NCBI GenBank assembly: GCA_017512285.1
Contig: JAFWGU010000038.1
Coordinates: 1 to 64,000 of the forward strand
DNA: 64,000 nucleotides
Direction: 5' to 3'
From: Erysipelotrichaceae bacterium
Lineage (GTDB): Bacteria; Bacillota_I; Bacilli_A; Erysipelotrichales; Erysipelotrichaceae
The position numbers and the translations under genes are program-made. Positions 1 to 64,000 of this stretch are shown here, piece by piece (positions within the stretch are counted from its first letter, which is position 1; each line of letters opens with the position of its first letter). Below the pieces are notes generated by a model, which did not search any database, was not told the DNA's origin, and saw only the letters and a program-made list of their open reading frames with translations.

Positions 1-1
1 A

Positions 2-160
2 CTGCTGATGAGACTGGCACATGAAAGGGACAAATGTGTTATCGTAGTTACTCATGATCTGAGCATAGCTGAGAAGAGTGATGTTATTTTACAGTTAGAT
101 ACAGAAAAGAAGGCGTTTACGGTAAGGGACAACGGTGAATTAGTATTTGAAATAGACTAG
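2..160 (+). CDS. ABC transporter ATP-binding protein, C-terminal fragment
   Basis: The window opens inside this gene, so only 52 C-terminal residues are visible, ending at TAG 158-160. They include VIVVTHDLSIAEKSD, the H-loop (switch histidine) region of an ABC ATPase, followed by the short strand ILQL where the dimerising subunit normally reports the active state. The wording THDLSIAEKSDVI resembles ATPases that drive FtsX/MacB-type permeases, but the Walker motifs lie outside the window, so the substrate cannot be named. The gap to mutL is 39 bp and contains a good -10 box, so the two genes need not be co-transcribed. Confidence 0.75.
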   Translation: MLMRLAHERDKCVIVVTHDLSIAEKSDVILQLDTEKKAFTVRDNGELVFEID

Positions 161-177
161 TAGAATAGAAATTAATG

Positions 178-183
178 TATAAT
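178..183 (+). promoter_or_regulatory. Probable -10 box of the mutL operon
   Basis: TATAAT preceded directly by TG lies 17 bp before the mutL ATG, so the transcript would begin near 190 with a leader of only about 10 nt. The only ribosome-binding-like sequence is AGG at 190-192. No convincing -35 hexamer is seen. Confidence 0.4.
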
Positions 184-199
184 AATATCAGGTAATTTT

Positions 200-1918
200 A
201 TGAGCAGAATACACGTACTGGATGAACATCTGACAAACATGATAGCGGCTGGTGAAGTCGTTGAAAAGCCAATGGGCGTAGTCAAGGAACTCGTTGAGAA
301 TTCCATTGATGCCCAGGCAACCAGGATAATTGTCAGAGTTGTCAATGGCGGAAGAGACATGATAGAGGTAAGTGATGACGGAATCGGAATGGATCAGGAA
401 GATGCCGTCAGGGCTTTCAGCCGTCATGCGACCAGTAAGATATTAAGATCTGAAGATCTATGGGACATTCATACCATGGGATTCAGAGGTGAGGCATTAC
501 CTTCAATCGCCTCTGTCAGTAAGACATCTTTACTGACAAGCGATGGCAGTCAGTCCACGGAAATAATCCTTGAGTACGGTAAGATCATCAAGGCCGGACC
601 GGCAGCTTCAGCCAGAGGAACGACAGTCAGAGTTGAAAACCTGTTCCTTAAGACGCCGGCCAGACTGAAGCACCTCAAGAGCGGCAACACCGAATTCAAT
701 GCGATCATTGACCTGATGCAGAAGTTTGCCCTGGGAAACCCGCAGATCGCCTTTGAGTTATACGCTGATGACAAACTCAAGCTTCAGACTCCGGGAAACG
801 GCTCGCTTGATGAAACCATGATGCACATATACGGTCTGGAAACAGCCAAGAACAGCATTCCCGTTGAATTCAGTGACTATGATTTCAGTGTTAAGGGTGT
901 TCTGGTGTTTCCAAGCATTAACAGATCAACAAAGCAGTACATTAACTGCTTCATAAACGGCCGTATTGTCAGAAGCTTTCTGATTCAGAAGGCCATAATC
1001 GATGCCTACAGGGAATTCATGATGCCGGACAGATATCCTGTCTGCGTACTTAACATAGATGTTGACTATCAGCTGGTGGACGTCAACGTACATCCGTCAA
1101 AGTGGGAAATAAGACTGTCCAAGGAAAGACAGCTGTGTTCACTGATCCAGACCAATGTCAACGAAGTGCTGAAGAAGCAGTTCAAGCCGGGCGAGATCAA
1201 GCTGCCTAAGCAGAACGTCAGGATAGAGGAAAAACCTCTTTTTGAGACAACATATACTGAAGTAAGGCATGATGATGTCTTTCAGGAAAAAGCTGAAGAA
1301 TACGTTCCGGCTGAAAGGAAGGAAGAACCGGCGGTAGTTGTCGAAAGATTCCAGTATCTGGCACAGCTTCACGGCAACTACATTCTGGCCTGTGACGAAG
1401 ACAATCTTTACATAGTTGACCAGCATGCCGCCATGGAAAGATGCATGTATGAAGACATACAGCAGGAAATCGAAAATAATGACGTAATGACTCAGGATCT
1501 GATCGTTCCGCTGATGATCGAACTTACGCCTGCTGAGATCCAGCAGATCGACAGACTTAATGAGGTATTCAACGCCATAGGGATTGAAATGGAAGGATTC
1601 TCCAACAACAGTGTTCTGATCAGACGGGTTCCATTGTGGTTTGAAGACATAAACGAAGAGGAATTCATTCATGATCTGGTTGGAGAGATACTGAATGAAA
1701 AGAAGATGAACGTTCTGGATATCAGAAAGGACAGGATAGCTTCGCTGGCTTGCCACAGTTCAATCAAGTTCAACCACCATCTTGATGCGATGGAGAGCCG
1801 AAAGCTGTTAAGCAGACTGGGAAGATGCGTACAGCCGTTTAACTGTCCTCATGGCAGACCAACCATGATGGCAATATCCGAGGCTCAGTTACAGAAGGAG
1901 TTCAAGCGTGTCCTATAA
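200..1918 (+). CDS. mutL: DNA mismatch repair protein MutL (endonuclease type)
   Basis: MutL links mismatch recognition by MutS to strand nicking. The N-terminal GHKL ATPase is complete: the first 40 residues include IAAGEVVEKP and KELVENSIDA (E30 is the expected catalytic base and N34 binds Mg2+), and GFRGEALPSI follows near residue 95. The C-terminal dimer domain carries DQHAAMERCMYE near residue 406, an exact match to the DQHA(X)2E(X)4E metal-binding endonuclease motif. It also has ACHSSIK and CPHGRP near residues 517 and 550. This is therefore the nicking MutL found in bacteria lacking MutH. At 572 residues it is slightly short because the linker is short. It overlaps miaA by 11 bp, the usual Bacillota mutL-miaA pairing. 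Confidence 0.97.
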   Translation: MSRIHVLDEHLTNMIAAGEVVEKPMGVVKELVENSIDAQATRIIVRVVNGGRDMIEVSDDGIGMDQEDAVRAFSRHATSKILRSEDLWDIHTMGFRGEALPSIASVSKTSLLTSDGSQSTEIILEYGKIIKAGPAASARGTTVRVENLFLKTPARLKHLKSGNTEFNAIIDLMQKFALGNPQIAFELYADDKLKLQTPGNGSLDETMMHIYGLETAKNSIPVEFSDYDFSVKGVLVFPSINRSTKQYINCFINGRIVRSFLIQKAIIDAYREFMMPDRYPVCVLNIDVDYQLVDVNVHPSKWEIRLSKERQLCSLIQTNVNEVLKKQFKPGEIKLPKQNVRIEEKPLFETTYTEVRHDDVFQEKAEEYVPAERKEEPAVVVERFQYLAQLHGNYILACDEDNLYIVDQHAAMERCMYEDIQQEIENNDVMTQDLIVPLMIELTPAEIQQIDRLNEVFNAIGIEMEGFSNNSVLIRRVPLWFEDINEEEFIHDLVGEILNEKKMNVLDIRKDRIASLACHSSIKFNHHLDAMESRKLLSRLGRCVQPFNCPHGRPTMMAISEAQLQKEFKRVL

Positions 1919-2816
1919 GATAATAGCCGTTGTCGGACCGACAGCCGTAGGAAAAAGTGATGTGGGAGTCAGACTCGCACAGCTTTTTGACGGAGAGATC
2001 ATCAATGGCGACAGCATCCAGGTATACAGAGAGCTGAACATCGGCAGCGCCAAGATAACCGCGGAAGAAATGGGGGGAGTAATTCACCATCTTCTTGACT
2101 ATAAGAATGTCGGCGATGAATACAGTGTTCAGCACTTTCAGCATGATGCCAGGGAAAAGATCGAAGAGATCGAGGAGAGAGGACATCTGCCGGTAGTGGT
2201 TGGCGGAACCGGTCTGTACATCAAGGCATTGCTGTATGACTATTCATTTACTGCCATTGAAGGAAAACTGAATGAATATGAGAACGAAAAGACGGAAGAT
2301 CTTTATGAAAGACTGTGTCAGCTTGATCCAAAGGCTGTTGAAGTAATACATCCGAATAACCGCAGAAGGATCGTCAGGGCTCTGCAGATGGCGGAAAGCG
2401 GCAATCTGAAGAGTGAACAGGAAGCCGGTCAGAAGCATGAGATGATCTATGATGCCTTCATTGTCGGACTGACCATGGACAGAAAGGTCCTGAAGGAAAG
2501 GATCGGCAAAAGAGTGGATATGATGTTTGAAAACGGATTACTGGAAGAAGTAACACGGTTAAATGATAAATACGATTGGAACATGCACGGCTTGCATGGC
2601 ATAGGATATAAGGAATTCAGAGATTATTTCCCGGGAAATATCACGCTGGATGAGGTAAGGGAACAGATAAAAACGCATACCAGACAGTTTGCCAAGAGAC
2701 AGTACACCTGGTGGAACAATCAGATGCCTGTCAGATGGTATGACGTAAGTGAAGAAGGATTTCTTGACAGAATCGTTTCAGACATCAGGGGGTGGTTGAA
2801 TGAAGAAGCTGATTAA
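1908..2816 (+). CDS. miaA: tRNA dimethylallyltransferase MiaA
   Basis: MiaA transfers a dimethylallyl group to N6 of A37 in tRNAs that read UNN codons. The P-loop GPTAVGKSD is at residues 10-18, followed by GDSIQVYRELNIGSAK (tRNA and substrate contact), HHLLDY, VVGGTGLYIKALL and the C-terminal THTRQFAKRQYTWW signature. Its 302 residues are normal. Translation starts at a GTG inside the end of mutL, and no nearby ATG fits the family N-terminus. The 3' end overlaps the serpin gene by 17 bp, so mutL, miaA and the serpin gene appear to be one transcription unit. Confidence 0.97.
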   Translation: MSYKIIAVVGPTAVGKSDVGVRLAQLFDGEIINGDSIQVYRELNIGSAKITAEEMGGVIHHLLDYKNVGDEYSVQHFQHDAREKIEEIEERGHLPVVVGGTGLYIKALLYDYSFTAIEGKLNEYENEKTEDLYERLCQLDPKAVEVIHPNNRRRIVRALQMAESGNLKSEQEAGQKHEMIYDAFIVGLTMDRKVLKERIGKRVDMMFENGLLEEVTRLNDKYDWNMHGLHGIGYKEFRDYFPGNITLDEVREQIKTHTRQFAKRQYTWWNNQMPVRWYDVSEEGFLDRIVSDIRGWLNEEAD

Positions 2817-4065
2817 GATCTTGCTTGTTTTTTCAATGGTCATGGTAATGATAGGCTGTAATTCCGGTGAAAAGCCGGCAAGCGAGCAGGAAGAGATCGA
2901 AATTGCCGATTTTGATTACAGCAGGTATCAGGTTTATCCGGTTGAAAGTCACAAAGCCAATAGCGGCCGCCCGTACACCGACGATAATCTGCCTGTATTT
3001 ACCCGGAAGATGATACTTGAACTTCTTGGAGATGAGGAAAACCAGGTGTTTTCTCCGTTTAATCTGTATCTTAATCTGAACCTGATGGCCGGGCTGACCA
3101 GCGGTGAAGCAAAGAAGGAAATTCTTGATCTTCTGGGCAAGGAAGAAGATACATTACTGAAGGATTATCAGGCTCTGTGGAAGGCTTATTATGCTGATGA
3201 CGGTAAAAGGGTATCAGAGTATGCTAATTCCATCTGGCTTAATGAGAATCTTGAAATCAACGACGATAAGCTGAAACAGATCGCGGATGATTATTTCGTT
3301 CCGGGATTCAGAGGAGACATGGGAAGCCGGGATTACACCATGGCATTCCAGTCATGGATGAATGACAACACGGGAAAAATGATGGGCAAGCAGATTTCTG
3401 GACTGGAGTTTGATCCGGGAATGCTGATGGCGGTAGCGTCAACCATATATTATTCAAACAGATGGCAGTATGAATATGATCCTCTGAAGACGAAGGATGC
3501 GACATTCCATGGTGTTAACTCTGACGTGAAGGTACCGTTCATGAATAAAACCTGTTCCGGATTCTATGTTGAAGGCAATGGATTCAGCGGAATCATGGAT
3601 ATGTTCGGTAACGGCGAAGGCTACATGCTGTTTCTGATGCCAGATGAGGGTGTAAGCGTAAGGAGTGTTTTTGAAAGCGAGGACTTCCTGAAGCTGATTG
3701 ACGGATCAAGGGATGAACTTCTGATTCCATGCCTGCTGGATCTTTCAATGCCGAAATTCGATGTTGACAGTAAGTATAAAATCGAAGAGATCCTGCCACG
3801 GCTGGGAGTCAGATCAATGTTTGACGCCGGCAGTAACGCATTCGCTGAACTGTCATCTACGCCAATGGAAGTTGACAAGATCGAACACGCCTGCCGCCTG
3901 ATCCTTGATGAGGAAGGAGTAAAGGCCGCGGCCTATACCGTTGACATCATGTATGGCGGCGGACCGACGGAAAGAAGAAAGGTCGTTTTTGACAGACCGT
4001 TCATCTTCATGATCATGCCGGACATGAAAAACGTGATGTTCTGCGGCGTTATCAATCAACTTTAG
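2800..4065 (+). CDS. Lipoprotein serpin (serine/cysteine protease inhibitor)
   Basis: Serpins are suicide inhibitors that trap a protease after it cleaves their reactive-centre loop. The first 20 residues are a lipoprotein signal ending in the lipobox MIGC, so the inhibitor should be anchored on the outer face of the cytoplasmic membrane. The serpin fold is supported by VFSPFNLYLNLN, the hinge LDEEGVKAAAYT near residues 370-381 and the C-terminal FDRPFIFMIM with FCGVINQL. The hinge has the short-side-chain run needed for loop insertion, so inhibitory activity is plausible. Counting from the hinge, P1 falls in a Gly-Gly-Gly stretch, which gives no clear protease preference. It starts inside miaA and seems to have joined a housekeeping operon. 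Serpins are patchy in Bacillota and best known from gut species. Confidence 0.9.
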   Translation: MKKLIKILLVFSMVMVMIGCNSGEKPASEQEEIEIADFDYSRYQVYPVESHKANSGRPYTDDNLPVFTRKMILELLGDEENQVFSPFNLYLNLNLMAGLTSGEAKKEILDLLGKEEDTLLKDYQALWKAYYADDGKRVSEYANSIWLNENLEINDDKLKQIADDYFVPGFRGDMGSRDYTMAFQSWMNDNTGKMMGKQISGLEFDPGMLMAVASTIYYSNRWQYEYDPLKTKDATFHGVNSDVKVPFMNKTCSGFYVEGNGFSGIMDMFGNGEGYMLFLMPDEGVSVRSVFESEDFLKLIDGSRDELLIPCLLDLSMPKFDVDSKYKIEEILPRLGVRSMFDAGSNAFAELSSTPMEVDKIEHACRLILDEEGVKAAAYTVDIMYGGGPTERRKVVFDRPFIFMIMPDMKNVMFCGVINQL

Positions 4066-4093
4066 TTGTAAGAACAGATAAATGGTGTAAAAT
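4066..4093 (+). promoter_or_regulatory. Candidate sigma-A promoter for pth-mfd
   Basis: TTGTAA (4066-4071) and TAAAAT (4088-4093) are separated by 16 bp, and the -10 ends 25 bp before the pth ATG. The GAAGGGG ribosome binding site lies between. It starts immediately after the serpin stop codon. Confidence 0.45.
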
Positions 4094-4118
4094 AATAGAG
4101 CACGAAGGGGTATAAGAC

Positions 4119-4688
4119 ATGAAACTGATCGTTGGTTTGGGAAATCCGGGAGAAAAATATGAAAACACCAGGCATAATACCGGGTTTTTAGCCGTGGATA
4201 AACTGGCCGACACGCTGAACGTCAGAATCAGAAGAAAGGCCTTCAGTGCATTGATAGAAAAGATAAACGTAGGCGGTGAGCAGGTCGTATTGATGAAGCC
4301 GCAGACCTACATGAATCTTTCAGGCGAAGCCGTGGGAAAGGCCGTAAGATATTACCACCTGGATCCGGAAAGGGACATTCTGGTAATATATGACGATCTT
4401 GACCTGCCGGCAGGAAAGATCAGATTAAGAGAAAAGGGCAGCGCCGGAGGTCATAACGGCATCAAGAGCATCATTGCCCATCTCCATACTGATTCCTTCT
4501 GCCGCATCAGAGTGGGCATCGGCAGTGAAAACAAACATGATACCATCGACTTTGTCCTGGGAAACAGCAGCGGCGAGGAAAGAAAGCTGTGGCTGGAAGC
4601 CATTGAGAGAGCCAGCCAGGCCGCAAGAGAGTTTATGACAGACCCGTTTCAGTCTGTTATGAATAAATACAACCGAGGAGAGAAATGA
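4119..4688 (+). CDS. pth: Peptidyl-tRNA hydrolase
   Basis: Pth releases peptides from tRNAs dropped by stalled ribosomes. The N-terminus MKLIVGLGNPG (N9), TRHNTGF (catalytic H19), MKPQTYMNLSG, the YDDLDLP aspartate near residue 92 and GGHNGIKSI are all diagnostic of the bacterial enzyme. Its 189 residues are normal. It overlaps mfd by four bases (ATGA), and the pth-mfd-S4 protein-divIC order is that of other Bacillota, so mfd and the following genes are probably translated from the same message. Confidence 0.97.
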   Translation: MKLIVGLGNPGEKYENTRHNTGFLAVDKLADTLNVRIRRKAFSALIEKINVGGEQVVLMKPQTYMNLSGEAVGKAVRYYHLDPERDILVIYDDLDLPAGKIRLREKGSAGGHNGIKSIIAHLHTDSFCRIRVGIGSENKHDTIDFVLGNSSGEERKLWLEAIERASQAAREFMTDPFQSVMNKYNRGEK

Positions 4689-7600
4689 TCGATTTGTGGA
4701 AGGCTCTGCAAGGGGATGAAGCAGTCTGGGCTCTGAGTGAAGATGAACCCGGATTATCCGCAATGTCTCCCGATGCAGAAGCGCTGACAGTAGCCGCCTC
4801 ATTCCGTCAGAAACCGCGAATGATGGTGGTCGTCAAGTATAACTTATATACAGCACAGCAGCTTTACCGGAAGCTGACCCCCCTGTTGGAGAGTGATGTG
4901 CTGCTTTTCAGCGTGGAAGAGTCATTGAGAGTAGAAGCAATCGCTTCATCTCCAACCATGTACGCCTCTCAGATGGAGACCCTTACCCAGCTCTGTCTGC
5001 ATGATGAACCAAGGGTCATCATAACTCATCCGGCAGCTCTGGTCAGATACATGCCTCAGGTTGAGGTATTCAGAAGACACATAATAGATCTTAAGACCGG
5101 CACTACCGTCAGCATGGCTGAATTAAGAAAGCTGCTGATTGAAAGCGGCTACCGTTACACCAACAGGGTAGATCAGCCTCTGACCTTTTCCAGCCGCGGT
5201 GACGTAATAGACGTTTTTACCATTCAGGAAAACTATCCGGTCAGAATAGAGTTCTTTGACGATGAGATCGACAGTATCCGCTTTTTTGATCTTAATACCC
5301 AGAGAACCATCCAGCACGTAAAGGAAGTAAAGATCGTTCCGGCCAGCATCATGATCTACGATGAAGACTTTGATGAAGTCGAAAAGAGGATCAGGGTACA
5401 GCTGGAAAGAGACGTTAAGAGATGCGACTTCCCGGAAGAACTGGAAGGAAACGTGGAAAGAGACATCGACTATCTCAGAAACCACATCTTTGAACATTAT
5501 CTGTACCGTTACAGATGTTTCTTCAATGAAACCGGCAGATTCCTTGACTATGTAAGAGACCCGCAGATAATACTGTCTACGGAAGAGGAAATACAGAATA
5601 ACATCACCCAGTTCAATGATGAGACGACAGAATTCATCAGAGAGACCTTTGAGGCAGGGCATGGACTCTGTTATTTCAGCGTATATGCCGATTATTACCG
5701 CAGCATCTCCGGCATGCACTGTTACAGCATCGGTGTATTCAACGACTATAAGCATCCGATAAGAAGCGGTGTTTCACCGGTATTCTTCCCGGAACTGCCG
5801 CTGGCTAAGGCCGTTGATGAGATTCTGAGGCTTACTCACAGCCGTCAGGTCGTATTAGCTCTGACGGAAGGCAACCGCAAGATGATCACCGAAGAGATGT
5901 ACGACAGGGGAGTACTGGCCGATAAGGAAGTAACCTTCATGCCGGAACTATTTGAATCGGGCTTTAACTATGAGAACATCGTCGTACTGACTGCCAGAGA
6001 GCTGTTTGGCACCAACATCCGCAAGGGCAGATATTCAAGAAAGTTCAATGAGGCCATCCAGCTGGATGATTATCAGGATCTTAATGAAGGAGACTATGTC
6101 GTTCATAACAACTACGGCATCGGCCGTTATCAGGGCATCGTAACCAGGGAGATCAGGGGAAATCACCGTGACTATCTGAGGATCCTGTACAAGGACGACG
6201 ATGAATTACTGGTACCGCTGGAACAGTTCAGACTGGTCAGAAAGTTTGTCGGTTCCGAAGGCGTGGGCATCAGACTGAACAAAATCGGATCAGGCACCTG
6301 GAATAAGACCAAGGAAAAGCTCAAGGCTGACGTTGATGACATTGCGGCCAGACTCGTTCAGCTTTATTCCGACAGGGAGAAGAACATCGGTTTTGCCTTC
6401 TCGCCGGATAATGAGAGAACCAGAGAATTTGAGAAGAACTTTGAATTTGAGCTGACAAGAGACCAGAAGACAGCCATCAGGGAAGTCAAGAAGGACATGG
6501 AGAGCACCAAGCCCATGGACAGGCTTTTATGTGGAGACGTTGGCTTCGGCAAGACGGAAGTGGCCATGGTTGCGGCCTTCAAGGCCATTAACAACCTTAA
6601 GCAGGTGGCATATCTGTGTCCGACTACCATACTTTCCCGTCAGCACTACAATACCTTTACCGAAAGATTCAAGGGATTCCCGGTAAAGATCGCTCTCATA
6701 AACAGATTTGTCATTGAAAGCGAGCAGAAGAGAATATTAAAGGAAGTTAAGGAAGGCAAGATCGATATTCTCATCGGTACGCACAGATTGCTGAGTCAGG
6801 ATGTCCAGTTTGAGGACCTTGGGCTTCTGATCATAGATGAGGAACAGCGCTTTGGCGTTCAGGCCAAGGAAAAGATAAAGGAACTGAAGAGAACAATAGA
6901 CGTTCTTTCCCTTTCAGCTACGCCTATCCCCAGAACGCTGCAGATGTCATTGATAGGCGTAATGTCGCTTTCACAGCTGGATACCCCGCCGATGAACAGG
7001 ATGCCTATCCAGACTTATGTCGTTGAAAAGAATGAATATCTGGTAAAGGAGGTAATACAGAGAGAACTTGCCCGTAAGGGACAGGTGTTCTACCTCCATA
7101 ACAATACTGCCTCCATTTATAAGGTGGCTGCCAAGCTGGAAACGCAGCTTCCGGAAGCCAGGATCGCCGTGGCTCACGGTCAGATGAACAGAGATGAGAT
7201 CGAAGACGTCATGTACAGATTCATCTCCGGTGAATATGACGTACTGGTATGTACGACGATCATTGAAACGGGCATAGACATTTCCAATGCCAATACCATC
7301 ATCATTGACAAGGCTGATACCTTCGGTCTTTCCCAGCTGTATCAGATCAGGGGACGTGTCGGCAGAAGCGACAGGATCGCCTATGCCTATCTTATGCACG
7401 ATCCGCAGAGACAGTTATCCGAGGTGGCTACCAAGAGATTACAGGCCATCAAGGACTTCACGGAACTGGGCAGCGGCTACAAGGTAGCCCTGAGAGACCT
7501 TACGATCAGAGGAGCCGGTGATCTGTTAGGTGAGAAACAGGCGGGGTTCATCAATACGGTAGGCATGGACATGTATCTGGACATGCTGCAGGACGCCCTG

Positions 7601-8098
7601 AATGAAAAGAAGGGCATAGTGGTTCCGCATGAAGAGGTAGTCAGAAAGAAGATCAGCGATGTTGACGGCTACATTCCGGAGAACTTCGCTCCGCAGGACT
7701 ATGAAAAGATCACGCTGTATCAGCGCATAGACAAACTGAAGAGTCTGGCTCAGTTAAGCGAACTGGAAGCCGAGATCACTGACAGATACGGCAAGCTGCC
7801 GAATGCAGTAAAGCTGCTGTTTGAAAAGAAGAGAATAGAGGTCATGCTGGAAAGCTACCGCTTTGACAGGATGGATGAACTGGAAAAGGAATGCCGGCTG
7901 GTACTGTCGGAAGAGTTCAGCCAGAGCGTTGACGGGGTCAGGCTGTTTGAACAGATAATGAACTTATCTTCGGACATAAAACTGCGCTATAATCATAATA
8001 AGATAGCTCTGATATTCGCCAAGAAGAAAAACTGGCTGCAGTATGTTAACAGAGCGATGATCATTATTGAAAAAATGGGTGATAAGAATGAGGCTTGA
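4685..8098 (+). CDS. mfd: Transcription-repair coupling factor Mfd
   Basis: Mfd removes stalled RNA polymerase from damaged DNA and recruits UvrA. Domains follow the family order. The UvrB-like N-terminal modules are in the first 350 residues or so. The CarD-like RNA-polymerase-interacting domain begins near residue 458 (NEGDYVVHNNYGIGRYQG). The translocase follows, with Walker A CGDVGFGKTE near 615, DEEQ near 717 and SLSATPIPRTL shortly after. The TRCF C-terminal domain starts near 985. At 1137 residues it is full length. Its end overlaps the S4-domain gene by 11 bp. Confidence 0.97.
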   Translation: MIDLWKALQGDEAVWALSEDEPGLSAMSPDAEALTVAASFRQKPRMMVVVKYNLYTAQQLYRKLTPLLESDVLLFSVEESLRVEAIASSPTMYASQMETLTQLCLHDEPRVIITHPAALVRYMPQVEVFRRHIIDLKTGTTVSMAELRKLLIESGYRYTNRVDQPLTFSSRGDVIDVFTIQENYPVRIEFFDDEIDSIRFFDLNTQRTIQHVKEVKIVPASIMIYDEDFDEVEKRIRVQLERDVKRCDFPEELEGNVERDIDYLRNHIFEHYLYRYRCFFNETGRFLDYVRDPQIILSTEEEIQNNITQFNDETTEFIRETFEAGHGLCYFSVYADYYRSISGMHCYSIGVFNDYKHPIRSGVSPVFFPELPLAKAVDEILRLTHSRQVVLALTEGNRKMITEEMYDRGVLADKEVTFMPELFESGFNYENIVVLTARELFGTNIRKGRYSRKFNEAIQLDDYQDLNEGDYVVHNNYGIGRYQGIVTREIRGNHRDYLRILYKDDDELLVPLEQFRLVRKFVGSEGVGIRLNKIGSGTWNKTKEKLKADVDDIAARLVQLYSDREKNIGFAFSPDNERTREFEKNFEFELTRDQKTAIREVKKDMESTKPMDRLLCGDVGFGKTEVAMVAAFKAINNLKQVAYLCPTTILSRQHYNTFTERFKGFPVKIALINRFVIESEQKRILKEVKEGKIDILIGTHRLLSQDVQFEDLGLLIIDEEQRFGVQAKEKIKELKRTIDVLSLSATPIPRTLQMSLIGVMSLSQLDTPPMNRMPIQTYVVEKNEYLVKEVIQRELARKGQVFYLHNNTASIYKVAAKLETQLPEARIAVAHGQMNRDEIEDVMYRFISGEYDVLVCTTIIETGIDISNANTIIIDKADTFGLSQLYQIRGRVGRSDRIAYAYLMHDPQRQLSEVATKRLQAIKDFTELGSGYKVALRDLTIRGAGDLLGEKQAGFINTVGMDMYLDMLQDALNEKKGIVVPHEEVVRKKISDVDGYIPENFAPQDYEKITLYQRIDKLKSLAQLSELEAEITDRYGKLPNAVKLLFEKKRIEVMLESYRFDRMDELEKECRLVLSEEFSQSVDGVRLFEQIMNLSSDIKLRYNHNKIALIFAKKKNWLQYVNRAMIIIEKMGDKNEA

Positions 8099-8366
8099 CA
8101 AGTATCTCAAGGTCGCCAGGATCCTGAAGAGAAGAACGGTATCAAAGGAACTGGCCGCCAATCAGAGAGTAGTAGTAAACGGAAGAGTGGCAAAGCCCTC
8201 CACGGACATAAAACCGGGAGATGTCATCGAGGTGACCTTCGGCCAGCGCTGTCTGGTAGTCAGAGTGCTGGAAGTAAGAGACATTGTCAGAAAGAATGAC
8301 GCTGACAGTCTTTATGAAGTCATCGAGGAAAGACATGTTGAGGAAAATGTTGAAATTTCACAATAA
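8088..8366 (+). CDS. rqcP: S4-domain RNA-binding protein, RqcP/YabO-like
   Basis: A 92-residue protein that is almost entirely one S4 domain (MRLDKYLKVARILKRR, then VVVNGRVAKPSTDIKPGD). RqcP binds the 50S subunit and promotes poly-alanine tailing in ribosome-associated quality control. Length, motif and position between mfd and divIC match B. subtilis yabO (rqcP). I chose the ATG at 8088 because the S4 fold starts there. The in-frame start 21 bp upstream would add residues unlike the family. The start codon lies inside the end of mfd. Confidence 0.88.
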   Translation: MRLDKYLKVARILKRRTVSKELAANQRVVVNGRVAKPSTDIKPGDVIEVTFGQRCLVVRVLEVRDIVRKNDADSLYEVIEERHVEENVEISQ

Positions 8367-8404
8367 TCTGTATATTATTAGTATTACCGGTGAGGTGAAA
8401 CTCA

Positions 8405-8719
8405 GTGACTGAAAAGAAGAATATCAAGAAAAAGAAAAAACCGATGAACATCGTCGTTACCGTTATCCTGTGCGCAGCCATGATCTGGGGCATAGTTTAT
8501 TTCGTGTGGCAGATAACCAAGGAAGTAGGCACGACCTTTACCCTGATTGCCGACATCAATGATGCCAAGAAGGAACTGGCTGAACTGGAAGAGGAACAGG
8601 AACACCTCTTACTGCAGAAGGAACGTCTGATGGACGATGAATACGTAAAATCCTGGGCCAGAGGAGAATTCCTCCTGGTAAAGGAAGGGGAAGAAATCTA
8701 CAGGCTTCCGGGAAACTGA
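8405..8719 (+). CDS. divIC: Septum formation initiator DivIC/FtsB-type protein
   Basis: A 104-residue bitopic protein with a basic N-terminus (EKKNIKKKKKPM), one transmembrane helix at about residues 15-38 and an extracytoplasmic coiled coil (AKKELAELEEEQEHLLLQKERL), ending in the conserved GEEIYRLP segment. This is the architecture of DivIC/FtsB, which joins FtsL and FtsQ (DivIB) at the division site and activates septal peptidoglycan synthesis. The start is GTG, preceded by GAGGTGAAA. Position downstream of rqcP supports DivIC. FtsL, a similar protein, is normally encoded next to mraW. Confidence 0.85.
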   Translation: MTEKKNIKKKKKPMNIVVTVILCAAMIWGIVYFVWQITKEVGTTFTLIADINDAKKELAELEEEQEHLLLQKERLMDDEYVKSWARGEFLLVKEGEEIYRLPGN

Positions 8720-8740
8720 CAGGTTGAAGAACCTGTTTTT
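8719..8740 (+). terminator. Rho-independent terminator after divIC
   Basis: ACAGGTT / AACCTGT stem with a GAAG tetraloop followed by five T residues. It begins at the last base of the divIC stop codon and ends one base before the ribosome binding site of the next gene, so it could attenuate rather than fully stop transcription. Confidence 0.75.
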
Positions 8741-8751
8741 AGGTGATTGAC

Positions 8752-9237
8752 ATGCTGGCAAGAATAACAAAGATATTGGGAATACTCATAACAGCACTGG
8801 TGATAATCGTAACGGTCATGATTGCGGTTCCGGTGGAGAAGTACGTAGTGGAATCTCCAAGCATGGAGCCTGAACTGCCCGTCGGAAGCATAATCTATGT
8901 ATATGGGGACAGTCCCTATAACATTGAAGAGGGAGACATAATCGTCTATAAGGCATCCGGAGCAACCACTCCTACTACGCACAGAGTGGTGGAAAACGAC
9001 ACGAACGGCCATCAGTTCATAACGAAGGGGGATAATAATCCCGACAATGATATTTCCCCGGTACCCTACATTAACTATATTGGAAAGGTCATGCTCCACC
9101 TGCCTGTAATCGGCCGCATTCTGGCTGAAGTAACCACCGGAAAGGGCAGGATCATGCTGATAATCACGGCAGCTTCCGGGCTGTTGCTGATACTGATCGG
9201 CGATCTGATGATCAAAAAGGGGGAGGAAACCGAGTAA
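8752..9237 (+). CDS. Signal peptidase I, ER/archaeal (SipW-like) type
   Basis: Membrane signal peptidase of the Ser-His class (S26B) rather than the usual Ser-Lys class. An N-terminal transmembrane helix spans residues 8-26. The catalytic serine is S37 in ESPSMEP and the general base is H77 in TTHRVVE, followed by FITKGDNNPDND, and a second membrane helix lies near the C-terminus. In Bacillus the homologue SipW processes TasA and TapA. No TasA-like substrate is in this window. ATG 8752 was preferred to GTG 8743 because AGGTGA at 8741-8746 is correctly spaced from it. It appears to be a single-gene unit behind a terminator. Confidence 0.85.
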   Translation: MLARITKILGILITALVIIVTVMIAVPVEKYVVESPSMEPELPVGSIIYVYGDSPYNIEEGDIIVYKASGATTPTTHRVVENDTNGHQFITKGDNNPDNDISPVPYINYIGKVMLHLPVIGRILAEVTTGKGRIMLIITAASGLLLILIGDLMIKKGEETE

Positions 9238-9258
9238 CTGATATACAAAAGGCCGGTT

Positions 9259-9275
9259 TTCTAGTAAACTAGAAT
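9259..9275 (+). promoter_or_regulatory. Palindromic candidate operator overlapping a -10 box
   Basis: Seven-base inverted repeat TTCTAGT / ACTAGAA with a 2-bp centre (9259-9274), overlapping TAGAAT (9270-9275), which could be the -10 box of the AcpS-like gene 20 bp downstream. No -35 is obvious. The geometry suits a repressor site, but no regulator is implied by the sequence. Confidence 0.35.
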
Positions 9276-9294
9276 AGTAAGAGGAGAACGAAAT

Positions 9295-9669
9295 ATGATT
9301 TATGGAGTAGGAATTGATTCAGTAACGATCAGCGTAGTAGAGCGCTTTTTAGATAACCCTGAATACGCAAAAGACATTTTTACCGACGCAGAGGAAAAGC
9401 TGGCCGACACCCAGGCAGACCGCATTGACTTCTTTGCCGGTGTTTACGCCGCAAAGAGCGCAGTGTGGAAATCAGTAGATCATCTGATCAATGGCAAGCT
9501 GGATAACATTGACATTGAAGTACTGGAACATGAGGACGGTGCCCCATATGTCAACATTACCGGCAGATTAAAGGAACTGCTGGAAGGAACGGGCGTTAAG
9601 GATTTCAAAGTATCAATTACGACTGAAGGCGATACAGCCAGTGCGATCGTAATTGCTCAGGGCAAGTAA
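9295..9669 (+). CDS. AcpS-like 4'-phosphopantetheinyl transferase with altered active site
   Basis: A 124-residue protein that aligns along its whole length with holo-ACP synthase. It has GVGIDSV with the Mg2+-binding D8, IFTDAEE, FFAGVYAAKSA, DIEVLEHEDGAPYVNITG and a final SITTEGDTASAIVIAQ. AcpS loads the pantetheine arm on acyl carrier protein. Two family hallmarks are missing. The metal-binding glutamate of AAKEA is serine here (S55), and the SISH segment near the end reads SITT. Activity is therefore doubtful, and it may be a divergent transferase or a paralogue kept for another role. GAGGAG precedes the ATG and a terminator follows, so it is monocistronic. Confidence 0.7.
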   Translation: MIYGVGIDSVTISVVERFLDNPEYAKDIFTDAEEKLADTQADRIDFFAGVYAAKSAVWKSVDHLINGKLDNIDIEVLEHEDGAPYVNITGRLKELLEGTGVKDFKVSITTEGDTASAIVIAQGK

Positions 9670-9679
9670 TAAAGTTACG

Positions 9680-9704
9680 GCACTTCGTTTTGAAGTGCTT
9701 TTTT
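9680..9704 (+). terminator. Rho-independent terminator after the AcpS-like gene
   Basis: GCACTTC / GAAGTGC stem, GTTTT loop, six T residues. It ends four bases before the GGAGG of the next gene. Confidence 0.85.
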
Positions 9705-9719
9705 GTTGGAGGAAAGTAT

Positions 9720-10622
9720 ATGAAGATCCTGTGTTTTGATGTGGGCGGTACCAATACCAAGTACGCAGTTCTGGATGAAGAACTGAACATAACGCATAAG
9801 GGCAGATTTCCCACCATCTATTCATCTCTTGAAGACTTCATCGCAGGAATAGAGAAAATATATGAAGAAACAGCCGGGGAAGTCAGCGGCTTTGCCATGT
9901 CAATGCCGGGAGTAATTGATCCGGTAACCGGATATGTTAAGTTCGGCGGTTCGCTTGTAAGCATCATCAGGGACATTAATCTGAAGGACCTGATCAAGGA
10001 AAGGCTGGGCTGTCCCGTATCAATTGCCAATGATGCCAAGTGCGCTGCCATGGCTGAGATAGGATACGGCTCCCTGAAGGATAACAGAAACGCCATCGTC
10101 ATTACCCTGGGAACGGGAATAGGCGGCTGTCTGGTCTACAACAGGGAGGTTGTATACGGCAGTCATCTGTATTCGGGAGAATTTTCCTTCATCAGGCCGG
10201 GATTTGACAGAGACAGGGCAATACCGTGGGCACACCGTAACGGTGCTGCCGGTTTACTGGCGAGAGTTCAGGAACAGCTGGAAACGGATCAGCAGTTTAG
10301 TGGTGAAGAGATATTCCAAATGGCATCGGAAGGAAACGAAAAGGTACTGGTGGCTCTCGACCAGTTTACCTATGAGCTGGCAAGGCAGCTGTATAATCTG
10401 CAGTGTGTCTTTGACCCGGAAAAGGTTGCCATAGGAGGAGGCATCAGTGAGCAGCCGCTGCTGTTTGAGATGCTGGAAAGGAATCTGGAAGTGGTCAGAG
10501 GACAGTTTGGCCGGATGTCTCCGCCAAAGCCTCATGTCGTGACCTGTCAGTTCAATAATGATTCAAATCTGATTGGGGCCATGTACAAGTTTGTACAGGA
10601 CAAAGATAAGGGAATAAACTAA
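9720..10622 (+). CDS. ROK-family sugar kinase
   Basis: A 300-residue ROK (repressor/ORF/kinase) protein without an HTH domain, so a kinase rather than a repressor. The phosphate-binding loop CFDVGGTNTKYAVLDE, AMSMPGVIDP, the catalytic aspartate region IANDAKCAAMAEIGYG and LGTGIGGCLVYN are all present. The usual cysteine zinc site (CxCGxxGCxE) is absent, as in some ROK sugar kinases, so the specific sugar cannot be assigned. The ATG at 9720 follows GGAGGAAAG. An in-frame start 30 bp upstream would lie inside the terminator. Confidence 0.85.
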   Translation: MKILCFDVGGTNTKYAVLDEELNITHKGRFPTIYSSLEDFIAGIEKIYEETAGEVSGFAMSMPGVIDPVTGYVKFGGSLVSIIRDINLKDLIKERLGCPVSIANDAKCAAMAEIGYGSLKDNRNAIVITLGTGIGGCLVYNREVVYGSHLYSGEFSFIRPGFDRDRAIPWAHRNGAAGLLARVQEQLETDQQFSGEEIFQMASEGNEKVLVALDQFTYELARQLYNLQCVFDPEKVAIGGGISEQPLLFEMLERNLEVVRGQFGRMSPPKPHVVTCQFNNDSNLIGAMYKFVQDKDKGIN

Positions 10623-10650
10623 AAAATAGTTCGTAATGAACTATTTTTTT
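10621..10650. terminator. Bidirectional terminator between convergent genes
   Basis: AAATAGTTC / GAACTATTT stem with A-tract on the left and T-tract on the right. It serves the ROK kinase and the minus-strand gene whose stop codon lies inside it. Confidence 0.8.
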
Positions 10651-10949
10651 TCTTCTGTAATGGATGTTCTGTTCATGTAATCCGCTGTCTTCCAGTAGGA
10701 TTTTATCAGTCTGATCTTTCTCCAGACCGTTTCCACTAGCTCCTGATAGTTCCGTCGTGCATATTCCTGACAGTTATGGAATTTGAAGTCAAGTCTGTTT
10801 GTCTCAACGTCATAGTAAAAATCAACGAAGCCGGCCCGGCTTTCGTTTTTTTCCAGTTCCTTAAGGTATTCGGGATCTCTGGTGGATACGACAAATGTCC
10901 CCTTGACGTATTTGTCCTTTTCGTGCCTGACTGACTGCTGTATGAACAT
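10641..10949 (-). CDS. Small protein of unknown function
   Basis: A 102-residue soluble, charged protein with no signal peptide or membrane segment. I do not recognise a family. Visible features are a lysine-rich N-terminal third, a central stretch GFVDFYYDVETNRLDFKF that looks like beta strands, and a C-terminal half rich in aromatic and basic residues (YARRNYQELVETVWRKIRLIKSYW), probably helical. On the minus strand the ATG is preceded by GGAGGCTG. It lies downstream of, and on the same strand as, a TetR regulator across a 62-bp gap with no terminator, so the two may be co-transcribed. Confidence 0.6.
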   Translation of the reverse strand: MFIQQSVRHEKDKYVKGTFVVSTRDPEYLKELEKNESRAGFVDFYYDVETNRLDFKFHNCQEYARRNYQELVETVWRKIRLIKSYWKTADYMNRTSITEEKK

Positions 10950-11011
10950 TATTCAGCCTCCGGTAACATAATTATAGACTATCAGAATTACGCCGACAAT
11001 GAATATCGGTC

Positions 11012-11569
11012 TTATCTGTACTGCCTTCCCTGCTTGAAAATCATGAAGACTTCAGCTATTTCTTCGACACTGAGCTCATAATTATGAACGATCCATGCCT
11101 CCATCAGCTGCAGGAATCCGCCAAACAGGAAGGAGTCGTAATACTCCTTTATTGACTCATCTACCTTGCCGATGGCAGCTGTCAGTCTCTGGTAGGTGCT
11201 GTTATTTGATATTATCTTGATCAGACGCGTCTTGAAATGAGGGAACAGTCCCTTGGCATAAAGCAGTGTGAGAAGATCCCTCTTACTTCCCCAGTACCTG
11301 AAGAAGGAGGTGATGATCTCCTGCGTTGGCGAGTGATACCAGGATACGGACTCCATCGCAGATACCATGTGGCGGTCGATGCTGTAGTCGATAAGGTCAT
11401 ACAGATCATCGCAGTTGCGGTAGAAAGTCTTTCTGGTAATGTTGCAGTTCTGACAAAGCTCAGTTATTGAGATGTCGTTAAATGATTTCTTTTTCAGTAA
11501 ATCATACAGAGAGTTGGATAAAGAATCAAGAGAGTAAATGACCTGCTTGTCCGTAGATGTGTTGTACAT
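11012..11569 (-). CDS. TetR/AcrR-family transcriptional regulator
   Basis: A 185-residue one-domain-plus-ligand-pocket repressor. The N-terminal helix-turn-helix reads ISITELCQNCNITRKTFYRN (about residues 34-53), the canonical TetR recognition helix followed by the FYR(N/H)(F/C) turn. The remainder is a helical ligand-binding domain of the short DhaS/TetR_C type. It diverges from the zinc operon across 209 bp. No target operator could be recognised. With the small unknown gene downstream it may form a two-gene unit. Confidence 0.85.
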   Translation of the reverse strand: MYNTSTDKQVIYSLDSLSNSLYDLLKKKSFNDISITELCQNCNITRKTFYRNCDDLYDLIDYSIDRHMVSAMESVSWYHSPTQEIITSFFRYWGSKRDLLTLLYAKGLFPHFKTRLIKIISNNSTYQRLTAAIGKVDESIKEYYDSFLFGGFLQLMEAWIVHNYELSVEEIAEVFMIFKQGRQYR

Positions 11570-11610
11570 GATACAATTGTCCCTTCTATGTATATTTTAC
11601 TTCAAGAGCA

Positions 11611-11640
11611 TTGAGTTTTAAATATAAATGCTTTTATACT
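11611..11640 (+). promoter_or_regulatory. Promoter of candidate small RNA
   Basis: TTGAGT (11611-11616), 18-bp spacer, TATACT (11635-11640). The predicted start near 11647 is followed within about 80 nt by two hairpins, the second a terminator, and no open frame of the expected kind. Confidence 0.5.
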
Positions 11641-11646
11641 ATTCTC

Positions 11647-11727
11647 AGAAATTTGGTTAATAAGTCTCAGGACTTGTTAATATACTACCCCCAGGAAGAG
11701 TTGCTTAGGCAATTCTTTCTTTTTTTT
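11647..11727 (+). ncRNA. Candidate terminator-ended small RNA or leader upstream of zur
   Basis: A transcript from the promoter at 11611-11640 would contain hairpin 1 (11657-11680: 10 bp with one U-G pair and a UCAG loop). An unpaired segment with UACUACCCCCAGG follows. Hairpin 2 (11693-11720: 12 bp with two wobble pairs and a UUAG loop) is followed by seven T residues. No known riboswitch consensus is visible. zur has its own extended -10 box after the terminator, so this RNA may act alone rather than as an attenuator. It also lies opposite the promoter region of the minus-strand TetR gene. Confidence 0.5.
11693..11727 (+). terminator. Strong rho-independent terminator before zur
   Basis: AGGAAGAGTTGC / GCAATTCTTTCT stem with two G-T wobble pairs and a TTAG loop, followed by seven T residues. 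Confidence 0.75.
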
Positions 11728-11738
11728 CGTAAAAAGTG

Positions 11739-11774
11739 TGCTATACTGAATAGGCAAAATGAAAATGGTTTTCA
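11739..11774 (+). promoter_or_regulatory. Extended -10 promoter and Zur/Fur-type operator
   Basis: TGCTATACT (11739-11747) is an extended -10 element. Just after the expected start site lies TGAAAATGGTTTTCA (11760-11774), a 6-3-6 inverted repeat that also fits the 7-1-7 form of Fur-family boxes with one mismatch. It overlaps the place where the ribosome binding site of the Fur-family gene would be. Position and form indicate autoregulation of the zinc operon. Confidence 0.65.
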
Positions 11775-11778
11775 AATT

Positions 11779-12192
11779 ATGAGAAAAAAGACATATGTAA
11801 CCGTCCAGAAGGACACAGTATTGAACTATCTTAAGGAAAATCCGGGCAGACACGTAAATGCCAGGGATGTTTATGATGAGCTTAAAAAGCAGGAAGAGAA
11901 GATCGGCCTGACCACTGTTTACCGTCACCTGGAAAAGCTGGTTCAGGAAGGGCAGGTCATCAGATCGGTAATTGACGAGAATACGCCGGCATGTTACGAG
12001 TATACGGGGTGTGAAGACAGTCACTGTTATCACTTCAAGTGCATCAGATGCGGCAGGATTGAACACATTCACTGTGATGAGATAACCATTCTGGAAAATC
12101 ATCTGAACAGTGAACATAACTTTACGATCATGCCGAGAATGACCGTTTTCTATGGTTTGTGTGAGGAGTGCAGGAAATATGAAGAAGTTTAG
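11779..12192 (+). CDS. zur: Fur-family metal regulator, probably Zur
   Basis: A 137-residue Fur-family repressor. The N-terminal winged helix includes RHVNARDVYDELKKQ and IGLTTVYRHLEKLVQEG. The C-terminal half has the sensory histidine/cysteine cluster (CEDSHCYHFKC, RCGRIEHIHCDEI) and a structural CxxC pair with YGLCEEC. It heads an operon for a zinc/manganese-type ABC importer with an operator in front, so Zur is the likeliest identity, although Fur, Mur and PerR cannot be excluded by sequence alone. ATG 11779 was chosen because the Fur fold starts there. Upstream in-frame codons cross a terminator and the operator. No Shine-Dalgarno sequence is visible. Confidence 0.85.
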   Translation: MRKKTYVTVQKDTVLNYLKENPGRHVNARDVYDELKKQEEKIGLTTVYRHLEKLVQEGQVIRSVIDENTPACYEYTGCEDSHCYHFKCIRCGRIEHIHCDEITILENHLNSEHNFTIMPRMTVFYGLCEECRKYEEV

Positions 12193-13144
12193 AAAGACCG
12201 TTCTGGTCACCCTGTGTGTTTTCCTGTTAATGATGACGGGTTGTTCCGGTAACGGGAAACAGAAAGGCGAAAAGATAACCGTCGTTACGACCATATTCCC
12301 GTTATATGACTGGGCCAGAAACATCATTAAAGACAGTGAAGACGTTGAACTGGTTCTGTTAATGAGCAACGGATCAGATCTGCATAATTACCAGCCTTCT
12401 GTAAATGACATCATAAAGGTTACGGACTGCGATCTGTTCATCCAGGTCGGCGGCGAATCTGATAAATGGGCTGAGGACCTGGTCAGAGAGAGAGAGAACA
12501 GCGGCAAAAAGAACCTTAATCTCATGGATCAGCTTTCTGATTATCTCAGAATCGATGAAAGAGCAGAGGGAATGCAGGAAGAAGAGGAAGAAGGAGAAGA
12601 GGAGACAGAGTATGATGAACACATCTGGCTGTCACTCAGAATTGCTCAGAAGGCCTGCGAACTGATAAGGAATGAACTGTCATCCCTGGATAAGGGAAAC
12701 GGCAGCAGGTATGCACAGAACTGTGCCGAATACTGTGAATCACTCAGAAAACTTGATGAGGAATATAAGAAGACTGTTTCTTTAGGAAACAGAAAAGTAA
12801 TTCTGTTTGCCGACAGATTCCCCTTCAGATACATGGTCGAAGACTATGGATTGGAATATTACGCGGCTTTCAAGGGATGCTCAGCAGAATCTGAAGCCAG
12901 TTTTGAGACTATAAAGTTCCTGGCTGAAAAGGTTGATGAAAAGGAACTGAAGTACATACTGATCCTGGAAAACAATGACGGCAGAATCGCCAGAACGATC
13001 ATGGAAAACACGGCAAGGAAGAATCAGGAGACAGTTGTGATTGATTCCCTGCAGTCGGTAACCGGACAGGATGCTGAAAAGGGTGCAGGTTATCTGCAGA
13101 TCATGCAGAATAATCTGGAAGTATTGAGAAAGGTATTGAATTAG
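12179..13144 (+). CDS. znuA: Metal ABC transporter substrate-binding lipoprotein (ZnuA/AdcA-like)
   Basis: A cluster A-I solute-binding protein, 321 residues, with a lipoprotein signal ending MMTGC. It should capture Zn2+ (or Mn2+) outside the membrane and deliver it to the permease. The usual ligand positions are visible: H in DLHNYQPS and H in EYDEHIWLSLR. At the place where ZnuA normally has a third histidine it has FADRFPFRY, a variant common in anaerobic Bacillota. In front of the second ligand is a loop with a run of glutamates instead of the usual histidine-rich loop. It starts 14 bp before the end of zur with GGAGTGCAGG as ribosome binding site, so translation is coupled. Confidence 0.88.
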   Translation: MKKFRKTVLVTLCVFLLMMTGCSGNGKQKGEKITVVTTIFPLYDWARNIIKDSEDVELVLLMSNGSDLHNYQPSVNDIIKVTDCDLFIQVGGESDKWAEDLVRERENSGKKNLNLMDQLSDYLRIDERAEGMQEEEEEGEEETEYDEHIWLSLRIAQKACELIRNELSSLDKGNGSRYAQNCAEYCESLRKLDEEYKKTVSLGNRKVILFADRFPFRYMVEDYGLEYYAAFKGCSAESEASFETIKFLAEKVDEKELKYILILENNDGRIARTIMENTARKNQETVVIDSLQSVTGQDAEKGAGYLQIMQNNLEVLRKVLN

Positions 13145-13145
13145 C

Positions 13146-13841
13146 ATGTTACTTGATGTAAATAAGCTTTCATTTGGATATGACAGAAAGGAGATCGTCA
13201 GAAATCTCAGTTTTACCGTGGGAAAGGGCGACTATCTCTGTGTCATAGGTGAAAACGGAGCAGGCAAGACTACTCTGATCAAGGTATTGCTGAATCTGAA
13301 GAAACCTTACAGCGGCACCATAGCCTTTTCAGACGGATTAACTCAGCACGAGATCGGGTATCTGCCTCAGCATACTTCCGTTCAGAAGGACTTTCCGGCG
13401 ACGGTCCGCGAGATCGTTCTTTCGGGATGTCTGGGCCGGCTGGGCAAAAAGTTCTTCTATGATGAAGAAGACCGCAAGCTGGCTGAGGAAAGCATCAGAA
13501 GGATGAAGATAGAAGATCTGGCCGACAGATGTTATAACGAGCTTTCCGGCGGTCAGCAGCAGCGTGTTCTATTGGCCAGATGCCTTTGCGCGACCAGAAA
13601 GCTGATCATACTTGATGAACCGTCAACCAGCCTTGACTATGAAACGACATGTGAAATGTATCAGCTCATAGGTCAGCTTAACAGAGAAGGCATTGCCATC
13701 ATCATGATTTCCCATGATCTGGATAAGGCGCTTGATCAGGCAAAGCACATTCTGTTACTGGAAAATGAAGAAAGTTTCTTCGGTACCAGGGATGAGTATC
13801 TGGAAAACAGGAGAAAGGCCAGGGTGATCGGCAATGATTAG
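13146..13841 (+). CDS. znuC: Metal ABC transporter ATPase (ZnuC-like)
   Basis: A 231-residue ABC ATPase with Walker A GENGAGKTTL, Q-loop region IGYLPQH, signature LSGGQQQR, Walker B LIILDEPSTSLD and H-loop MISHDLD. It powers the importer formed with the lipoprotein and the permease. It begins one base after the znuA stop codon and overlaps the permease gene by 8 bp. Confidence 0.92.
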   Translation: MLLDVNKLSFGYDRKEIVRNLSFTVGKGDYLCVIGENGAGKTTLIKVLLNLKKPYSGTIAFSDGLTQHEIGYLPQHTSVQKDFPATVREIVLSGCLGRLGKKFFYDEEDRKLAEESIRRMKIEDLADRCYNELSGGQQQRVLLARCLCATRKLIILDEPSTSLDYETTCEMYQLIGQLNREGIAIIMISHDLDKALDQAKHILLLENEESFFGTRDEYLENRRKARVIGND

Positions 13842-14673
13842 GGAATTACTGGTATATCTGAGTTACCCGTTTGTCCGCTATGCCTTCATAGCCGGAATAC
13901 TGATAGCCCTGTGTTCTTCATTATTAGGCGTAATACTTGTGTTAAAGAGATATTCATACATTGGGGATGGACTTTCCCACGTGGCCTTCGGGGCAATGAG
14001 CGTGGCGCTGGTCCTTGATCTGGTCAAGGAGAAGATGTTTATCATACTGCCGGTAACGATCATAACCGCGGTACTGTTATTAAGACATGGACAGAACACT
14101 AAGATAAACGGTGACGCCAGAATAGCGATGCTCTCAGTTGGTTCACTGGCATTAGGCTATCTGTTTATGAACGTATTCAAGGTATCATCCAATGTTTCGG
14201 CAGACGTCTGTACGACGCTTTTCGGTTCGACATCAATTCTTACACTGACTAAGGGTGAAGTATGGCTGTGTTCAATACTGTCCTTGCTGGTGGTTGTGCT
14301 TTTCATATTAATGTACAACCGCATCTTTGCGGTGACCTTTGACGAGACCTTTGCCCAGGCAACGGGCACCAGAACGGATATCTACAATCTGGTTCTGGCC
14401 ATCGTCATCGCCGTCATCATCGTATTGTCCATGAACCTTGTCGGTTCTCTGCTGATTTCGGCACTGGTAATATTCCCGGCTGTAACAGCAATGCAGCTGT
14501 TCAAGAGTTTCAGAAACGTTACGATTGCTTCGGCGCTGATTTCAGTGGTATGTGCCTGCTGTGGTCTGCTTGTTGCCGTATTCAGAGGAACTCCGGTCGG
14601 TTCAACCATCGTAGTTGCAGACTTGGTTGTTTTCGTAATTTTCTATATAATAGGTATTGTCAGGAGCAGATGA
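13834..14673 (+). CDS. znuB: Metal ABC transporter permease (ZnuB-like)
   Basis: A 279-residue polytopic ABC-3 family membrane protein with about eight hydrophobic helices. The family motif around GDGLSHVAFGAMSVAL and the conserved SLLISALVIFPAVTAMQLF are present. It is the membrane channel of the zinc/manganese importer encoded by the preceding two genes. It overlaps znuC by 8 bp, and the next gene starts at the base after its stop codon. Confidence 0.93.
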   Translation: MIRELLVYLSYPFVRYAFIAGILIALCSSLLGVILVLKRYSYIGDGLSHVAFGAMSVALVLDLVKEKMFIILPVTIITAVLLLRHGQNTKINGDARIAMLSVGSLALGYLFMNVFKVSSNVSADVCTTLFGSTSILTLTKGEVWLCSILSLLVVVLFILMYNRIFAVTFDETFAQATGTRTDIYNLVLAIVIAVIIVLSMNLVGSLLISALVIFPAVTAMQLFKSFRNVTIASALISVVCACCGLLVAVFRGTPVGSTIVVADLVVFVIFYIIGIVRSR

Positions 14674-15162
14674 ATGAAGAAACTGATTTTATGCTTAGTG
14701 ATATTGCTGATGATGGCAGGCTGCGGAAAGAAGGAAGAACCTGTCGCTGTTGATGATGGCCCGAAGGTTACGGTCACCATTGATACGACAGAACCTGAGA
14801 AGAAGCCTGAAGAGGAAAAGGAACTGATTGACATTTCCTTCATGAACGGCAACATGATCTACAGTGAAATATACAACATGACGGTTTCACCACAGGAATA
14901 CAACGGCAAGAGGATCAGAGTAAAGGGTCAGTTTGCCATTGGCGAGGATCCAAACGGCAACCGCATTTTCGGCTGCATCGTTCCTGATGCGCTTGGCTGC
15001 TGCCAGCAGGGTCTGGGCTTTGAATTAAGTGAAGCCAGAAAGTATCCTGAAGATTATCCTTCAACAGGTGAAGAGATCATCATCGAAGGTGATTTTACCT
15101 ATACTGAGAACGAATTCATGATAATGATCGTTCTGAAGAACGCAAAGATGGAAGATGCCTAG
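14674..15162 (+). CDS. Lipoprotein of the zinc operon, OB-fold-like, unknown function
   Basis: A 162-residue lipoprotein (signal ending MMAGC, then an acidic, lysine-rich linker to about residue 50). The C-terminal domain has NGKRIRVKGQF, IFGCIVPDALGCCQQGLGF and IIEGDFTY, which suggest a small beta-barrel with a CC pair. The cysteine-rich segment recalls the C-terminal domain of Zur-regulated YcgQ (DUF1980) proteins, a resemblance I infer rather than show. It starts at the base after the znuB stop, so it belongs to the Zur-controlled operon and may help handle zinc outside the membrane. Confidence 0.6.
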   Translation: MKKLILCLVILLMMAGCGKKEEPVAVDDGPKVTVTIDTTEPEKKPEEEKELIDISFMNGNMIYSEIYNMTVSPQEYNGKRIRVKGQFAIGEDPNGNRIFGCIVPDALGCCQQGLGFELSEARKYPEDYPSTGEEIIIEGDFTYTENEFMIMIVLKNAKMEDA

Positions 15163-15724
15163 AATGTATACCAACATACTTACCAAGACCACATTGCTAG
15201 CCGAGAATCTCTGGCTATCCTATCTGAACGAAGACAGCGTGACCGTGGACGCTACGGCGGGGAACGGTGAAGACACGCTTTTTCTTTCAAGGCTGAGCCG
15301 AAAGGTCTACAGCTTTGACATTCAGCAGGAAGCACTGGACAATACGGCAGATCTGCTGAAGAAACATGGACGTGACAATGTTGTACTGATTCACGATTCC
15401 CACGAAAACATGGACAGGTACGTGAAGGAGCAGCCTGATCTGATCGTCTTCAATCTTGGCTATCTGCCTGATGGCAACAAGTCGATCACCACATTAGCAG
15501 ACTCAACGCTAGCCGCTTTGAAAAAGAGCCTGGAAATGATAAGGGTAAACGGACTTGTAAGCATAGTGATGTACTGGGGACATGAGGAAGGCAAGAAGGA
15601 AAGACAGGCCATTCTCGATTTCAGCGAACAGCTTGATTCCGGGAAATACCATTGCGTATATCTGAACATGCTGAATCAGAAGAACTGTCCTCCGGAAATA
15701 ATCCTGATAACAAAGAAAAAATAA
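15155..15724 (+). CDS. mnmM: tRNA (mnm5s2U34) methyltransferase MnmM (YtqB-like)
   Basis: A 189-residue class I SAM-dependent methyltransferase. Motif I is VDATAGNGEDTLFLS, the acidic strand is FDIQQEAL, and the family block FNLGYLPDGNKSITT with YWGHEEGKKERQ is diagnostic of YtqB/MnmM, which adds the last methyl group of mnm5s2U at the tRNA wobble position. It overlaps the lipoprotein gene by 8 bp. An ATG 9 bp downstream is an alternative start. The pairing with the zinc operon looks like simple read-through rather than a functional link. Confidence 0.88.
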   Translation: MPRMYTNILTKTTLLAENLWLSYLNEDSVTVDATAGNGEDTLFLSRLSRKVYSFDIQQEALDNTADLLKKHGRDNVVLIHDSHENMDRYVKEQPDLIVFNLGYLPDGNKSITTLADSTLAALKKSLEMIRVNGLVSIVMYWGHEEGKKERQAILDFSEQLDSGKYHCVYLNMLNQKNCPPEIILITKKK

Positions 15725-15748
15725 CTGAGCACTTGCTCAGTTATTTTC
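15715..15748. terminator. Bidirectional terminator, mnmM / gtrA
   Basis: ATAACTGAGC / GCTCAGTTAT stem with an ACTT loop, an A-tract on the left and TTTT on the right. Both convergent genes have their stop codons inside it. Confidence 0.8.
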
Positions 15749-16129
15749 AGGTTTGAATACTACGTACTTCTGGAACAGGAACTCCGTTATGAAGTTGACC
15801 AGCATCGTGAATACCAGTATGACGTAATCATTAATGCCCAGGCTGGTAAGGGCATGACCCCACCAGGTTGATAACGGTGTGAATACCAGATAATAAAGGA
15901 ACACCTGGAACATGGCCTTCGGTACGTTATTGGCTGACTTGAAGGTATACTTGCGGTTAAAGGTAAAGTTCCATAGTACCGACAGGGTCAGTGAGATGAG
16001 ATAACTTGGCCAGTAAGGAAGATGCAGTACTTCCTCAAACAGCGAAAAGCTGACTACCTGAATGATTCCGGCTGACGCAGCGATGAGTGCGTACTTGATG
16101 AACTGTAAAAATGTCTGCTTTTTCTCCAT
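15737..16129 (-). CDS. GtrA-family membrane protein
   Basis: A 130-residue integral membrane protein with four hydrophobic helices and the GtrA signatures FIKYALIAASAG, SLTLSVLWNFTFNRKYTF and ITEFLFQKYVVF. GtrA-like proteins are thought to move undecaprenyl-linked sugars across the membrane for cell-surface glycosylation. No glycosyltransferase lies next to it here, so the substrate is unknown. The start at 16129 is preceded by GGAGGG. Extending to the upstream in-frame ATG would add residues unlike the family. Confidence 0.8.
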   Translation of the reverse strand: MEKKQTFLQFIKYALIAASAGIIQVVSFSLFEEVLHLPYWPSYLISLTLSVLWNFTFNRKYTFKSANNVPKAMFQVFLYYLVFTPLSTWWGHALTSLGINDYVILVFTMLVNFITEFLFQKYVVFKPENN

Positions 16130-16197
16130 GCCAAAGCCCTCCAAACATAGAATTATGATACAATTAATTCGGGGAAGATACAATTGTAAAAATCATT

Positions 16198-16614
16198 ATG
16201 GAAATAGAGAGATCGTGTGGAGCGGTGATTTTCACCAAGGAAAATAATGACTGCAGGTTCGTGATAATTCAGTCTCTGGAGGGCACCTACGGCTTCCCAA
16301 AGGGGCACATGAAGGATTACGAGACCGAAAGACAGACCGCTGTAAGGGAAGTAAGGGAGGAGACCGGGCTTGATGTTACGATCCTGCCTGACTTCAGAGA
16401 GCTTATTGAGTACATAATACCGGTAAACGGCCACCTCAAGAAGGTAACTTACTACCTCGCTACATATCAGAACCAAAACCCTGTTCCTCAGCCTGAGGAG
16501 GTCAGAAAGATCGTCCTGCTGCCCTATGAAGAGGCCATGGGGGTATTTCAGTACGAAAACAACCGTACCCTGCTGCAGAAGGCCTACAGAACGATTCTGA
16601 AAAATAATTACTGA
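16198..16614 (+). CDS. Nudix hydrolase, Ap4A-hydrolase-like
   Basis: A 138-residue Nudix protein with the complete box GHMKDYETERQTAVREVREETGL: the invariant glycine, first glutamate and REVREE core are all present. The N-terminal SCGAVIFTKEN and short length resemble bis(5'-nucleosyl)-tetraphosphatases, which destroy Ap4A made by aminoacyl-tRNA synthetases. It diverges from gtrA across 68 bp. There is no clear ribosome binding site, and TACAAT at 16179-16184 would place the start site only a few bases before the ATG. Confidence 0.85.
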   Translation: MEIERSCGAVIFTKENNDCRFVIIQSLEGTYGFPKGHMKDYETERQTAVREVREETGLDVTILPDFRELIEYIIPVNGHLKKVTYYLATYQNQNPVPQPEEVRKIVLLPYEEAMGVFQYENNRTLLQKAYRTILKNNY

Positions 16615-16620
16615 AAATAC

Positions 16621-16648
16621 TTTACAAACCCCAGGGTTATGGTACCAT
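16621..16648 (+). promoter_or_regulatory. Promoter of the structured RNA upstream of the flotillin gene
   Basis: TTTACA (16621-16626), 16-bp spacer, and TACCAT (16643-16648) with the extended -10 dinucleotide TG at 16640-16641. The transcript would begin near 16655, exactly where the folded region starts. Confidence 0.6.
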
Positions 16649-16650
16649 AT

Positions 16651-16807
16651 TCTCAAGAGGGAGTAACAGGCACGCAAGTGCAGTTATGTCGTCAATCGGT
16701 GGTAACACCCGGCAAACTATAGACTGTGAGACTCATATGCAACGCTGTATATGGGTCTTTGTTTATAAGAGGACCGGCAGGTACAGCGGAGCAGTACCTG
16801 CTTTTTT
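16651..16807 (+). ncRNA. Structured leader RNA, possible Mn2+ (yybP-ykoY-like) riboswitch or sRNA
   Basis: About 150 nt between a clear promoter and a strong terminator. Visible elements are GAGGGAGTAAC, a hairpin GCAC-GCAA-GUGC enclosed by UAAC/GUUA, the single-stranded GTCGTCAATCG, a hairpin GGUG-GUAA-CACC, then TGTGAGACTC. A 10-bp hairpin AGACTCATAT / ATATGGGTCT with TTTGTTT follows, and finally the terminator. The order GGGAGUA...GUCGUCAAU...GAGAC recalls the Mn2+-sensing yybP-ykoY class, but the closing P1 helix would be short and several consensus bases differ, so the class is uncertain. The element may control the flotillin operon by antitermination, or be an independent RNA. Confidence 0.5.
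16777..16807 (+). terminator. Terminator ending the structured leader
   Basis: GCAGGTAC / GTACCTGC perfect 8-bp stem, 9-nt loop, six T residues. It lies 47 bp before the flotillin ATG. Confidence 0.85.
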
Positions 16808-16854
16808 AGCAGATTGTCATCAGAAAGGTAATTAATGAACAGGAGGTAAGATTT

Positions 16855-18276
16855 ATGGAGAAATTAATTCCCTTCATCGTGCCGGCATTAATAATCATTG
16901 TGGTGATGGTTATTGTGCTGACGGGTTATGTTAAGGCGTCACCTGACGTTGCGATCATCATATCAGGACTTAAGAAGACACCAAGAGTACTGATAGGCAG
17001 GGCGGGCATTAAAATACCCTTCCTGGAAAAGGTTGACCACCTGCATCTCGGGCAGATATCAGTAGACATCAAGACCGATTCCTACATACCGACAAATGAT
17101 TTCATCAACGTCAAGGTAGACGCAATCGCAAAGGTGCGCATTGATACATCGCCTGAGGGCATGTTAAAGGCAGAGCGTAACTTCCTGAACAAGGAACCGC
17201 AGGAAATCGCCTACGAGCTGCAGGATTCATTACAGGGCAACATGCGTGAGATCATCGGCACCCTGGATCTAAAGACGATCAACACGGACCGTGACTCATT
17301 CAGTGACCAGGTAATGGCCAAGGCCAGCAAGGACATGGAGAAACTGGGTATTGAAATTCTGTCCTGTAACATTCAGAATGTTACTGATGAGAATGGTCTG
17401 ATCAATGACCTTGGCATGGACAATACATCCAAAATCAAGAAGGACGCTCAGATAGCCAGGGCAGAGGCTGACAGAGACGTAGCCATTGCCAAGGCCGAAG
17501 CGGACAGAGCCGCAAATGATGCCAGAGTGGCTGCTGAGACTGAAATTGCCAAGAAGAACAATGAACTGGCCATCAAGCAGGCCGAACTGAAGCTGGAAAG
17601 CGACAGAAAGCAGGCCATGGCTGATGCAGCCTATGAAATTCAGAAGCAGGAACAGCAGAAGTCCATCCAGACCGCTACCGTAAATGCTCAGATCGCCAGA
17701 GCCGAAAGAGAGGCTGAACTGAAGCAGAAGGAAGTAGAGATCCACCAGCAGGAACTGGCAGCCACGGTTGAAAAGCAGGCTGACGCCGACAAGTATGCCG
17801 TACAGCAGTCTGCAGAGGCTAACATGATCAAGCTTAAGAGAGAGGCTGAAGCCAAGAAGTATCTTGCCCAGATGGAAGCCGAGGCAATCGAGGCCAAGGG
17901 CAAGGCAGAAGCTGAAGCCATCCGCCTGAAAGGCATCGCTGAAGCAGAGGCCATGGAAAAGAAGGCTGAGGCCTATCAGAAGTACAACGGAGCTGCCATG
18001 GCAGAAATGATGATCAGCATCATGCCGCAGCTGGCTGCTGAGATAGCCAAGCCAATCAGCGCAATCGATAAGGTTACGATCTACGGCGCCGGAAACGGTG
18101 ACGGCAGCGTATCCCAGGTGTCCGGCAACATGCCGGTAATCATGAAGCAGGTATTTGATACCATGTCAGAAGCCACAGGCGTAGACCTGAGGGAGATCCT
18201 GAGGGCAAATACCTACGACGCTAAGGTAAATAAGAACATAAACGTTACCGGATTGGATAACGTAGAAGAAAAGTAA
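16855..18276 (+). CDS. floT: Flotillin-like SPFH-domain protein (FloT/YuaG-like)
   Basis: A 473-residue flotillin. A membrane-inserted N-terminal hydrophobic segment (residues 5-22) is followed by the SPFH/Band 7 domain to about residue 190. A long alanine-glutamate-lysine coiled-coil region follows to about 385 (repeated AEAxx(I/L)KA(K/E)AEA units), then the flotillin C-terminal GAAMAEMMISIMPQLAAEIA. Flotillins scaffold functional membrane microdomains and affect fluidity, signalling and secretion. The usual NfeD-like partner gene is not adjacent. AGGAGG precedes the start. A terminator-ended structured RNA lies upstream, and a GCCCCT / AGGGGC hairpin separates it from the next gene. Confidence 0.93.
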   Translation: MEKLIPFIVPALIIIVVMVIVLTGYVKASPDVAIIISGLKKTPRVLIGRAGIKIPFLEKVDHLHLGQISVDIKTDSYIPTNDFINVKVDAIAKVRIDTSPEGMLKAERNFLNKEPQEIAYELQDSLQGNMREIIGTLDLKTINTDRDSFSDQVMAKASKDMEKLGIEILSCNIQNVTDENGLINDLGMDNTSKIKKDAQIARAEADRDVAIAKAEADRAANDARVAAETEIAKKNNELAIKQAELKLESDRKQAMADAAYEIQKQEQQKSIQTATVNAQIARAEREAELKQKEVEIHQQELAATVEKQADADKYAVQQSAEANMIKLKREAEAKKYLAQMEAEAIEAKGKAEAEAIRLKGIAEAEAMEKKAEAYQKYNGAAMAEMMISIMPQLAAEIAKPISAIDKVTIYGAGNGDGSVSQVSGNMPVIMKQVFDTMSEATGVDLREILRANTYDAKVNKNINVTGLDNVEEK

Positions 18277-18282
18277 AGGTTT

Positions 18283-18298
18283 GCCCCTGAAAAGGGGC
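18283..18298 (+). other. Intercistronic hairpin between the flotillin and LURP-one genes
   Basis: GCCCCT-GAAA-AGGGGC, a perfect 6-bp stem with a GAAA tetraloop and no T-tract. It is more likely an mRNA processing or stabilising element than a terminator. Confidence 0.6.
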
Positions 18299-18322
18299 AG
18301 GCCTTAACGGGGAGGAAAAACC

Positions 18323-18835
18323 ATGAAGTATTATTTCAAGGAAAATTTCAGACTTTTATACGCAGACGGTTCACTGTATGACGAAAACGAAAATGCAGTA
18401 TATGACTACAGGAACACGACACTGCTGTTTCCGGACATCGAACTGTACAGAGGCGGTGAGTTCATTGGCCACGTCAAGAAGAACTTTACCCTATTCCTGA
18501 GAGAATATGACATATATCTCGGTGATGATCTGGTAGACAGACTCAGTCAGGAACTTACTTTCTTCAGGTCAGAACTGACATTACAGGAACTGGGCTGGAA
18601 GATCAACGGCGACTTCTTCTCATGGGAATACAACATTACCGATGAGGAAGGCAACCTGTTATGTGAAGTCAGCGAGGAGATCCTGCACTTCACGAAGCAC
18701 TACAGCGTTGAAATATACGACGAAGATAACGAAGAGCTGCTCATTCTGCTGGTACTGGCCATCAACCAGTTTGACAAGGACCAGGACAGCGCACAATCAA
18801 GCGCAGCAGCAGCCAGCAGCAATAACGGGAGGTAA
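18323..18835 (+). CDS. LURP-one-related protein
   Basis: A 170-residue protein of the LURP-one/YxjI-like beta-barrel family. Its first 145 residues are repeating short strands ending at an aromatic-rich segment (GWKINGDFFSWEYNITDEEG, then ILHFTKHYSVEIYDEDNEELLILLVLAINQ), similar to Tubby-like folds that may bind membrane lipids. The C-terminus is a low-complexity Ser/Ala/Asn tail. Biochemical function in bacteria is unknown. It lies between flotillin and a large membrane protein (7-bp gap downstream), which suggests a membrane-organisation role. Confidence 0.75.
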   Translation: MKYYFKENFRLLYADGSLYDENENAVYDYRNTTLLFPDIELYRGGEFIGHVKKNFTLFLREYDIYLGDDLVDRLSQELTFFRSELTLQELGWKINGDFFSWEYNITDEEGNLLCEVSEEILHFTKHYSVEIYDEDNEELLILLVLAINQFDKDQDSAQSSAAAASSNNGR

Positions 18836-18841
18836 CAACAA

Positions 18842-20422
18842 ATGAAAAAGAAAGGTTTGTTATTTACGATAATAACCCTGCTGATATTTGACTTATTAAC
18901 TGCATATCTGACACTGCCGACGTTAAGTCTGCATAATCCGGGACTGTGGTTCATAGTTCTGATAAATCTGGCCGCAGTCAGCCTGACGATCTATGGGATC
19001 TACTTCCCGGTCAGGCAGGGCTGGAAGAAGTCCAGGATATCCGTGTTCATTACTGCAGGACTGGCAGTTGCCATGCTGGTTGGAGCAATATTCTCATCAC
19101 AGATGGTCAATGCCAGAGCCTATTCAAAGATACTGAGCATTGAAACAACGGAGCACCAGGAACTGCCAAAGGTTTCTGACATCAGGAAGATCCCTCTGAT
19201 GGATACTGAGAGCAGCAAGGTTCTCGGTAACCGCAAGATCGGAGCCCTGAATGAGATCGTAAGCCAGTTTGAGGTTTCAGATGCCTACATGACCATTGCC
19301 TATAAGGACATGCCGGTCAAGGTATCTGCTCTGAAGTATGCCGGATTCTGGAAGTGGATAAACAATAAGAAAAACGGTGTTCCGGGTTATGTAATGGTAG
19401 ATCCGGGCAATCTGACAGCTGAATACGTGGAACTGTCTGAGGGAATGAAGTACGTGCCAAGCGCCTATCTTGGTGAAGATCTGGCCAGACACATCTACTT
19501 CAGGTATCCAACAACATTCTTTGACGACATCCACTTTGAAGTTGACGAAAGCGGCAAGCCATACTATGTGGCTTCAACCTACGAATATACCATCGGCCTG
19601 TTCGGCGGCAAGAAGATCAACGGGGCCATCGTAGTAGATCCGGTAAGCGGAGAAATGAACAAATATGGTGTTAATGATCTGCCGCAGTGGGTAGACATCG
19701 TATACAACGGCGACTACATTGCCAGATATTTCGACATCTACGGCAAGCTGATCAACGGTTTCTGGAACAGTCTGTTCGGCCAGAAGGGGCTGATCGAATC
19801 AACCACTACAACAACCTATAACAGTGACGGCGAATCAGTCAGAGACAATGACTTCGGCTACATCGTCAGAGACAACGACGTCTATGTATACACGGGCATT
19901 ACGGCCGTAACCAATGACGAATCCAACATCGGCTATCTCATGGCAAACGAGCGTACCGGTGAAATCAGGGTATCATACTTTGAATCAACCGATGAGGACA
20001 GCGTCATGAGAGCTGCTGAGGGTGAAGTTCAGGAGAAGAGATACCGTGCTTCATTCCCGAGCCTGATCGATGTCAACGGCACCGCTGCCTACGTAATGGT
20101 ATTGAAGGACAACCTGGGACTGGTCAAGATGTATGCCATCGTTGACGCTTCTCAGTACTCACACATGGCAGTTGATGATTCCCTGGAGAAGGCACTGTCC
20201 ATCTTCAGCAAGGGAACGGCTGTCACAGGCGACATGAAGGAAAAGAATATTACCGTAAAGAGAGTTGAACTGGTTACAGTCGGCGGTGAGACCATGGTTT
20301 ATCTGGTAGATGATGAAGACAACATCTACTACAGCGAATTCAGCGGTGAACTCCTGCTGATAGAAGAAGGAATGAACATTACCATTGAAACGGACGGTAC
20401 GGTATTCAAGCTGAAGAAATAA
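18842..20422 (+). CDS. Conserved membrane protein with large extracytoplasmic domain, unknown function
   Basis: A 526-residue protein. Three hydrophobic helices occupy about residues 5-25, 36-56 and 65-85, followed by a large soluble domain. That domain contains NGVPGYVMVDPGNLTAEYV, a repeated strand pattern with VAST(Y/F) and GAIVVDPVSGEMNKYGVNDLPQWVD, and a serine/threonine-rich loop STTTTTYNSDG. I recognise similar proteins in Bacillota but no assigned function. GGGAGG precedes the ATG. It is the third gene of the flotillin operon, and a terminator follows. The hydrophobic anchor plus the external domain fits a partner in a flotillin-organised membrane patch, which is inference. Confidence 0.75.
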   Translation: MKKKGLLFTIITLLIFDLLTAYLTLPTLSLHNPGLWFIVLINLAAVSLTIYGIYFPVRQGWKKSRISVFITAGLAVAMLVGAIFSSQMVNARAYSKILSIETTEHQELPKVSDIRKIPLMDTESSKVLGNRKIGALNEIVSQFEVSDAYMTIAYKDMPVKVSALKYAGFWKWINNKKNGVPGYVMVDPGNLTAEYVELSEGMKYVPSAYLGEDLARHIYFRYPTTFFDDIHFEVDESGKPYYVASTYEYTIGLFGGKKINGAIVVDPVSGEMNKYGVNDLPQWVDIVYNGDYIARYFDIYGKLINGFWNSLFGQKGLIESTTTTTYNSDGESVRDNDFGYIVRDNDVYVYTGITAVTNDESNIGYLMANERTGEIRVSYFESTDEDSVMRAAEGEVQEKRYRASFPSLIDVNGTAAYVMVLKDNLGLVKMYAIVDASQYSHMAVDDSLEKALSIFSKGTAVTGDMKEKNITVKRVELVTVGGETMVYLVDDEDNIYYSEFSGELLLIEEGMNITIETDGTVFKLKK

Positions 20423-20443
20423 GGTCGGGTAACCGGCCTTTTT
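20423..20443 (+). terminator. Terminator of the flotillin operon
   Basis: GGTCGG / CCGGCC stem (one G-T wobble), GTAA loop, five T residues directly after the stop codon. Confidence 0.75.
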
Positions 20444-20452
20444 CTTTGGTAA

Positions 20453-20481
20453 TTGTATGTCGGTAAATTGTGAACTATAAT
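20453..20481 (+). promoter_or_regulatory. Sigma-A promoter of the lysoplasmalogenase operon
   Basis: TTGTAT (20453-20458), 17-bp spacer, TATAAT (20476-20481). The predicted leader is about 25 nt. Confidence 0.65.
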
Positions 20482-20511
20482 GATAATTGAAGGGAAATAA
20501 TACATAATAAC

Positions 20512-21177
20512 ATGCTGAAATATCTGTTTTTGGGGCTTTTCTGTCTGACCAGCCTGATACACTTATACCACAGCTACATAAACGATAAGAAAAACAGGGC
20601 AAAGACCAAGCCGTTTCCGCTCATATTTCTGATTCTGTACTATGTGACTTCTGCGAAAAACATCAACGCCATGTTACTGGCAGCGTTAGTTGCCAGCTGG
20701 CTGGGCGACGTACTTCTGATACCTGACGGCAACAGGTGGTTCATTGCCGGAGGCATAAGCTTTCTGATAAGTCACGTGTTCTTCATACTTGCCTATGTTC
20801 CGGGGATCATACATTATCATGTAAACTGGCTGATCGTAATACCGCTGGCCATTGTTTATTTCACGATTGCCATAAGGATCATAATGGCAGTTAAGGACAA
20901 CACACCGAAGATGATGCTCATTCCGATGAACGGGTATCTGTGGGCAAACAGCATAATGAATGTCTTTGCCCTGATGCAGTGGATGACATTGAGAAACACG
21001 GGCTCAATGGTGGCATATGTCGGAGCCGTACTGTTCTTTACCTCTGACTGTCTTCTGTTTCTGGTCAGGTATCATAAGAACAAGGATCATATCTGGAGAA
21101 GACATTTCCTGGTCATGACGACATACCTGATCGGGGAATTACTGATAACAGCGGGAATGCTGATGATAGGAGGATGA
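20512..21177 (+). CDS. Lysoplasmalogenase-like membrane protein (YhhN/TMEM86 family)
   Basis: A 221-residue protein with seven or eight hydrophobic helices and the YhhN family pattern ASWLGDVLLI, FIAGGISFLISHVFFILAY and GAVLFFTSDCLLF. TMEM86 members hydrolyse the vinyl-ether bond of lysoplasmalogens, lipids typical of anaerobic bacteria. It lies 3 bp upstream of a lipid-kinase gene, consistent with a lipid turnover pair. Ribosome binding is weak (AGGGAAA about 15 nt before the ATG). Confidence 0.8.
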   Translation: MLKYLFLGLFCLTSLIHLYHSYINDKKNRAKTKPFPLIFLILYYVTSAKNINAMLLAALVASWLGDVLLIPDGNRWFIAGGISFLISHVFFILAYVPGIIHYHVNWLIVIPLAIVYFTIAIRIIMAVKDNTPKMMLIPMNGYLWANSIMNVFALMQWMTLRNTGSMVAYVGAVLFFTSDCLLFLVRYHKNKDHIWRRHFLVMTTYLIGELLITAGMLMIGG

Positions 21178-21180
21178 CCC

Positions 21181-22089
21181 ATGAAATACGTATTCATCGT
21201 TAACCCAAGTGCCGGAACGGAAAACAGTGTTGGCGCAATAAGTGAAGCCATCAACAGATCCGAAAGAAAGGATCAGTGCGAAATCTATGTCACCAAAGGA
21301 GTAAATGATGCGACGGAACATGTCCGGGCATACTGTGAAAAACATCCTGAGGAAAAGGTCAGGTTCATTGCCTGCGGTGGTGACGGGACCCTTAATGAGG
21401 TAGTAAACGGCGCCGTAGGTCAGGAAAATGCTGAGGTAAGCTGCTATCCCTGCGGCAGCGGCAACGACTTCGTAAAGTGTTTTGAAGACCCGGAAAGATT
21501 CAAGGACATAGATAAGCTATTAAGCGCAAAGGCCAGGAAGATCGACCTTTTGAAGGTTGGCGACCGTTACAGCGACAACGTTGTCAACTTCGGCTTTGAT
21601 ACGACCGTGGCCATTTCGGTAAACGAGGGAAGAGCCAGGGGCGGCAACGCTGCCAAGAATGCCTATACCATGGGAATCATCAAGGCCCTGATCACCAGCA
21701 TGAAAAATGAATTTGAAGTATATGCGGATGGGGAACTTATCAATCCGGACGGCAAGGCCCTGTTATGTACGGTTGCCAACGGGCAGTATGTGGGCGGCTC
21801 CTTCAAGTGTGCGCCAAGAGCAGAACTTGATGACGGCTACATGGAAGTATGTCTGGTAAAGCCGATATCCAGGATCAGGTTCGTAAAGCTGCTGGATACC
21901 TATACCAAGGGAAAGCATCTGGATGATCCAAAGCTTCAGGACATCATGATATACCGCAAGGCCAGAAAGGTAAGAGTCAAGGCGAAGAAGGGCTTTGCCT
22001 ATTCACTGGATGGAGAGATCATATACGATCCGGACTTCACCATTGAAATAGCGGAGAAAGTACTGGACTTTGCCGCTCCTGAGAATTAG
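21181..22089 (+). CDS. Diacylglycerol kinase-like lipid kinase (YegS/DgkB family)
   Basis: A 302-residue soluble lipid kinase. The nucleotide motif FIACGGDGTLNEVVNG, the N-terminal VFIVNPSAGT and the later CGSGNDFVKCF (substrate loop) are diagnostic of the DagK catalytic family. In Bacillota the DgkB member recycles diacylglycerol to phosphatidic acid, but YegS/BmrU relatives use other lipids, so I leave the symbol blank. The start overlaps the ribosome binding site region of the preceding gene (GGAGGATGACCC before the ATG), so the pair is co-translated. Confidence 0.85.
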   Translation: MKYVFIVNPSAGTENSVGAISEAINRSERKDQCEIYVTKGVNDATEHVRAYCEKHPEEKVRFIACGGDGTLNEVVNGAVGQENAEVSCYPCGSGNDFVKCFEDPERFKDIDKLLSAKARKIDLLKVGDRYSDNVVNFGFDTTVAISVNEGRARGGNAAKNAYTMGIIKALITSMKNEFEVYADGELINPDGKALLCTVANGQYVGGSFKCAPRAELDDGYMEVCLVKPISRIRFVKLLDTYTKGKHLDDPKLQDIMIYRKARKVRVKAKKGFAYSLDGEIIYDPDFTIEIAEKVLDFAAPEN

Positions 22090-22095
22090 AAAAAC

Positions 22096-22127
22096 AAGCT
22101 GAGGCATGTCGCTTCAGCTTTTTATTT
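22096..22127 (+). terminator. Terminator after the lipid kinase gene
   Basis: AAGCTGAGGC / GCTTCAGCTT stem with one wobble pair, ATGTC loop, followed by TTTATTT. Confidence 0.75.
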
Positions 22128-22256
22128 CCCGGGAAATACCGCTTGCTTAATTTGCTGATTAATTCACAATCAGTCCGTTTTTGACGGTGTTAATGTTAAA
22201 ATATCATTAAGGTAGTATGAATAAAAGATAATAAGATATAGAAAAGAGGACGGAAA

Positions 22257-23534
22257 ATGATTCTGAATGATGAACTTCTGTCAATTCAAAGAGGAGACCA
22301 GGGTGAAGCCATGCAGAAGGTCCTGAATACTCTAATCATGTATGGAGAGGCATTCGGGGCTGAAAGAATGGTAAAGATAACCGGTGAAATGGGACATGCG
22401 GTAATAGGAACCGGTTCCCTGACCTGGAAACCCGTATTTGACTTGATGGAAAAGCTGATCGATGGCGGCGCGCTACCAAAACAGTCCTTCACAACGGATC
22501 CCCGCGGAATAGAGGATCACGTACCGACAACGCTGGCTCAGAAGGCAGTATTCAAGCTGATCTTCTCCAACCAGAAGAGAATGGAGAAGGAATGGGAAAG
22601 AATGGGCATCAAGGATAAGAATGCCTATACCTGTACAGCCTACATGAATGAGGTAGGCAACATACCGAAGAAAGGCGACATCCTGGGATGGGCTGAATCT
22701 TCAGCGGTGTCCTATGCCAACTCCGTAATAGGGGCCAGATGCAACCGTAACTCAGGCATCCTTGAACTGATGAGCAACATTCTGGGTTACGTGCCTGAAT
22801 TCGGATTACTGACGGATGAGGGAAGAAAGGCTGACTGGATAATTGAAGTCAAGTGCTCAAGTCTGCCGGAGCCGCAGTTACTGGGAAGCGCAATCGGCTT
22901 CAAGTGCGTTGAGGATGTTCCTTACATTAAGGGACTGGACAAATGGCTGGGAACTGAACTTGATCAGAAGGTAAAGGATTACCTCAAGGACATGGGAGCG
23001 GCCAGCGCCTCAAATGGCTCAGTTGGCCTATATCACGTGGAAAACATCACACCTGAAGCCGTAGAACTAGGTGAGAAGCTCATCAAACCGGAAGCCAGGG
23101 TATTTGTGGTTGACGATGCGGAAATTGAAAGAGTTCAGGCCAGCTATCCGATAGTCTGGGAAGACCTGAACGCCAGACCGGACATCGCCTTTGCCGGATG
23201 TCCGCACTTTTCCAAGAGACAGCTGGCAGAGTGGACTGACAGACTGACAGAAGCCCTGGAGAGAAACAATAATCAGAAGGTAACGGTGCCGACGATATTC
23301 TGTGCTGCGCCTGATGTCAGGGCTGAATTTGAAAAGGATCATCCTGACAAGGCTCAGAAACTGAAGGAAATCGGCGTAACGGTAAGCGGATTATGTCCGT
23401 TATCATATACATCCAATCCGTTAACGGACAAGTCAAACATCATAACCTGTTCAAATAAGCTGCGTTATTACAGCCGTGCCAGATTCTACAGCGAGAAGGA
23501 ACTTGTTGAGATACTGACAGGAGGTGAGCTGTGA
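22257..23534 (+). CDS. Aconitase X, large (catalytic) subunit
   Basis: A 425-residue AcnX large subunit (formerly DUF521). Recognisable blocks are TGSLTWKPVFDLMEKL, GMKDKNAYTCTAY-type TCTAYMNEVGN, WAESSAVSYANSVIGARCNRNSG, GCPHFSKRQLAEW and the C-terminal CSNKLRYYSRARF. The Fe-S ligand cysteines expected for the family are visible (TCTAY, GARCNR, ITCSNK). Known AcnX enzymes are dehydratases: mevalonate-5-phosphate dehydratase in archaea and cis-3-hydroxy-L-proline dehydratase in bacteria. The latter is the more likely activity here, but the flavoenzyme next door leaves room for another substrate. It overlaps the small-subunit gene in TGATG. Confidence 0.88.
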   Translation: MILNDELLSIQRGDQGEAMQKVLNTLIMYGEAFGAERMVKITGEMGHAVIGTGSLTWKPVFDLMEKLIDGGALPKQSFTTDPRGIEDHVPTTLAQKAVFKLIFSNQKRMEKEWERMGIKDKNAYTCTAYMNEVGNIPKKGDILGWAESSAVSYANSVIGARCNRNSGILELMSNILGYVPEFGLLTDEGRKADWIIEVKCSSLPEPQLLGSAIGFKCVEDVPYIKGLDKWLGTELDQKVKDYLKDMGAASASNGSVGLYHVENITPEAVELGEKLIKPEARVFVVDDAEIERVQASYPIVWEDLNARPDIAFAGCPHFSKRQLAEWTDRLTEALERNNNQKVTVPTIFCAAPDVRAEFEKDHPDKAQKLKEIGVTVSGLCPLSYTSNPLTDKSNIITCSNKLRYYSRARFYSEKELVEILTGGEL

Positions 23535-23980
23535 TGTCAAGAACATTTAAGGGAAGAGCAGTGGTACCGGGAAAGGTAGATGCTGAAGCCATCGTTACCC
23601 ATGCCGGATTCAATACTCTCGCCAATCTGAAGACAGCCGGCTCATTCATGAACCCAAAAGGTGTTCTGAAGGATCACAATAATCCGGAAATATACGGTAA
23701 GCTGATACCGGGCAAGGCGTTATGTCTGCCTGAGACGATCGGCTCTACCACAGGCGGCATGGTACTGTACTGTGCCTCATGCATGAAGGTGGGACCGGCC
23801 TGCATGCTGTTCCCGCACAAGGCAGATACCTTAGCCGTTGCTGGAGCTGTATTAACGGCCAACTGGTCGGATTATCCGATCGTACTGGTTGATGACCTTG
23901 GTGAGGAATTCCTTGAGTATGTTAAGGAAGGCCAGATGATTCACGTATCCGAAGACGGTACGGTCGTAGTGGAGGATTAG
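23534..23980 (+). CDS. Aconitase X, small (swivel) subunit
   Basis: A 148-residue DUF126/AcnX small subunit with FKGRAVVPGKVDAEAIVTHAG, GSTTGGMVLYCASCMKVGPACMLF and a final IHVSEDGTVVVED. The swivel domain closes over the substrate of the large subunit. Separate small and large genes, in this order, are found in archaea and some bacteria. ATG 23534 is preferred to GTG 23531, because both are served by AGGAGGTGAG but ATG is the stronger codon. One base separates it from the flavoenzyme gene. Confidence 0.85.
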   Translation: MSRTFKGRAVVPGKVDAEAIVTHAGFNTLANLKTAGSFMNPKGVLKDHNNPEIYGKLIPGKALCLPETIGSTTGGMVLYCASCMKVGPACMLFPHKADTLAVAGAVLTANWSDYPIVLVDDLGEEFLEYVKEGQMIHVSEDGTVVVED

Positions 23981-23981
23981 T

Positions 23982-26039
23982 ATGGACAGACAGTTAGAAC
24001 CTTTGTTTACTCCCTGGAAAATAGGGAATCTGGAAATCAAGAATCGAATCGTGCTGACCTCAATGGGTGGTACGGACCTTTTCGGCTGGATGGAAAACAA
24101 TCACTTTGACAAGGATGGAGCCCGCTTCATCATGGAGGTTGCCAGAAACAACGCCGGACTGGTATTGCCTGGCTGTCAGCCGGTCTATAATCCGATGTTC
24201 GGGCAGTGGCTTCATACCAATAAGAAGATGTACGCCGATCTTAAGAAATGGATGCCTGAATTCCATAAGACGGGAGCCAAGCTCTTTGTTCAGCTGACAG
24301 CAGGATTCGGCAGAAGCTTTACCATTTCGGAAATGATGGAAAAGCTCTACAGCAATAAGATCCTGAGAGCAGCCTCAAAGCCGTTCATGGATCTGGACAA
24401 GATAACCGCCAGTGCATCCCCGTCTCCAAACAGATGGTCTGACAAGGTTCCTTCCAGAGCCATGACCAAGGAAGAGATCCAGGAATTCATCGATTCCTTT
24501 GCCAAGTGTGCAAAGCTGCTTCAGGATGCCGGCGTTGACGGCGTGGAGATCCATGCCGTACACGAAGGTTATCTGCTGGACCAGTTTACGCTGAAATATG
24601 TCAATCACCGTACGGATGAATACGGCGGAAGCTTTGAAAACAGATACCGTTTCCCGGTGGAGATCGTAAAGGCCATCAAGGAAGCCTGCGGCAAGGACTT
24701 CCCGGTATCGCTGAGATACAGCGTTGTTTCCAAGACCAAGGGTTTCAGAAGAGGAGCCTTGCCAGGTGAGGAATTCGAGGAAGCCGGCAGAGACATGGAA
24801 GAATCTGAAAGAGCTGCCAGATATCTGCAGGAAGCCGGTTATGACATGCTGAACTGCGATAACGGAACCTACGATGCCTGGTATTGGGCTCATCCTCCGA
24901 TCTACATGCCGGAGAACTGCAACCTGGAATATGTTGAACACATCAGAGAACATGTTGACATTCCGGTCGTATGTGCCGGCAGAATGGATCCTAAGGTCGC
25001 TGCTGAAAGCATCAGAGAGGGCAAGATCGACGGAGCCGGCTTTGCCAGACAGTTTTTGGCAGACCCTGAATGGGTGACCAAGATGATGAACGGCCAGCCT
25101 GAGGAGATCAGACCGTGCATACTGTGCCATAACGGCTGTTTCAACATGGCTCACTACAAGGGTGTACCTAATGATCAGGATCTCTATGACAGTCTGCACA
25201 TGTCAAGGTGTGCCGTAAATGCTGAAATGATGCAGTGGGACAAGCATTTCATAAAGAAGACGGACAGCCCACAGGATGTTGCCATCATCGGCGGAGGCAT
25301 CGGCGGCATGGAGACTGCCAGAGTACTCAAGCTTAGAGGACATAACCCGGTGATATATGAAAAGACAGACAGGCTGGGCGGAACATTCATTCCGGCAAGT
25401 GCTGAATCATACAAGGGCAAGTTGAGAGACCTGCTGAAATGGTACATCAGACAGATGGACGAACTTGGCATCAAGGTAAATTATAACTACGAGGTAAAGA
25501 CGATTGCCGAATTCGGTGACAATCCGGTGGTTATAGCTACGGGTTCAACACCGCTGGTACTTAAGAAGGTAAGCGGACACGAAAAGATGATCGAAGCCTG
25601 TGAATACCTTAACGGCAGGGAAGTCGGAGAAACCGTTGCGGTTATCGGCGGTGGCCTGACAGGCTGCGAGATCGCCTATGAACTGTATCTTCAGGGTAAG
25701 AAGCCAGTCATCGTTGAAATGAAGAATGACCTGGTACCGCAGAAGGGAGTATGTCTGGCCAACAGTTCATATCTGAGAGAATTCTTTGAATGGAAGAAGG
25801 TTCCGGTATATCTGGAAACATCTCTGTCAGAGGTTCAGGACGATAAGATCATCTGCACCAGGAAGGATGGCACGAAGATCGAGATCGAATGCGATTCCGT
25901 CATAAGTGCCGTTGGATATCTTCCTACCCCATTGGCTACGGGCAAGAATAAGAAAGCCTACCTGGTTGGCGACTGCAACAAGGTCGGCAATCTGAGATCG
26001 GTCATCTGGAATGCCTATGACGTGGCAATGAAGATCTAG
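23982..26039 (+). CDS. NADH:flavin oxidoreductase with [4Fe-4S] cluster (2,4-dienoyl-CoA reductase/enoate reductase type)
   Basis: A 685-residue three-domain flavoenzyme. The N-terminal Old Yellow Enzyme barrel (to about residue 360) has VEIHAVHEGYLLDQF and NHRTDEYGGSFENRYRF. The cluster motif CILCHNGC with a further cysteine (SRCAVN) follows near residues 375-410. The C-terminal half binds FAD and NAD(P)H (AIIGGGIGGMETARVL near 435, AVIGGGLTGCEIAYEL near 555). Such enzymes reduce activated C=C bonds in anaerobes. It is the last gene of an AcnX operon, so it may reduce the unsaturated product of the dehydratase, for instance a pyrroline-2-carboxylate or an enoate. That link is inferred. Confidence 0.88.
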   Translation: MDRQLEPLFTPWKIGNLEIKNRIVLTSMGGTDLFGWMENNHFDKDGARFIMEVARNNAGLVLPGCQPVYNPMFGQWLHTNKKMYADLKKWMPEFHKTGAKLFVQLTAGFGRSFTISEMMEKLYSNKILRAASKPFMDLDKITASASPSPNRWSDKVPSRAMTKEEIQEFIDSFAKCAKLLQDAGVDGVEIHAVHEGYLLDQFTLKYVNHRTDEYGGSFENRYRFPVEIVKAIKEACGKDFPVSLRYSVVSKTKGFRRGALPGEEFEEAGRDMEESERAARYLQEAGYDMLNCDNGTYDAWYWAHPPIYMPENCNLEYVEHIREHVDIPVVCAGRMDPKVAAESIREGKIDGAGFARQFLADPEWVTKMMNGQPEEIRPCILCHNGCFNMAHYKGVPNDQDLYDSLHMSRCAVNAEMMQWDKHFIKKTDSPQDVAIIGGGIGGMETARVLKLRGHNPVIYEKTDRLGGTFIPASAESYKGKLRDLLKWYIRQMDELGIKVNYNYEVKTIAEFGDNPVVIATGSTPLVLKKVSGHEKMIEACEYLNGREVGETVAVIGGGLTGCEIAYELYLQGKKPVIVEMKNDLVPQKGVCLANSSYLREFFEWKKVPVYLETSLSEVQDDKIICTRKDGTKIEIECDSVISAVGYLPTPLATGKNKKAYLVGDCNKVGNLRSVIWNAYDVAMKI

Positions 26040-26058
26040 AATAAAAGGTAATAAAAAA

Positions 26059-26067
26059 GAAGGATGC
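26059..26067. terminator. Left arm of a terminator split by the composite element
   Basis: GAAGGATGC preceded by an A-tract. Its exact complement GCATCCTTC followed by TTTT lies at 28469-28477. With the inserted element and one copy of its 3-bp duplication removed, the two arms make a 9-bp stem (13 bp with the A/T tracts) and a 5-nt loop ATGAC between convergent genes. Confidence 0.75.
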
Positions 26068-26152
26068 ATGTGAAGTGATAAGCTAAAAGTAGACAAGTAC
26101 AAAAAAGTACCAGTCTACTTTTTTTAGTACAATGAAGGAAGAAAGGAAGTGA

Positions 26153-26222
26153 CAGAGAGGAGATATTGAAAAGTACATACATTACTACGACAATCATAGA
26201 CCAGCATATTCGCTCAACTATC
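26153..26222 (+). pseudogene. IS3-family transposase (OrfB) C-terminal remnant, interrupted
   Basis: A short open stretch encoding DIEKYIHYYDNHRPAYSLNY, the end of the DDE integrase domain of IS3/IS150 transposases (compare YxxxRPHSSLxYxTP). A TGA lies just upstream in frame. The expected continuation KTPLQFKSEMGF is found after the IS200-type insertion at 26948-26987, so the reading frame was split by that insertion. Confidence 0.8.
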
Positions 26223-26322
26223 ATAACCACCAATAAAATTGGTGGTATCGAAAGCCCTATAAGGGCATGATGTTGCGCAGGACCTTCGTCCAGCGAAGCC
26301 TGACAGCCGCAACGCTTTCACA

Positions 26323-26346
26323 AGCTGCTGCTTAAAGCAGCTTTTT
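26323..26346 (+). terminator. Terminator-like hairpin in the IS200 end
   Basis: GCTGCT / AGCAGC with a short TTAA-containing loop followed by six T residues. It faces the plus strand, so it would insulate the transposase from incoming transcription. Confidence 0.6.
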
Positions 26347-26353
26347 TATCGCC

Positions 26354-26821
26354 TTATTTCACCGGTTCACCCGTAAACTGGTCGATGAATTCCTTAATAC
26401 TCATCTGATCATACAATTTATCTTCGGCCAGTTGATTTTGTATATACTCCCTTATTGCCTTTTCGTTCTTCCCAACTGTATCCACAAAATATCCTCGTGC
26501 CCAGAACTTCCTGTTGCCAAACTTGTATTTCATATTCGCATGTCTCTCAAATATCATCAATGTACTCTTACTCTTCAGATATCCCATAAACTCTGCTATC
26601 GAATATTTTGGTGCTATCTCTATCAACATGTGGATGTGATCCGGACACGCTTCTGCTTCCAACAATTCACAATCCGGTTTTCTTTCTATCAATTGTCTCA
26701 GTATTTGTCCTATATCTGCCCTCAACTAATTGTATATTATCATCCTGCGATACTTTGGCAGTATTACCACGTGGTATTTGCACCTGTATGTTGTGTGTGA
26801 TAAACTGTTTTTGTCATTCAT
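26354..26821 (-). pseudogene. tnpA: IS200-family transposase TnpA with internal stop codon
   Basis: The full frame from ATG 26819-26821 reads MNDKNSLSHTTYRCKYHVV, then YRRMIIYN, then a TAG at codon 32 (26726-26728), then LRADIGQILRQL and onward to the end. The downstream part retains the HUH motif PDHIHML, FGNRKFWARGYFVDTVG and the catalytic tyrosine region REYIQNQ. In relatives codon 32 is a lysine or similar residue before the ADIG segment. The single nonsense codon separates the N-terminal strand from the active site. An internal ATG at 26723-26725 could only make a truncated protein. The element is therefore most likely dead. Confidence 0.85.
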
Positions 26822-26947
26822 TTGACGCTATTCCTCCTATAATTTCTGTAGCTGCCAGGCCACATAAATTATATCCGGAATTAGCGTCTTTTTTCACACT
26901 AAAAGGTCCCGTACCACGCGCATAGCACGTGGTATCTGTCTGCGACA

Positions 26948-27029
26948 ATAAAACCCCACTTCAGTTCAAATCTGAAATGGGGTTCTAGGTGCTTTTTTAT
27001 GAACTGTCTACTTTTACTTGACTAGTTCA
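26948..27029. repeat. 82-bp repeat, copy 1 (IS3 transposase end plus right terminal repeat)
   Basis: Identical to 28382-28463. It encodes KTPLQFKSEMGF and a stop, forms a CCCCACTTCAG / CTGAAATGGGG hairpin, and ends with the terminal repeat at 27005-27029. This internal right end is not followed by ATG, so it is not the outer boundary of the insertion. Confidence 0.9.
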
Positions 27030-27179
27030 AAAATCCCCTTTTTTAAAGGAAAAACGCAATTAAACGATGCGTTGATAGGCAAAGGAATTCAACTGATAGT
27101 ACAATGGAATTAGTTCAACAGAAGGTTTATACCTTTTACTTTTTACTGCGTTTACACTGAAATCAGGAGGTAGGTCGAA

Positions 27180-28298
27180 ATGGATAACAGGAGCACAGGC
27201 GATCTGATTAAGAAGTTAAGAACAGATAAGGGTTTGACCCAGCAACAGTTGGCTGACCGATTAAGTGTGACAACAGCTGCCGTATCAAAATGGGAAAGAG
27301 GCAAGGGATTCCCGGATGTTTCCTTACTGGAAGAGCTCGCCAATGAACTTGGTATTTCCATTTCAGAACTTGTTAAAGGAAAGATGATGCAAGAAGAAGA
27401 AAACAGTAACAATGATGAATTAATTATAAAAGTAGTTAAAGAATCAGGCAGGCAGTATGGCAGTAAAATAAAATTTTTGAAAATCTCGCTAATCATAATT
27501 CTGGTAGTGGGGATCTGGTTTGTAAGTGACCATGCCATTGTTGGAAGAACCATGCCGCCACAGATTATCAATTTTGAATTTGCAGATACAGGACGTGTAT
27601 ACCTGCATGTATGGAATCCAAAATTACTCAAGCATAATTATCAGGGGTTGAAATCTGTACAGACAGAAGAAAAAGATCACACACTGTACATCAGATGTAA
27701 GTTCGTAGATTGGAGTCTCTTTTTCAGGCAAAATGAAAAAGCAGTACAAGTTGAAACCGATGGCGATCTTAATAAAATTGTTGTTTACGACACAAACAAC
27801 AAAGAGATCACAATATATGAAAATGGTCTGATAATATCCCCACAGTCACGTGTTCTGGCTAGTGAACCACATGATGAAATGCTTATTCTTGAATACTGTA
27901 CAGACAGTGACCTTGGTGACATGATTTCCACTTTGGATTTAACCAACGACAATTCTAAAATTAATATCAGTAATGGTGTTTTGCATATTAACATCAAAAA
28001 GGAGTTCACCATGGAACAGGGGCTGATAGAAACCAAATTAAGCAGATATTCAAGCATGGTTATGGCCATGTTAAAAGACTTAAAAGGAACAGAAATCACT
28101 TATCCTGATATTGACGGTAATACGCATGTATTTAGCTTTACCCGCCAGCAGGCAGAACAGTTTGTTGGAATTGGATTGTTCTGTGAATTCGAACCAACTC
28201 CATATCAGATACAGCGGCTTCTTAATGCATTGAATATTAAGAATCCTGCTTTGGGCAGTACACCTGAAATCAATGTCCGAATTCCCGTAAAAGAATAA
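27180..28298 (+). CDS. XRE-family regulator with membrane anchor and C-terminal beta domain
   Basis: A 372-residue protein. Residues 7-60 are an XRE/Cro helix-turn-helix (LIKKLRTDKGLTQQQLADRL, TTAAVSKWERGKGFPD). One transmembrane helix (about 98-118, FLKISLIIILVVGIWFV) follows. The remaining 250 residues are strand-rich, resembling putative adhesin/DUF4097-like repeats, and would lie outside the membrane. It could sense a surface signal directly, but no target is evident. Codon choice is more A/T-rich than in neighbouring genes, and the gene sits between two IS3 remnants, so it looks acquired with the element. AGGAGGTAGG precedes the ATG. Confidence 0.8.
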   Translation: MDNRSTGDLIKKLRTDKGLTQQQLADRLSVTTAAVSKWERGKGFPDVSLLEELANELGISISELVKGKMMQEEENSNNDELIIKVVKESGRQYGSKIKFLKISLIIILVVGIWFVSDHAIVGRTMPPQIINFEFADTGRVYLHVWNPKLLKHNYQGLKSVQTEEKDHTLYIRCKFVDWSLFFRQNEKAVQVETDGDLNKIVVYDTNNKEITIYENGLIISPQSRVLASEPHDEMLILEYCTDSDLGDMISTLDLTNDNSKINISNGVLHINIKKEFTMEQGLIETKLSRYSSMVMAMLKDLKGTEITYPDIDGNTHVFSFTRQQAEQFVGIGLFCEFEPTPYQIQRLLNALNIKNPALGSTPEINVRIPVKE

Positions 28299-28336
28299 TC
28301 AATCATTTAGTTTATGTATCATTTAGGGATTCTACT

Positions 28337-28463
28337 TGAAGTGATACTACAACAATCATAGACCAGCATATTTGCTCAACTATAAAACCCCACTTCAGTT
28401 CAAATCTGAAATGGGGTTCTAGGTGCTTTTTTATGAACTGTCTACTTTTACTTGACTAGTTCA
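28337..28463. repeat. Mini-IS3 remnant, copy 2, with 82-bp identical repeat
   Basis: Starts with TGAAGTGATA, the first ten bases of the left terminal repeat at 26071, joined directly to the transposase end (YNNHRPAYLLNYKTPLQF, then KSEMGF and TAG at 28419-28421) and the right terminal repeat. It is thus an internally deleted element of 127 bp. Bases 28382-28463 are identical to 26948-27029. Confidence 0.85.
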
Positions 28464-28468
28464 ATGAC

Positions 28469-28481
28469 GCATCCTTCTTTT
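28469..28481. terminator. Right arm of the split terminator
   Basis: GCATCCTTC followed by TTTT, the complement of 26059-26067. It is 12 bp from the stop codon of the minus-strand dehydrogenase gene. On its own this arm can no longer form the original hairpin. Confidence 0.75.
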
Positions 28482-28492
28482 CGTGTGGTTAA

Positions 28493-29461
28493 TTACTTCT
28501 TTGTGTAGTCGTAGAAGCCCTTGCCGGCATTGACACCGGTTTCGCCCTTGTCGATCTTTTCCTTCAGGAGCTTGCCGATCTTGTATTCGGTCGTGCCTTC
28601 CTGCTGAGAAGCAGGTTTCATCTGGTTGATGTTATAGGCTGTTTCCAGACCAACGATGTCCAGAATCTTGAATGGGCCTGCAGGAGCAGATGTTGCCAGC
28701 TGCCATGTCAGGTCAATGGTCTCAGGATCAGCAACGCCGTTTGCCCATAAGCCCTGAGCTGCTGACAGGAATGGAACCAGCATGGAGTTCAGGATGTAAC
28801 CTGGCTGTTCCTTGTGAAGCTGTAACGGTACCATGCCGATTGAAGCAGCGAACTTGACGACTTCATTGTAGATTTCCGGGCTTGTTGTCGGATGACCCAT
28901 GACTTCTGCCGTGTTGTTCTTCCAGATCGTATTTGCGAAGTGCAGTGACAGATACTTTTCAGGTCTGCCTGTGTATTCGGCAAACATGCTTGGTAACAGG
29001 GTTGAAGAGTTGGTTACCAGAATCGTGTCTTCATCCAGCAGATCCTTGAACTGTGTGTAGACATCGATCTTGGCCTTTGGATCTTCAGACATTGATTCAA
29101 TTACCAGATAAGCGTCCTTAACGGCAGCTGCCTTGTCCAGTTCAATGTGAACGTTCTCTTCCAGGTTCTTCTTGCCTGCTGCGTATAATTCATCCAGGCT
29201 TTCAGCTGTAGCTGCTTTCCAGTCTTTGATTAGTCCTCTTGGATATACGAATGCACCCATTGGTGTGCCAACCAGGGCCTTTGCCTGTGCCAGATCTTCC
29301 AACATTAATGCTGAATATCTTTCGATCTTTGGCTGAGTACGTCCGACAGAACTTTCTGATCTGAGCCAGAATGTTGTGTCATAACCATAATAAGCACACA
29401 TCAGGCCAATCTGTGTTCCAAGAACACCACCACCTAATACTACTACCTTTTTATTGTTCAT
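28493..29461 (-). CDS. 3-hydroxyacyl-CoA dehydrogenase-family protein
   Basis: A 322-residue NAD-dependent dehydrogenase. The Rossmann motif VVVLGGGVLGTQIGLMCAYYG starts at residue 4, VTNSSTLLPS and LSLHFANTIWKNN carry the catalytic Ser/His region, and the C-terminal helical domain follows (GYILNSMLVPFLSAAQGLW, DIVGLETAYNI). The size matches hydroxybutyryl-CoA or gulonate-type dehydrogenases (about 280-320 residues). No other beta-oxidation or butyrate gene is adjacent, so the substrate is uncertain. Translation starts at 29461, preceded by GGAGGAC. A longer in-frame start would add 27 residues before the Rossmann strand. Confidence 0.85.
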   Translation of the reverse strand: MNNKKVVVLGGGVLGTQIGLMCAYYGYDTTFWLRSESSVGRTQPKIERYSALMLEDLAQAKALVGTPMGAFVYPRGLIKDWKAATAESLDELYAAGKKNLEENVHIELDKAAAVKDAYLVIESMSEDPKAKIDVYTQFKDLLDEDTILVTNSSTLLPSMFAEYTGRPEKYLSLHFANTIWKNNTAEVMGHPTTSPEIYNEVVKFAASIGMVPLQLHKEQPGYILNSMLVPFLSAAQGLWANGVADPETIDLTWQLATSAPAGPFKILDIVGLETAYNINQMKPASQQEGTTEYKIGKLLKEKIDKGETGVNAGKGFYDYTKK

Positions 29462-29579
29462 AATTTTGTCCTCCAATGTCATTATATATTGCTTGTGATA
29501 TGATGAACAATTGTAATACGATTGCTTGTCAATAAACAGCATCTCTTCACATTCGTCGTGATGAAAAAAAATAAAAAAA

Positions 29580-29606
29580 TTAGCACTCAGGTATTGACAG
29601 TGCTAA
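29580..29606. promoter_or_regulatory. CIRCE operator (HrcA binding site)
   Basis: TTAGCACTC, nine bases, CAGTGCTAA: 17 of the 18 arm bases match the CIRCE consensus, and the first base of the right arm is C instead of G. It overlaps the -35 hexamer of the hsp20 promoter, so HrcA binding would block initiation until heat shock. Confidence 0.9.
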
Positions 29607-29622
29607 AAATAAGGACTATAAC
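29594..29622 (+). promoter_or_regulatory. Sigma-A promoter of hsp20
   Basis: TTGACA (29594-29599), 17-bp spacer, TATAAC (29617-29622). The start site near 29629 gives a leader of about 120 nt. In that leader CCTCC (29676-29680) can pair with the GGAGG ribosome binding site (29733-29737), enclosing a GTTCA / TGAAC hairpin. Confidence 0.85.
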
Positions 29623-29747
29623 ATAATTGTAAAGAGAATTAGAGAAGATTCCAGAGGTAAATATAGAATCCAAACCCTCCATTCCCTTACTGAAAACATA
29701 GTTCATTAATTGAACAATGATTAGAAAGTAAAGGAGGTAAATGTACT

Positions 29748-30197
29748 ATGTTAACACCTAGAATTTTTACAGAAAGCTTATTTGATGATTTATTTGATGA
29801 CTACCCATTCAGAAGTCTGGAAAATGTAGACAGAAAGTTATACGGTAAGCATGCCGGAAAAGAAATGCTGACAGATGTAAAGGAACATGAAAACAACTAT
29901 GAAGTAGAAATTGATCTGCCAGGTTTCAAGAAGGAAGAAATTACCATTGAACTTAATGAAGGTTACTTGACAATAACCGCTTCCAAGGGATTGGATGAAG
30001 ATGAAAAGAACAAGCAGGGCAAGATCGTCCGTCAGGAAAGATATGCCGGCGTAATGCAGAGATCCTACTATGTAGGTGAACAGTTGACAACCGAGGACAT
30101 CAAGGCTAAATATGAGGACGGTGTTCTGAAGTTGGAAATCCCAAAGAAGGAAGAAAAGAAATTGCCTGAAAAGCATACCATCATGATTGAAGGTTAA
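29748..30197 (+). CDS. hsp20: Small heat-shock protein, Hsp20/alpha-crystallin family
   Basis: A 149-residue ATP-independent chaperone that holds unfolding proteins. The alpha-crystallin domain spans about residues 37-130 (VEIDLPGFKKEEITIEL, YLTITASKG, ERYAGVMQRSYYVGEQL, AKYEDGVLKLEIPKK), with a short N-terminal arm rich in Phe/Asp and a C-terminal extension ending in IMIEG. AAGGAGG precedes the ATG. Control by HrcA through the CIRCE site upstream is clear from the sequence. It is monocistronic with its own terminator. Confidence 0.95.
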   Translation: MLTPRIFTESLFDDLFDDYPFRSLENVDRKLYGKHAGKEMLTDVKEHENNYEVEIDLPGFKKEEITIELNEGYLTITASKGLDEDEKNKQGKIVRQERYAGVMQRSYYVGEQLTTEDIKAKYEDGVLKLEIPKKEEKKLPEKHTIMIEG

Positions 30198-30205
30198 TCA
30201 AAATA

Positions 30206-30233
30206 AAACAGAGCCAAACAGCTCTGTTTTTTT
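30206..30233. terminator. Terminator after hsp20, probably bidirectional
   Basis: AAACAGAGC / GCTCTGTTT stem, CAAACA loop, T-tract on the right and an A-rich left flank. It also serves the minus-strand NERD gene. Confidence 0.85.
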
Positions 30234-30237
30234 GTGC

Positions 30238-30912
30238 CTATTTACGGTCAACCTTACCGCCCAGCTTTTCATAGACCTCATCAATTTCAGCATTGTTGAG
30301 ACCGTATCCGCAGTCGGCTTCCTTAAACATGTTCTCAAGTTCGGAATATCTGACGACCTTGTATGAAGAATGAAGATTGGTAATGTCGGTGTTGTCAGGT
30401 ACGGCTATGAGACTCTGAGTCTTTCTTCCTTCAAGTGCCTGGGACAGATGCAGATTGTATTCCTTCAGGTAAATGACGGGATTCTCAATCTTGTACTTCT
30501 TATCGTTGCCGTCTTCAGTTCTCTTAATGTACCAGTTTCCACTGTCACTGCCGCCATACTTGCCCTCGGAAGTCAGATAGGCGATGGACAGGATGCCCTT
30601 GGCATGGATCAGAGTTATTATCTGCGTTACCAGCTTGCCTTCATTATTTGTAATGTTGGCATAGTTGAGACGGTGATAGCCGATCAGCTTCTTAAGAAGG
30701 CCTGACTTTGAGGCATCTCTGAACACATTAAGCTTGTAGAAGTAATCTATGAGATAGTTGTCATAGATGTGCGGATAGATTGAATTCTTATAGCGCTTGT
30801 AGCCTAATCCTGCTCTGAAGAGAAACATCAGGAGCATGAATCCGAATATCACATAAAACAGTAAGGTCATGTTTGAACTTGTTTCGCTGGTCGTACTTGA
30901 TAAGGTTAACAT
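30238..30912 (-). CDS. Membrane-anchored NERD-domain protein
   Basis: A 224-residue protein with one N-terminal transmembrane helix (about residues 15-35) and a cytoplasmic NERD (nuclease-related) domain. NERD features are LNYANITNNEG, the strand-turn KGILSIAYLTSEGKYGGSDSG, WYIKR and ENPVIYLKEYNLHLSQAL. NERD proteins resemble endonuclease folds, but no bacterial substrate is established, and the catalytic lysine of the E-x-K motif is not obvious here (IAYLTSEGK). AAGGAG precedes the start. It is a single gene between two terminated units. Confidence 0.7.
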   Translation of the reverse strand: MLTLSSTTSETSSNMTLLFYVIFGFMLLMFLFRAGLGYKRYKNSIYPHIYDNYLIDYFYKLNVFRDASKSGLLKKLIGYHRLNYANITNNEGKLVTQIITLIHAKGILSIAYLTSEGKYGGSDSGNWYIKRTEDGNDKKYKIENPVIYLKEYNLHLSQALEGRKTQSLIAVPDNTDITNLHSSYKVVRYSELENMFKEADCGYGLNNAEIDEVYEKLGGKVDRK

Positions 30913-30974
30913 AAGGTGACTCCTTTAAATCAGTAATATTATAAAGGAAAAAAAGGTAACATTGAAGTTCAATG

Positions 30975-32126
30975 TTACCTGTAGATCTGCTTGTACAGTT
31001 CCTTCATGTCCTCAACAGAGGTTTCTCTGATGGTGTTTGAAGGAGATCCTGAGGCAAAGGCATCGTGAGCCATCTTGTCAATGTTGGCAAAGTATTCGTC
31101 TCTGTCAATACCGAATTCTGACATTGTCGGAACATGCAGGTCGCTTAACAGCGTGTTCAGTTCCTTCAGGAATGCCTCAGCTGCGGTCTTGTCGTCTTCA
31201 CTGTCTGAGAATCCAAGATATCTTGAAACATCAGCGAATCTGTCATATGCACCCTTAACGGCGAAGTCCATGCATTCCTTTAATAACATGGCATTGCTTA
31301 AGCCGTGAGCGACATGGAACAGAGCACCCATTGGTCTTGACATGCCGTGAACGATGGTAACAGAAGAGTTGTTGAATGAGATGCCGGCCTCCAAGGCTGC
31401 TAATGACATCTGAATTCTGGCTTCAGTGTTATGTCCTTCGTTGTAGCATGTTCTCAAGTTGCCGAAGATCCTCTTGATGGCACTTAAGGCAAAGGTATCT
31501 GATAAAGGCTGAGCCTTTCTTGATGTATAGGATTCAAGGGCATGGCATAATGCGTCAATGCCTGTATGAGCAGTTACTGACTTAGGTGCGCTCATCGTGA
31601 ACATCGGATCAATGATTGCCAGATCAGGAATCAGGCAGGCACCGGTTAATAACATCTTAACCTTTGTTTCGGTATCGTTGATGATCGTGAACTTGGTAGC
31701 TTCTGAACCTGTACCGGCTGTTGTTGGAATGGCAACCAGACCAGGTCTTTTGATGTCGATGAGCTTGCCCATGTATGAAGCAAGTGGAGCATCGGAAGCC
31801 AGCAGGATTGAGATGGCCTTGGCTGTGTCGATTGGTGAACCACCGCCTAAGGCGATCAGGAAGTCGCACTCAGAAGCCTTGTAAGCCTCAGCGCCCTGCT
31901 TTACGATGATGTCGTTTGGTTCAAAGTTTACTTCCGGGAATACTGAGTATTCGATTCCCTGTGCATCAAGAACCTTTAACAGGAGGTCAGCGTTTCCCAG
32001 CTTGACCATGGTGGCATCCGTTACGACAAAGGCCTTCCTGCCAAATCCACCTAACAGCTTGCCGGCATCGTCCAGGGCGTTCTTCCCTGAAACGATGGTC
32101 TTTGGTGTCAAGAATGTGTTAGCCAT
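30975..32126 (-). CDS. Iron-containing alcohol dehydrogenase
   Basis: A 383-residue Fe-ADH family enzyme: NAD-binding GGGSPIDTAKAIS and TTAGTGSEATKF, then the metal-binding segment with H in TAHTGIDALCHALE and H in VHGMSRPMGALFHVAHGLSNA. The closest types are 1,3-propanediol, lactaldehyde and sulfoacetaldehyde reductases, which remove an aldehyde using NADH. It starts three bases after the end of the transaldolase gene with GGTGA as ribosome binding site. The two are clearly one operon, so it probably reduces the aldehyde left when a sugar is cleaved. Confidence 0.9.
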   Translation of the reverse strand: MANTFLTPKTIVSGKNALDDAGKLLGGFGRKAFVVTDATMVKLGNADLLLKVLDAQGIEYSVFPEVNFEPNDIIVKQGAEAYKASECDFLIALGGGSPIDTAKAISILLASDAPLASYMGKLIDIKRPGLVAIPTTAGTGSEATKFTIINDTETKVKMLLTGACLIPDLAIIDPMFTMSAPKSVTAHTGIDALCHALESYTSRKAQPLSDTFALSAIKRIFGNLRTCYNEGHNTEARIQMSLAALEAGISFNNSSVTIVHGMSRPMGALFHVAHGLSNAMLLKECMDFAVKGAYDRFADVSRYLGFSDSEDDKTAAEAFLKELNTLLSDLHVPTMSEFGIDRDEYFANIDKMAHDAFASGSPSNTIRETSVEDMKELYKQIYR

Positions 32127-33179
32127 TTATTTCACCATGTACTTTCTTAATAACTGTAATAATCCGTCATAACCGTTGAGGAACTGGTTGATGGTAGCCT
32201 TGAAGGCTCCGTAGTACTGGAACTGTTCCTGTGGGAAGTTCTCGTCATATGCCTTTCTGAATTCTTCGAGAGTCAGTAATTCATTGAGAATAGCTGGATC
32301 AACGTCTTTTGACATGTTGTCCTTGATCTCAACGTTTGAATTGTCATACTTCTTCTGCCAGCCGTAAGGAATTGTCAGGATGATGTCTCCACCGATGAAT
32401 TCCTCGAAATGATGGCGGTTACGGAAGGCGGCAACTAACAGCTTTGTGCGGTAGCCTCTTTCCTTGAATAACTTATATGCCTTCTTCATGACGGCAACGC
32501 CTGCCATGTCATAGGCTTCGCTTGATACCAGAGTATCGGTAGCGCCGTAGAAGCTCTTCAGATAGTCGTCAACTCTGCCTGACATGATCGTGCATACAGG
32601 ATGCATCTTGGAAGAATCAAGTCCTTCAGCTGCTCTTCTCTTCAGACCTCTTTCAACTGCTTCAGCAACGGCAATTGCCTGAGCAACTGTGAATGATACG
32701 GTTGCGTTAACTGAAACTCCTCTGTATGTCATTTCTTCGATGGCTTCGATACCGGCCTTTGAAGCAGGAACCTTTACCTGTGAGTTCTCAACTGTAGCGG
32801 CCAGGTCACATGCCTGTTCAACCATCTTCTGGCTGTTCTGGTAATACTTGGCGTTTGTCTGGAATGAGATTCTGCCAAGCTGTCCGTTTGAAGCTCTGAA
32901 CTTATCCAGTAACAATGTAGAAGCATTTGCGCCTAAAGCCTTGATGACCATCCAAGCGAGTTCATCTTCCGTGCAGGTTGGATTTTCATCAACGAGTTTC
33001 TTGATCGTGTCTTCCCATTCAGGAAGTTCCTTCTTTAAGACGTTGAATACGATTACAGGATTAGTGGTAGCGCCTGTAGCTCCTCTTTCTACTGAATAAG
33101 ACAGTTCCTTATAAGAACATGAATCGTTCCACAGCTCTGTCTGTGGATAAGTTTTGGTCATTTCTGCTAATTTGCTCAT
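32127..33179 (-). CDS. Transaldolase-family protein
   Basis: A 350-residue class I aldolase-fold enzyme. GATGATTNPVIV is the transaldolase signature near the N-terminus. The Schiff-base lysine is expected in NSQVKVPASKAGIEA near residue 135, and NATVSFTVAQAIAVAEAVE follows. It is longer than the short TalC/F6P-aldolase type and belongs to a less studied branch, so it may act on a sugar phosphate other than fructose-6-phosphate. AAAGGAG precedes the ATG. It diverges from the deoR gene across 69 bp that contain a TTGATAA motif. Confidence 0.88.
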   Translation of the reverse strand: MSKLAEMTKTYPQTELWNDSCSYKELSYSVERGATGATTNPVIVFNVLKKELPEWEDTIKKLVDENPTCTEDELAWMVIKALGANASTLLLDKFRASNGQLGRISFQTNAKYYQNSQKMVEQACDLAATVENSQVKVPASKAGIEAIEEMTYRGVSVNATVSFTVAQAIAVAEAVERGLKRRAAEGLDSSKMHPVCTIMSGRVDDYLKSFYGATDTLVSSEAYDMAGVAVMKKAYKLFKERGYRTKLLVAAFRNRHHFEEFIGGDIILTIPYGWQKKYDNSNVEIKDNMSKDVDPAILNELLTLEEFRKAYDENFPQEQFQYYGAFKATINQFLNGYDGLLQLLRKYMVK

Positions 33180-33192
33180 AAATACTCCTTTA

Positions 33193-33205
33193 AAATTGAT
33201 AAAAT
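33193..33205. promoter_or_regulatory. Candidate DeoR operator, divergent transaldolase/deoR region
   Basis: AAATTGATAAAAT between the two divergent genes. The same word (AAATTGATAAAA) recurs at 37420-37431 and a variant is repeated at 34048-34081. Placement in the shared promoter region suits a regulator acting on both genes. Confidence 0.45.
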
Positions 33206-33248
33206 CTTGCTAAAATATAATATAGATAAATAAAGATAGGTGAGAAAT

Positions 33249-34004
33249 ATGAAACTCAATAGACAAAAGGAAATGTTGTCATACATCCGCGAAAAGAAGA
33301 CAGCCAATAACGAGGAACTTATGCATAAGTTTAACATATCCATTCAGACGCTGCGCCGCGACCTCAATATCCTGGAAGAACAGGGTGTTGTATCCAAGGT
33401 TTACGGTGGGGTCGTCTTCAATGATTCCAGAGAATCAATCAGCTCTGTTTCTTCAGTAAGTGAACGTCAGAGCTCAAATAATGAAGGAAAGGAGTACGTT
33501 GGCAAGCTGGCAGCCGGCATGGTCCAGGATGGCGATGTTATTTTCATCGACTCCGGTACGACCGCCTACCGCATGCTGCACTACATGCAGTACCTTAAGA
33601 ATGTAACAGTGATCTCTCATTCCATTGACGTCTTGCAGGCGCTCAGAGGAGTGACGAACATCACGGGAATCGGCGTCGGCGGTGTGCTTGATCACAACAC
33701 CGGATCCTTCCTCATGGATACATCCTTATATAACTATAACTGCAATAAGGCTTTCATCTCGACCGTAGGCATTTCCGTATCACGTGGTCTGACCAACACC
33801 GTGCTTAATGAGGGAGCCATAAAGGCCGCAGTCATGAGCCACAGTGCGGTAAGATACATCGTTGCTGATCACAGCAAGTTCGACGTAATTGCCTACAACC
33901 GTTTCGCAGATTTTTCAAAGATCGATGCAATCATCACTGATAAATGTCCAGAGGAGAAATTCATCAATTACTTCGAGAACAACCACATTAAGTTGATCTA
34001 CTGA
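33249..34004 (+). CDS. DeoR-family transcriptional regulator
   Basis: A 251-residue repressor. The N-terminal winged helix has MKLNRQKEMLSYIREKK and FNISIQTLRRDLNILEEQG. The C-terminal sugar-phosphate sensor domain has IFIDSGTTAYRMLHYM and a long DeoRC fold ending VIAYNRFADFSKIDAIITD. DeoR regulators respond to phosphorylated sugars. Surrounding genes for sugar uptake and pentose-phosphate chemistry make it the local regulator. ATG 33249 with AGGTGAG upstream is preferred to GTG 33240. Confidence 0.9.
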   Translation: MKLNRQKEMLSYIREKKTANNEELMHKFNISIQTLRRDLNILEEQGVVSKVYGGVVFNDSRESISSVSSVSERQSSNNEGKEYVGKLAAGMVQDGDVIFIDSGTTAYRMLHYMQYLKNVTVISHSIDVLQALRGVTNITGIGVGGVLDHNTGSFLMDTSLYNYNCNKAFISTVGISVSRGLTNTVLNEGAIKAAVMSHSAVRYIVADHSKFDVIAYNRFADFSKIDAIITDKCPEEKFINYFENNHIKLIY

Positions 34005-34029
34005 TTTCATACAACCATATCTTAATAGC

Positions 34030-34081
34030 ATATTGATAACTTGTCAATGATAAAATTATGATTATTTTGATAAAATTATGA
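34030..34081. promoter_or_regulatory. Operator-like repeat array upstream of the transketolase operon
   Basis: TATTGATAA (34031-34039), then two copies of TGATAAAATTATGA starting at 34048 and 34068, exactly 20 bp apart (two helical turns). The array lies just upstream of a terminator and the -10 box that serve the next operon. It resembles the motifs at 33193 and 37415. Confidence 0.5.
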
Positions 34082-34107
34082 GCAATTTCACTGGAAATTG
34101 CTTTTTT
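34082..34107 (+). terminator. Terminator after deoR
   Basis: GCAATTTC / GAAATTGC perfect stem, ACTG loop, six T residues. Confidence 0.85.
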
Positions 34108-34110
34108 GTA

Positions 34111-34119
34111 TGCTATAAT
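34111..34119 (+). promoter_or_regulatory. Extended -10 promoter of the transketolase operon
   Basis: TGCTATAAT, an extended -10 element with a consensus hexamer (34114-34119). A -35 is not obvious. The leader would be about 55 nt. Confidence 0.6.
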
Positions 34120-34180
34120 TGAATTGGATAGAAAAATCTTTAACATCGAAACGCTGATTCCATTGAAAAAGGAGAAAACT

Positions 34181-35035
34181 ATGCACATGGAAAACCTGAA
34201 CAGATTGCGTTTGCTGGCCTGCGAAATCAGAATGGAAACCATGAAGATCATTGCCTCAAAGGGCAACGGTCATGTCGGAGGCTCGCTGTCAATTGCGGAT
34301 GTACTTGCGGTTCTTTATGGGGAAGTAATGAAGTATGATCCGCAGGATCCAAACTGGAAGGAAAGGGACTGGCTTATTCTTTCAAAGGGACATGCCGGAC
34401 CGGCACTTTACGCCGCGCTGGGAATAGCTGGATTTTATCCAAAGGAAGCTGCATACCATCTTAATGAAGCCGGTTCAGACTTCCCATCCCATGCTGACCA
34501 TAACAGAACCAGAGGAGTAGACATTACGACAGGTTCACTTGGTCAGGGAATCTCGGAAGCAGTCGGCGTTGCACTTGGCAACAGGATGCAGGGAATTGAT
34601 TCACATGTATTCGTCATCTGCGGTGATGGTGAATGTGATGAGGGACAGGTCTGGGAAGCTGCCCAGTTCGCAGCACATAATCATCTTGATAATCTGATTG
34701 GTTTCGTTGACAGCAACGGACGTCAGCTTGACGGAACGATCGATGAAGTTATGTCTCACGGCAAGGGAATCGGTGCCAAGTTTGATGCCTTTGGCTGGGG
34801 AGTCATTGAAGTCAGTGACGGCAATGACGTTGAGCAGATCCTCGAAGCAGTCAGAAAGGCGTTAACCGTTAAGGGAAAACCGACAATGATCATACTGAAC
34901 ACCGTTAAGGGCAAGGGCATAGACTTTGCGGAAACCAGCGGTGAGCACTCATCAACACTGAATAAGCAGCAGTGGGCTGAGGTACTGGAAGAAGCAGAAA
35001 GAAAGTATGCCGAGTTAAGGGAGGCGTTACTGTGA
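34181..35035 (+). CDS. Transketolase-like protein, N-terminal (thiamine diphosphate) subunit
   Basis: A 284-residue half-transketolase: SKGNGHVGGSLSIADVLAVLYG, LSKGHAGPALYAALG, GSLGQGISEAVGVALG and the thiamine-diphosphate motif GDGECDEGQVWEAA through to D/N about 30 residues later (FVDSNGRQLDG). Split transketolases need the companion C-terminal subunit, which follows directly (TGATG overlap). The enzyme moves two-carbon units between sugar phosphates. Since housekeeping transketolase is usually a separate gene, this pair is likely dedicated to the local pathway. ATG 34181 follows AAGGAG. Confidence 0.9.
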   Translation: MHMENLNRLRLLACEIRMETMKIIASKGNGHVGGSLSIADVLAVLYGEVMKYDPQDPNWKERDWLILSKGHAGPALYAALGIAGFYPKEAAYHLNEAGSDFPSHADHNRTRGVDITTGSLGQGISEAVGVALGNRMQGIDSHVFVICGDGECDEGQVWEAAQFAAHNHLDNLIGFVDSNGRQLDGTIDEVMSHGKGIGAKFDAFGWGVIEVSDGNDVEQILEAVRKALTVKGKPTMIILNTVKGKGIDFAETSGEHSSTLNKQQWAEVLEEAERKYAELREALL

Positions 35036-35997
35036 TGTTCAAGGTAGCAGAAAAACACGACGTTGACTCAAGAGCAAACCGCGATGCCTACAGCGATGCA
35101 ATGCTGGAAATGATGAGAAACAATGAAAGGATCGTCCACATTGACTGTGACCTGGCATGGTGCATCAATGCGACGAGAATACAGAAGGAATTTCCGGAAA
35201 GGTTCTTCAATGCCGGCATAGCCGAGGCAAATGCCGTGGGTGTAGCCTGCGGCATGGAAGCTACGGGAATGATACCGTTTGTTCATTCCTTTGGCGTATT
35301 TGCCTCAAGAAGAGCATTTGATCAGGCGTTCCTGTCTGCCGGATATTCCGAAAGAGCAATTCATATCATCGGTTCAGATCCCGGAATTACGGCATCATTC
35401 AACGGACCGACACACATGCCTCTGGAGGATTGCGGATTATATCTGAATGTACCGAATGCCATAGTTCTGGATCCGTGCGACTATGCACAGACCTACGCCC
35501 TGACCAGAAGATCAGCGGCTGAGAAGAACCTGACATACATGCGCTTAATCAGAAGGTCGTTCAGAACCATATATGAAGACGGATCAGACTTCGAAATTGG
35601 CAAGGGCGTTCTGTTAAGAGAAGGAAAGGACGTTACAATAGTTGCCTCAGGAGTAATGGTCTATAACGCCATCAAGGCAGCGGAACTGCTGGAAAAGCAG
35701 GGGATAGATGCAGAAGTCATAGACATGCATACATGGAAGCCGCTGGATGAAGAACTGCTGCTGAAGTCGGTTGGAAAGACCGGAGCGATCGTGACGGCAG
35801 AAAATCATGAAGTAAATACCGGGTTAGGGTCAGCCATTGCCAACGTGCTTGCCGCAAGACATCCTGTACCGCAGGAATTCATCGGCATTCATAACCGTTA
35901 CGGCATGGTTGCCTCACAGGATTACCTGGAAAGAGAATTTGGAATGACACTGGAAAACATTGCCGAGGCTGCAATCAGGGCCATCGGCAGGAAATAA
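35035..35997 (+). CDS. Transketolase-like protein, C-terminal (pyrimidine-binding) subunit
   Basis: A 320-residue partner with the pyrimidine-binding domain (RANRDAYSDAML, FFNAGIAEANAVGVACGMEATG with the conserved glutamate, FVHSFGVFASRRAFDQ) and the transketolase C-terminal domain (VTIVASGVMVYNAIKAAELL, VTAENHEVNTGLG). Together with the preceding subunit it forms one active site per heterodimer. GGGAGG serves both GTG 35032 and ATG 35035, and I chose ATG. A 14-bp gap separates it from the cupin isomerase gene. Confidence 0.9.
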   Translation: MFKVAEKHDVDSRANRDAYSDAMLEMMRNNERIVHIDCDLAWCINATRIQKEFPERFFNAGIAEANAVGVACGMEATGMIPFVHSFGVFASRRAFDQAFLSAGYSERAIHIIGSDPGITASFNGPTHMPLEDCGLYLNVPNAIVLDPCDYAQTYALTRRSAAEKNLTYMRLIRRSFRTIYEDGSDFEIGKGVLLREGKDVTIVASGVMVYNAIKAAELLEKQGIDAEVIDMHTWKPLDEELLLKSVGKTGAIVTAENHEVNTGLGSAIANVLAARHPVPQEFIGIHNRYGMVASQDYLEREFGMTLENIAEAAIRAIGRK

Positions 35998-36011
35998 AGA
36001 AGGAGAAGTTA

Positions 36012-36803
36012 ATGGAAAAGAAGTTATTTGGTTATCCTCATTTTGATGAAAACGGCGAAGAGATCCTCAGCACTTACGATAATGAATATCGTGACATGCT
36101 CATGGACGTCAGAGTTTATCACCTGAAGGAAAATGAAGTCAGAACCTTTAAGAGAGACGGTGAGGAGACCGCCGTTCTGATCCTGTCAGGCAAGCTTGAA
36201 TTTGTCTGGGAAGGAAACAGGGAAACAGTAAGCAGAAAAGACGTATTTACGGAAGGTCCTTATGCATTGCACGTATGCACCGGCAAGGAAGTTACCGTAA
36301 GAGCATTGGCTGAAAGTGAATTCCTGGTACAGTGCACAAAGAACGAAACCGTATTTGATTCCAAGCTGTACAGGCCTGAAGATGCCCCATGGGGATATTC
36401 ATGCATGGGCAAGTTCGGCAACGTAGCCAAGAGAAGAGTAAACACGATCTTTGACAAGGACATCGCTCCATGGTCAAACATGGTACTTGGTGAAGTTCTC
36501 AACGACAGAGGAAACTGGTCAGGATATCTGCCGCACAGACATCCGCAGCCGGAACTTTACTATTTCAAGTTTGACAGACCTGAGGGATTCGGGGCCAGCT
36601 TCGTAGGAGATGAGGTATTCAAGAGTGTTGATAACTCATTCTCAGCCATAACACCTGAAGCACTGCATCCACAGTCAGTAGCTCCGGGATTCCAGATGTA
36701 TACCTGCTGGATGATCCGTCATCTTGAGGGTAATCCATGGCTTCAGACAACCAGAAATGAGGATGAGAAATATCTCTGGTTACATGATGCCAAGTTTGAA
36801 TAA
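36012..36803 (+). CDS. IolB-like cupin isomerase
   Basis: A 263-residue bicupin of the KduI/IolB family. IolB converts 5-deoxy-glucuronate to 5-dehydro-2-deoxy-gluconate in inositol breakdown. The metal-binding cupin motif is visible in SGYLPHRHPQPELYYFKF (two His and a Glu) with the distal histidine in EALHPQSVAPGFQMYTCWMI. The rest of the inositol pathway (IolA, C, D, E, G) is missing from this locus, so it more likely isomerises another aldose or uronate for the local pathway. GAAGGAGAAG precedes the ATG. Confidence 0.8.
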   Translation: MEKKLFGYPHFDENGEEILSTYDNEYRDMLMDVRVYHLKENEVRTFKRDGEETAVLILSGKLEFVWEGNRETVSRKDVFTEGPYALHVCTGKEVTVRALAESEFLVQCTKNETVFDSKLYRPEDAPWGYSCMGKFGNVAKRRVNTIFDKDIAPWSNMVLGEVLNDRGNWSGYLPHRHPQPELYYFKFDRPEGFGASFVGDEVFKSVDNSFSAITPEALHPQSVAPGFQMYTCWMIRHLEGNPWLQTTRNEDEKYLWLHDAKFE

Positions 36804-36842
36804 TCATGATAATATTTAATTGCGTTAGGAGGATGGTAGTTT

Positions 36843-37379
36843 ATGCCTTTAAATGATATCTTAAACACTGACATTATTGACCTTGAAGTACAGGGCACCA
36901 CAAAGGATGAAGTCCTGCACAACATGGCTAACGTTCTTTTAAAAAATGGATATATTAATGATGTAGACGTTTTTGTTAAGGACATTTATGAGAGAGAAGC
37001 TGAAGGTCCTACAGGAATGGGTTCACACCTTTCAATTCCTCACGGCAAGTCAAATTCTGTTCTGCGCAACGGCATCATGATCGGCAAGACAGTCAATCCG
37101 ATCCGCTGGGAAAGCAGCATGAGCGATGACGGCTTCCAGGATACGCATCTGATCTTCCTGTTCTGCGTCAGCGCTGACAAGGAATTTGCCAGAAACCACA
37201 TGATGTTATTAAGCGAACTGGCCGGCAAGCTCGGTAACGACGTAAGAGTAACCAAGCTGTCTCAGGCTCAGACAAAGGAAGAAATCAAGAATCTGATACT
37301 CTGCGAAGATGACGAATTAGGTGAAGTTGACAAGGTCTTGAACGAAGAAGAGATAGTTGACCTTGACATTGACTTCTAA
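36843..37379 (+). CDS. PTS fructose-type EIIA component
   Basis: A 178-residue EIIA of the fructose/mannitol type. GPTGMGSHLSIPHGK contains the phosphorylated histidine (IPHGK), and FLFCVSADKEFARNHMMLLSELA is the family C-terminal helix. EIIA passes phosphate from HPr to EIIB. The last residues EEEIVDLDIDF are an acidic tail almost the same as that at the end of EIIC (EEEVVELDIDL). GGAGGATGG precedes the ATG. The 134-bp gap to EIIB contains an operator-like palindrome and a promoter. Confidence 0.9.
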   Translation: MPLNDILNTDIIDLEVQGTTKDEVLHNMANVLLKNGYINDVDVFVKDIYEREAEGPTGMGSHLSIPHGKSNSVLRNGIMIGKTVNPIRWESSMSDDGFQDTHLIFLFCVSADKEFARNHMMLLSELAGKLGNDVRVTKLSQAQTKEEIKNLILCEDDELGEVDKVLNEEEIVDLDIDF

Positions 37380-37414
37380 TATTACCAAAAGTTACTCAAT
37401 TGTACAAATAATAT

Positions 37415-37429
37415 TATCAAATTGATAAA
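37415..37429. promoter_or_regulatory. Candidate DeoR operator upstream of the EIIB gene
   Basis: TTATCA-AAT-TGATAA, a 6-3-6 inverted repeat about 17 bp upstream of the -35 box. It shares AAATTGATAAAA with the site upstream of deoR. Confidence 0.5.
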
Positions 37430-37445
37430 AATATTATTAATAGTA

Positions 37446-37474
37446 TTGAGTCCTACGAAATGTTATATTAAAAT
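37446..37474 (+). promoter_or_regulatory. Internal promoter for the EIIB-EIIC-aldolase genes
   Basis: TTGAGT (37446-37451), 17-bp spacer, TAAAAT (37469-37474). The leader is about 33 nt and contains AAAGGAG. Confidence 0.55.
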
Positions 37475-37513
37475 AAGTTCAAGCTAATTCAAGATTATGA
37501 AAGGAGTTTCTAT

Positions 37514-37828
37514 ATGAAAATTGTTGCAATTACAGCTTGCACGGCAGGCATTGCTCACACCTACATCGTAGCTGAAAAGCTGCAGAAGGCTGCAGAAGAA
37601 TTAGGCTATGACATCAAGGTTGAAACTCAGGGTTCAGCAGGCGTTGAGAATGAACTCACAGCAGAAGATATCAAGAACGCTGATGTAGTTCTGTATACTC
37701 ATGACATCGCAATCCGTGGCGCTGATCGTTTCAAGGGCAAGAAAATTGTTGACGTTCCTATTTCAGTTGCAATGAAGCAGCCAAAGAGCCTGCTCACTAC
37801 GATTGAAAAGAAACTGGCAGCAAAATAA
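37514..37828 (+). CDS. PTS fructose-type EIIB component
   Basis: A 104-residue EIIB. KIVAITACTAGIAHTYIVAE holds the phosphorylated cysteine in ACTAGIAHT, and KVETQGSAGVENELTAEDI follows as in fructose EIIB. It donates phosphate to the sugar carried by EIIC. AAAGGAG precedes the ATG. The lysine-rich C-terminus ends at the domain boundary, so EIIA, EIIB and EIIC are three separate polypeptides here rather than the common fusion. Confidence 0.93.
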   Translation: MKIVAITACTAGIAHTYIVAEKLQKAAEELGYDIKVETQGSAGVENELTAEDIKNADVVLYTHDIAIRGADRFKGKKIVDVPISVAMKQPKSLLTTIEKKLAAK

Positions 37829-37878
37829 TCATTTATTAGTACTAAGGTTTATTTAACTGGAAAGGGAAAGAATTATTT

Positions 37879-38994
37879 ATGAAATTTCAAGATTTTAGAA
37901 AGCACATTATGACTGGTATCTCATTCCTGATTCCTATGGTTGTCATGGCTGGTATCACAGGTGCTATTCAGAAGGCTTATTCATGGAGCGGCGTTCCACT
38001 GTCAGATCCAACAATCAATGGCTTAGCATATTCTGGTTATTCAATCGCTAAGATTTCTGACTTCATGCACATGTTAGGCGAAATGAACGGAAACGGCTTC
38101 AACTGGGCATATGCATTCTTATGTGCTGGTATCGCATTCTCAATTGCTGACAGACCTGGTATCGTTCCTGGCTTCGCAATTGGTTACTATGCTGGTGGTC
38201 CTACAAAGACTGGTTTCGTCGGCGCTATGCTGATGGGCTTCTTAGTTGGCTACTTCGTAAAGTGGATGAAGACCTGGAAGATGCCTAAGGCTTTACAGGG
38301 CTTAATGCCAGTATTAATCATTCCTGTAATCGCTACATGCTGCGCTACATTCGTATTCTTCGGAATCCTGATGAAACCATTATCATCAATCATGTTAGCA
38401 TTCCAGAAGTGGATTCAGTCATTAGCTGCTGGTTCATTATTCGTAGTTGGTGCCGTTATCGGTGCTTGCATGGGCTTCGACATGGGTGGTCCTATCAACA
38501 AGACTGCTTCAATGGCTGCTAATGCATTATATGCAGACAATAACCAGACTGGCGGAATTGGTGAATGTGCTGAAACAGCAAAGATCATCGGCGGTATGAC
38601 ACCTGCAATCGGTGTTGGCTTAGCTGCTATCATTGCTCCAAAGAAGTTCACTCGTCAGCAGAAGGATGCTGCTTATACATGTATCCCAATGGGCTTATGC
38701 TTCATCACTGAAGGCGTTCTGCCATTCGTTGCAGAAGACCCATTAAGAGTTGTTCCATCTTCAATGGTTGGTTCAGCCATCGCTTCAGGCTTAGCTATGG
38801 TATGGGGTGTTGGTACTCCTGCTTCACACGGTGGTATCTTAGTTGCTCCACTGTCAAATAAGCTTGGTCTGTGGTTACTGGCTTTAGTCATCGGTTCTGT
38901 TATCACTGGTGTTCTGTATGCAGTTCTGAAGAAGACTCCAACAGAAGAAGACACTGCTGAAGAAGAAGTTGTTGAACTCGACATCGACTTATAA
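37879..38994 (+). CDS. PTS fructose-type EIIC permease
   Basis: A 371-residue membrane permease with about nine helices. Fructose-family EIIC patterns are MTGISFLIPMVVMAGI, SIADRPGIVPGFAIGYYAGG, FDMGGPINKTASMAANALY and CFITEGVLPFVAEDPLRVVPS (the ITEG glutamate binds sugar). The tail EEEVVELDIDL is nearly the same as the end of EIIA. Codon use (many gct, tta, ggt) is more biased than in neighbours, suggesting high expression. The sugar is not fixed by sequence. No terminator follows, so the aldolase gene is probably co-transcribed. Confidence 0.93.
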   Translation: MKFQDFRKHIMTGISFLIPMVVMAGITGAIQKAYSWSGVPLSDPTINGLAYSGYSIAKISDFMHMLGEMNGNGFNWAYAFLCAGIAFSIADRPGIVPGFAIGYYAGGPTKTGFVGAMLMGFLVGYFVKWMKTWKMPKALQGLMPVLIIPVIATCCATFVFFGILMKPLSSIMLAFQKWIQSLAAGSLFVVGAVIGACMGFDMGGPINKTASMAANALYADNNQTGGIGECAETAKIIGGMTPAIGVGLAAIIAPKKFTRQQKDAAYTCIPMGLCFITEGVLPFVAEDPLRVVPSSMVGSAIASGLAMVWGVGTPASHGGILVAPLSNKLGLWLLALVIGSVITGVLYAVLKKTPTEEDTAEEEVVELDIDL

Positions 38995-39097
38995 AATAAA
39001 GTCACTTATCTGAATTACTATTTGTAACAAATTAAAAGGTTATTTGATCTAAACTTGAATTAGGCTGAAACTTCATATAGAAAGAGGATGAATTGTT

Positions 39098-39982
39098 ATG
39101 TATGTAAACATGAAATATATCCTTGATAACGCTAATCGTGATGGCTATGCAGTAATGGCTGTCAACAGTGTTAACATGGAAATGGCTAGAGCAGTCATCG
39201 AAGCTGCTGAAGAAGAACATTCACCAATTATCGTTCAGTTTGGTGTTGGCCAGATGACAAAGCTGGCTCACCCATCAGAAATGGTTCCAATGATCAAGGC
39301 AATGGCAGAAAGAGCAAGTGTTCCTGTATGCCTGAACCTCGACCACGGTCCATCTCTGGAAGCTGAAATCGATGCAATCAAATGGGGATTCTCAAATGTA
39401 ATGATCGATGCTTCATCATTACCATATGAGGAAAACGTAAGACGTACACGTATGGTAGTAGATCTGGCACATGCAAAGGGAATTTCTGTTGAAGCGGAAT
39501 TAGGCCATGTTGGTCAGGCAGCTGACGGTGACGGCCGTACAGCAGACTTATATACTAACGTTGAACAGGCAGTTCAGTTCGTCAAGGAAACAGGTGTTGA
39601 TGCCTTAGCAGTAGCTATCGGTACAGCACATGGCAAGTACCCTGCTGGATTCGTTCCAACACTGGACTTCGGAAGACTTGCTGAATTAAAGGCTGCTCTG
39701 AAGATGCCGTTAGTATTACATGGCGGCTCAGGCTCAGGTGATGAAAACATCCGTAAGGCCGTAGCTGGTGGCATCAATAAGATTAACGTTTGTACAGACG
39801 CTTTCCACGCTGCTGAAACAGCAATGAAGGCTAAGTGGGAAGCTGAACCAAATACTGATTATCTCGGCATTGAGATGGTAGCTGAAAAAGCTGTCAAGGA
39901 ATTTGTCAGAAATTATATCCGCTTAATTGGTTCAAATGACCGTTATACATTTGAAGCTGCTGACAACGGCAGTAACGAATAG
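39098..39982 (+). CDS. Class II aldolase (fructose-bisphosphate / IolJ type)
   Basis: A 294-residue zinc-dependent aldolase. The zinc ligands lie in LNLDHGPS, AIGTAHGKYP and LHGGSGSGDENI, the last also being the phosphate loop. Class II members include fructose- and tagatose-bisphosphate aldolases and the deoxy-ketogluconate-phosphate aldolase IolJ. With an IolB-like isomerase upstream, an IolJ-like reaction is possible, but the sequence does not decide. Codon bias is strong, as in EIIC. GAGGATG precedes the ATG, and a hairpin terminator follows. Confidence 0.88.
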   Translation: MYVNMKYILDNANRDGYAVMAVNSVNMEMARAVIEAAEEEHSPIIVQFGVGQMTKLAHPSEMVPMIKAMAERASVPVCLNLDHGPSLEAEIDAIKWGFSNVMIDASSLPYEENVRRTRMVVDLAHAKGISVEAELGHVGQAADGDGRTADLYTNVEQAVQFVKETGVDALAVAIGTAHGKYPAGFVPTLDFGRLAELKAALKMPLVLHGGSGSGDENIRKAVAGGINKINVCTDAFHAAETAMKAKWEAEPNTDYLGIEMVAEKAVKEFVRNYIRLIGSNDRYTFEAADNGSNE

Positions 39983-39990
39983 TTAAGAAC

Positions 39991-40016
39991 AAGGGCGGAG
40001 AAATCCGCCCTTATTT
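39991..40016 (+). terminator. Terminator after the aldolase gene
   Basis: AAGGGCGGA / TCCGCCCTT stem, GAAA loop region, followed by ATTTAG. The weak T-tract may allow read-through to the next gene. Confidence 0.65.
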
Positions 40017-40044
40017 AGTCTCTGGAGAGACACAAGGAGAAAAC

Positions 40045-40701
40045 ATGAAAATTGCAATGATTAACGAATTCTCACAGGCTGCTAAGAACGATCTCGTTGT
40101 AAGTGTACTGAAGGAAGTCGTAGAACCAATGGGACATACAGTTTACAATACCGGCATGACAACGGCAGAAGCTCCATTACAGCTGGGCGAACCTGGCTAT
40201 CTGACATACCTGAACATCGGTGTACAGGCTGCTCTGTTATTAAATTCAGGCGCAGTAGACTTCGTAGTTACAGGCTGCGGTACAGGTCAGGGTGCTCTGA
40301 TGGCATGTAACATGATGCCTGGTGTAGTATGCGGATACTGTATTGAACCATCTGATGCTTATCTGTTCTTACAGATCAATAATGGCAATGCTCTGTCAAT
40401 TCCATATGCAAAGGGATTTGGCTGGGGTGCTGATGTTAACATGAAGAACATCTTTAACATCGCCTTCGGTTCACCAAAGGGCATGGGCTATCCAAATGAA
40501 CCTGGCCGTAAGGAATCTCAGAACAGAAATGCAGCCAAGCTGGTTGAAGTTAAGGCTGCAATCGCAAAGCCATTAGTTGAGGCATTAAGCGCAATGGATC
40601 AGGACATCGTCAAGAAGTCACTGACTCCTAGATTCCTGGAGTGCTTCTTCGCTGGCTGCAAGGATGAGGAATTAAAGAAGTTCGTAGAAGGACTTTTATA
40701 A
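40045..40701 (+). CDS. RpiB/LacA/LacB-family sugar-phosphate isomerase
   Basis: A 218-residue member of the RpiB/LacAB family. The core is recognisable (KIAMINEFSQAAKNDLVV, VVTGCGTGQGALMACNMMPGVVCGYC, where RpiB has the catalytic cysteine of GCGTG). It is longer than RpiB (about 150) by a C-terminal extension. RpiB relatives interconvert pentose, galactose-6-phosphate, allose or tetrose substrates. A long RpiB-like isomerase next to a split transketolase and Fe-ADH recalls transketolase-based deoxy- or sulfo-sugar pathways, which I treat as a hypothesis. AAGGAG precedes the ATG. Confidence 0.82.
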   Translation: MKIAMINEFSQAAKNDLVVSVLKEVVEPMGHTVYNTGMTTAEAPLQLGEPGYLTYLNIGVQAALLLNSGAVDFVVTGCGTGQGALMACNMMPGVVCGYCIEPSDAYLFLQINNGNALSIPYAKGFGWGADVNMKNIFNIAFGSPKGMGYPNEPGRKESQNRNAAKLVEVKAAIAKPLVEALSAMDQDIVKKSLTPRFLECFFAGCKDEELKKFVEGLL

Positions 40702-40710
40702 TGTAAATAA

Positions 40711-40736
40711 AACGATGTTTTCTGACATCGTTTTTT
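40711..40736 (+). terminator. Terminator after the RpiB-like gene
   Basis: AACGATGT / ACATCGTT stem, TTTCTG loop, T-tract, five bases before the AGGAG of the next gene. Confidence 0.8.
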
Positions 40737-40753
40737 GAAGAGGAGAGAAAATT

Positions 40754-41815
40754 ATGAACAGTTATTATCTGCCATGTTATACGATTGGAACAGACGCATT
40801 TGAAAACTTCGAAAGCGTAATGGCATTTTACGGCCGTAAGGTAGCCCTGCTGTATGGTGAAAAGGCCTTTAAGGCTTCCAAGGACAAAGTACTGCCAGCA
40901 TTGAAGAACTTTGACATCATCTATCAGACGGTTTACGGCAAGGAAGCTTCATATGCCAACATTGACAGACTGGCCGCTGTTGAACAGATCAGCAAGGCTG
41001 ACCTGATCCTGGCTGTAGGCGGCGGAAAGTGCCTGGACGTTGCCAAGGTCGTCGGCGACAAGCTCGGCAAGCCGGTATTTACCGTTGCCAGCATTGCTTC
41101 AACATGTGCTGCAGTTACCAGGATTGCCGTATTGCATAACGATGACGGTTCATTCAGGGAGGTTTACAGACTGACAAATCCTCCTGTACACTGTTTCATT
41201 GATCCGGAGATCATAGTCAATGCCCCGGCCAGATACTTCTGGGCAGGCATGGGTGACACGATGGCCAAACACGTTGAATGTGTTTTCTCTTCAAAAAATG
41301 ATGTCCTGGATTTTGAGAGCGCTCTGGGAAGAACCATATCAGTACTGTGCTATGATCCTATCCTGGAAAAGGGCGAGAAGGCCTATGATGACGTGAAGAA
41401 TCATGTCGTATCCGGTGAGGTTGAAGATGTCATCAAGTCGATCATCATCGCTACCGGTGCGGTTTCACTGAGCGTCAACCCTGACTATAACTCAGCACTG
41501 GCTCACGCTCTGTACTATGGCCTGACGGTAAGAGAATGGATGGAGCAGAAGCATCTGCATGGCGAGATCGTTTCCTACGGTACTCTGGCACAGCTGTTGA
41601 TCGACGGCCAGATGGAAGAACTCAGAAAGGTCTATGACTTCAATAAGTCCGTTAAGCTGCCTGTATGCCTGAAGGATCTTGATCTGGACAGAGATGATCC
41701 GATGGATGACATTCTGGATGCCACGATCATCAATCCGGAACTGAATCACATTCCATATCCGATAACAAAGGAAATGGTCAGAGAGACCATTCTCAAGCTG
41801 GAAGATTATAAATAA
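40754..41815 (+). CDS. Glycerol dehydrogenase-like (GldA family) dehydrogenase
   Basis: A 353-residue Fe-ADH-superfamily enzyme of the GldA branch: VGGGKCLDVAKVVGDKLG (NAD), ASIASTCAAVT, and metal ligands in GMGDTMAKHVE, ALAHALYYG and HLHGEIVSYG. GldA oxidises glycerol to dihydroxyacetone, and other members act on polyol phosphates. In this PTS/pentose-phosphate locus it could oxidise or reduce a sugar alcohol intermediate. AGGAG precedes the ATG. It lies between two terminators, so it is probably its own transcript or a read-through product. Confidence 0.83.
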   Translation: MNSYYLPCYTIGTDAFENFESVMAFYGRKVALLYGEKAFKASKDKVLPALKNFDIIYQTVYGKEASYANIDRLAAVEQISKADLILAVGGGKCLDVAKVVGDKLGKPVFTVASIASTCAAVTRIAVLHNDDGSFREVYRLTNPPVHCFIDPEIIVNAPARYFWAGMGDTMAKHVECVFSSKNDVLDFESALGRTISVLCYDPILEKGEKAYDDVKNHVVSGEVEDVIKSIIIATGAVSLSVNPDYNSALAHALYYGLTVREWMEQKHLHGEIVSYGTLAQLLIDGQMEELRKVYDFNKSVKLPVCLKDLDLDRDDPMDDILDATIINPELNHIPYPITKEMVRETILKLEDYK

Positions 41816-41835
41816 AAAAAGAAGCTTGCGCTTCT
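41812..41835 (-). terminator. Terminator of the minus-strand small membrane protein gene
   Basis: AGAAGC / GCTTCT stem with a GCAA loop and a seven-T tract when read on the minus strand. Confidence 0.7.
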
Positions 41836-42058
41836 ACAGGTTTTTGGTAGGGATGAGTGCCAGGGCAATGGAGATGCCAAGAATTATCATGGCAGCCTTG
41901 CGCAGTGCCTTTTCCTTATCGTTGTAATCCAGGGGAGTGCCCGGAGATTTCTGCTGTCTCGTTGAGAAGGAAACCCGGACATAGCCAATCATGAAGATAC
42001 CTGCGAAGGTACCGATGTACATCAGGATGTCCCTGATCAGAATAAGTGTTTTAACCAT
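41834..42058 (-). CDS. Small two-helix membrane protein
   Basis: A 74-residue protein with two hydrophobic segments (about residues 8-28 and 54-72) joined by a charged loop (STRQQKSPGTPLDYNDKEKALRK). I do not recognise a family. It lies between the GldA-like gene and the racemase gene on the opposite strand and has its own terminator. No ribosome binding site stands out in front of the ATG, although the reading frame ends cleanly at the terminator, which supports it being real. Confidence 0.55.
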   Translation of the reverse strand: MVKTLILIRDILMYIGTFAGIFMIGYVRVSFSTRQQKSPGTPLDYNDKEKALRKAAMIILGISIALALIPTKNL

Positions 42059-42107
42059 ATCAGTATTATATTACAGAGATGGATATTTGGAAAGGATGTA
42101 AAAGCAT

Positions 42108-42758
42108 ATGAAAGTAGTATTAATTCACACCAGTCCGGTTTCCCTGAACGACCTGAAGGCCTTATTCAAGGAGATCATTCCGGAAGTCGAAATGGTAAAT
42201 ATCATTGATGATTCCCTGCTTGAGGAAGTAAAGAAAAACGGCCAGATCAACCCGGCCATCATCAGCAGGATGTGTGCATATGTTCAGGTTGCCAAGACAT
42301 TGAAGCCTGACCTGATCTTCAACCAGTGTTCTTCCGTCGGCGAAGCCTTTGACATCGCCAGGAAGCAGGCTGACTGCAAGACTCTGAAAATCGACGAGGC
42401 CATGGCTGAAAAGGCTGTTGAACTTGGAACAAGGATCGGCGTGGTAGCTACGGTAGCTTCCACGGTAAAGCCCAGCTGCAATCTGGTCAGAACCAAGGCC
42501 AGAGAAGCCGGCAAGGATGTATGCGTAACTGAATACCTGGTAGACGGTGCTCTGGACATCTTAATGAGCGGCGACGTTGACAAGCATAACGAACTGGTCA
42601 TCAAGGCCATCCGCAAGGCTGAGGCTGAAAATGACGTAGTCGTACTGGCTCAGGGTTCAATGACAGCCATTCTGCCGTTATTGGGCAAAACGGAAAAGCC
42701 TGTTCTGACTTCACCGAGACTCGCCGTTGAAAGAGTTAGAAAGGAACTGGGACTATAA
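42108..42758 (+). CDS. Aspartate/glutamate racemase-family protein
   Basis: A 216-residue Asp/Glu/hydantoin racemase superfamily protein. The first cysteine is in FNQCSSVGEAFD and the second may be that of VKPSCNLVR. GTRIGVVATVASTVKPS is the family turn. Substrates in this group include amino acids, hydantoins, maleate and arylmalonates. Its four-base overlap with the DUF1537 kinase gene (42758) shows the two act together, perhaps on a branched or acidic sugar. GGAAAGGATG precedes the ATG. Confidence 0.75.
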   Translation: MKVVLIHTSPVSLNDLKALFKEIIPEVEMVNIIDDSLLEEVKKNGQINPAIISRMCAYVQVAKTLKPDLIFNQCSSVGEAFDIARKQADCKTLKIDEAMAEKAVELGTRIGVVATVASTVKPSCNLVRTKAREAGKDVCVTEYLVDGALDILMSGDVDKHNELVIKAIRKAEAENDVVVLAQGSMTAILPLLGKTEKPVLTSPRLAVERVRKELGL

Positions 42759-44176
42759 TGACGATATCGGCTGATATTCTGAATTCATATGAATATCCCG
42801 AAATAAACATAGATGATCTTCTTGCTCAGGAAATTGAGAAGGATGATCACGTCTTTGTCGTACTTGACGATGATCCAACCGGTGTTCAGACCGTTCATGA
42901 CATCAACGTCTATACGGACTGGAAAACGGAAACTCTGATAAGCGCCTTCAGAGAAGACAGGCTGTTCTTCATTCTGACCAACTCAAGGGCCTTAAGCGCG
43001 GAGGAAACGACCAGGCTGCACAGGGAGATCGTCGAAAACGTCAGCCTGGCAGCGAAAGTGACCGGAAAGAAGTACTTCTTCATCTCCAGGGGAGACTCAA
43101 CCTTAAGAGGCCACTATCCACTGGAAACGGATCTGCTTTGCGAGGGCTTATTGAGACAGTACGGCAGAGTTGATGGTGACATTCTCTTCCCATTCTTTAA
43201 GGAAGGCAACAGATTTACCCTGAATGACATTCACTATGTCAGATACGGCAAGGAAATGGTACCGTGCGGAGAGACTGAATTTGCCCGGGATCAGACCTTT
43301 GGCTATGAAAGTTCGGACCTCAGGGCCTACATAGAGGAAAAGTGTGGAAGGACTTACCGGAAGGAAGACGTCATAAGCGTTTCTCTGGAAGAGTTAAGAA
43401 AGGCCGACATTGACGGCATTCTGAATAAGCTGATGAGCGCAGAAAACCATCGCCGCATCATTGTCAATGCCATAGACTACATCGACGTAAAGGTCTTCTG
43501 CCTGGCACTGTACAGGGCTATCTCAGGGGGAAAGGTATTCATGTTCCGTACGGCGGCTTCATTCGTAAGGTGTGTTGGCGGCATCAGTGAAAAACCGCTT
43601 CTGACAAGGGAGGAAATGGTAACCAGACTGTCGTCTGTTAACGGCGGTGTCATCGTTGTCGGTTCACATACGGACAAGACGACCAGACAGCTGAACAAAC
43701 TGCTGGAACTTGATAATGTCATTCCTGTAGCCTTCAGGTCATCACTGATACTTGAGGGAAGCGAAGCGATCGAAAGGGAGATCCAGCGCTGTCTAAGTGA
43801 AGAGGAAAAGCTGATAAGAGAGGGCAAAACCCCTGTGGTCTATACGGAAAGACAGGTCATCAGTCTGCCGGATGATACCAGGGAAAAGGCTCTGAAGAGA
43901 AGCACGGACATATCCGAGTGTCTTCTGCAGATGGTTAAGAGATTGAGCGTGGAACCGTCATTCGTGGTTGCCAAGGGCGGCATTACTTCCGCAGATGTCG
44001 GCGTAAAGGCTCTGGCCATCAGAAAGGCAAGAGTTGCCGGACAGATCCAGCCGGGAGTTCCGGTATGGATCGCAGATGAAACTTCCAAGTTCCCTGACAT
44101 TCCCTATGTAATATTCCCGGGTAATGTCGGCGATGATGAAACGCTGTATAACGCAGTGAAAACACTGATAGGATAG
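42758..44176 (+). CDS. Four-carbon acid sugar kinase family protein (DUF1537, OtnK-like)
   Basis: A 472-residue two-domain kinase. The N-terminal domain binds the acid sugar (VFVVLDDDPTGVQTVHD, ILTNSRAL, FISRGDSTLRGHYPLETD). The C-terminal domain binds ATP (VVGSHTDKTTRQL, VVAKGGITSADVGVKAL, PDIPYVIFPGNVGDDETL). Known members phosphorylate erythronate, threonate or 3-oxo-tetronates. The usual OtnC/OtnI/dehydrogenase partners are missing here, and a racemase-like gene takes their place. Its end is followed by a bidirectional terminator. Confidence 0.88.
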   Translation: MTISADILNSYEYPEINIDDLLAQEIEKDDHVFVVLDDDPTGVQTVHDINVYTDWKTETLISAFREDRLFFILTNSRALSAEETTRLHREIVENVSLAAKVTGKKYFFISRGDSTLRGHYPLETDLLCEGLLRQYGRVDGDILFPFFKEGNRFTLNDIHYVRYGKEMVPCGETEFARDQTFGYESSDLRAYIEEKCGRTYRKEDVISVSLEELRKADIDGILNKLMSAENHRRIIVNAIDYIDVKVFCLALYRAISGGKVFMFRTAASFVRCVGGISEKPLLTREEMVTRLSSVNGGVIVVGSHTDKTTRQLNKLLELDNVIPVAFRSSLILEGSEAIEREIQRCLSEEEKLIREGKTPVVYTERQVISLPDDTREKALKRSTDISECLLQMVKRLSVEPSFVVAKGGITSADVGVKALAIRKARVAGQIQPGVPVWIADETSKFPDIPYVIFPGNVGDDETLYNAVKTLIG

Positions 44177-44179
44177 AAA

Positions 44180-44214
44180 ATAAGGATTTCAGTAACGAAT
44201 GCTGAAATCCTTAT
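44180..44214. terminator. Bidirectional terminator, kinase / radical SAM genes
   Basis: ATAAGGATTTCAG / CTGAAATCCTTAT, a 13-bp perfect stem with a 9-nt loop between convergent genes. Confidence 0.8.
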
Positions 44215-45175
44215 ATTCTTCTATGGTATCTTCAATTTCAGGATGGTCTTTTGCCCAGGCCTGTCTGTATCTGATTATCAGGTCGCGCTTGCGGAACAGC
44301 TGATCGTTTTCCCTGTTGCCGTAGATCTGAGCCAGTTCCTTCGTGGAAGGCATTGCCCTGTAGAAGGCATCATCCTTTTCTTCAAGTTCCCTTAACATGT
44401 CCCTGCCTGTTAAGTGCAGATAAGGTGAATCATCTCTAAGTACTTTTACAAGTGTCCTGGTTTCCGGTTCTTCAAAGTCGTTTTCTTCAAGCCATTCCCT
44501 TTCGGTCTTATAGGGGGACTTGCCGAAGTTCTTTTTAATTGTCTTTGGCAGCCTGTCAAAGTCTTCTCTGGTTAGTCTCAGATTTTCCAGGTATCTTCCC
44601 CGTCCCTTGGAATGCGGCAGGAAAATGAAGAAGTTACGGGCATCCAGATCATGGAGACACCTGTACAGCTTACCGGCCTGATCCATGTTCTCCTTATTGA
44701 GCGGCATGCTTATTCTTACCGGCATGTGCAGTCTCATGCAGGCTCTTAATGTATCGACCAGATAGTCAAAGTCACCCTTTCTGCCGGCAAATCGGTCATG
44801 GTATTCTCTTAAGCCGTAGAAAGTCAGATCAACGAGGTTGATTCCCCAGTCCTTCAGATCAGTAATGAAGTTGGCTATGGCACCCAGATCACGGAACTTT
44901 AGTCCGTTCAGCTGCAGGAAATCTGCAGACGGATAACCAAGCTGCTGAGACATCTTTATGTAGTCGTGCAGGTCAGAAGTATCCATGCAGTAGCCCATGT
45001 AATAGCTGAAGTGAATGCCGGTGTTTCTGAATTCTTCATCAAGGTTCCTTATGAAAGCTTCCGTTTCCTTGTAATCAGTTGGATTTGTTTTATTTTCACA
45101 TGCCAAAAGACAGTAACGGCAGTGACTGTTACAGGGAACTCTGAGATCTTCGATCATGAATGATGTTGTCTTCAT
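44189..45175 (-). CDS. Radical SAM protein of unknown function
   Basis: A 328-residue radical SAM enzyme. The cluster motif CNSHCRYC occurs at residues 15-22 (CxxxCxxC), followed by a compact barrel with HFSYYMGYCMDTSD, FLQLNGLKFRD and PVRISMPLNKEN. The C-terminal third is charged and shows no second Fe-S (SPASM) cysteine cluster. I cannot assign a substrate. It is monocistronic between murI (divergent) and the kinase gene. The start has no strong ribosome binding site. Confidence 0.75.
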   Translation of the reverse strand: MKTTSFMIEDLRVPCNSHCRYCLLACENKTNPTDYKETEAFIRNLDEEFRNTGIHFSYYMGYCMDTSDLHDYIKMSQQLGYPSADFLQLNGLKFRDLGAIANFITDLKDWGINLVDLTFYGLREYHDRFAGRKGDFDYLVDTLRACMRLHMPVRISMPLNKENMDQAGKLYRCLHDLDARNFFIFLPHSKGRGRYLENLRLTREDFDRLPKTIKKNFGKSPYKTEREWLEENDFEEPETRTLVKVLRDDSPYLHLTGRDMLRELEEKDDAFYRAMPSTKELAQIYGNRENDQLFRKRDLIIRYRQAWAKDHPEIEDTIEEYKDFSIRY

Positions 45176-45196
45176 GAATTCATTCTAACAGAATGT

Positions 45197-45225
45197 TTGT
45201 TAAAAAATCATTATGGAATTATAAT
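45197..45225 (+). promoter_or_regulatory. Sigma-A promoter producing a leaderless murI mRNA
   Basis: TTGTTA (45197-45202), 17-bp spacer, TATAAT (45220-45225). The expected start site coincides with the murI ATG at 45233, so the mRNA would have essentially no leader and no Shine-Dalgarno sequence. Confidence 0.7.
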
Positions 45226-45232
45226 ACAGATA

Positions 45233-45949
45233 ATGAATATCGGTGTATTTGACTCAGGAATCGGCGGACTTACCGTCTTGGAAGAACTAATCAGGGAGTT
45301 GCCTCACTGTAACTTCTTCTTTTATGGTGACAATAAGAACAATCCCTATGGCGATAAGAGCGATGAGGAGCTGATCAGGATAACCTCAGGCGTCGTTGAT
45401 GAACTGAATAAGAAAGGCTGCAGAATGATCGTCATTGCCTGCGGTACCGCTACGACCAGATGCATGGACAGACTGCAGGAACTGTATCCGGACAACATCT
45501 TCATCGGCACCGTACCGGCTGTAAAGACCGCCTGTGAAAAGGACTTCAGAAACATCATGGTAATGGCTACGACGGCAACCATCACCTCAGCCAAACTGAG
45601 GGAAATAATCGATGAGAACATCCGCGAGGGACAGAACATCTATCCGGTCGCCTGCCCGGGACTGGCTGATGCCATTGAGGCCAACGATGAAAAGGCCATT
45701 GGCAGGATCCTGAACAGGATCAGAAGAGACTACAGGGATAAGAACATCGATGCCATTGTATTGGGCTGTACGCATTATCCCTTCATCAAGGATGAAATAC
45801 AGAAGAAGTTCCCAAAGGCCGTATTAATGGACAGTGCCAGGGGAGTGGCCAGGGCTGTCAGCCGCCAGCTCAGAGAGAACGGGCTGATGGTCGATGAAAA
45901 AGAAAAGGGAACTCTTGAAGTAACGTTTACCAGAAAAAAAGCTGCCTAG
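45233..45949 (+). CDS. murI: Glutamate racemase
   Basis: A 238-residue MurI that makes D-glutamate for peptidoglycan. FDSGIGGLTVLEEL (catalytic-region aspartate), GDNKNNPYGDKS, the first cysteine in VIACGTATT and the second in GCTHYPF are present. In most MurI proteins the first motif reads ACNTA. Here the asparagine is glycine, a variant that may affect activity or indicate a sub-branch. The ATG at 45233 begins the family N-terminus, and the longer in-frame start lies inside the promoter. A perfect hairpin terminator overlaps the stop codon. Confidence 0.85.
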   Translation: MNIGVFDSGIGGLTVLEELIRELPHCNFFFYGDNKNNPYGDKSDEELIRITSGVVDELNKKGCRMIVIACGTATTRCMDRLQELYPDNIFIGTVPAVKTACEKDFRNIMVMATTATITSAKLREIIDENIREGQNIYPVACPGLADAIEANDEKAIGRILNRIRRDYRDKNIDAIVLGCTHYPFIKDEIQKKFPKAVLMDSARGVARAVSRQLRENGLMVDEKEKGTLEVTFTRKKAA

Positions 45950-45958
45950 GCAGCTTTT
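45937..45958. terminator. Terminator after murI, bidirectional
   Basis: AAAAGCTGCC / GGCAGCTTTT perfect 10-bp stem with a 2-nt gap. The facing minus-strand gene ends 8 bp beyond. Confidence 0.75.
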
Positions 45959-45965
45959 AGTTTGC

Positions 45966-47141
45966 TTAGAAATATAATGAATCAACTTCAGGGATGTTCT
46001 TGTCCAGACATTCTCTGGCCTTGTTGATCAATGGCTTGCCTTCTTCATAGCCGTATCTCCTGATCGTTCTTCTTAAGATGCGGGTGAAGCCGACTATTGA
46101 AGCCTTCTTGATGATCTCCTGAATCTCTTCCTCACTGCGTCCTTCCAGATACTTGTGCATGAACTTGTTGAAGAACAGTACGCTGTCCTCCCATTCCAGA
46201 CCCAGAAATGCCTTGGCAGTGCTGTGGTCAGCGCTGTTGAAGCCGATGTAGGCATTGAATACGGCTGCCAGTTCGAAGATCGGATGTCCTTCGCACAGGG
46301 TGTCCATGTCGATGAGCAGAACTTCGCCATTCTGCATCATGACGTTCTTGAGATGGAAATCCCCGTGCAGCATGTGATGGGTTTCCGGGATGTCGTTCAT
46401 CATCTTATTGAGCTTCTTCCATTCGTCTTCCGGCAGGTGATCCTTGAGGAAATCTACCCAGTCAACGGCTACGGCCTTCATGGATGGCATTTCACCTTCC
46501 TTTACCTCGGTAGCGTGGATCTTCTTGATGAGTTCAACGTCCATGTCAACGATCTCATCCATGGTGTAGGTACCGTTAATGAGCAGCTTGGCAAATGAAT
46601 CGGCATTGAGCAGTTCAAATACTGAGCCGAAGTTTTCTCCAACCTTTACGACATCATAAGGAATGGCAGTCGGTATGCCAAGAATGAGAGCCTTTCTGGC
46701 CATTTCACGTTCTCTCTTGATGTCATCCAGAGAGCTGTACTTGTTATAGACCTTGACGATGGTATCGGCATCATAGCGGTAGACAGTACCGTTGGCTCCC
46801 TGTCCGATGGCTTCACATCCGTCAACTGAGAACCTGCGGTAGGCCTTTTCAACCGTCATCATTTCCGTGAAACCGGTCATTTCCAGGATCTCGTATACTT
46901 CGCTTCTGACATTGGTTACCTTGAATTCGGAATAATCCTTCTTAAGCCTGAGAATGATTCTTAGTCCGGCACTGGAAATGTAGTTAAGATCCTCGGCGTC
47001 CAGCATCAGTTCATTAAACTGCTGGCCTTCCAGAGCATCCCTTATCTCCTTTTCAATGTCAGGTGCGTTTGAAGAATCAACATTGCCGCTGACGGAAACA
47101 GTCATTACTCCTTCTTTTAATTCAGCTTTTACGTTACTCAT
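45966..47141 (-). CDS. STAS domain fused to a kinase-like domain
   Basis: A 391-residue fusion. Residues 1-100 are a STAS (anti-anti-sigma) domain with VSGNVDSSNAPDIE and the phospho-acceptor region NYISSAGLRIILRL. Residues 110-390 are a protein/aminoglycoside-kinase-like domain: glycine loop IGQGANGTVYRY, lysine in VKVYNK, catalytic loop HGDFHLKNVM and metal motif LIDMDT. I know this domain pair from the TIGR02172-type family, whose function is unknown. In this operon it could phosphorylate a partner or itself, closing a partner-switch loop. It overlaps the HD gene by 8 bp. Confidence 0.85.
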   Translation of the reverse strand: MSNVKAELKEGVMTVSVSGNVDSSNAPDIEKEIRDALEGQQFNELMLDAEDLNYISSAGLRIILRLKKDYSEFKVTNVRSEVYEILEMTGFTEMMTVEKAYRRFSVDGCEAIGQGANGTVYRYDADTIVKVYNKYSSLDDIKREREMARKALILGIPTAIPYDVVKVGENFGSVFELLNADSFAKLLINGTYTMDEIVDMDVELIKKIHATEVKEGEMPSMKAVAVDWVDFLKDHLPEDEWKKLNKMMNDIPETHHMLHGDFHLKNVMMQNGEVLLIDMDTLCEGHPIFELAAVFNAYIGFNSADHSTAKAFLGLEWEDSVLFFNKFMHKYLEGRSEEEIQEIIKKASIVGFTRILRRTIRRYGYEEGKPLINKARECLDKNIPEVDSLYF

Positions 47142-47712
47142 GCTTTATTCCTCCAAATATCAGGTTGAGATAGTATTTGTATTCGTGCCAGGCATTTGAC
47201 TCATGCAGATCCCTGGTCAGTTCGAGAACACTGTTGTAGTACCAGTACTGTTCAGCCGGGTCGGACTCATTGAACTTCTTCCAGAGGTCATCTCCTTCGT
47301 GAACATAGTCACGGAAACAGGCTCTGATGTTTGACAACTTGTCAGCCAGCCACAGTTTCTTGACGTCATTGTCATTCATTTCAGCCATGCGCTGCAGGGA
47401 TTCCTGCTTTCTGATCTTCCAGGTCTGATCGGAAGGCAGGTCCTTTCTTTTGTTTTCGGTTTCAGATTCTACCAGCATGGCTATCTTTTCCGAGAAGTTT
47501 GCCCTGATGTCTTCCATGGTTACATCGGTGTCTTCCACGGTATCATGCAGCAGCGCTGCGGACAGTACTTCGTCATCATCGCTTAAGGTAGCTACGATGG
47601 CGCATACCTCGATCGGATGCAGGATGTACGGTATGGTAGTCCATTTTCTCTTCTGGCCTCTGTGTGCCTTGATGGCAAACTGCAGGGCCTTGTCAAAATA
47701 CTGTTCTTTCAT
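47134..47712 (-). CDS. Small alarmone hydrolase (HD domain, SpoT/Mesh1-like)
   Basis: A 192-residue single-domain HD hydrolase. The metal site is shown by YILHPIEV, LLHDTVEDTDV (HD plus the ED pair of SpoT hydrolases) and LADKLSNIRAC (distal aspartate). This is the (p)ppGpp-hydrolysing half of RelA/SpoT without synthetase, TGS or ACT domains, as in Mesh1. It lies two bases from the phosphatase gene and overlaps the STAS-kinase gene, so (p)ppGpp breakdown appears genetically tied to a STAS signalling switch. Other nucleotide substrates are possible. Confidence 0.85.
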   Translation of the reverse strand: MKEQYFDKALQFAIKAHRGQKRKWTTIPYILHPIEVCAIVATLSDDDEVLSAALLHDTVEDTDVTMEDIRANFSEKIAMLVESETENKRKDLPSDQTWKIRKQESLQRMAEMNDNDVKKLWLADKLSNIRACFRDYVHEGDDLWKKFNESDPAEQYWYYNSVLELTRDLHESNAWHEYKYYLNLIFGGIKHE

Positions 47713-47713
47713 T

Positions 47714-49570
47714 TTACTTCCTCAGTTTCTTGATCACAGTCAGGACATTCTGGCCGTTCTCATATACATAATTCAGCTTGTCCATGGTCTTTCTGACTAG
47801 GAAGAGACCAAGTCCGCCGATCTTTCTTTTTTCCAGCGGGGCATCAACGTCAGGGTCAGCCTGTTCAAGCGGGTTGAACGGGATTCCGGAGTCTCTGAAG
47901 GTCATGGTGACTTCATCTTCGTTAACGTCTACTTCTACGCTTATGTCACCGGTCTTGCCGTCTCTGTAGGCAAACTTTGTGACATTGCTCGTCAGTTCAT
48001 CGATAACGACGTCGATCTGAGTCTGAATCTTCTGCGGGACGTTACCCTTCTGCAGTCTGTCATTGACGAATTCAGTGACCTTTTCAATACTGTCGACGAC
48101 GGCGGGCAGGGTGATGCTCTGCGCTTCACTGCCTTTGTATCTTAAAGCCAGCATCGTCAGATCGTCAAACTGTTCGTTGCCTTTTTCAAAATCGTGGATG
48201 TCGTTTTCAATGCTGTCACAGAATTCTTTCATATCGCAGTTATAATTCCCTCTGATCACATTCAGCAGTCTTTCCGTACCGTACAGTTCATTGGTAACAT
48301 TTTCTGCTTCGGTAACACCGTCAGTATACAGATATATGATGTCGCCCTTTTCGAGCTTTATTTCAAAGTCAGGATATTCCATGTTCTCCATGCCGCCCAG
48401 AATGAAGCATGGCTTGCAGCTGAGAACTTCCGGTTCACCGTTTCTGACGATGACTGGAGGACAGTGACCGGCGTTGGCGTAGATAACCTTGCCGGTGTTG
48501 AGATCAAGGATTCCCATCCATGCCGTTACGAACAGTCCGGTCTTGTTGCCATCGCACAGAGTGTTATTAACAGCCCGGAATATTTCCGAAGGCTTCAGTC
48601 CGTTCTTCGCATGGCTCTTCATCAGTGTCTTGGCAACGGCCATGAACAGCGAGGCTGAAATGCTCTTGCCGGAAACGTCGGCCATTACAAATGCCAGATG
48701 ACTGTTGTCAATGAGAGCAAAGTCGTAATAGTCGCCGCCGACTTCTCTGGCCGGCTTCATGATGGCGTAGAGGTCAAATTCATTACGGTCAGGGAATGCC
48801 GGGAATTCATCCGGAATCATGCCTTTCTGAATGTCTCTGGCCAGTGTAAGTTCTGATTCGATTCTGGAGGTCTTCTGCGTGATGGCTGCCTGTTCCAGTA
48901 CCATTGCCCGTCCTCTTTCAGCGATGTTAACGCTGATTACGGCTACCAGTATGTAGGTAAGCAGTTTCGGGAGGTAGGAATACAGCAGGGTATTCCTCAT
49001 TAACATTCCCTCATCCAGACCTATTGCCCGGAAACTGTTGCCCAGGAAACGGCTTATGACGGTGATCATGGTGTTTTCAGGAAGCGTTACGACGTTCAGG
49101 TCTATTACTCCAACCCTGACGCTGCCGATCGTTGACAGGGTAAACAGTATTACCGTCAGAAAGGCGACTGTCTTGGTCAGGGAGCGTGAGAAGTAACGGC
49201 TGCTCAACAGAACCGGTATCGTCATTAGCAGGGGAACCTTATATGACAGGAACACGTCTGCACTGGCGCAGGCCAAGGTCAGTGATGCCAGAAGCACAAG
49301 CTTCAGCCACCATGTCTCCTGCTTGAAGTAGTGACTGAGAATGTACGGTATTGACAGCTCTACGATGCCGACCCAGACTGCCATGTTGATCAATGTTGAC
49401 GACATCGGGAAGATGTCCAGTACATGCAACAGCCATGTGGTCAGAAGCAATGCGATTCCCAATCCTACTACGTGAGTAACCAGCTTGTTTGCCTGAACCT
49501 CACTGTGCCAGAATACCTCATCAGTTTTCCTGAACATCCGTTTTATTTCATTTAAGATGCTCTTTAACAT
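47714..49570 (-). CDS. Membrane PP2C (SpoIIE/RsbU) phosphatase fused to RsbW-like ATPase
   Basis: A 618-residue sensor. About six membrane helices (residues 30-225), a helical linker (ESELTLARDIQKGMIP) and a PP2C domain (GGDYYDF, ADVSGKSISASLFM, NAGHCPPV, DGVTEAEN) are followed from about residue 485 by a HATPase_c anti-sigma-kinase-type domain (VIDELTSNVTKFAY N-box, FRDSGIPFNPL, GGLGLFLVRKTMD). The phosphatase would dephosphorylate a STAS protein that the ATPase domain phosphorylates, so both opposing activities are in one membrane protein. No periplasmic sensor domain is visible, so the input may be membrane state. Confidence 0.9.
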   Translation of the reverse strand: MLKSILNEIKRMFRKTDEVFWHSEVQANKLVTHVVGLGIALLLTTWLLHVLDIFPMSSTLINMAVWVGIVELSIPYILSHYFKQETWWLKLVLLASLTLACASADVFLSYKVPLLMTIPVLLSSRYFSRSLTKTVAFLTVILFTLSTIGSVRVGVIDLNVVTLPENTMITVISRFLGNSFRAIGLDEGMLMRNTLLYSYLPKLLTYILVAVISVNIAERGRAMVLEQAAITQKTSRIESELTLARDIQKGMIPDEFPAFPDRNEFDLYAIMKPAREVGGDYYDFALIDNSHLAFVMADVSGKSISASLFMAVAKTLMKSHAKNGLKPSEIFRAVNNTLCDGNKTGLFVTAWMGILDLNTGKVIYANAGHCPPVIVRNGEPEVLSCKPCFILGGMENMEYPDFEIKLEKGDIIYLYTDGVTEAENVTNELYGTERLLNVIRGNYNCDMKEFCDSIENDIHDFEKGNEQFDDLTMLALRYKGSEAQSITLPAVVDSIEKVTEFVNDRLQKGNVPQKIQTQIDVVIDELTSNVTKFAYRDGKTGDISVEVDVNEDEVTMTFRDSGIPFNPLEQADPDVDAPLEKRKIGGLGLFLVRKTMDKLNYVYENGQNVLTVIKKLRK

Positions 49571-49578
49571 GAGGCCTC

Positions 49579-49878
49579 CTACTGTATGTTCAGTATGGTG
49601 CTGAATCCGGTAATGTCAAATATTTCCATGATGTACTCGTTGACATTGGAGACAACGAGGCTGCCGTTTTTTTCGCTGACCTTCTTCTGAGTCAGCAGAA
49701 AAACACGAAGTCCTGAGGAAGACGTGTATTCAAGCTTGCTTAAATCGAGCTCGAGGTCATCAGTTGTTTCCAGAGCTTCATTTACTGCATTTTCAAGTTC
49801 ACTGCTGTTGGATGTATCAAGACGTCCTTCAAGGTAAAGGACAGTCTTTCCATTGATCGTTTCTTTCTTAATGTCCAT
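49579..49878 (-). CDS. STAS-domain anti-sigma factor antagonist
   Basis: A 99-residue SpoIIAA/RsbV-like protein: NGKTVLYLEGRLDTSNSSELE and the phosphorylation loop YTSSSGLRVFLLTQK (the serine preceding GLR). Such proteins release a partner when unphosphorylated. It is the first gene of the module, eight bases upstream of the phosphatase/ATPase gene. No sigma factor is encoded nearby, so the final target is unknown. Confidence 0.9.
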   Translation of the reverse strand: MDIKKETINGKTVLYLEGRLDTSNSSELENAVNEALETTDDLELDLSKLEYTSSSGLRVFLLTQKKVSEKNGSLVVSNVNEYIMEIFDITGFSTILNIQ

Positions 49879-49925
49879 ATTATCCTGCCTTATTTACATA
49901 GTATTAATACACTACCATTTTGCCA

Positions 49926-49952
49926 CAAAAAAAACGATGTTTCCATCGTTTA
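49926..49952 (-). terminator. Terminator of the COG2426 gene
   Basis: AAACGATG / CATCGTTT stem with a four-base loop and a long T-tract read on the minus strand. Confidence 0.8.
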
Positions 49953-50444
49953 GAGAAATACTTTGAGAAATCCCAGCACGCCATAGCAGGCTAATGTCAG
50001 AATCACGCCGGCCATTACGACTCCCAGCACAATGCTCAGGAAGCCCCTCTTGAAGTCAAAGCCGAGGATGGTGGCAACCAGGGATCCGGACCACGCACCT
50101 GTTCCGGGAACCGGAATGCCTACGAACATGGTCAGGGCAAAGAACCCATACTTCTTCACTGCTTCGCTTTTGGCGTTCAGCTTTTCCTCGTATCTGGTGA
50201 AGAAACTGCCAAATGTCCTGGTCGTCTTCAGCCACTTGACGATCTTCATGCCAAACAGCAGCAGGAAAGGCACGGGAAGAAGATTGCTTACTACACAGAT
50301 CGGCAGGACCTTATACCACGGCATACCCTTGGCAGCGCCGAAGATGATCGCTCCTCTTTCCTCAATCAGGGGAATCAGTGAAATCATGAACAGGGCAAAT
50401 TCATTACCCAGTCCTGCAAAGAAGTTAAAGATGTTCTGTATCAT
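49950..50444 (-). CDS. Small multidrug-export-like membrane protein (COG2426/PF06695)
   Basis: A 164-residue membrane protein with four to five helices and the PF06695 patterns LIPLIEERGAIIFGAAKG, NLLPVPFLLLF and the GVPVPGTGAW-type segment VGIPVPGTGAWSGSLVAT. The family is called small multidrug export protein, but transport has hardly been tested. The start at 50444 follows AAAGGGAC. A longer in-frame start would add 36 residues unlike the family. It is monocistronic. Confidence 0.8.
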   Translation of the reverse strand: MIQNIFNFFAGLGNEFALFMISLIPLIEERGAIIFGAAKGMPWYKVLPICVVSNLLPVPFLLLFGMKIVKWLKTTRTFGSFFTRYEEKLNAKSEAVKKYGFFALTMFVGIPVPGTGAWSGSLVATILGFDFKRGFLSIVLGVVMAGVILTLACYGVLGFLKVFL

Positions 50445-50524
50445 ATTTGTCCCTTTCCAGCATATCCGGTGCTTATTAAATATATCAAATATGATATAAT
50501 TAATGCAACAGGTGGTATTTTCGT

Positions 50525-50860
50525 ATGCGAGTACTGAACAATAAGAATTCATTGCTGTTCAACGGCACAAATCTCATTGTAGACATCTATGAGGAGCTGT
50601 TTTCTTATCGCTTCAAAGAGATCAACAGGATATCCATTCTGACTACCAGACAGAGGCTGGTGAATGAGACGGTATTCCTGGTTTTTGACGTCGTAGACGA
50701 AATATATCTCATAGGACTGACACATCCGGATTTTGACAGGGTTCTGCTAAGTGAACTTCCTCAGATAATGGATGTTGATCATAACATGGTAATAGAAGCC
50801 ATGCAGAACAAATCCGATCATCAGTATGTTCTGTACCAAAAGCAGGAGGGTAGTAAGTAA
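50525..50860 (+). CDS. Conserved protein of unknown function leading the glycerol-3-phosphate operon
   Basis: A 111-residue soluble protein, rich in Leu/Ile and acidic residues, with no cysteine cluster or membrane segment. I do not recognise a family. It has alternating strand and helix patterns (NLIVDIYEELFSYRF, ETVFLVFDVVDEIYLIGL). AGGTGG precedes the ATG and TATAAT at 50494-50499 may be its -10 box. It ends one base before the GlpA-like gene and overlaps that gene's ribosome binding site, so it is the first gene of the operon and translationally coupled. Confidence 0.65.
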   Translation: MRVLNNKNSLLFNGTNLIVDIYEELFSYRFKEINRISILTTRQRLVNETVFLVFDVVDEIYLIGLTHPDFDRVLLSELPQIMDVDHNMVIEAMQNKSDHQYVLYQKQEGSK

Positions 50861-50861
50861 A

Positions 50862-52304
50862 ATGTATGATGTAGTCATAATAGGCGGCGGTATCGTAGGA
50901 TCGAGCGTTGCCTATTACCTCTCTAAGTATCAGCTGAAAACGGTATTGCTGGAAGCTGATAACGACATTTCCAACGGAACCACCAAAGCCAACTCAGCAA
51001 TCATCCATGCCGGATATGACCCTGAAGAAGGCACATTGATGGCATTCCATAACGTCAGGGGTGCCAGACTGGCAAAGGAATTATGCGCTAAGCTTGACGT
51101 TCCATACAAACAGTGCGGAGCCATGGTAATAGGCTTTGACGAAGATGACGAGAAGATGGTTCATACCTTATACGAAAGGGGACTGGCAAACGGTGTTGAA
51201 GGACTGGAGATCCTCGACGGCAAGACCGTACAGAAACTTGAACCATGTGTTTCCGACAAAGTGACATGTGCGTTGCTGGCAAAGACCAGCGCCATCGTAT
51301 CCCCATGGGAATATGCCCTGGCTCTGGCAGAGACAGCAGTCAGAAATGGCGTTGAAGTAAAGCTGAACAACAGGGTTACGGCCATTTCAAGAAACGGTGA
51401 GGCCTTTACCGTAACGACGGTAAAGGGAAAATATGAATGCCGCTACATCATCAACTGTGCCGGCTTATATGCTGATAAGGTTCATCAGATGATCGGTGAA
51501 AAAGAATTTAAGATCATTCCTTCCAGAGGTCAGTACTATCTGCTGGATAAGGCAGAAGGCAGAAGGGTCTCAAGAACAGTATTCCAGTGTCCGACCAAGG
51601 ACGGCAAGGGTGTACTGGTTTCGCCGACCGTACATGGCAACCTGATTGTCGGACCTGATGCTGAAGACAACGATGACTTCTCCGTAGCAACGACTACGGA
51701 AGGTCTTAACTTCGTCAGGAATGCCAGCAAGAAGAGTATTCCGACGGTTGACTTCAGAGAAAACATCAGAAACTTTGCCGGTGTCAGAGCCAAGAGCGAC
51801 AGACCTGATTTCATTCTGGAAGAAAGCAGAAGCGTTAAGAACTTCTACAACATCGCCGGCATAAAGTCACCGGGCTTAAGCTCTGCTCCATCACTGGCTC
51901 TTGAAGCCGTTCAATGGTTAAGAAGCAAGGGCGAACAGCTGAAAGAAAAGGACAATTTCATCGACGAAAGAAAGAGAATCAGATTCAAGGAACTGAGCGG
52001 CGAGGAAAAGCAGGAACTTATCAGAAAGGAACCTGCCTATGGAAGAGTCATCTGCCGCTGTGAAACCATCACCGAGGGTGAGATACTGAATGCCTTGAGA
52101 ACACCTATTCCTGCCGTATCAATTGACGGCGTAAAGCGCCGCTGCAATGCCGGCATGGGCAGATGTCAGGGCGGCTTCTGTTCGGAGAGAGTTGCGGAAA
52201 TACTCATGAAGGAATTACACTTGGACGGTTTGGAAGTCCTGCAGGACAAAGAGGGATCAAATGTACTGGTAGATTATTCCAAGGGGGGCAGTTCAAATGT
52301 ATGA
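50862..52304 (+). CDS. Glycerol-3-phosphate dehydrogenase-like FAD protein with BFD [2Fe-2S] domain
   Basis: A 480-residue GlpA-type flavoprotein. DVVIIGGGIVGSSVAYYLSKY is the FAD-binding Rossmann motif at residue 3, and the DAO fold continues to about 390 (NGTTKANSAIIHAGYD, YIINCAGLYADKV, RNFAGVRAKSDRPDF). The C-terminal 90 residues are a Fer2_BFD domain with CRCETITEGEI and CNAGMGRCQGGFC. It should oxidise sn-glycerol-3-phosphate and pass electrons to its partners. The next two genes encode the NAD(P)/FAD oxidoreductase and the DUF1667 protein found with it in Thermotoga and clostridia. ATG 50862 follows AGGAGGG. Confidence 0.9.
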   Translation: MYDVVIIGGGIVGSSVAYYLSKYQLKTVLLEADNDISNGTTKANSAIIHAGYDPEEGTLMAFHNVRGARLAKELCAKLDVPYKQCGAMVIGFDEDDEKMVHTLYERGLANGVEGLEILDGKTVQKLEPCVSDKVTCALLAKTSAIVSPWEYALALAETAVRNGVEVKLNNRVTAISRNGEAFTVTTVKGKYECRYIINCAGLYADKVHQMIGEKEFKIIPSRGQYYLLDKAEGRRVSRTVFQCPTKDGKGVLVSPTVHGNLIVGPDAEDNDDFSVATTTEGLNFVRNASKKSIPTVDFRENIRNFAGVRAKSDRPDFILEESRSVKNFYNIAGIKSPGLSSAPSLALEAVQWLRSKGEQLKEKDNFIDERKRIRFKELSGEEKQELIRKEPAYGRVICRCETITEGEILNALRTPIPAVSIDGVKRRCNAGMGRCQGGFCSERVAEILMKELHLDGLEVLQDKEGSNVLVDYSKGGSSNV

Positions 52305-53550
52305 CGTTATAATTATCGGCGGCGGCCCTGCCGGACTGGCAAGTGCCAAGGCCTGTCTTGATAAGGGACTTGAGAAGGTCCTGATCGTAGAAAGAGACAA
52401 GGAACTGGGCGGAATTCTGAATCAGTGCATCCATAACGGATTCGGTCTGCACATGTTCAAGGAAGAACTTACCGGTCCTGAGTTTGCCGGCAGGTTCATC
52501 GATATGTTAAGAGATACCAAGGTTGAGGTAATGCTGGATACCATGGTATTGAGCATAGAGGATGATCACACGGTACATGTGATCAATACCGTTAACGGTT
52601 ACCAGTGCCTGAAGGCCAAGAGCATCATTCTTGCCATGGGCTGCAGAGAGAGAACCAGAGGAGCCATCGCCATTCCCGGTACCAGAGCTGCCGGCGTATT
52701 CACTGCCGGTACTGCTCAGAGATATATGAACATTGACGGTTACATGGTCGGCAAGAGAGTAGTTATCCTGGGCTCAGGGGACATCGGTCTGATCATGGCC
52801 AGAAGAATGACTCTGGAAGGCGCCAAGGTACTGGCCTGTGTTGAGATCAATCCTTATTCAGGCGGCTTGGCCAGAAACATCAAGCAGTGTCTTGAGGATT
52901 TCAACATTCCGCTGTATCTGTCTCACACCATCACTGACATCAGGGGTGAGAACAGAGTCGAAGGTGTTACCGTCAGCAAGGTTGACGGACATTTCCAGCC
53001 GATCAAGGGTACGGAAATGTACTTTGACTGCGATACCGTATTACTGTCAGTCGGCCTGATTCCGGAAAATGAGTTAAGCAAGGCAGCCAACATCAGAATT
53101 GATCCGCGTACAAGAGGACCGGTCGTATATGAAAATATGGAGACAAGTGCTGAAGGCATCTTTGCCTGCGGCAATGTCGTTCACGTCCATGACCTGGCGG
53201 ATAACGTAGCCTTGGAGGCTAAAAAGGCCGGGGAAAGCGCAGCTGAATATGTCAGCGGATTAAGAAGGGCTGACAAAAAGGTGGTTGAGATAAAGACCCT
53301 GCCTGGCGTTGGCTATACCGTGCCTCAGCATGTAAGAGTGCCGCTGGATAACAAGTTCGTTGAAGTATTCTTCAGAGTGAACAGGGTATTCGGCAACAGC
53401 GTCATCCTGGTAAAGGATGAAAAGGACAATGTGATCAGTCAGTTCAAGCGAGAATTCATTGTCCCCGGAAGCATGGAAAAGATCATCATTCCAAAGGTTA
53501 TGCTGGAAAAGGCTGAAGGAAATCTGACGGTTTCCGTAAAGGAGGATTAG
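52297..53550 (+). CDS. FAD-dependent NAD(P) oxidoreductase of the GlpA-DUF1667 operon
   Basis: A 417-residue flavoprotein with two dinucleotide folds: IIIGGGPAGLASAKACLDKG at the start and VVILGSGDIGLIMARRM near 150. The cysteine-containing segments GGILNQCIHNGFGL and LAMGCRERTRG resemble NADH oxidases and sulfide-dehydrogenase-like subunits. With the GlpA-like protein it would oxidise glycerol-3-phosphate and reduce NAD(P) or a quinone-like carrier. It overlaps the GlpA-like gene by 8 bp, and the DUF1667 gene starts 2 bp later. Confidence 0.88.
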   Translation: MYDVIIIGGGPAGLASAKACLDKGLEKVLIVERDKELGGILNQCIHNGFGLHMFKEELTGPEFAGRFIDMLRDTKVEVMLDTMVLSIEDDHTVHVINTVNGYQCLKAKSIILAMGCRERTRGAIAIPGTRAAGVFTAGTAQRYMNIDGYMVGKRVVILGSGDIGLIMARRMTLEGAKVLACVEINPYSGGLARNIKQCLEDFNIPLYLSHTITDIRGENRVEGVTVSKVDGHFQPIKGTEMYFDCDTVLLSVGLIPENELSKAANIRIDPRTRGPVVYENMETSAEGIFACGNVVHVHDLADNVALEAKKAGESAAEYVSGLRRADKKVVEIKTLPGVGYTVPQHVRVPLDNKFVEVFFRVNRVFGNSVILVKDEKDNVISQFKREFIVPGSMEKIIIPKVMLEKAEGNLTVSVKED

Positions 53551-53552
53551 TT

Positions 53553-53897
53553 ATGACTGAATTGATCTGCATTGGCTGTCCAAAGGGATGCCACCTGAAG
53601 GTTGATGAGGAAAACGGATATAAGGTCACGGGCAACAGCTGCCCGGTAGGTGCTGAATACGGCGCCAACGAGTTAAGAAATCCAACCAGAGTTCTGACTT
53701 CAACGGTAAGGATCGTCGGCGGTCTGCATGACTGCCTGCCGGTCAGAACCAATAAGCCGATTCCAAAGCCGTTACTGCTTGAGGCAATGGCTCAGTTAAG
53801 AAACATAGAAGTTAAGTCTCCGGTCAGGATGGGTGACGTCATAATTGAAAACCTGTTAGGTACCGGGGCAGACGTAATTGCGACAAGAAACATGTAG
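53553..53897 (+). CDS. DUF1667 cysteine-rich protein
   Basis: A 114-residue DUF1667 protein. LICIGCPKGCHLKV and the later GNSCPVGAEYG provide a CxxCxxxC plus C pattern that probably holds an Fe-S cluster. It has always been found, to my knowledge, beside the two flavoproteins upstream, so it is taken as the third subunit of the same electron-transfer complex. GGAGG precedes the ATG. A 10-bp gap separates it from the HD hydrolase gene. Confidence 0.85.
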   Translation: MTELICIGCPKGCHLKVDEENGYKVTGNSCPVGAEYGANELRNPTRVLTSTVRIVGGLHDCLPVRTNKPIPKPLLLEAMAQLRNIEVKSPVRMGDVIIENLLGTGADVIATRNM

Positions 53898-53907
53898 GGA
53901 AGTAAGA

Positions 53908-55116
53908 ATGGAAAAACTGGCAGAGAAAAAAGTAATCAGAGACCCGATCCACGGCTATGTTCACATTGAGGACAAGGTCATATGGGATCTTCTGAACACC
54001 AAGGAATTTCAGCGCTTGAGAAGAGTCAGACAGCTGGGAAGCACACTGATGGTTTTTCCAAGTGGTGAACATTCCCGAATGATGCATTCTCTGGGCGTCT
54101 ATGAAGTTGCCCGCAGAATGATAAACGAGGTCGATGACATTGCCAATACCCTGACCGAAAGGGAAAAGATGATCCTGATGGTTGCGGCACTTCTGCATGA
54201 CGTGGGGCATGCCCCGTTCTCACACTCCTTTGAGAGCATCATGAACTGCAGGCATGAGGCCTACACGATTCAGATCATCAAGGGACCAAGCGAGATCGCA
54301 GACGTGCTTTCGGCAATCGACAGTGATCTGCCGGCTGAAGTGGCATCAGTCATTGATCATACTCATCCAAACACGATACTGAGTCAGCTGATAAGTTCAC
54401 AGCTTGACGCTGACAGACTGGACTATCTGTTAAGAGACTCCTACTTTACCGGCGTCAGCTACGGCCAGATCGACCTGGACCGCATCTTAAGAACAATGAG
54501 GGTAAAGGACAACAGAGTCGTGGTAAAGCGCAGCAGCATCTACACGGTGGAAAATTACATCATGGCCAGATATCACATGTACTGGCAGGTGTACTATCAC
54601 CCTAATTCAAGAAGTTACGATGCCTTGTTAAAGTCCATATTTACCAGATTAAGAGACTTATATCAGCAGGATAAGTCCATCACCGCTGCCTACCCGATGT
54701 ACAGGGAGCTGCTGGAAAAGGGCAGTCTGTCCAATGAAGACCTGTACCTGCTGGATGATTCAACCTGCATGTACAGCTTCTCATTGATGAGAAGATCTGA
54801 AGATCCAGTACTCAGTGATCTGGCCAGAAGGATCCTGGACAGAGATCTGTTTGAATTCATGTCTGCTGACAGGGAAGAGTATCTGAAGCAGAAGTGTCAG
54901 GAAAAGGGTCTTGACCCGAAATACTATGTGGTGAAGGACTATCAGAAGCAGATACCGTATCTGCCGTATACCGGAGATGGCACCGATAACATCTACGTAC
55001 TGCTGGATAACGGCGTCATAGAGGAGCTGTCAGAGGTATCTGAGGTCGTCAAGTCGCTTTCAACGATCAACGAACAGGACGAAAGGGTATTCTACCCGAA
55101 GGAAATAGAAAAATGA
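53908..55116 (+). CDS. HD-superfamily nucleotide hydrolase (YwfO/SamHD1-like)
   Basis: A 402-residue HD phosphohydrolase. The metal motif is complete: H in SRMMHSLGVYEV, HD in ALLHDVGHAPFSHSFE and the distal D in SQLDADRLDYLLRDSYFTG. RDPIHGYVHI and FQRLRRVRQLG are typical of the dGTPase/SamHD1 branch, and B. subtilis YwfO is a relative. Substrate is probably a (d)NTP. The ATG at 53908 fits the family start. It follows DUF1667 by 10 bp and overlaps lplA by four bases, so it is co-transcribed with both. Confidence 0.88.
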   Translation: MEKLAEKKVIRDPIHGYVHIEDKVIWDLLNTKEFQRLRRVRQLGSTLMVFPSGEHSRMMHSLGVYEVARRMINEVDDIANTLTEREKMILMVAALLHDVGHAPFSHSFESIMNCRHEAYTIQIIKGPSEIADVLSAIDSDLPAEVASVIDHTHPNTILSQLISSQLDADRLDYLLRDSYFTGVSYGQIDLDRILRTMRVKDNRVVVKRSSIYTVENYIMARYHMYWQVYYHPNSRSYDALLKSIFTRLRDLYQQDKSITAAYPMYRELLEKGSLSNEDLYLLDDSTCMYSFSLMRRSEDPVLSDLARRILDRDLFEFMSADREEYLKQKCQEKGLDPKYYVVKDYQKQIPYLPYTGDGTDNIYVLLDNGVIEELSEVSEVVKSLSTINEQDERVFYPKEIEK

Positions 55117-56093
55117 TAGAAAAGTGTTATTACATCAAGAGCAGCAGCATTAATCCGTATTACAACCTGGCGCTGGAAGACTATCTGTTCCATAACATCC
55201 CGGCCAACAGCCTGGTGTTCTTCCTTTGTCAGAATCAGAATACGGTCATGATCGGCAAGAACCAGAACGCCTACAAGGAATGTCACCTGCAGGCCATGGA
55301 AGAAGATCACTGCTACCTCGCCAGAAGAAGCAGCGGTGGCGGAGCCGTGTTCCAGGACATGGGAAATCTGAACTACAGTTTCATGATGTACATGGACAGC
55401 TACGACATTGAAAAGCAGACACAGACCATCGTCAATGCCCTTAAGAGTCTGGGTGTGCCGGCAGTGATTTCCGGCAGAAACGACATAGAGGCAGACGGCT
55501 ACAAGGTATCAGGCAATGCCTATCTGACCGAGAAGGAGCACTGTCTGCATCACGGCACGGTAATGCTTAACGTTGACAAGGAAAAGATGTTCAGATATCT
55601 GAACGTATCCGACAAGAAGATCCAGGCAAAGGGCTTTGATTCAGTCGTATCCAGAGTTGCCAACATCACGGAGTTCAATCCGACCATTACCCTGAATCAG
55701 CTGCAGCAGGCGCTGTTGCAGGCTGTAGCCAATACCTATGGTCCGCTGTATGAACTGAACATATCCGGCAGTCTTGATGAGATAATTGAACACTATCATT
55801 CTTACAAGTACATCTACAACACGATGGGAAGATTCACGGTCATCGTTCACGACTACTATTCATTCGGTGAACTGCAGATGTATGTGGACATCGAAAACGG
55901 AACCATCCAGCACATTGACATGTTTACGGATGCCATGGATGTGGAGATCGAGGACAAGCTCCACAAGCTGTTTGACAACATGCATATTGATGACAACAGT
56001 TTCAAGACCAGGCTGTTCACCCTGTTTGACAGGGACATGCATGCCGACATGGGAAAGATCTATCTGGCAATAAAGAGATACATGGCTTATTAA
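55113..56093 (+). CDS. lplA: Lipoate-protein ligase A
   Basis: A 326-residue ligase that activates free lipoate with ATP and attaches it to GcvH or E2 proteins. ARRSSGGGAVFQDMGNLNYSF is the nucleotide/lipoate loop, KVSGNAYL contains the catalytic lysine, and the C-terminal accessory domain is present (about residues 245-326), so it should work without LipB. It overlaps the HD gene by four bases and ends in a UUCG-loop terminator. No lipoylated protein gene is adjacent. Confidence 0.92.
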   Translation: MIEKCYYIKSSSINPYYNLALEDYLFHNIPANSLVFFLCQNQNTVMIGKNQNAYKECHLQAMEEDHCYLARRSSGGGAVFQDMGNLNYSFMMYMDSYDIEKQTQTIVNALKSLGVPAVISGRNDIEADGYKVSGNAYLTEKEHCLHHGTVMLNVDKEKMFRYLNVSDKKIQAKGFDSVVSRVANITEFNPTITLNQLQQALLQAVANTYGPLYELNISGSLDEIIEHYHSYKYIYNTMGRFTVIVHDYYSFGELQMYVDIENGTIQHIDMFTDAMDVEIEDKLHKLFDNMHIDDNSFKTRLFTLFDRDMHADMGKIYLAIKRYMAY

Positions 56094-56098
56094 AATGG

Positions 56099-56124
56099 AA
56101 AGATGCCTTCGGGCATCTTTTTTT
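56099..56124 (+). terminator. Terminator after lplA
   Basis: AAAGATGCC / GGCATCTTT perfect stem with a TTCG tetraloop and seven T residues including the stem end. Confidence 0.9.
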
Positions 56125-56250
56125 GATGAAATGCCTGAAAATGGGCCATTCTGTTCATGATATGAAACATACTACAAATGTTCCCAGTTGGGACAGAAAA
56201 AGCGTTTTCGCTTGTCAAAAAAATAATATAAAAAAATTAATGCATATCTA

Positions 56251-56278
56251 TTGCAATATCATGTCCATGTATTATAAT
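56251..56278 (+). promoter_or_regulatory. Sigma-A promoter of rpoE
   Basis: TTGCAA (56251-56256), 16-bp spacer, TATAAT (56273-56278). The leader is about 55 nt. Upstream (56127-56250) is an A/T-rich intergenic stretch with no gene that I can support. Confidence 0.75.
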
Positions 56279-56338
56279 GCTTACAGTGAAAACCACAATA
56301 ATTACTCATTTTATATCAGTAACGGGAGGAGAATGATA

Positions 56339-56677
56339 ATGAGTGTAAGGACAATAGATGTCGCTTATGATTATTTGAAGGCTCAAAAGCACAGTGTTTC
56401 CTTCAGAGATCTGTGGCAGGTAGTAAAGGCTCAGCTTGGATTTACCGATGCACAGGCCCAGAAGAAAATCTCGCAGTTCTACACAGATCTGACTCTGGAT
56501 GGCAGATTCACATCACTGGAGAACAATGTATGGGATCTCAAGAGCAATCACAAGTTTGATGAAGTATTCATCGATACAGCCAATCTTCTTGATGAAGATC
56601 CTGAGGATGAAGAGGAAATCGAACAGGACAGTGATGAACTGGATCTGGAAATGGACGACAGTAAGGAAGACTATTAA
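56339..56677 (+). CDS. rpoE: RNA polymerase delta subunit
   Basis: A 112-residue delta subunit. The N-terminal HARE-HTH domain has VAYDYLKAQKHSVSFRDLWQVV, the QKKISQFYTDLTLDGRF segment and NVWDLKSNHKF. It is followed by an acidic disordered tail (EDEEEIEQDSDELDLEMDD). Delta speeds RNA polymerase recycling by displacing nucleic acids. The tail is much shorter than in B. subtilis (about 80 residues). GGGAGGAGA lies before two in-frame ATG codons. 56339 is chosen because MSVRT fits the family start. Confidence 0.88.
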   Translation: MSVRTIDVAYDYLKAQKHSVSFRDLWQVVKAQLGFTDAQAQKKISQFYTDLTLDGRFTSLENNVWDLKSNHKFDEVFIDTANLLDEDPEDEEEIEQDSDELDLEMDDSKEDY

Positions 56678-56682
56678 AACGG

Positions 56683-56708
56683 ACGCTCACAGTAATGTGA
56701 GCGTTTTT
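56683..56708 (+). terminator. Terminator after rpoE
   Basis: ACGCTCACA / TGTGAGCGT perfect 9-bp stem, GTAA loop, five T residues. Confidence 0.9.
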
Positions 56709-56764
56709 CGTGTACAGAAAAACAAATCAAAAGTATAATTACTATATAAATAAGGAGAAGGACC

Positions 56765-57883
56765 ATGAATAATTTTAGCGCAGACAATAAGTTCAAGCTT
56801 GGTTTTGGCTTGATGAGACTTCCGAAGAATGAAGACGGAACGATAGATGTACCTCAGGTAAGTCAGATGGTAGACCTGTTTCTGGAAGCCGGTGGTACCT
56901 ACTTTGATACCGCATTTGCCTATCCGGGTTCTGAAGAGGCAATCAGACAGGCACTGGTAGAAAGATATCCAAGAGACAGTTATACTCTTGCCAGCAAGCT
57001 GATGGTTCAGCCCGGTTCCAACATGGATGCCGAAACAGCCAGACAGGAATTCAATACTACCATGGAAAGGACCCACGCCGGTTACCTGGATTACTATCTT
57101 GTACACGCCATTCAGAGAGGCAACTATCAGAAGTATGAAGAACTGGGCATCTGGGACTATGTCAGAGAACTGAAGGAAAAGGGTCTGGTAAGACACTATG
57201 GCTTCTCGTTCCATGGCGATCCTGAGTTACTGGAAGAGTTGCTGAACAGGCATCCTGATGTTGAATTCGTTCAGCTGCAGATCAACTACGCTGACTGGGA
57301 GAACCCGGGCGTAAAGTCCAGAAGAAATCTGGAGATCTGCCGTGAACACGGCAAGCTGGTTACCGTAATGGAGCCGGTAAAGGGCGGCATACTTGCTGAA
57401 CCGATCGATACCGTCAAGGCCATCTTAGATGCCGAGAACAACGGCATGTCATATTCATCTTGGGCAATCAGATTCGTTGCCAGCCAGCCTGGCATCCTGA
57501 CAGTCTTGAGCGGTATGAGCAGTCTGGAACAGATGAAGGACAACCTGAGCTACATGAGAGAGTTCAGACCTCTTGATGAACATGAGATGGAAGTAATCAG
57601 AAAGGCTCAGAAAGCCATTGATGAAGATCAGTCAATTCCTTGTACAGCCTGCCATTACTGTACGAAGGGCTGTCCGATGGGCATCCCGATTCCGGAGATC
57701 TTTGCGGTTGAAAACCGTAAGAAGGGCAGCCCGGAATTCCGTACTAAGAGAGAATACGTCATCGTTACTCAGGATAAGGGCAAGGCCAGTGACTGCATCC
57801 AGTGCGGTCAGTGTGAGGCTGTATGTCCTCAGCATCTGCCGATCATTGAATTGCTGGAAAACTGCAGGTCGCTTGAAGGATGA
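56765..57883 (+). CDS. Aldo/keto reductase with C-terminal ferredoxin-type [4Fe-4S] domain
   Basis: A 372-residue AKR. The catalytic tetrad is visible: D and Y in YFDTAFAYPGSE, K in LASKLMVQPG and H in YYLVHAIQRG. The C-terminal 80 residues have CTACHYCTKGCPMGI and DCIQCGQCEAVCPQHLPI, two cysteine clusters of a bacterial ferredoxin fold. These fused AKRs are common in anaerobes, but substrates are mostly unknown. AAGGAG precedes the ATG. It overlaps the next gene by four bases (ATGA). Confidence 0.9.
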   Translation: MNNFSADNKFKLGFGLMRLPKNEDGTIDVPQVSQMVDLFLEAGGTYFDTAFAYPGSEEAIRQALVERYPRDSYTLASKLMVQPGSNMDAETARQEFNTTMERTHAGYLDYYLVHAIQRGNYQKYEELGIWDYVRELKEKGLVRHYGFSFHGDPELLEELLNRHPDVEFVQLQINYADWENPGVKSRRNLEICREHGKLVTVMEPVKGGILAEPIDTVKAILDAENNGMSYSSWAIRFVASQPGILTVLSGMSSLEQMKDNLSYMREFRPLDEHEMEVIRKAQKAIDEDQSIPCTACHYCTKGCPMGIPIPEIFAVENRKKGSPEFRTKREYVIVTQDKGKASDCIQCGQCEAVCPQHLPIIELLENCRSLEG

Positions 57884-58803
57884 AGACTGAAGACATTACC
57901 GTTGGCCTGAATACGGAGTATCCTCTTAAAGGTAAACTTACTTTGCCTGACGATCTGAACAGTCCCGTACCGGCAGTGGTACTGGTACACGGATCAGGTG
58001 CCAGCAACATGGATGAAAAGGTCATGAAGCTGACACCGTTCAGGGATCTGGCAGAAGGGCTCGCCGAAAGAGGCATAGCTTCAATAAGGTATGACAAGAG
58101 GACTTATGTTCATGCCCGCAAGATGCTTAAGGTTACGGCTACGGTTCGCTTTGAAACCATTGAAGATGCCATCCTGGCAGCTGACATGTTAAGAAACGAT
58201 CCAAGAATCGATCCGCAGAGGATCTACATCGTCGGCCACAGCATGGGCGCCATGCTCGCGCCGAGAATCGATGCCGAGGGAGGAAGCTTTGCCGGCATCA
58301 TCATGATGGCCGGAACTAACTTCCGTCTTGAGGACATTGTCATAAGACAGTTAAAGCAGGGTGCATCCGGCGGCAATTTCATCATGAAAAAGCTGATAGG
58401 TCTTGAAAGCAGGATCTATGAGAAGAAGTTCACAGGCCTCTATGAGATGAGCGATGAAGAAGCCAGAAAGAAAAGTTTCGCTCCGGGTATGAGTCTCTAT
58501 TACTTCAAGGAAATGGGTCAGAAGACGGCGGTAGATTACCTCAGGGAAAATGACAAGCCGGTATTGATCATGCAGGGAGGCAGGGATTTCCAGGTACTGC
58601 CTGAAGAAGACTATGCCGATCTTAAGAAACAGCTTGAGACAAGAGAGAACGTTACCTTCAAACTGTATCCTTCGCTGAACCACGCCTTCGTTGAGGCGAT
58701 CTACGATGACATACTGAAGGCCAGCAGGGACTACAGCGTTGAACGGCATATTCCCGAAGAGGTCATTAACGACATTGCTCAGTTCATAAACGAAAGAAAT
58801 TGA
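57880..58803 (+). CDS. Alpha/beta-hydrolase, dienelactone/acyl-peptidase-like
   Basis: A 307-residue cytoplasmic hydrolase. The oxyanion region is VVLVHGSGASNMDE, the nucleophile elbow is GHSMGAMLAP (serine), and the likely acid and histidine lie in MQGGRDFQVLPEED and PSLNHAFVE. The substrate is unassigned. It is translationally coupled to the Fe-S aldo/keto reductase, which suggests hydrolysis and reduction of the same compound. The terminator overlaps the stop codon. Confidence 0.85.
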   Translation: MKTEDITVGLNTEYPLKGKLTLPDDLNSPVPAVVLVHGSGASNMDEKVMKLTPFRDLAEGLAERGIASIRYDKRTYVHARKMLKVTATVRFETIEDAILAADMLRNDPRIDPQRIYIVGHSMGAMLAPRIDAEGGSFAGIIMMAGTNFRLEDIVIRQLKQGASGGNFIMKKLIGLESRIYEKKFTGLYEMSDEEARKKSFAPGMSLYYFKEMGQKTAVDYLRENDKPVLIMQGGRDFQVLPEEDYADLKKQLETRENVTFKLYPSLNHAFVEAIYDDILKASRDYSVERHIPEEVINDIAQFINERN

Positions 58804-58824
58804 CACCGCTCTGGCGGTGTTTTT
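58803..58824 (+). terminator. Terminator after the hydrolase gene
   Basis: ACACCGC / GCGGTGT stem, TCTG loop, T-tract. Confidence 0.85.
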
Positions 58825-58865
58825 CTTTGAATGAGTGTATAATTACACAGGAAGGGGGAGTTATC

Positions 58866-59534
58866 ATGATAAACATCGGTCAGATAGTATTGGATAATTT
58901 CAGGAAGAATTTTGAAATAACGGAAAATGACATTGGCAGTGACGCCGTTTTAAAGAAGAGCATGATGAAGTTCGTCACCAGGACTTATGACATCAAGGAT
59001 TTTGGGCATCTCTGCGTAATGAACATGGAAGGCATGCTGGGACTCATGAAGATGGAGACGGTCATTCTGGTTCCACTTGATAAGGACGTACCGCTGGTTG
59101 ACTTTGACTACATAAGCGCCATGGGCAAGGAAACCTACATTGCCGAATTCTACAGATACATGCTTAAGGAGTATCCGGAGGAATACGTCAGTGAGCTGGC
59201 AAAGTGCCCTGAACAGTATCCTGAGTTGGGAGAATACAATAGCGGCGAACACTGGTATGACAGCGAGAAGTATTACTGCTCATGCGGCAAGACCGGCAAG
59301 AAGAGCGCAGACAAGTTTACCCAGATAACCAGGGCTTACATGGATACGTTCTGCAAGCAGGTAGTGAAGATGGAAAAGTGCGACAGAGAGGCCAAGACGG
59401 CTGAAATCAGAAGGTTCGCTGAGACTCTGGTAGCCAAAGGCGGACCGGCAGTTGATACCTTCAAGAAGATGTTCGGAGAAGAGATGACCAGAAGGATCGT
59501 TCTTGAGAACATGTATGGATTGAAACGGCTGTAA
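58866..59534 (+). CDS. Protein of unknown function with a CxC segment
   Basis: A 222-residue soluble protein that I do not recognise. The N-terminal half is an alpha/beta stretch (FGHLCVMNMEGMLGLMKMETVILVPLDKDVPLVDFDYI). A segment YYCSCGKTGKKSADKF lies in the middle and a helical C-terminal part follows (MFGEEMTRRIVLENMYGLKRL). The CSCGKTGKK run is too short for a full zinc finger. GGGGGAG precedes the ATG at 58866, and TATAAT at 58839-58844 is a likely -10. It is monocistronic with a terminator after it. Confidence 0.6.
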   Translation: MINIGQIVLDNFRKNFEITENDIGSDAVLKKSMMKFVTRTYDIKDFGHLCVMNMEGMLGLMKMETVILVPLDKDVPLVDFDYISAMGKETYIAEFYRYMLKEYPEEYVSELAKCPEQYPELGEYNSGEHWYDSEKYYCSCGKTGKKSADKFTQITRAYMDTFCKQVVKMEKCDREAKTAEIRRFAETLVAKGGPAVDTFKKMFGEEMTRRIVLENMYGLKRL

Positions 59535-59546
59535 AAGGCCGTTTTT
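59524..59546 (+). terminator. Terminator after the unknown gene
   Basis: ACGGC / GCCGT stem plus one wobble, 6-nt loop, five T residues, three bases before the -35 box of the next promoter. Confidence 0.75.
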
Positions 59547-59549
59547 GTG

Positions 59550-59578
59550 TTTACACTGAAACATAACTGAAATATAAT
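59550..59578 (+). promoter_or_regulatory. Sigma-A promoter of the mgtA leader
   Basis: TTTACA (59550-59555), 17-bp spacer, TATAAT (59573-59578). The start site near 59585 gives a leader of about 140 nt before mgtA. Confidence 0.75.
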
Positions 59579-59606
59579 TTGGTTAGAAAAGGAGATGATC
59601 CACAGC

Positions 59607-59675
59607 ATGACGCATACGGATGATTATCACAGTAGAAACATAACTTATCATGGCGGTCATGCTGCAAATGGATGA
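59607..59675 (+). CDS. Candidate leader peptide of the mgtA operon
   Basis: A 22-codon open frame with AAAAGGAG 12 nt upstream. It begins MTHTDDYH and ends GGHAANG, with four histidines and an Asp-Asp pair at codons 5-6. An in-frame ATG at 59595 would add four residues but leaves no room for a ribosome binding site. The last codons (Gly-Gly-His-Ala-Ala) are the 5' arm of the 14-bp leader stem, and the TGA lies in its loop. A ribosome finishing the peptide would keep this stem open. The peptide shares no sequence with enterobacterial MgtL. Its translation is predicted, not shown. Confidence 0.5.
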   Translation: MTHTDDYHSRNITYHGGHAANG

Positions 59676-59703
59676 CACTTTTTTCAGCAGCATAAAGACC
59701 GCC
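59652..59703 (+). promoter_or_regulatory. Leader stem 1: translation-sensitive hairpin before mgtA
   Basis: GGCGGTC (59652-59658) pairs with GACCGCC (59697-59703), and ATGCTGC (59659-59665) pairs with GCAGCAT (59687-59693), leaving a 3-nt bulge AAA and a 21-nt loop that includes the leader peptide stop codon. All 14 pairs are Watson-Crick. The bottom two pairs use C59702 and C59703, bases also needed by stem 2. Confidence 0.75.
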
Positions 59704-59722
59704 TCCTAAAAAGGAGGTTTTT
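59702..59722 (+). promoter_or_regulatory. Leader stem 2: ribosome-binding-site sequestering hairpin / terminator
   Basis: CCTCCT / AGGAGG with an AAAA loop, followed by five T residues. The 3' arm is the mgtA Shine-Dalgarno sequence, 7 nt before the ATG. The hairpin could therefore both terminate transcription and hide the ribosome binding site. Full stem 1 removes its two lowest C-G pairs. Confidence 0.75.
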
Positions 59723-59724
59723 AT

Positions 59725-62343
59725 ATGGCAAGAAAGAACAATAATGCCGACAGCAGGCTCGTAGAAAAGAAGCTCGAAGATTACGCTCTTCTGAATAAGG
59801 AGGAGCTGTTCGAGCGTTTTGAAATTGATAACGGCGGCTTAAGCACGGAACAGGTAACAGCCAATACCGAGAAGTACGGCAAGAACATAATAAACCAGAG
59901 CAATGAGAACACGTTGATAATCCGTCTCAAGGACGCCATCATCAATCCGTTTAACATCGTTCTTCTGGCAGTATCAGGCGTTACGTACTTCACAGACGTA
60001 GTGTTGGCTGAGAAGGCCAGCTATGCGACCTTTGCGATGCTGCTGATCATCGTGGCCATTTCCTCTGCCGTATCTTTCATACAATCAGAGAAGAGCAATA
60101 ACGCAGCCAGACAGCTGCAGAAGATGATCAGCAACAACATCGAGGTAATAAGAAACGGCTATACCCTGAGCATCAACATTGAGGATGCCGTTCCCGGTGA
60201 CATCGTAAAACTGGGAGCCGGGGACATGATACCGGGCGACGTCCGCTTCTATGATCTGAAGGACCTGTTCATTGACCAGTCACAGCTTACCGGTGAATCG
60301 GTACCGGTGGAAAAGTTTACCGACTGCCGTGAGCATGACAACATAACCGAACTGTCAAACATCGGCTTCATGGGCAGTAACATCGTTTCAGGCAGCGCCA
60401 AGGCCGTAATTCTTTCCACGGGGAATTACACCTACTTCGGCTCAATGGCCAAGTCACTGTCTTCTGAAGACACCAGAAGCACCTTTGATGAGAACATGGA
60501 TTCCATTTCCAAACTGCTCATCAGGTTCATGTTCGTAATGATTCCGGTGATCTTCATTGCCAACCTTCTGACCAAGAACAACTGGCTTGATTCCCTGATG
60601 TTCGGCATTACCATTGCCGTAGGCCTGATGCCGGAGATGTTACCGGTTATCATGACAAGTTCTCTGGCCAAGGGCGCCATTACCATGAGCAAAAAGAAGA
60701 CCATCGTCAAGCGACTGGGCGCCATTCAGACCTTTGGTGAAATGGACGTATTGTGTACGGATAAGACCGGTACGCTGACTGAGGATAAGGTAATACTGGA
60801 AAAGTATCTCAATGCCAGAGGCGAGGAGGACATCAGAGTACTGTCCCATGCCTTCCTGAACAGCTACTTCCAGACGGGAATGAAGAACCTGATGGACAGA
60901 GCCATCATTGCCAGAGGCGAGAAGGAAGGACTTAACAGACTAAAGAGAGAATATGTAAGGGAAGATGAGATCCCATTTGACTTCCAGAGAAGAATGATGT
61001 CCGTTGTAATGAGGGACAAGAACATCAAGCGTCAGCTCATTACCAAGGGAGCTGTTGAGGAAGTAATATCCCGCTGCCGTTACGTTGACGTCAACGGACA
61101 GGCAGAGGAAATAAATGATGAGTGGCTGAACATCGCCCGCAAGGTGGCCGATGACAATGGCCGGGAAGGCATAAGGGTAATTGCCGTTGCCCAGAAGAAC
61201 GACATTCATGACGTTGATACCTTCGGCGTTGATGATGAAAAGGACATGGTATTGCTGGGATTCATCGGTTTTCTGGATCCGCCTAAGGAATCAGCCAAGC
61301 CGGCTCTGGACAACCTGAAGAAGAGCGGTATCAGGACAGTCGTTCTTACCGGCGACAGTGAAGGTGTTGCGATTGCCGTTTCCAAAAGACTTGGAATCGA
61401 CGTTACCTATACGTATAACGGCGCAGCCGTAGATAAGATGAGCGATGAGGAGCTGATGGAAGCCTGCGACAGATGTTACGTCTTTGCCAAGCTCAACCCG
61501 ATGCAGAAGAAGAGGATCGTTGACATCCTGCAGCAGCAGGGTCACACCGTCGGCTACATGGGTGACGGCATCAACGACTCACCGCCTCTGAAACAGGCAG
61601 ATGTCGGCATATCAGTTGATACGGCCGTGGACATCGCCAAGGAAGTAGCTGACATCATCCTCCTCGAGAAGGATCTGCAGGTGCTTGAGGACGGCGTCAT
61701 GGAAGGCAGAAGAACCTTCGCCAACATGAACAAGTATCTCAAGATGGCCATTTCCGGTAACTTCGGCAACATGCTGTCAGTGGTGATAGCCTCACTGTTA
61801 TTGCCGTTCTTGCCGTTAAAGCCGGTACACATTCTGGTTCAGAACATTCTCAATGACTTCGCTCAGCTGGGTATGCCGTTTGACAATGTTGAGCCTGAAT
61901 ACGTTGAAAAGCCGAAGAAGTGGAACGTTACGGGAATCAGAAAGTTCATGGTTTACTTCGGATTACTGTCAACCGTTCTGGACGTATTGTGCTTCGGGGT
62001 ACTGTGGTTCGTATTCCGTTATGACAATCAGTCCGTGGCAGAGTTCTTCCAGTGCGGATGGTTCATGTTCGGCGTAATTTCCCAGACGATGGTAATTCAT
62101 ACCATCAGAACTCATAAGATCCCGTTCATCGGGGCTAACGCTTCAACGCAGCTGTACATATCCAACATTGCCGTCGTCATCATTACGCTGGTGATCGGCA
62201 TGACGGACATTTCCGGAATATTCGACATGGGCAAGGTACCTGGAATCTACGGATTATGGATGCTGCTGCTGTTACTGATTTACCTGATCATGGCCCAGAT
62301 AATGAAGAAGATCTACATCAAGGTAAACAAGGAATGGATATAG
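59725..62343 (+). CDS. mgtA: Magnesium-translocating P-type ATPase MgtA
   Basis: An 872-residue P3B-type ATPase that imports Mg2+ using ATP. The N-terminal cytoplasmic tail is followed by the first helix pair. The actuator motif is LTGESVPVEK near residue 188. Helix 4 reads VGLMPEMLPVIMTSSLAKGA, where the PEMLP core is characteristic of MgtA. The phosphorylation site CTDKTGTLTEDK is near 345, VLTGDSEGVAI near 540 and MGDGINDSPPLKQADVGIS near 612, and six C-terminal helices follow. The length is normal. Expression probably depends on the leader upstream. The next gene, 12 bp away, encodes an MgtE-like cytosolic Mg2+ sensor. Confidence 0.93.
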   Translation: MARKNNNADSRLVEKKLEDYALLNKEELFERFEIDNGGLSTEQVTANTEKYGKNIINQSNENTLIIRLKDAIINPFNIVLLAVSGVTYFTDVVLAEKASYATFAMLLIIVAISSAVSFIQSEKSNNAARQLQKMISNNIEVIRNGYTLSINIEDAVPGDIVKLGAGDMIPGDVRFYDLKDLFIDQSQLTGESVPVEKFTDCREHDNITELSNIGFMGSNIVSGSAKAVILSTGNYTYFGSMAKSLSSEDTRSTFDENMDSISKLLIRFMFVMIPVIFIANLLTKNNWLDSLMFGITIAVGLMPEMLPVIMTSSLAKGAITMSKKKTIVKRLGAIQTFGEMDVLCTDKTGTLTEDKVILEKYLNARGEEDIRVLSHAFLNSYFQTGMKNLMDRAIIARGEKEGLNRLKREYVREDEIPFDFQRRMMSVVMRDKNIKRQLITKGAVEEVISRCRYVDVNGQAEEINDEWLNIARKVADDNGREGIRVIAVAQKNDIHDVDTFGVDDEKDMVLLGFIGFLDPPKESAKPALDNLKKSGIRTVVLTGDSEGVAIAVSKRLGIDVTYTYNGAAVDKMSDEELMEACDRCYVFAKLNPMQKKRIVDILQQQGHTVGYMGDGINDSPPLKQADVGISVDTAVDIAKEVADIILLEKDLQVLEDGVMEGRRTFANMNKYLKMAISGNFGNMLSVVIASLLLPFLPLKPVHILVQNILNDFAQLGMPFDNVEPEYVEKPKKWNVTGIRKFMVYFGLLSTVLDVLCFGVLWFVFRYDNQSVAEFFQCGWFMFGVISQTMVIHTIRTHKIPFIGANASTQLYISNIAVVIITLVIGMTDISGIFDMGKVPGIYGLWMLLLLLIYLIMAQIMKKIYIKVNKEWI

Positions 62344-62355
62344 GAGGCATGGACA

Positions 62356-63378
62356 ATGACTGAAAAGATAAATGACGAAATGATGGACGAAAGATATTAT
62401 GCCCAGGAGATATTCGATCTGGTCCGCAAGACACCGGATAAGAAAAAACTTGCCAATGCCCTGTCATACTATCATGACAACGACATAGCCAGTGCTCTGA
62501 GCTATCTTACACCAAAGGAAAGAAAGCATCTCTATGATTCAATCGGCATAGAGAATACTTCCCGTGTCTTCGCCTATCTGGATGAAGACGTAGACAAGTA
62601 CTTCGCAGAACTGGAAGCTGAACAGGCTGCCGACATCATTGAGGAAATGGACGCCGACGATGCCGTCGACATCCTGGAAGGACTAAATGATACCAAGGCC
62701 AGGGAGATCATCAAGAATCTGGAACCGGAAGCCAAGGAGGACATTGAACTGATCAATTCCTACGCTGACAATCAGTTCGGTTCACTGATGACCACCAACT
62801 ACATTGCCGTGAAATACGGTCTCTCCCTCAAGGATACAATGACCTCTCTCATTGAACAGGCCAAGGAAAATGACAACATCGGTACGATTTATCTGCTGAA
62901 TGAAAATGACACGTTGCATGGCGCCATTGACCTGAGAGACGTGCTTACGGCCAAGAATGAAGAAGAGTTTGAGGAAAGGATCATCACGTCATACCCGTAT
63001 GTATATGCCGACAGGCTGATCAGCGACGAATCACTGGACAGTCTGATCGACTATGACGAAGACTCCATCCCGGTACTGTCTGAGCAGACAAACGAACTGT
63101 TAGGTGTAATCACTGCGCAGGATCTGGCAGAGATCTCATTCGACGAACTCGATGAACCGGAAGAAATGGAAGAGGCCAAGCCTGTTGAAAAAAAGGACAG
63201 AAGCTGGATGCTGATACTGTGCGGTCTGGCCGTTCTGGTCATTGCCGCATTGATCGGACATGGTTCACTGCCTGATGACAAGACCAGGGAAACGGCATTC
63301 ATCCTGCTGCTGATCGCCGGTGCCGTAATGAGCGGTGCAGGGCTGTACGTTTCCACTTCCCGTAAGAGGGAACAATAG
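62356..63378 (+). CDS. Pore-less MgtE-like protein: N domain and CBS pair with two membrane helices
   Basis: A 340-residue protein. Residues 1-125 are the MgtE superhelical N domain (EIFDLVRKTPDKKKLANAL, AADIIEEMDADDAVDILEGL), and residues 130-265 are a CBS-domain pair (FGSLMTTNYIAVKYGLSLKD, IGTIYLLNENDTLHGAIDLR, DEDSIPVLSEQTNELLGVIT). In MgtE these bind Mg2+ and close the channel. Here the five-helix pore is missing. Instead there is an acidic linker and two helices (about 286-305 and 312-331). It cannot be a channel by itself and is more likely a Mg2+ sensor that acts on MgtA or anchors to it. GGAGGCATGG precedes the ATG. Confidence 0.88.
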   Translation: MTEKINDEMMDERYYAQEIFDLVRKTPDKKKLANALSYYHDNDIASALSYLTPKERKHLYDSIGIENTSRVFAYLDEDVDKYFAELEAEQAADIIEEMDADDAVDILEGLNDTKAREIIKNLEPEAKEDIELINSYADNQFGSLMTTNYIAVKYGLSLKDTMTSLIEQAKENDNIGTIYLLNENDTLHGAIDLRDVLTAKNEEEFEERIITSYPYVYADRLISDESLDSLIDYDEDSIPVLSEQTNELLGVITAQDLAEISFDELDEPEEMEEAKPVEKKDRSWMLILCGLAVLVIAALIGHGSLPDDKTRETAFILLLIAGAVMSGAGLYVSTSRKREQ

Positions 63379-63386
63379 GACGTAAT

Positions 63387-63415
63387 AAAAGACAGAACGT
63401 GACGTTCTGTCTTTT
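63387..63415. terminator. Bidirectional terminator of the mgtA operon
   Basis: AAAAGACAGAACG / CGTTCTGTCTTTT perfect 13-bp stem with a TGA loop. It also serves the convergent minus-strand gene. Confidence 0.9.
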
Positions 63416-63421
63416 TTATGT

Positions 63422-64000
63422 TCAGAATTCAATTCTTTCCAGATCGTCGGGAACGAATATGCCGCCGCTGAAGTAATCTCTTCCTTCTTCAGTGTAGTCG
63501 CGCTTCCTGCTCTCCAGGTGCCAGTCCTCGGTATGATAGAGCAGGATGTTTTCTGCCTTTATCCTTTCGGCTGTTCTGCAGGCATCCGCAACGGTAGAGT
63601 GCTTGATCTTATGAGGGTTGAAGATGTGGGCATCTCTTTCCATGCAGAATGACTCATGCATTAAGAGCTTACATCCTTCAGCGAGAGGGAAATTATCTTC
63701 TGCCAATGGCTCATCTCCGCAGAATACATAGCTGTCATCCCTGTGATTTTTCATGATGAAGCCGTATTGGCTGACCTTTCTGGCGTGGGCATCAAAGAAG
63801 GTGACTTCATTGCCCAGGATGTCTGCCTTCTGACCGTCCTTTACGGCGATGAAGAAGAGTTTTTTTCCCAGAAGGGAAGTAACGCTTTCCTCAAACTGCA
63901 GTTCTGCAAGAGTTGAAACCAGATTCATTACGTCACGGTTGCCGAATATTCTTAACAGGGTATCCGGATTCTTTCTGGTGCGGGATATGAAGCTGCGCAG
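63422..64000 (-). CDS. Metallo-beta-lactamase-fold hydrolase (RNase Z-like), partial
   Basis: The gene enters from the right edge. The frame continues without a stop from 63928 to 64000, so the start is outside the window. The visible C-terminal 192 codons have YVFCGDEPLAEDNF, LLMHESFC (metal-binding region), the H-S-T triad KHSTVADACRTAERIKAENILLYH and a final IFVPDDLERIEF, as in the small RNase Z / ElaC-like group. The HxHxDH motif, expected near the N-terminus, is not visible. Function may be tRNA 3' processing or a related phosphodiesterase. Confidence 0.75.
   Translation of the reverse strand: MRSFISRTRKNPDTLLRIFGNRDVMNLVSTLAELQFEESVTSLLGKKLFFIAVKDGQKADILGNEVTFFDAHARKVSQYGFIMKNHRDDSYVFCGDEPLAEDNFPLAEGCKLLMHESFCMERDAHIFNPHKIKHSTVADACRTAERIKAENILLYHTEDWHLESRKRDYTEEGRDYFSGGIFVPDDLERIEF

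Follow-up and report, generated by a model that had tools for sequence, protein, structure and literature searches.

The leader that precedes mgtA in the window (the whole stretch of 64,000 nucleotides of Erysipelotrichaceae DNA analysed here) probably operates as a translation-coupled attenuator of that gene, in which four RNA regions would combine into the pairings 1:2, 2:3 and 3:4. Comparison with relatives shows, as far as sequences can, that region 3 pairs either with region 2, which would leave the Shine-Dalgarno (SD) sequence of mgtA free, or with region 4, which would hide it. The same comparison shows that the short open reading frame (ORF) of the leader is retained, that its N-terminal core is conserved and that its 3′ half supplies region 2.

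All the parts of this locus lie on the forward strand. Transcription is expected to be driven by a promoter of the sigma-70 type (TTTACA-17-TATAAT, 59550-59578), which agrees with the consensus at 11 of 12 positions, has a 17-nt spacer and predicts a transcript start near 59585, about 20 nt 5′ of the leader ATG, and hence a leader of about 140 nt. The SD sequence of the leader ORF, AGGAG (59590-59594), is located 12 nt 5′ of the start codon, a long distance that counts against the model, and the ORF itself, MTHTDDYHSRNITYHGGHAANG (59607-59675), comprises 22 codons, with its ATG at 59607 and its TGA at 59675. Region 1, CAGCATG (59603-59609), contains this start codon and has its partner at 59658-59664, inside region 2 (GGCGGTCATGCTGC, 59652-59665), which is itself part of the ORF and forms the 5′ arm of stem 2:3. 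The 3′ arm of that stem is region 3 (GCAGCATAAAGACCGCC, 59687-59703), whose 3′ part doubles as the 5′ arm of hairpin 3:4 (AUAAAGACCgCCU with AGGaGGUUUUUAU, 59692-59724), predicted to hide the SD of mgtA. Region 4 (59712-59724) consists of this SD, AGGAGG (59712-59717), followed by UUUUUAU, and adjoins the ATG of mgtA (59725-62343), whose product, a P-type Mg2+ ATPase, scores 994.7 bits against TIGR01524 (cut-off, 610.75). The original prediction, made from the letters of this DNA, had described here a leader ORF, a 14-bp stem and a hairpin on the SD, and all three can be read from the sequence where it placed them.

The Rfam search of the window, relaxed thresholds included, gave no match to a riboswitch or aptamer, and the M-box aptamer model (RF00380) had no match in the window either; a riboswitch was consequently rejected. 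Additionally, there is no room for an aptamer in this leader, since the promoter puts the expected first nucleotide of the transcript immediately 5′ of the leader SD. A search for copies of the leader on plasmids found none. As for the neighbouring genes, the one on the 5′ side of the leader (58866-59531) has a weak similarity, under the Pfam cut-off, to ferredoxin-dependent bilin reductases. The gene that begins 12 nt after mgtA (62356-63378) codes for an MgtE-like protein that has only the intracellular N domain and a CBS domain, together with what appear to be two membrane segments, and is devoid of the MgtE channel part. A gene of this kind is also found 3′ of mgtA in those loci of clades A and B (see below) that are long enough to show it, with 57-98% identity, and its product may partner MgtA as a Mg2+ sensor.

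The leader region of the window folds much better than its shuffled versions (z = -3.67), none of 200 shuffles being equally stable. In stem 2:3, GGCGGTCATGCTGC pairs with GCAGCAT-AAA-GACCGCC (59687-59703) through 14 bp, with the AAA as a bulge. Hairpin 3:4, in its conserved form, pairs AAAGACCgCC of region 3 with GGaGGUUUUU of region 4, the core ACCgCC/GGaGGT being lengthened by A:U pairs into the TTTTT. This hairpin occupies the entire GACCGCC, which is also needed by the GGCGGTC of region 2 within the ORF and, as both structures use region 3, stem 2:3 and hairpin 3:4 are mutually exclusive. The original prediction had limited their competition to two base pairs, which is an underestimate: the whole GACCGCC is contested, and the 2-bp overlap belongs to a register in which CCTCCT (59702-59707) pairs with AGGAGG (59712-59717), before the TTTTT. 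That register, found only in the window and in its 99% relative, was rejected as the conserved hairpin. A point against the model is that stem 2:3 of the window is compatible with a 4-bp hairpin on the mgtA SD. The two global folds of the window come out as iso-energetic in the predictions, at -39.2 and -38.9 kcal/mol. With regard to intrinsic termination, hairpin 3:4 has a 7-bp stem with a run of U, but this run is itself paired, with AAA, and abuts the start codon, and in L041 it is interrupted. It is therefore more likely that 3:4 acts mainly on translation, by hiding the SD, than as a terminator, and owing to the U run it may also terminate weakly.

Relatives of mgtA were gathered from genome collections, and a covariance model built on the common RNA element yielded 23 matches in 245 genomes of the family, one per genome, 22 of them directly 5′ of mgtA (one of these at a contig end, where it was checked by eye); as most of the matched sequences had also been used to build the model, this search speaks for specificity and not for independent discovery. 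The weakest match, in G102 (E 0.006), was marginal and, with no leader ORF seen there, was treated as chance. The 22 genomes that bear the element fall into two clades, in neither of which an M-box was found. Clade A (seven genomes) includes the genus of the window and one neighbouring genus, with peptides of the form ..DYHS[RK].. such as MSHPDDYHSKRIMKYSGHAASRQ, MSRLDDYHSRHITESGGHAAEKHLFF and MSQTNDYHSRHLNTLGGHAAPGQ. Clade B (15 genomes) corresponds to a third genus that has the same RNA layout and an unrelated peptide, M[ED]xxE.PLS (for instance, MEAAEIPLSC..., MDASEVPLSC... and MEAGENPLSC...). Thus, the three elements of the original prediction are all kept before mgtA in these relatives: the leader peptide, the stem to which its final codons contribute and the rival hairpin that would mask the SD. 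It had also held that the model would fail if relatives retained mgtA and lost the frame or the pairing; no such loss is seen in close relatives, but more distant mgtA genes of the same genus carry other leaders.

What is conserved among the element-bearing leaders is the GGCGGY of region 2 (41-48 nt after the leader ATG), the RCCGCC of region 3 and the region 4 formed by the mgtA SD (GGAGG), a C or T and the U run. In stem 2:3, 94% of the cells are paired and three positions have changed on both sides, giving a covariation score that was reached in none of 500 shuffles. When hairpin 3:4 is counted in register, 156 of 160 cells are paired, there is a single mismatch (G.A or G.G) in every case, and one of its positions varies among G-C, C-G, A-U and G-U. 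Among 2000 trials in which arms were exchanged between species, 4 attained this level of pairing. The count is only marginal in the MAFFT register, which displaces the window and L004 by one base and so understates the helix. Covariation had been suggested as a check of the two stems originally predicted, and compensatory changes are seen in both 2:3 and 3:4. Beyond these stems there is in clade A, judging by its sequences, a third pairing, in which the surroundings of the leader start codon take part: in 7/7 rows, CAGCATG can pair with the CATGCTG of region 2, and one position varies among C-G, U-G and U-A. The corresponding shuffle test, on seven related rows only, is not significant (214/500). 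RNAalifold recovered hairpin 3:4 unprompted in both clades, and with it, in clade A, the pairing 1:2.

The peptides are constrained in a different part of the leader. Codons 6-9 (D-Y-H-S, 59622-59633 in the window) are invariant in clade A, where D6 is the only invariant acidic residue, codon 5 being Asp, Thr or Asn; because of this single residue, clade A makes a weak case for ribosome destabilization. The invariant codons of clade B are 7-9 (P-L-S), and Glu or Asp occupies codons 2 and 5; the peptide 3′ of this core varies freely, and region 2 is found in any of the three reading frames. As the N-terminus is conserved in clade B while region 2 shifts frame, the peptide core and the RNA seem to be kept for separate reasons. 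The peptide conservation originally looked for consequently holds for the N-terminal core within each clade, but the clade B peptide is unrelated to that of the window. The core codons are also fixed at their wobble positions (TAT CAC AGT in clade A and CCT TTA TCG in clade B), which suggests a nucleotide- or codon-level constraint on the core. Selection on the peptide is favoured by a third leader type in the genus of clade B, MEDPLS, which keeps P-L-S with a different Ser codon. Another family of mgtA leaders, found in one genus (L135, L136, L137, L140, L142, L143 and L144), has ME.QSC and, after it, S.DDDPLG, which places a DDDP stretch in the middle of the peptide.

In the mechanism that we propose, ribosomes that read the whole leader would cover region 2, allowing 3:4 to form and turning mgtA off. 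By contrast, ribosomes slowed or lost in the N-terminal core, at about codons 5-9, would occupy the start region and leave region 2 free, in which case 2:3 would form and mgtA would be translated. If the leader were not translated at all, 1:2 and 3:4 would form and mgtA would be off too. The most likely trigger of leader abortion at the acidic codons is low Mg2+, which, by analogy with MgtL and MgtQ, would act through weakened ribosomes on the early Asp, Glu and Pro codons. We infer Mg2+ as the signal from the target gene, from the enrichment of acidic residues in mgtA leaders and from the M-boxes found in tandem with some of them.

These last two observations come from a scan of mgtA upstream regions in Erysipelotrichia and Lactobacillales for ORFs of 10-50 codons preceded by an SD, with similar peptides removed and with the upstream regions of other genes at the same loci as controls. 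A short acidic ORF, defined by at least two Asp or Glu in residues 2-12, is present in 69 of 124 (56%) non-redundant mgtA upstream regions. The corresponding number averages 13.6 in dinucleotide shuffles (maximum, 23) and is 4 for the opposite strand, and among the control regions such an ORF is present in 25 of 429 (5.8%). Related species retain some similarity, and the count thus overstates the independent cases. The same caveat goes for the motif [DE]PxS, spotted in these data before being counted, which is carried by 19 of 238 unselected non-redundant mgtA leader ORFs (expected, 2.2, with a maximum of 7 in 500 shuffles) and in 3 of 407 control ORFs. Many acidic leader ORFs follow an M-box, which ties them to Mg2+; the order M-box, short acidic leader ORF and mgtA is observed in L065-L067, L085, L091, L190, L203, L208-L212, L214-L216, L263 and L264, and would place two putative Mg2+ sensors in series. 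Pairing between the ORF and downstream sequences shows, over 64 leaders, only a modest excess relative to shuffles (mean z -0.74, with 13 of 64 below -2), and for this reason we do not extend the switch to all of these leaders. Neither is the leader pattern universal, as some of the mgtA genes inspected (e.g., L247 and L251) show no leader ORF. It is, in our opinion, about as likely as not that Bacillota own a widespread class of mgtA leader peptides, with [DE]PxS or acidic residues early in the core, in which abortive translation serves to sense low Mg2+; such leaders would work by themselves, the window being an example, or behind an M-box, with two independent Mg2+ checks per transcript.

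Other readings concern the conserved core. With the RNA switch unchanged, the core (DYHS, or PLS in clade B) could be a specific arrest peptide that responds to a signal other than Mg2+, such as the state of the ribosome or a metabolite, and its invariance in both residue and codon, the single invariant acidic residue of clade A and the recurrence of PLS with another Ser codon in MEDPLS all fit this idea. However, dozens of unrelated mgtA leaders share an enrichment in acidic residues and Pro and no single arrest motif, and the tandem M-boxes indicate Mg2+, so we regard it as unlikely. A classical amino-acid attenuator, with the ribosome stalled by uncharged His or Tyr tRNA, might be suspected from the four His of the window peptide and the invariant Tyr7-His8 codons of clade A. 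It is nevertheless highly improbable, given that neither His nor Tyr is conserved in clade B, that neither clade has a run of codons for one regulatory amino acid and that the gene encodes a Mg2+ pump. Trp-type attenuators use the same four-region logic governed by the position of the ribosome on the leader ORF, but the window leader is without their run of one regulatory amino acid, and its output is an SD hairpin.

It is also quite improbable that the RNA senses Mg2+ directly and that the ORF is incidental. Although ions could shift the balance between the iso-energetic folds, the N-terminus of the ORF is conserved in 22 genomes while its frame and C-terminus drift, no Rfam aptamer is found and the transcript begins at the leader. 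Finally, short ORFs are common upstream of genes, and a chance ORF next to an ordinary SD hairpin would have no regulatory role; this explanation is hardly conceivable in view of the conservation, the covariation, the position before mgtA and the enrichment over control genes, and the comparative data already contradict it.

The attenuator that we favour resembles systems described in enterobacteria. In Salmonella, mgtQ, a short ORF with early acidic codons in the mgtC-mgtB intergenic region, governs a choice between 1:2 plus 3:4 and 2:3, where 3:4 hides the SD of mgtB, a gene for a P-type Mg2+ ATPase (PMC8092293). The window leader has the same 1:2, 2:3 and 3:4 layout and, according to its sequence and predicted folds, the SD of a Mg2+ ATPase gene would likewise be hidden in 3:4 and released by 2:3. 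However, mgtQ has 8 codons and lies within an operon, whereas the window leader has 22 codons, follows its own promoter and belongs to Bacillota, and no sequence similarity between them was noted. MgtL, whose acidic, proline-containing start is reported to make ribosomes drop off at low Mg2+ (PMC11282234), is also a leader peptide of mgtA, and the early Asp, Glu and Pro codons considered here would correspond to its abortion site. By contrast, mgtL works by Rho-dependent termination and differs from the window, with its SD hairpin, in both peptide and RNA; its EPDP motif is absent from the window peptide (MTHTDDYHSR...). The M-box (RF00380) likewise provides Mg2+ control of Mg2+ transporter genes and sits before mgtA in relatives, 5′ of the leader ORF, but is absent from the window. 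In Mycobacterium tuberculosis, the uORF Rv1805A is similarly a short conserved ORF between an M-box and a Mg2+-related gene, although there the uORF itself is the riboswitch target and the gene is not mgtA (PMC12810186). A search of the open-access literature turned up no account of leader peptides before mgtA in Bacillota. Leader peptides of Mg2+ transporters with a switching RNA are known in enterobacteria, and their mgtA form in Bacillota is apparently undescribed so far.

If this mechanism holds for Gram-positive bacteria, the use of ribosome stability as a Mg2+ sensor would be a general strategy, repeatedly invented and often stacked behind a riboswitch. Additionally, these leaders would offer many natural sequences from which to learn which nascent residues make ribosomes fall off.
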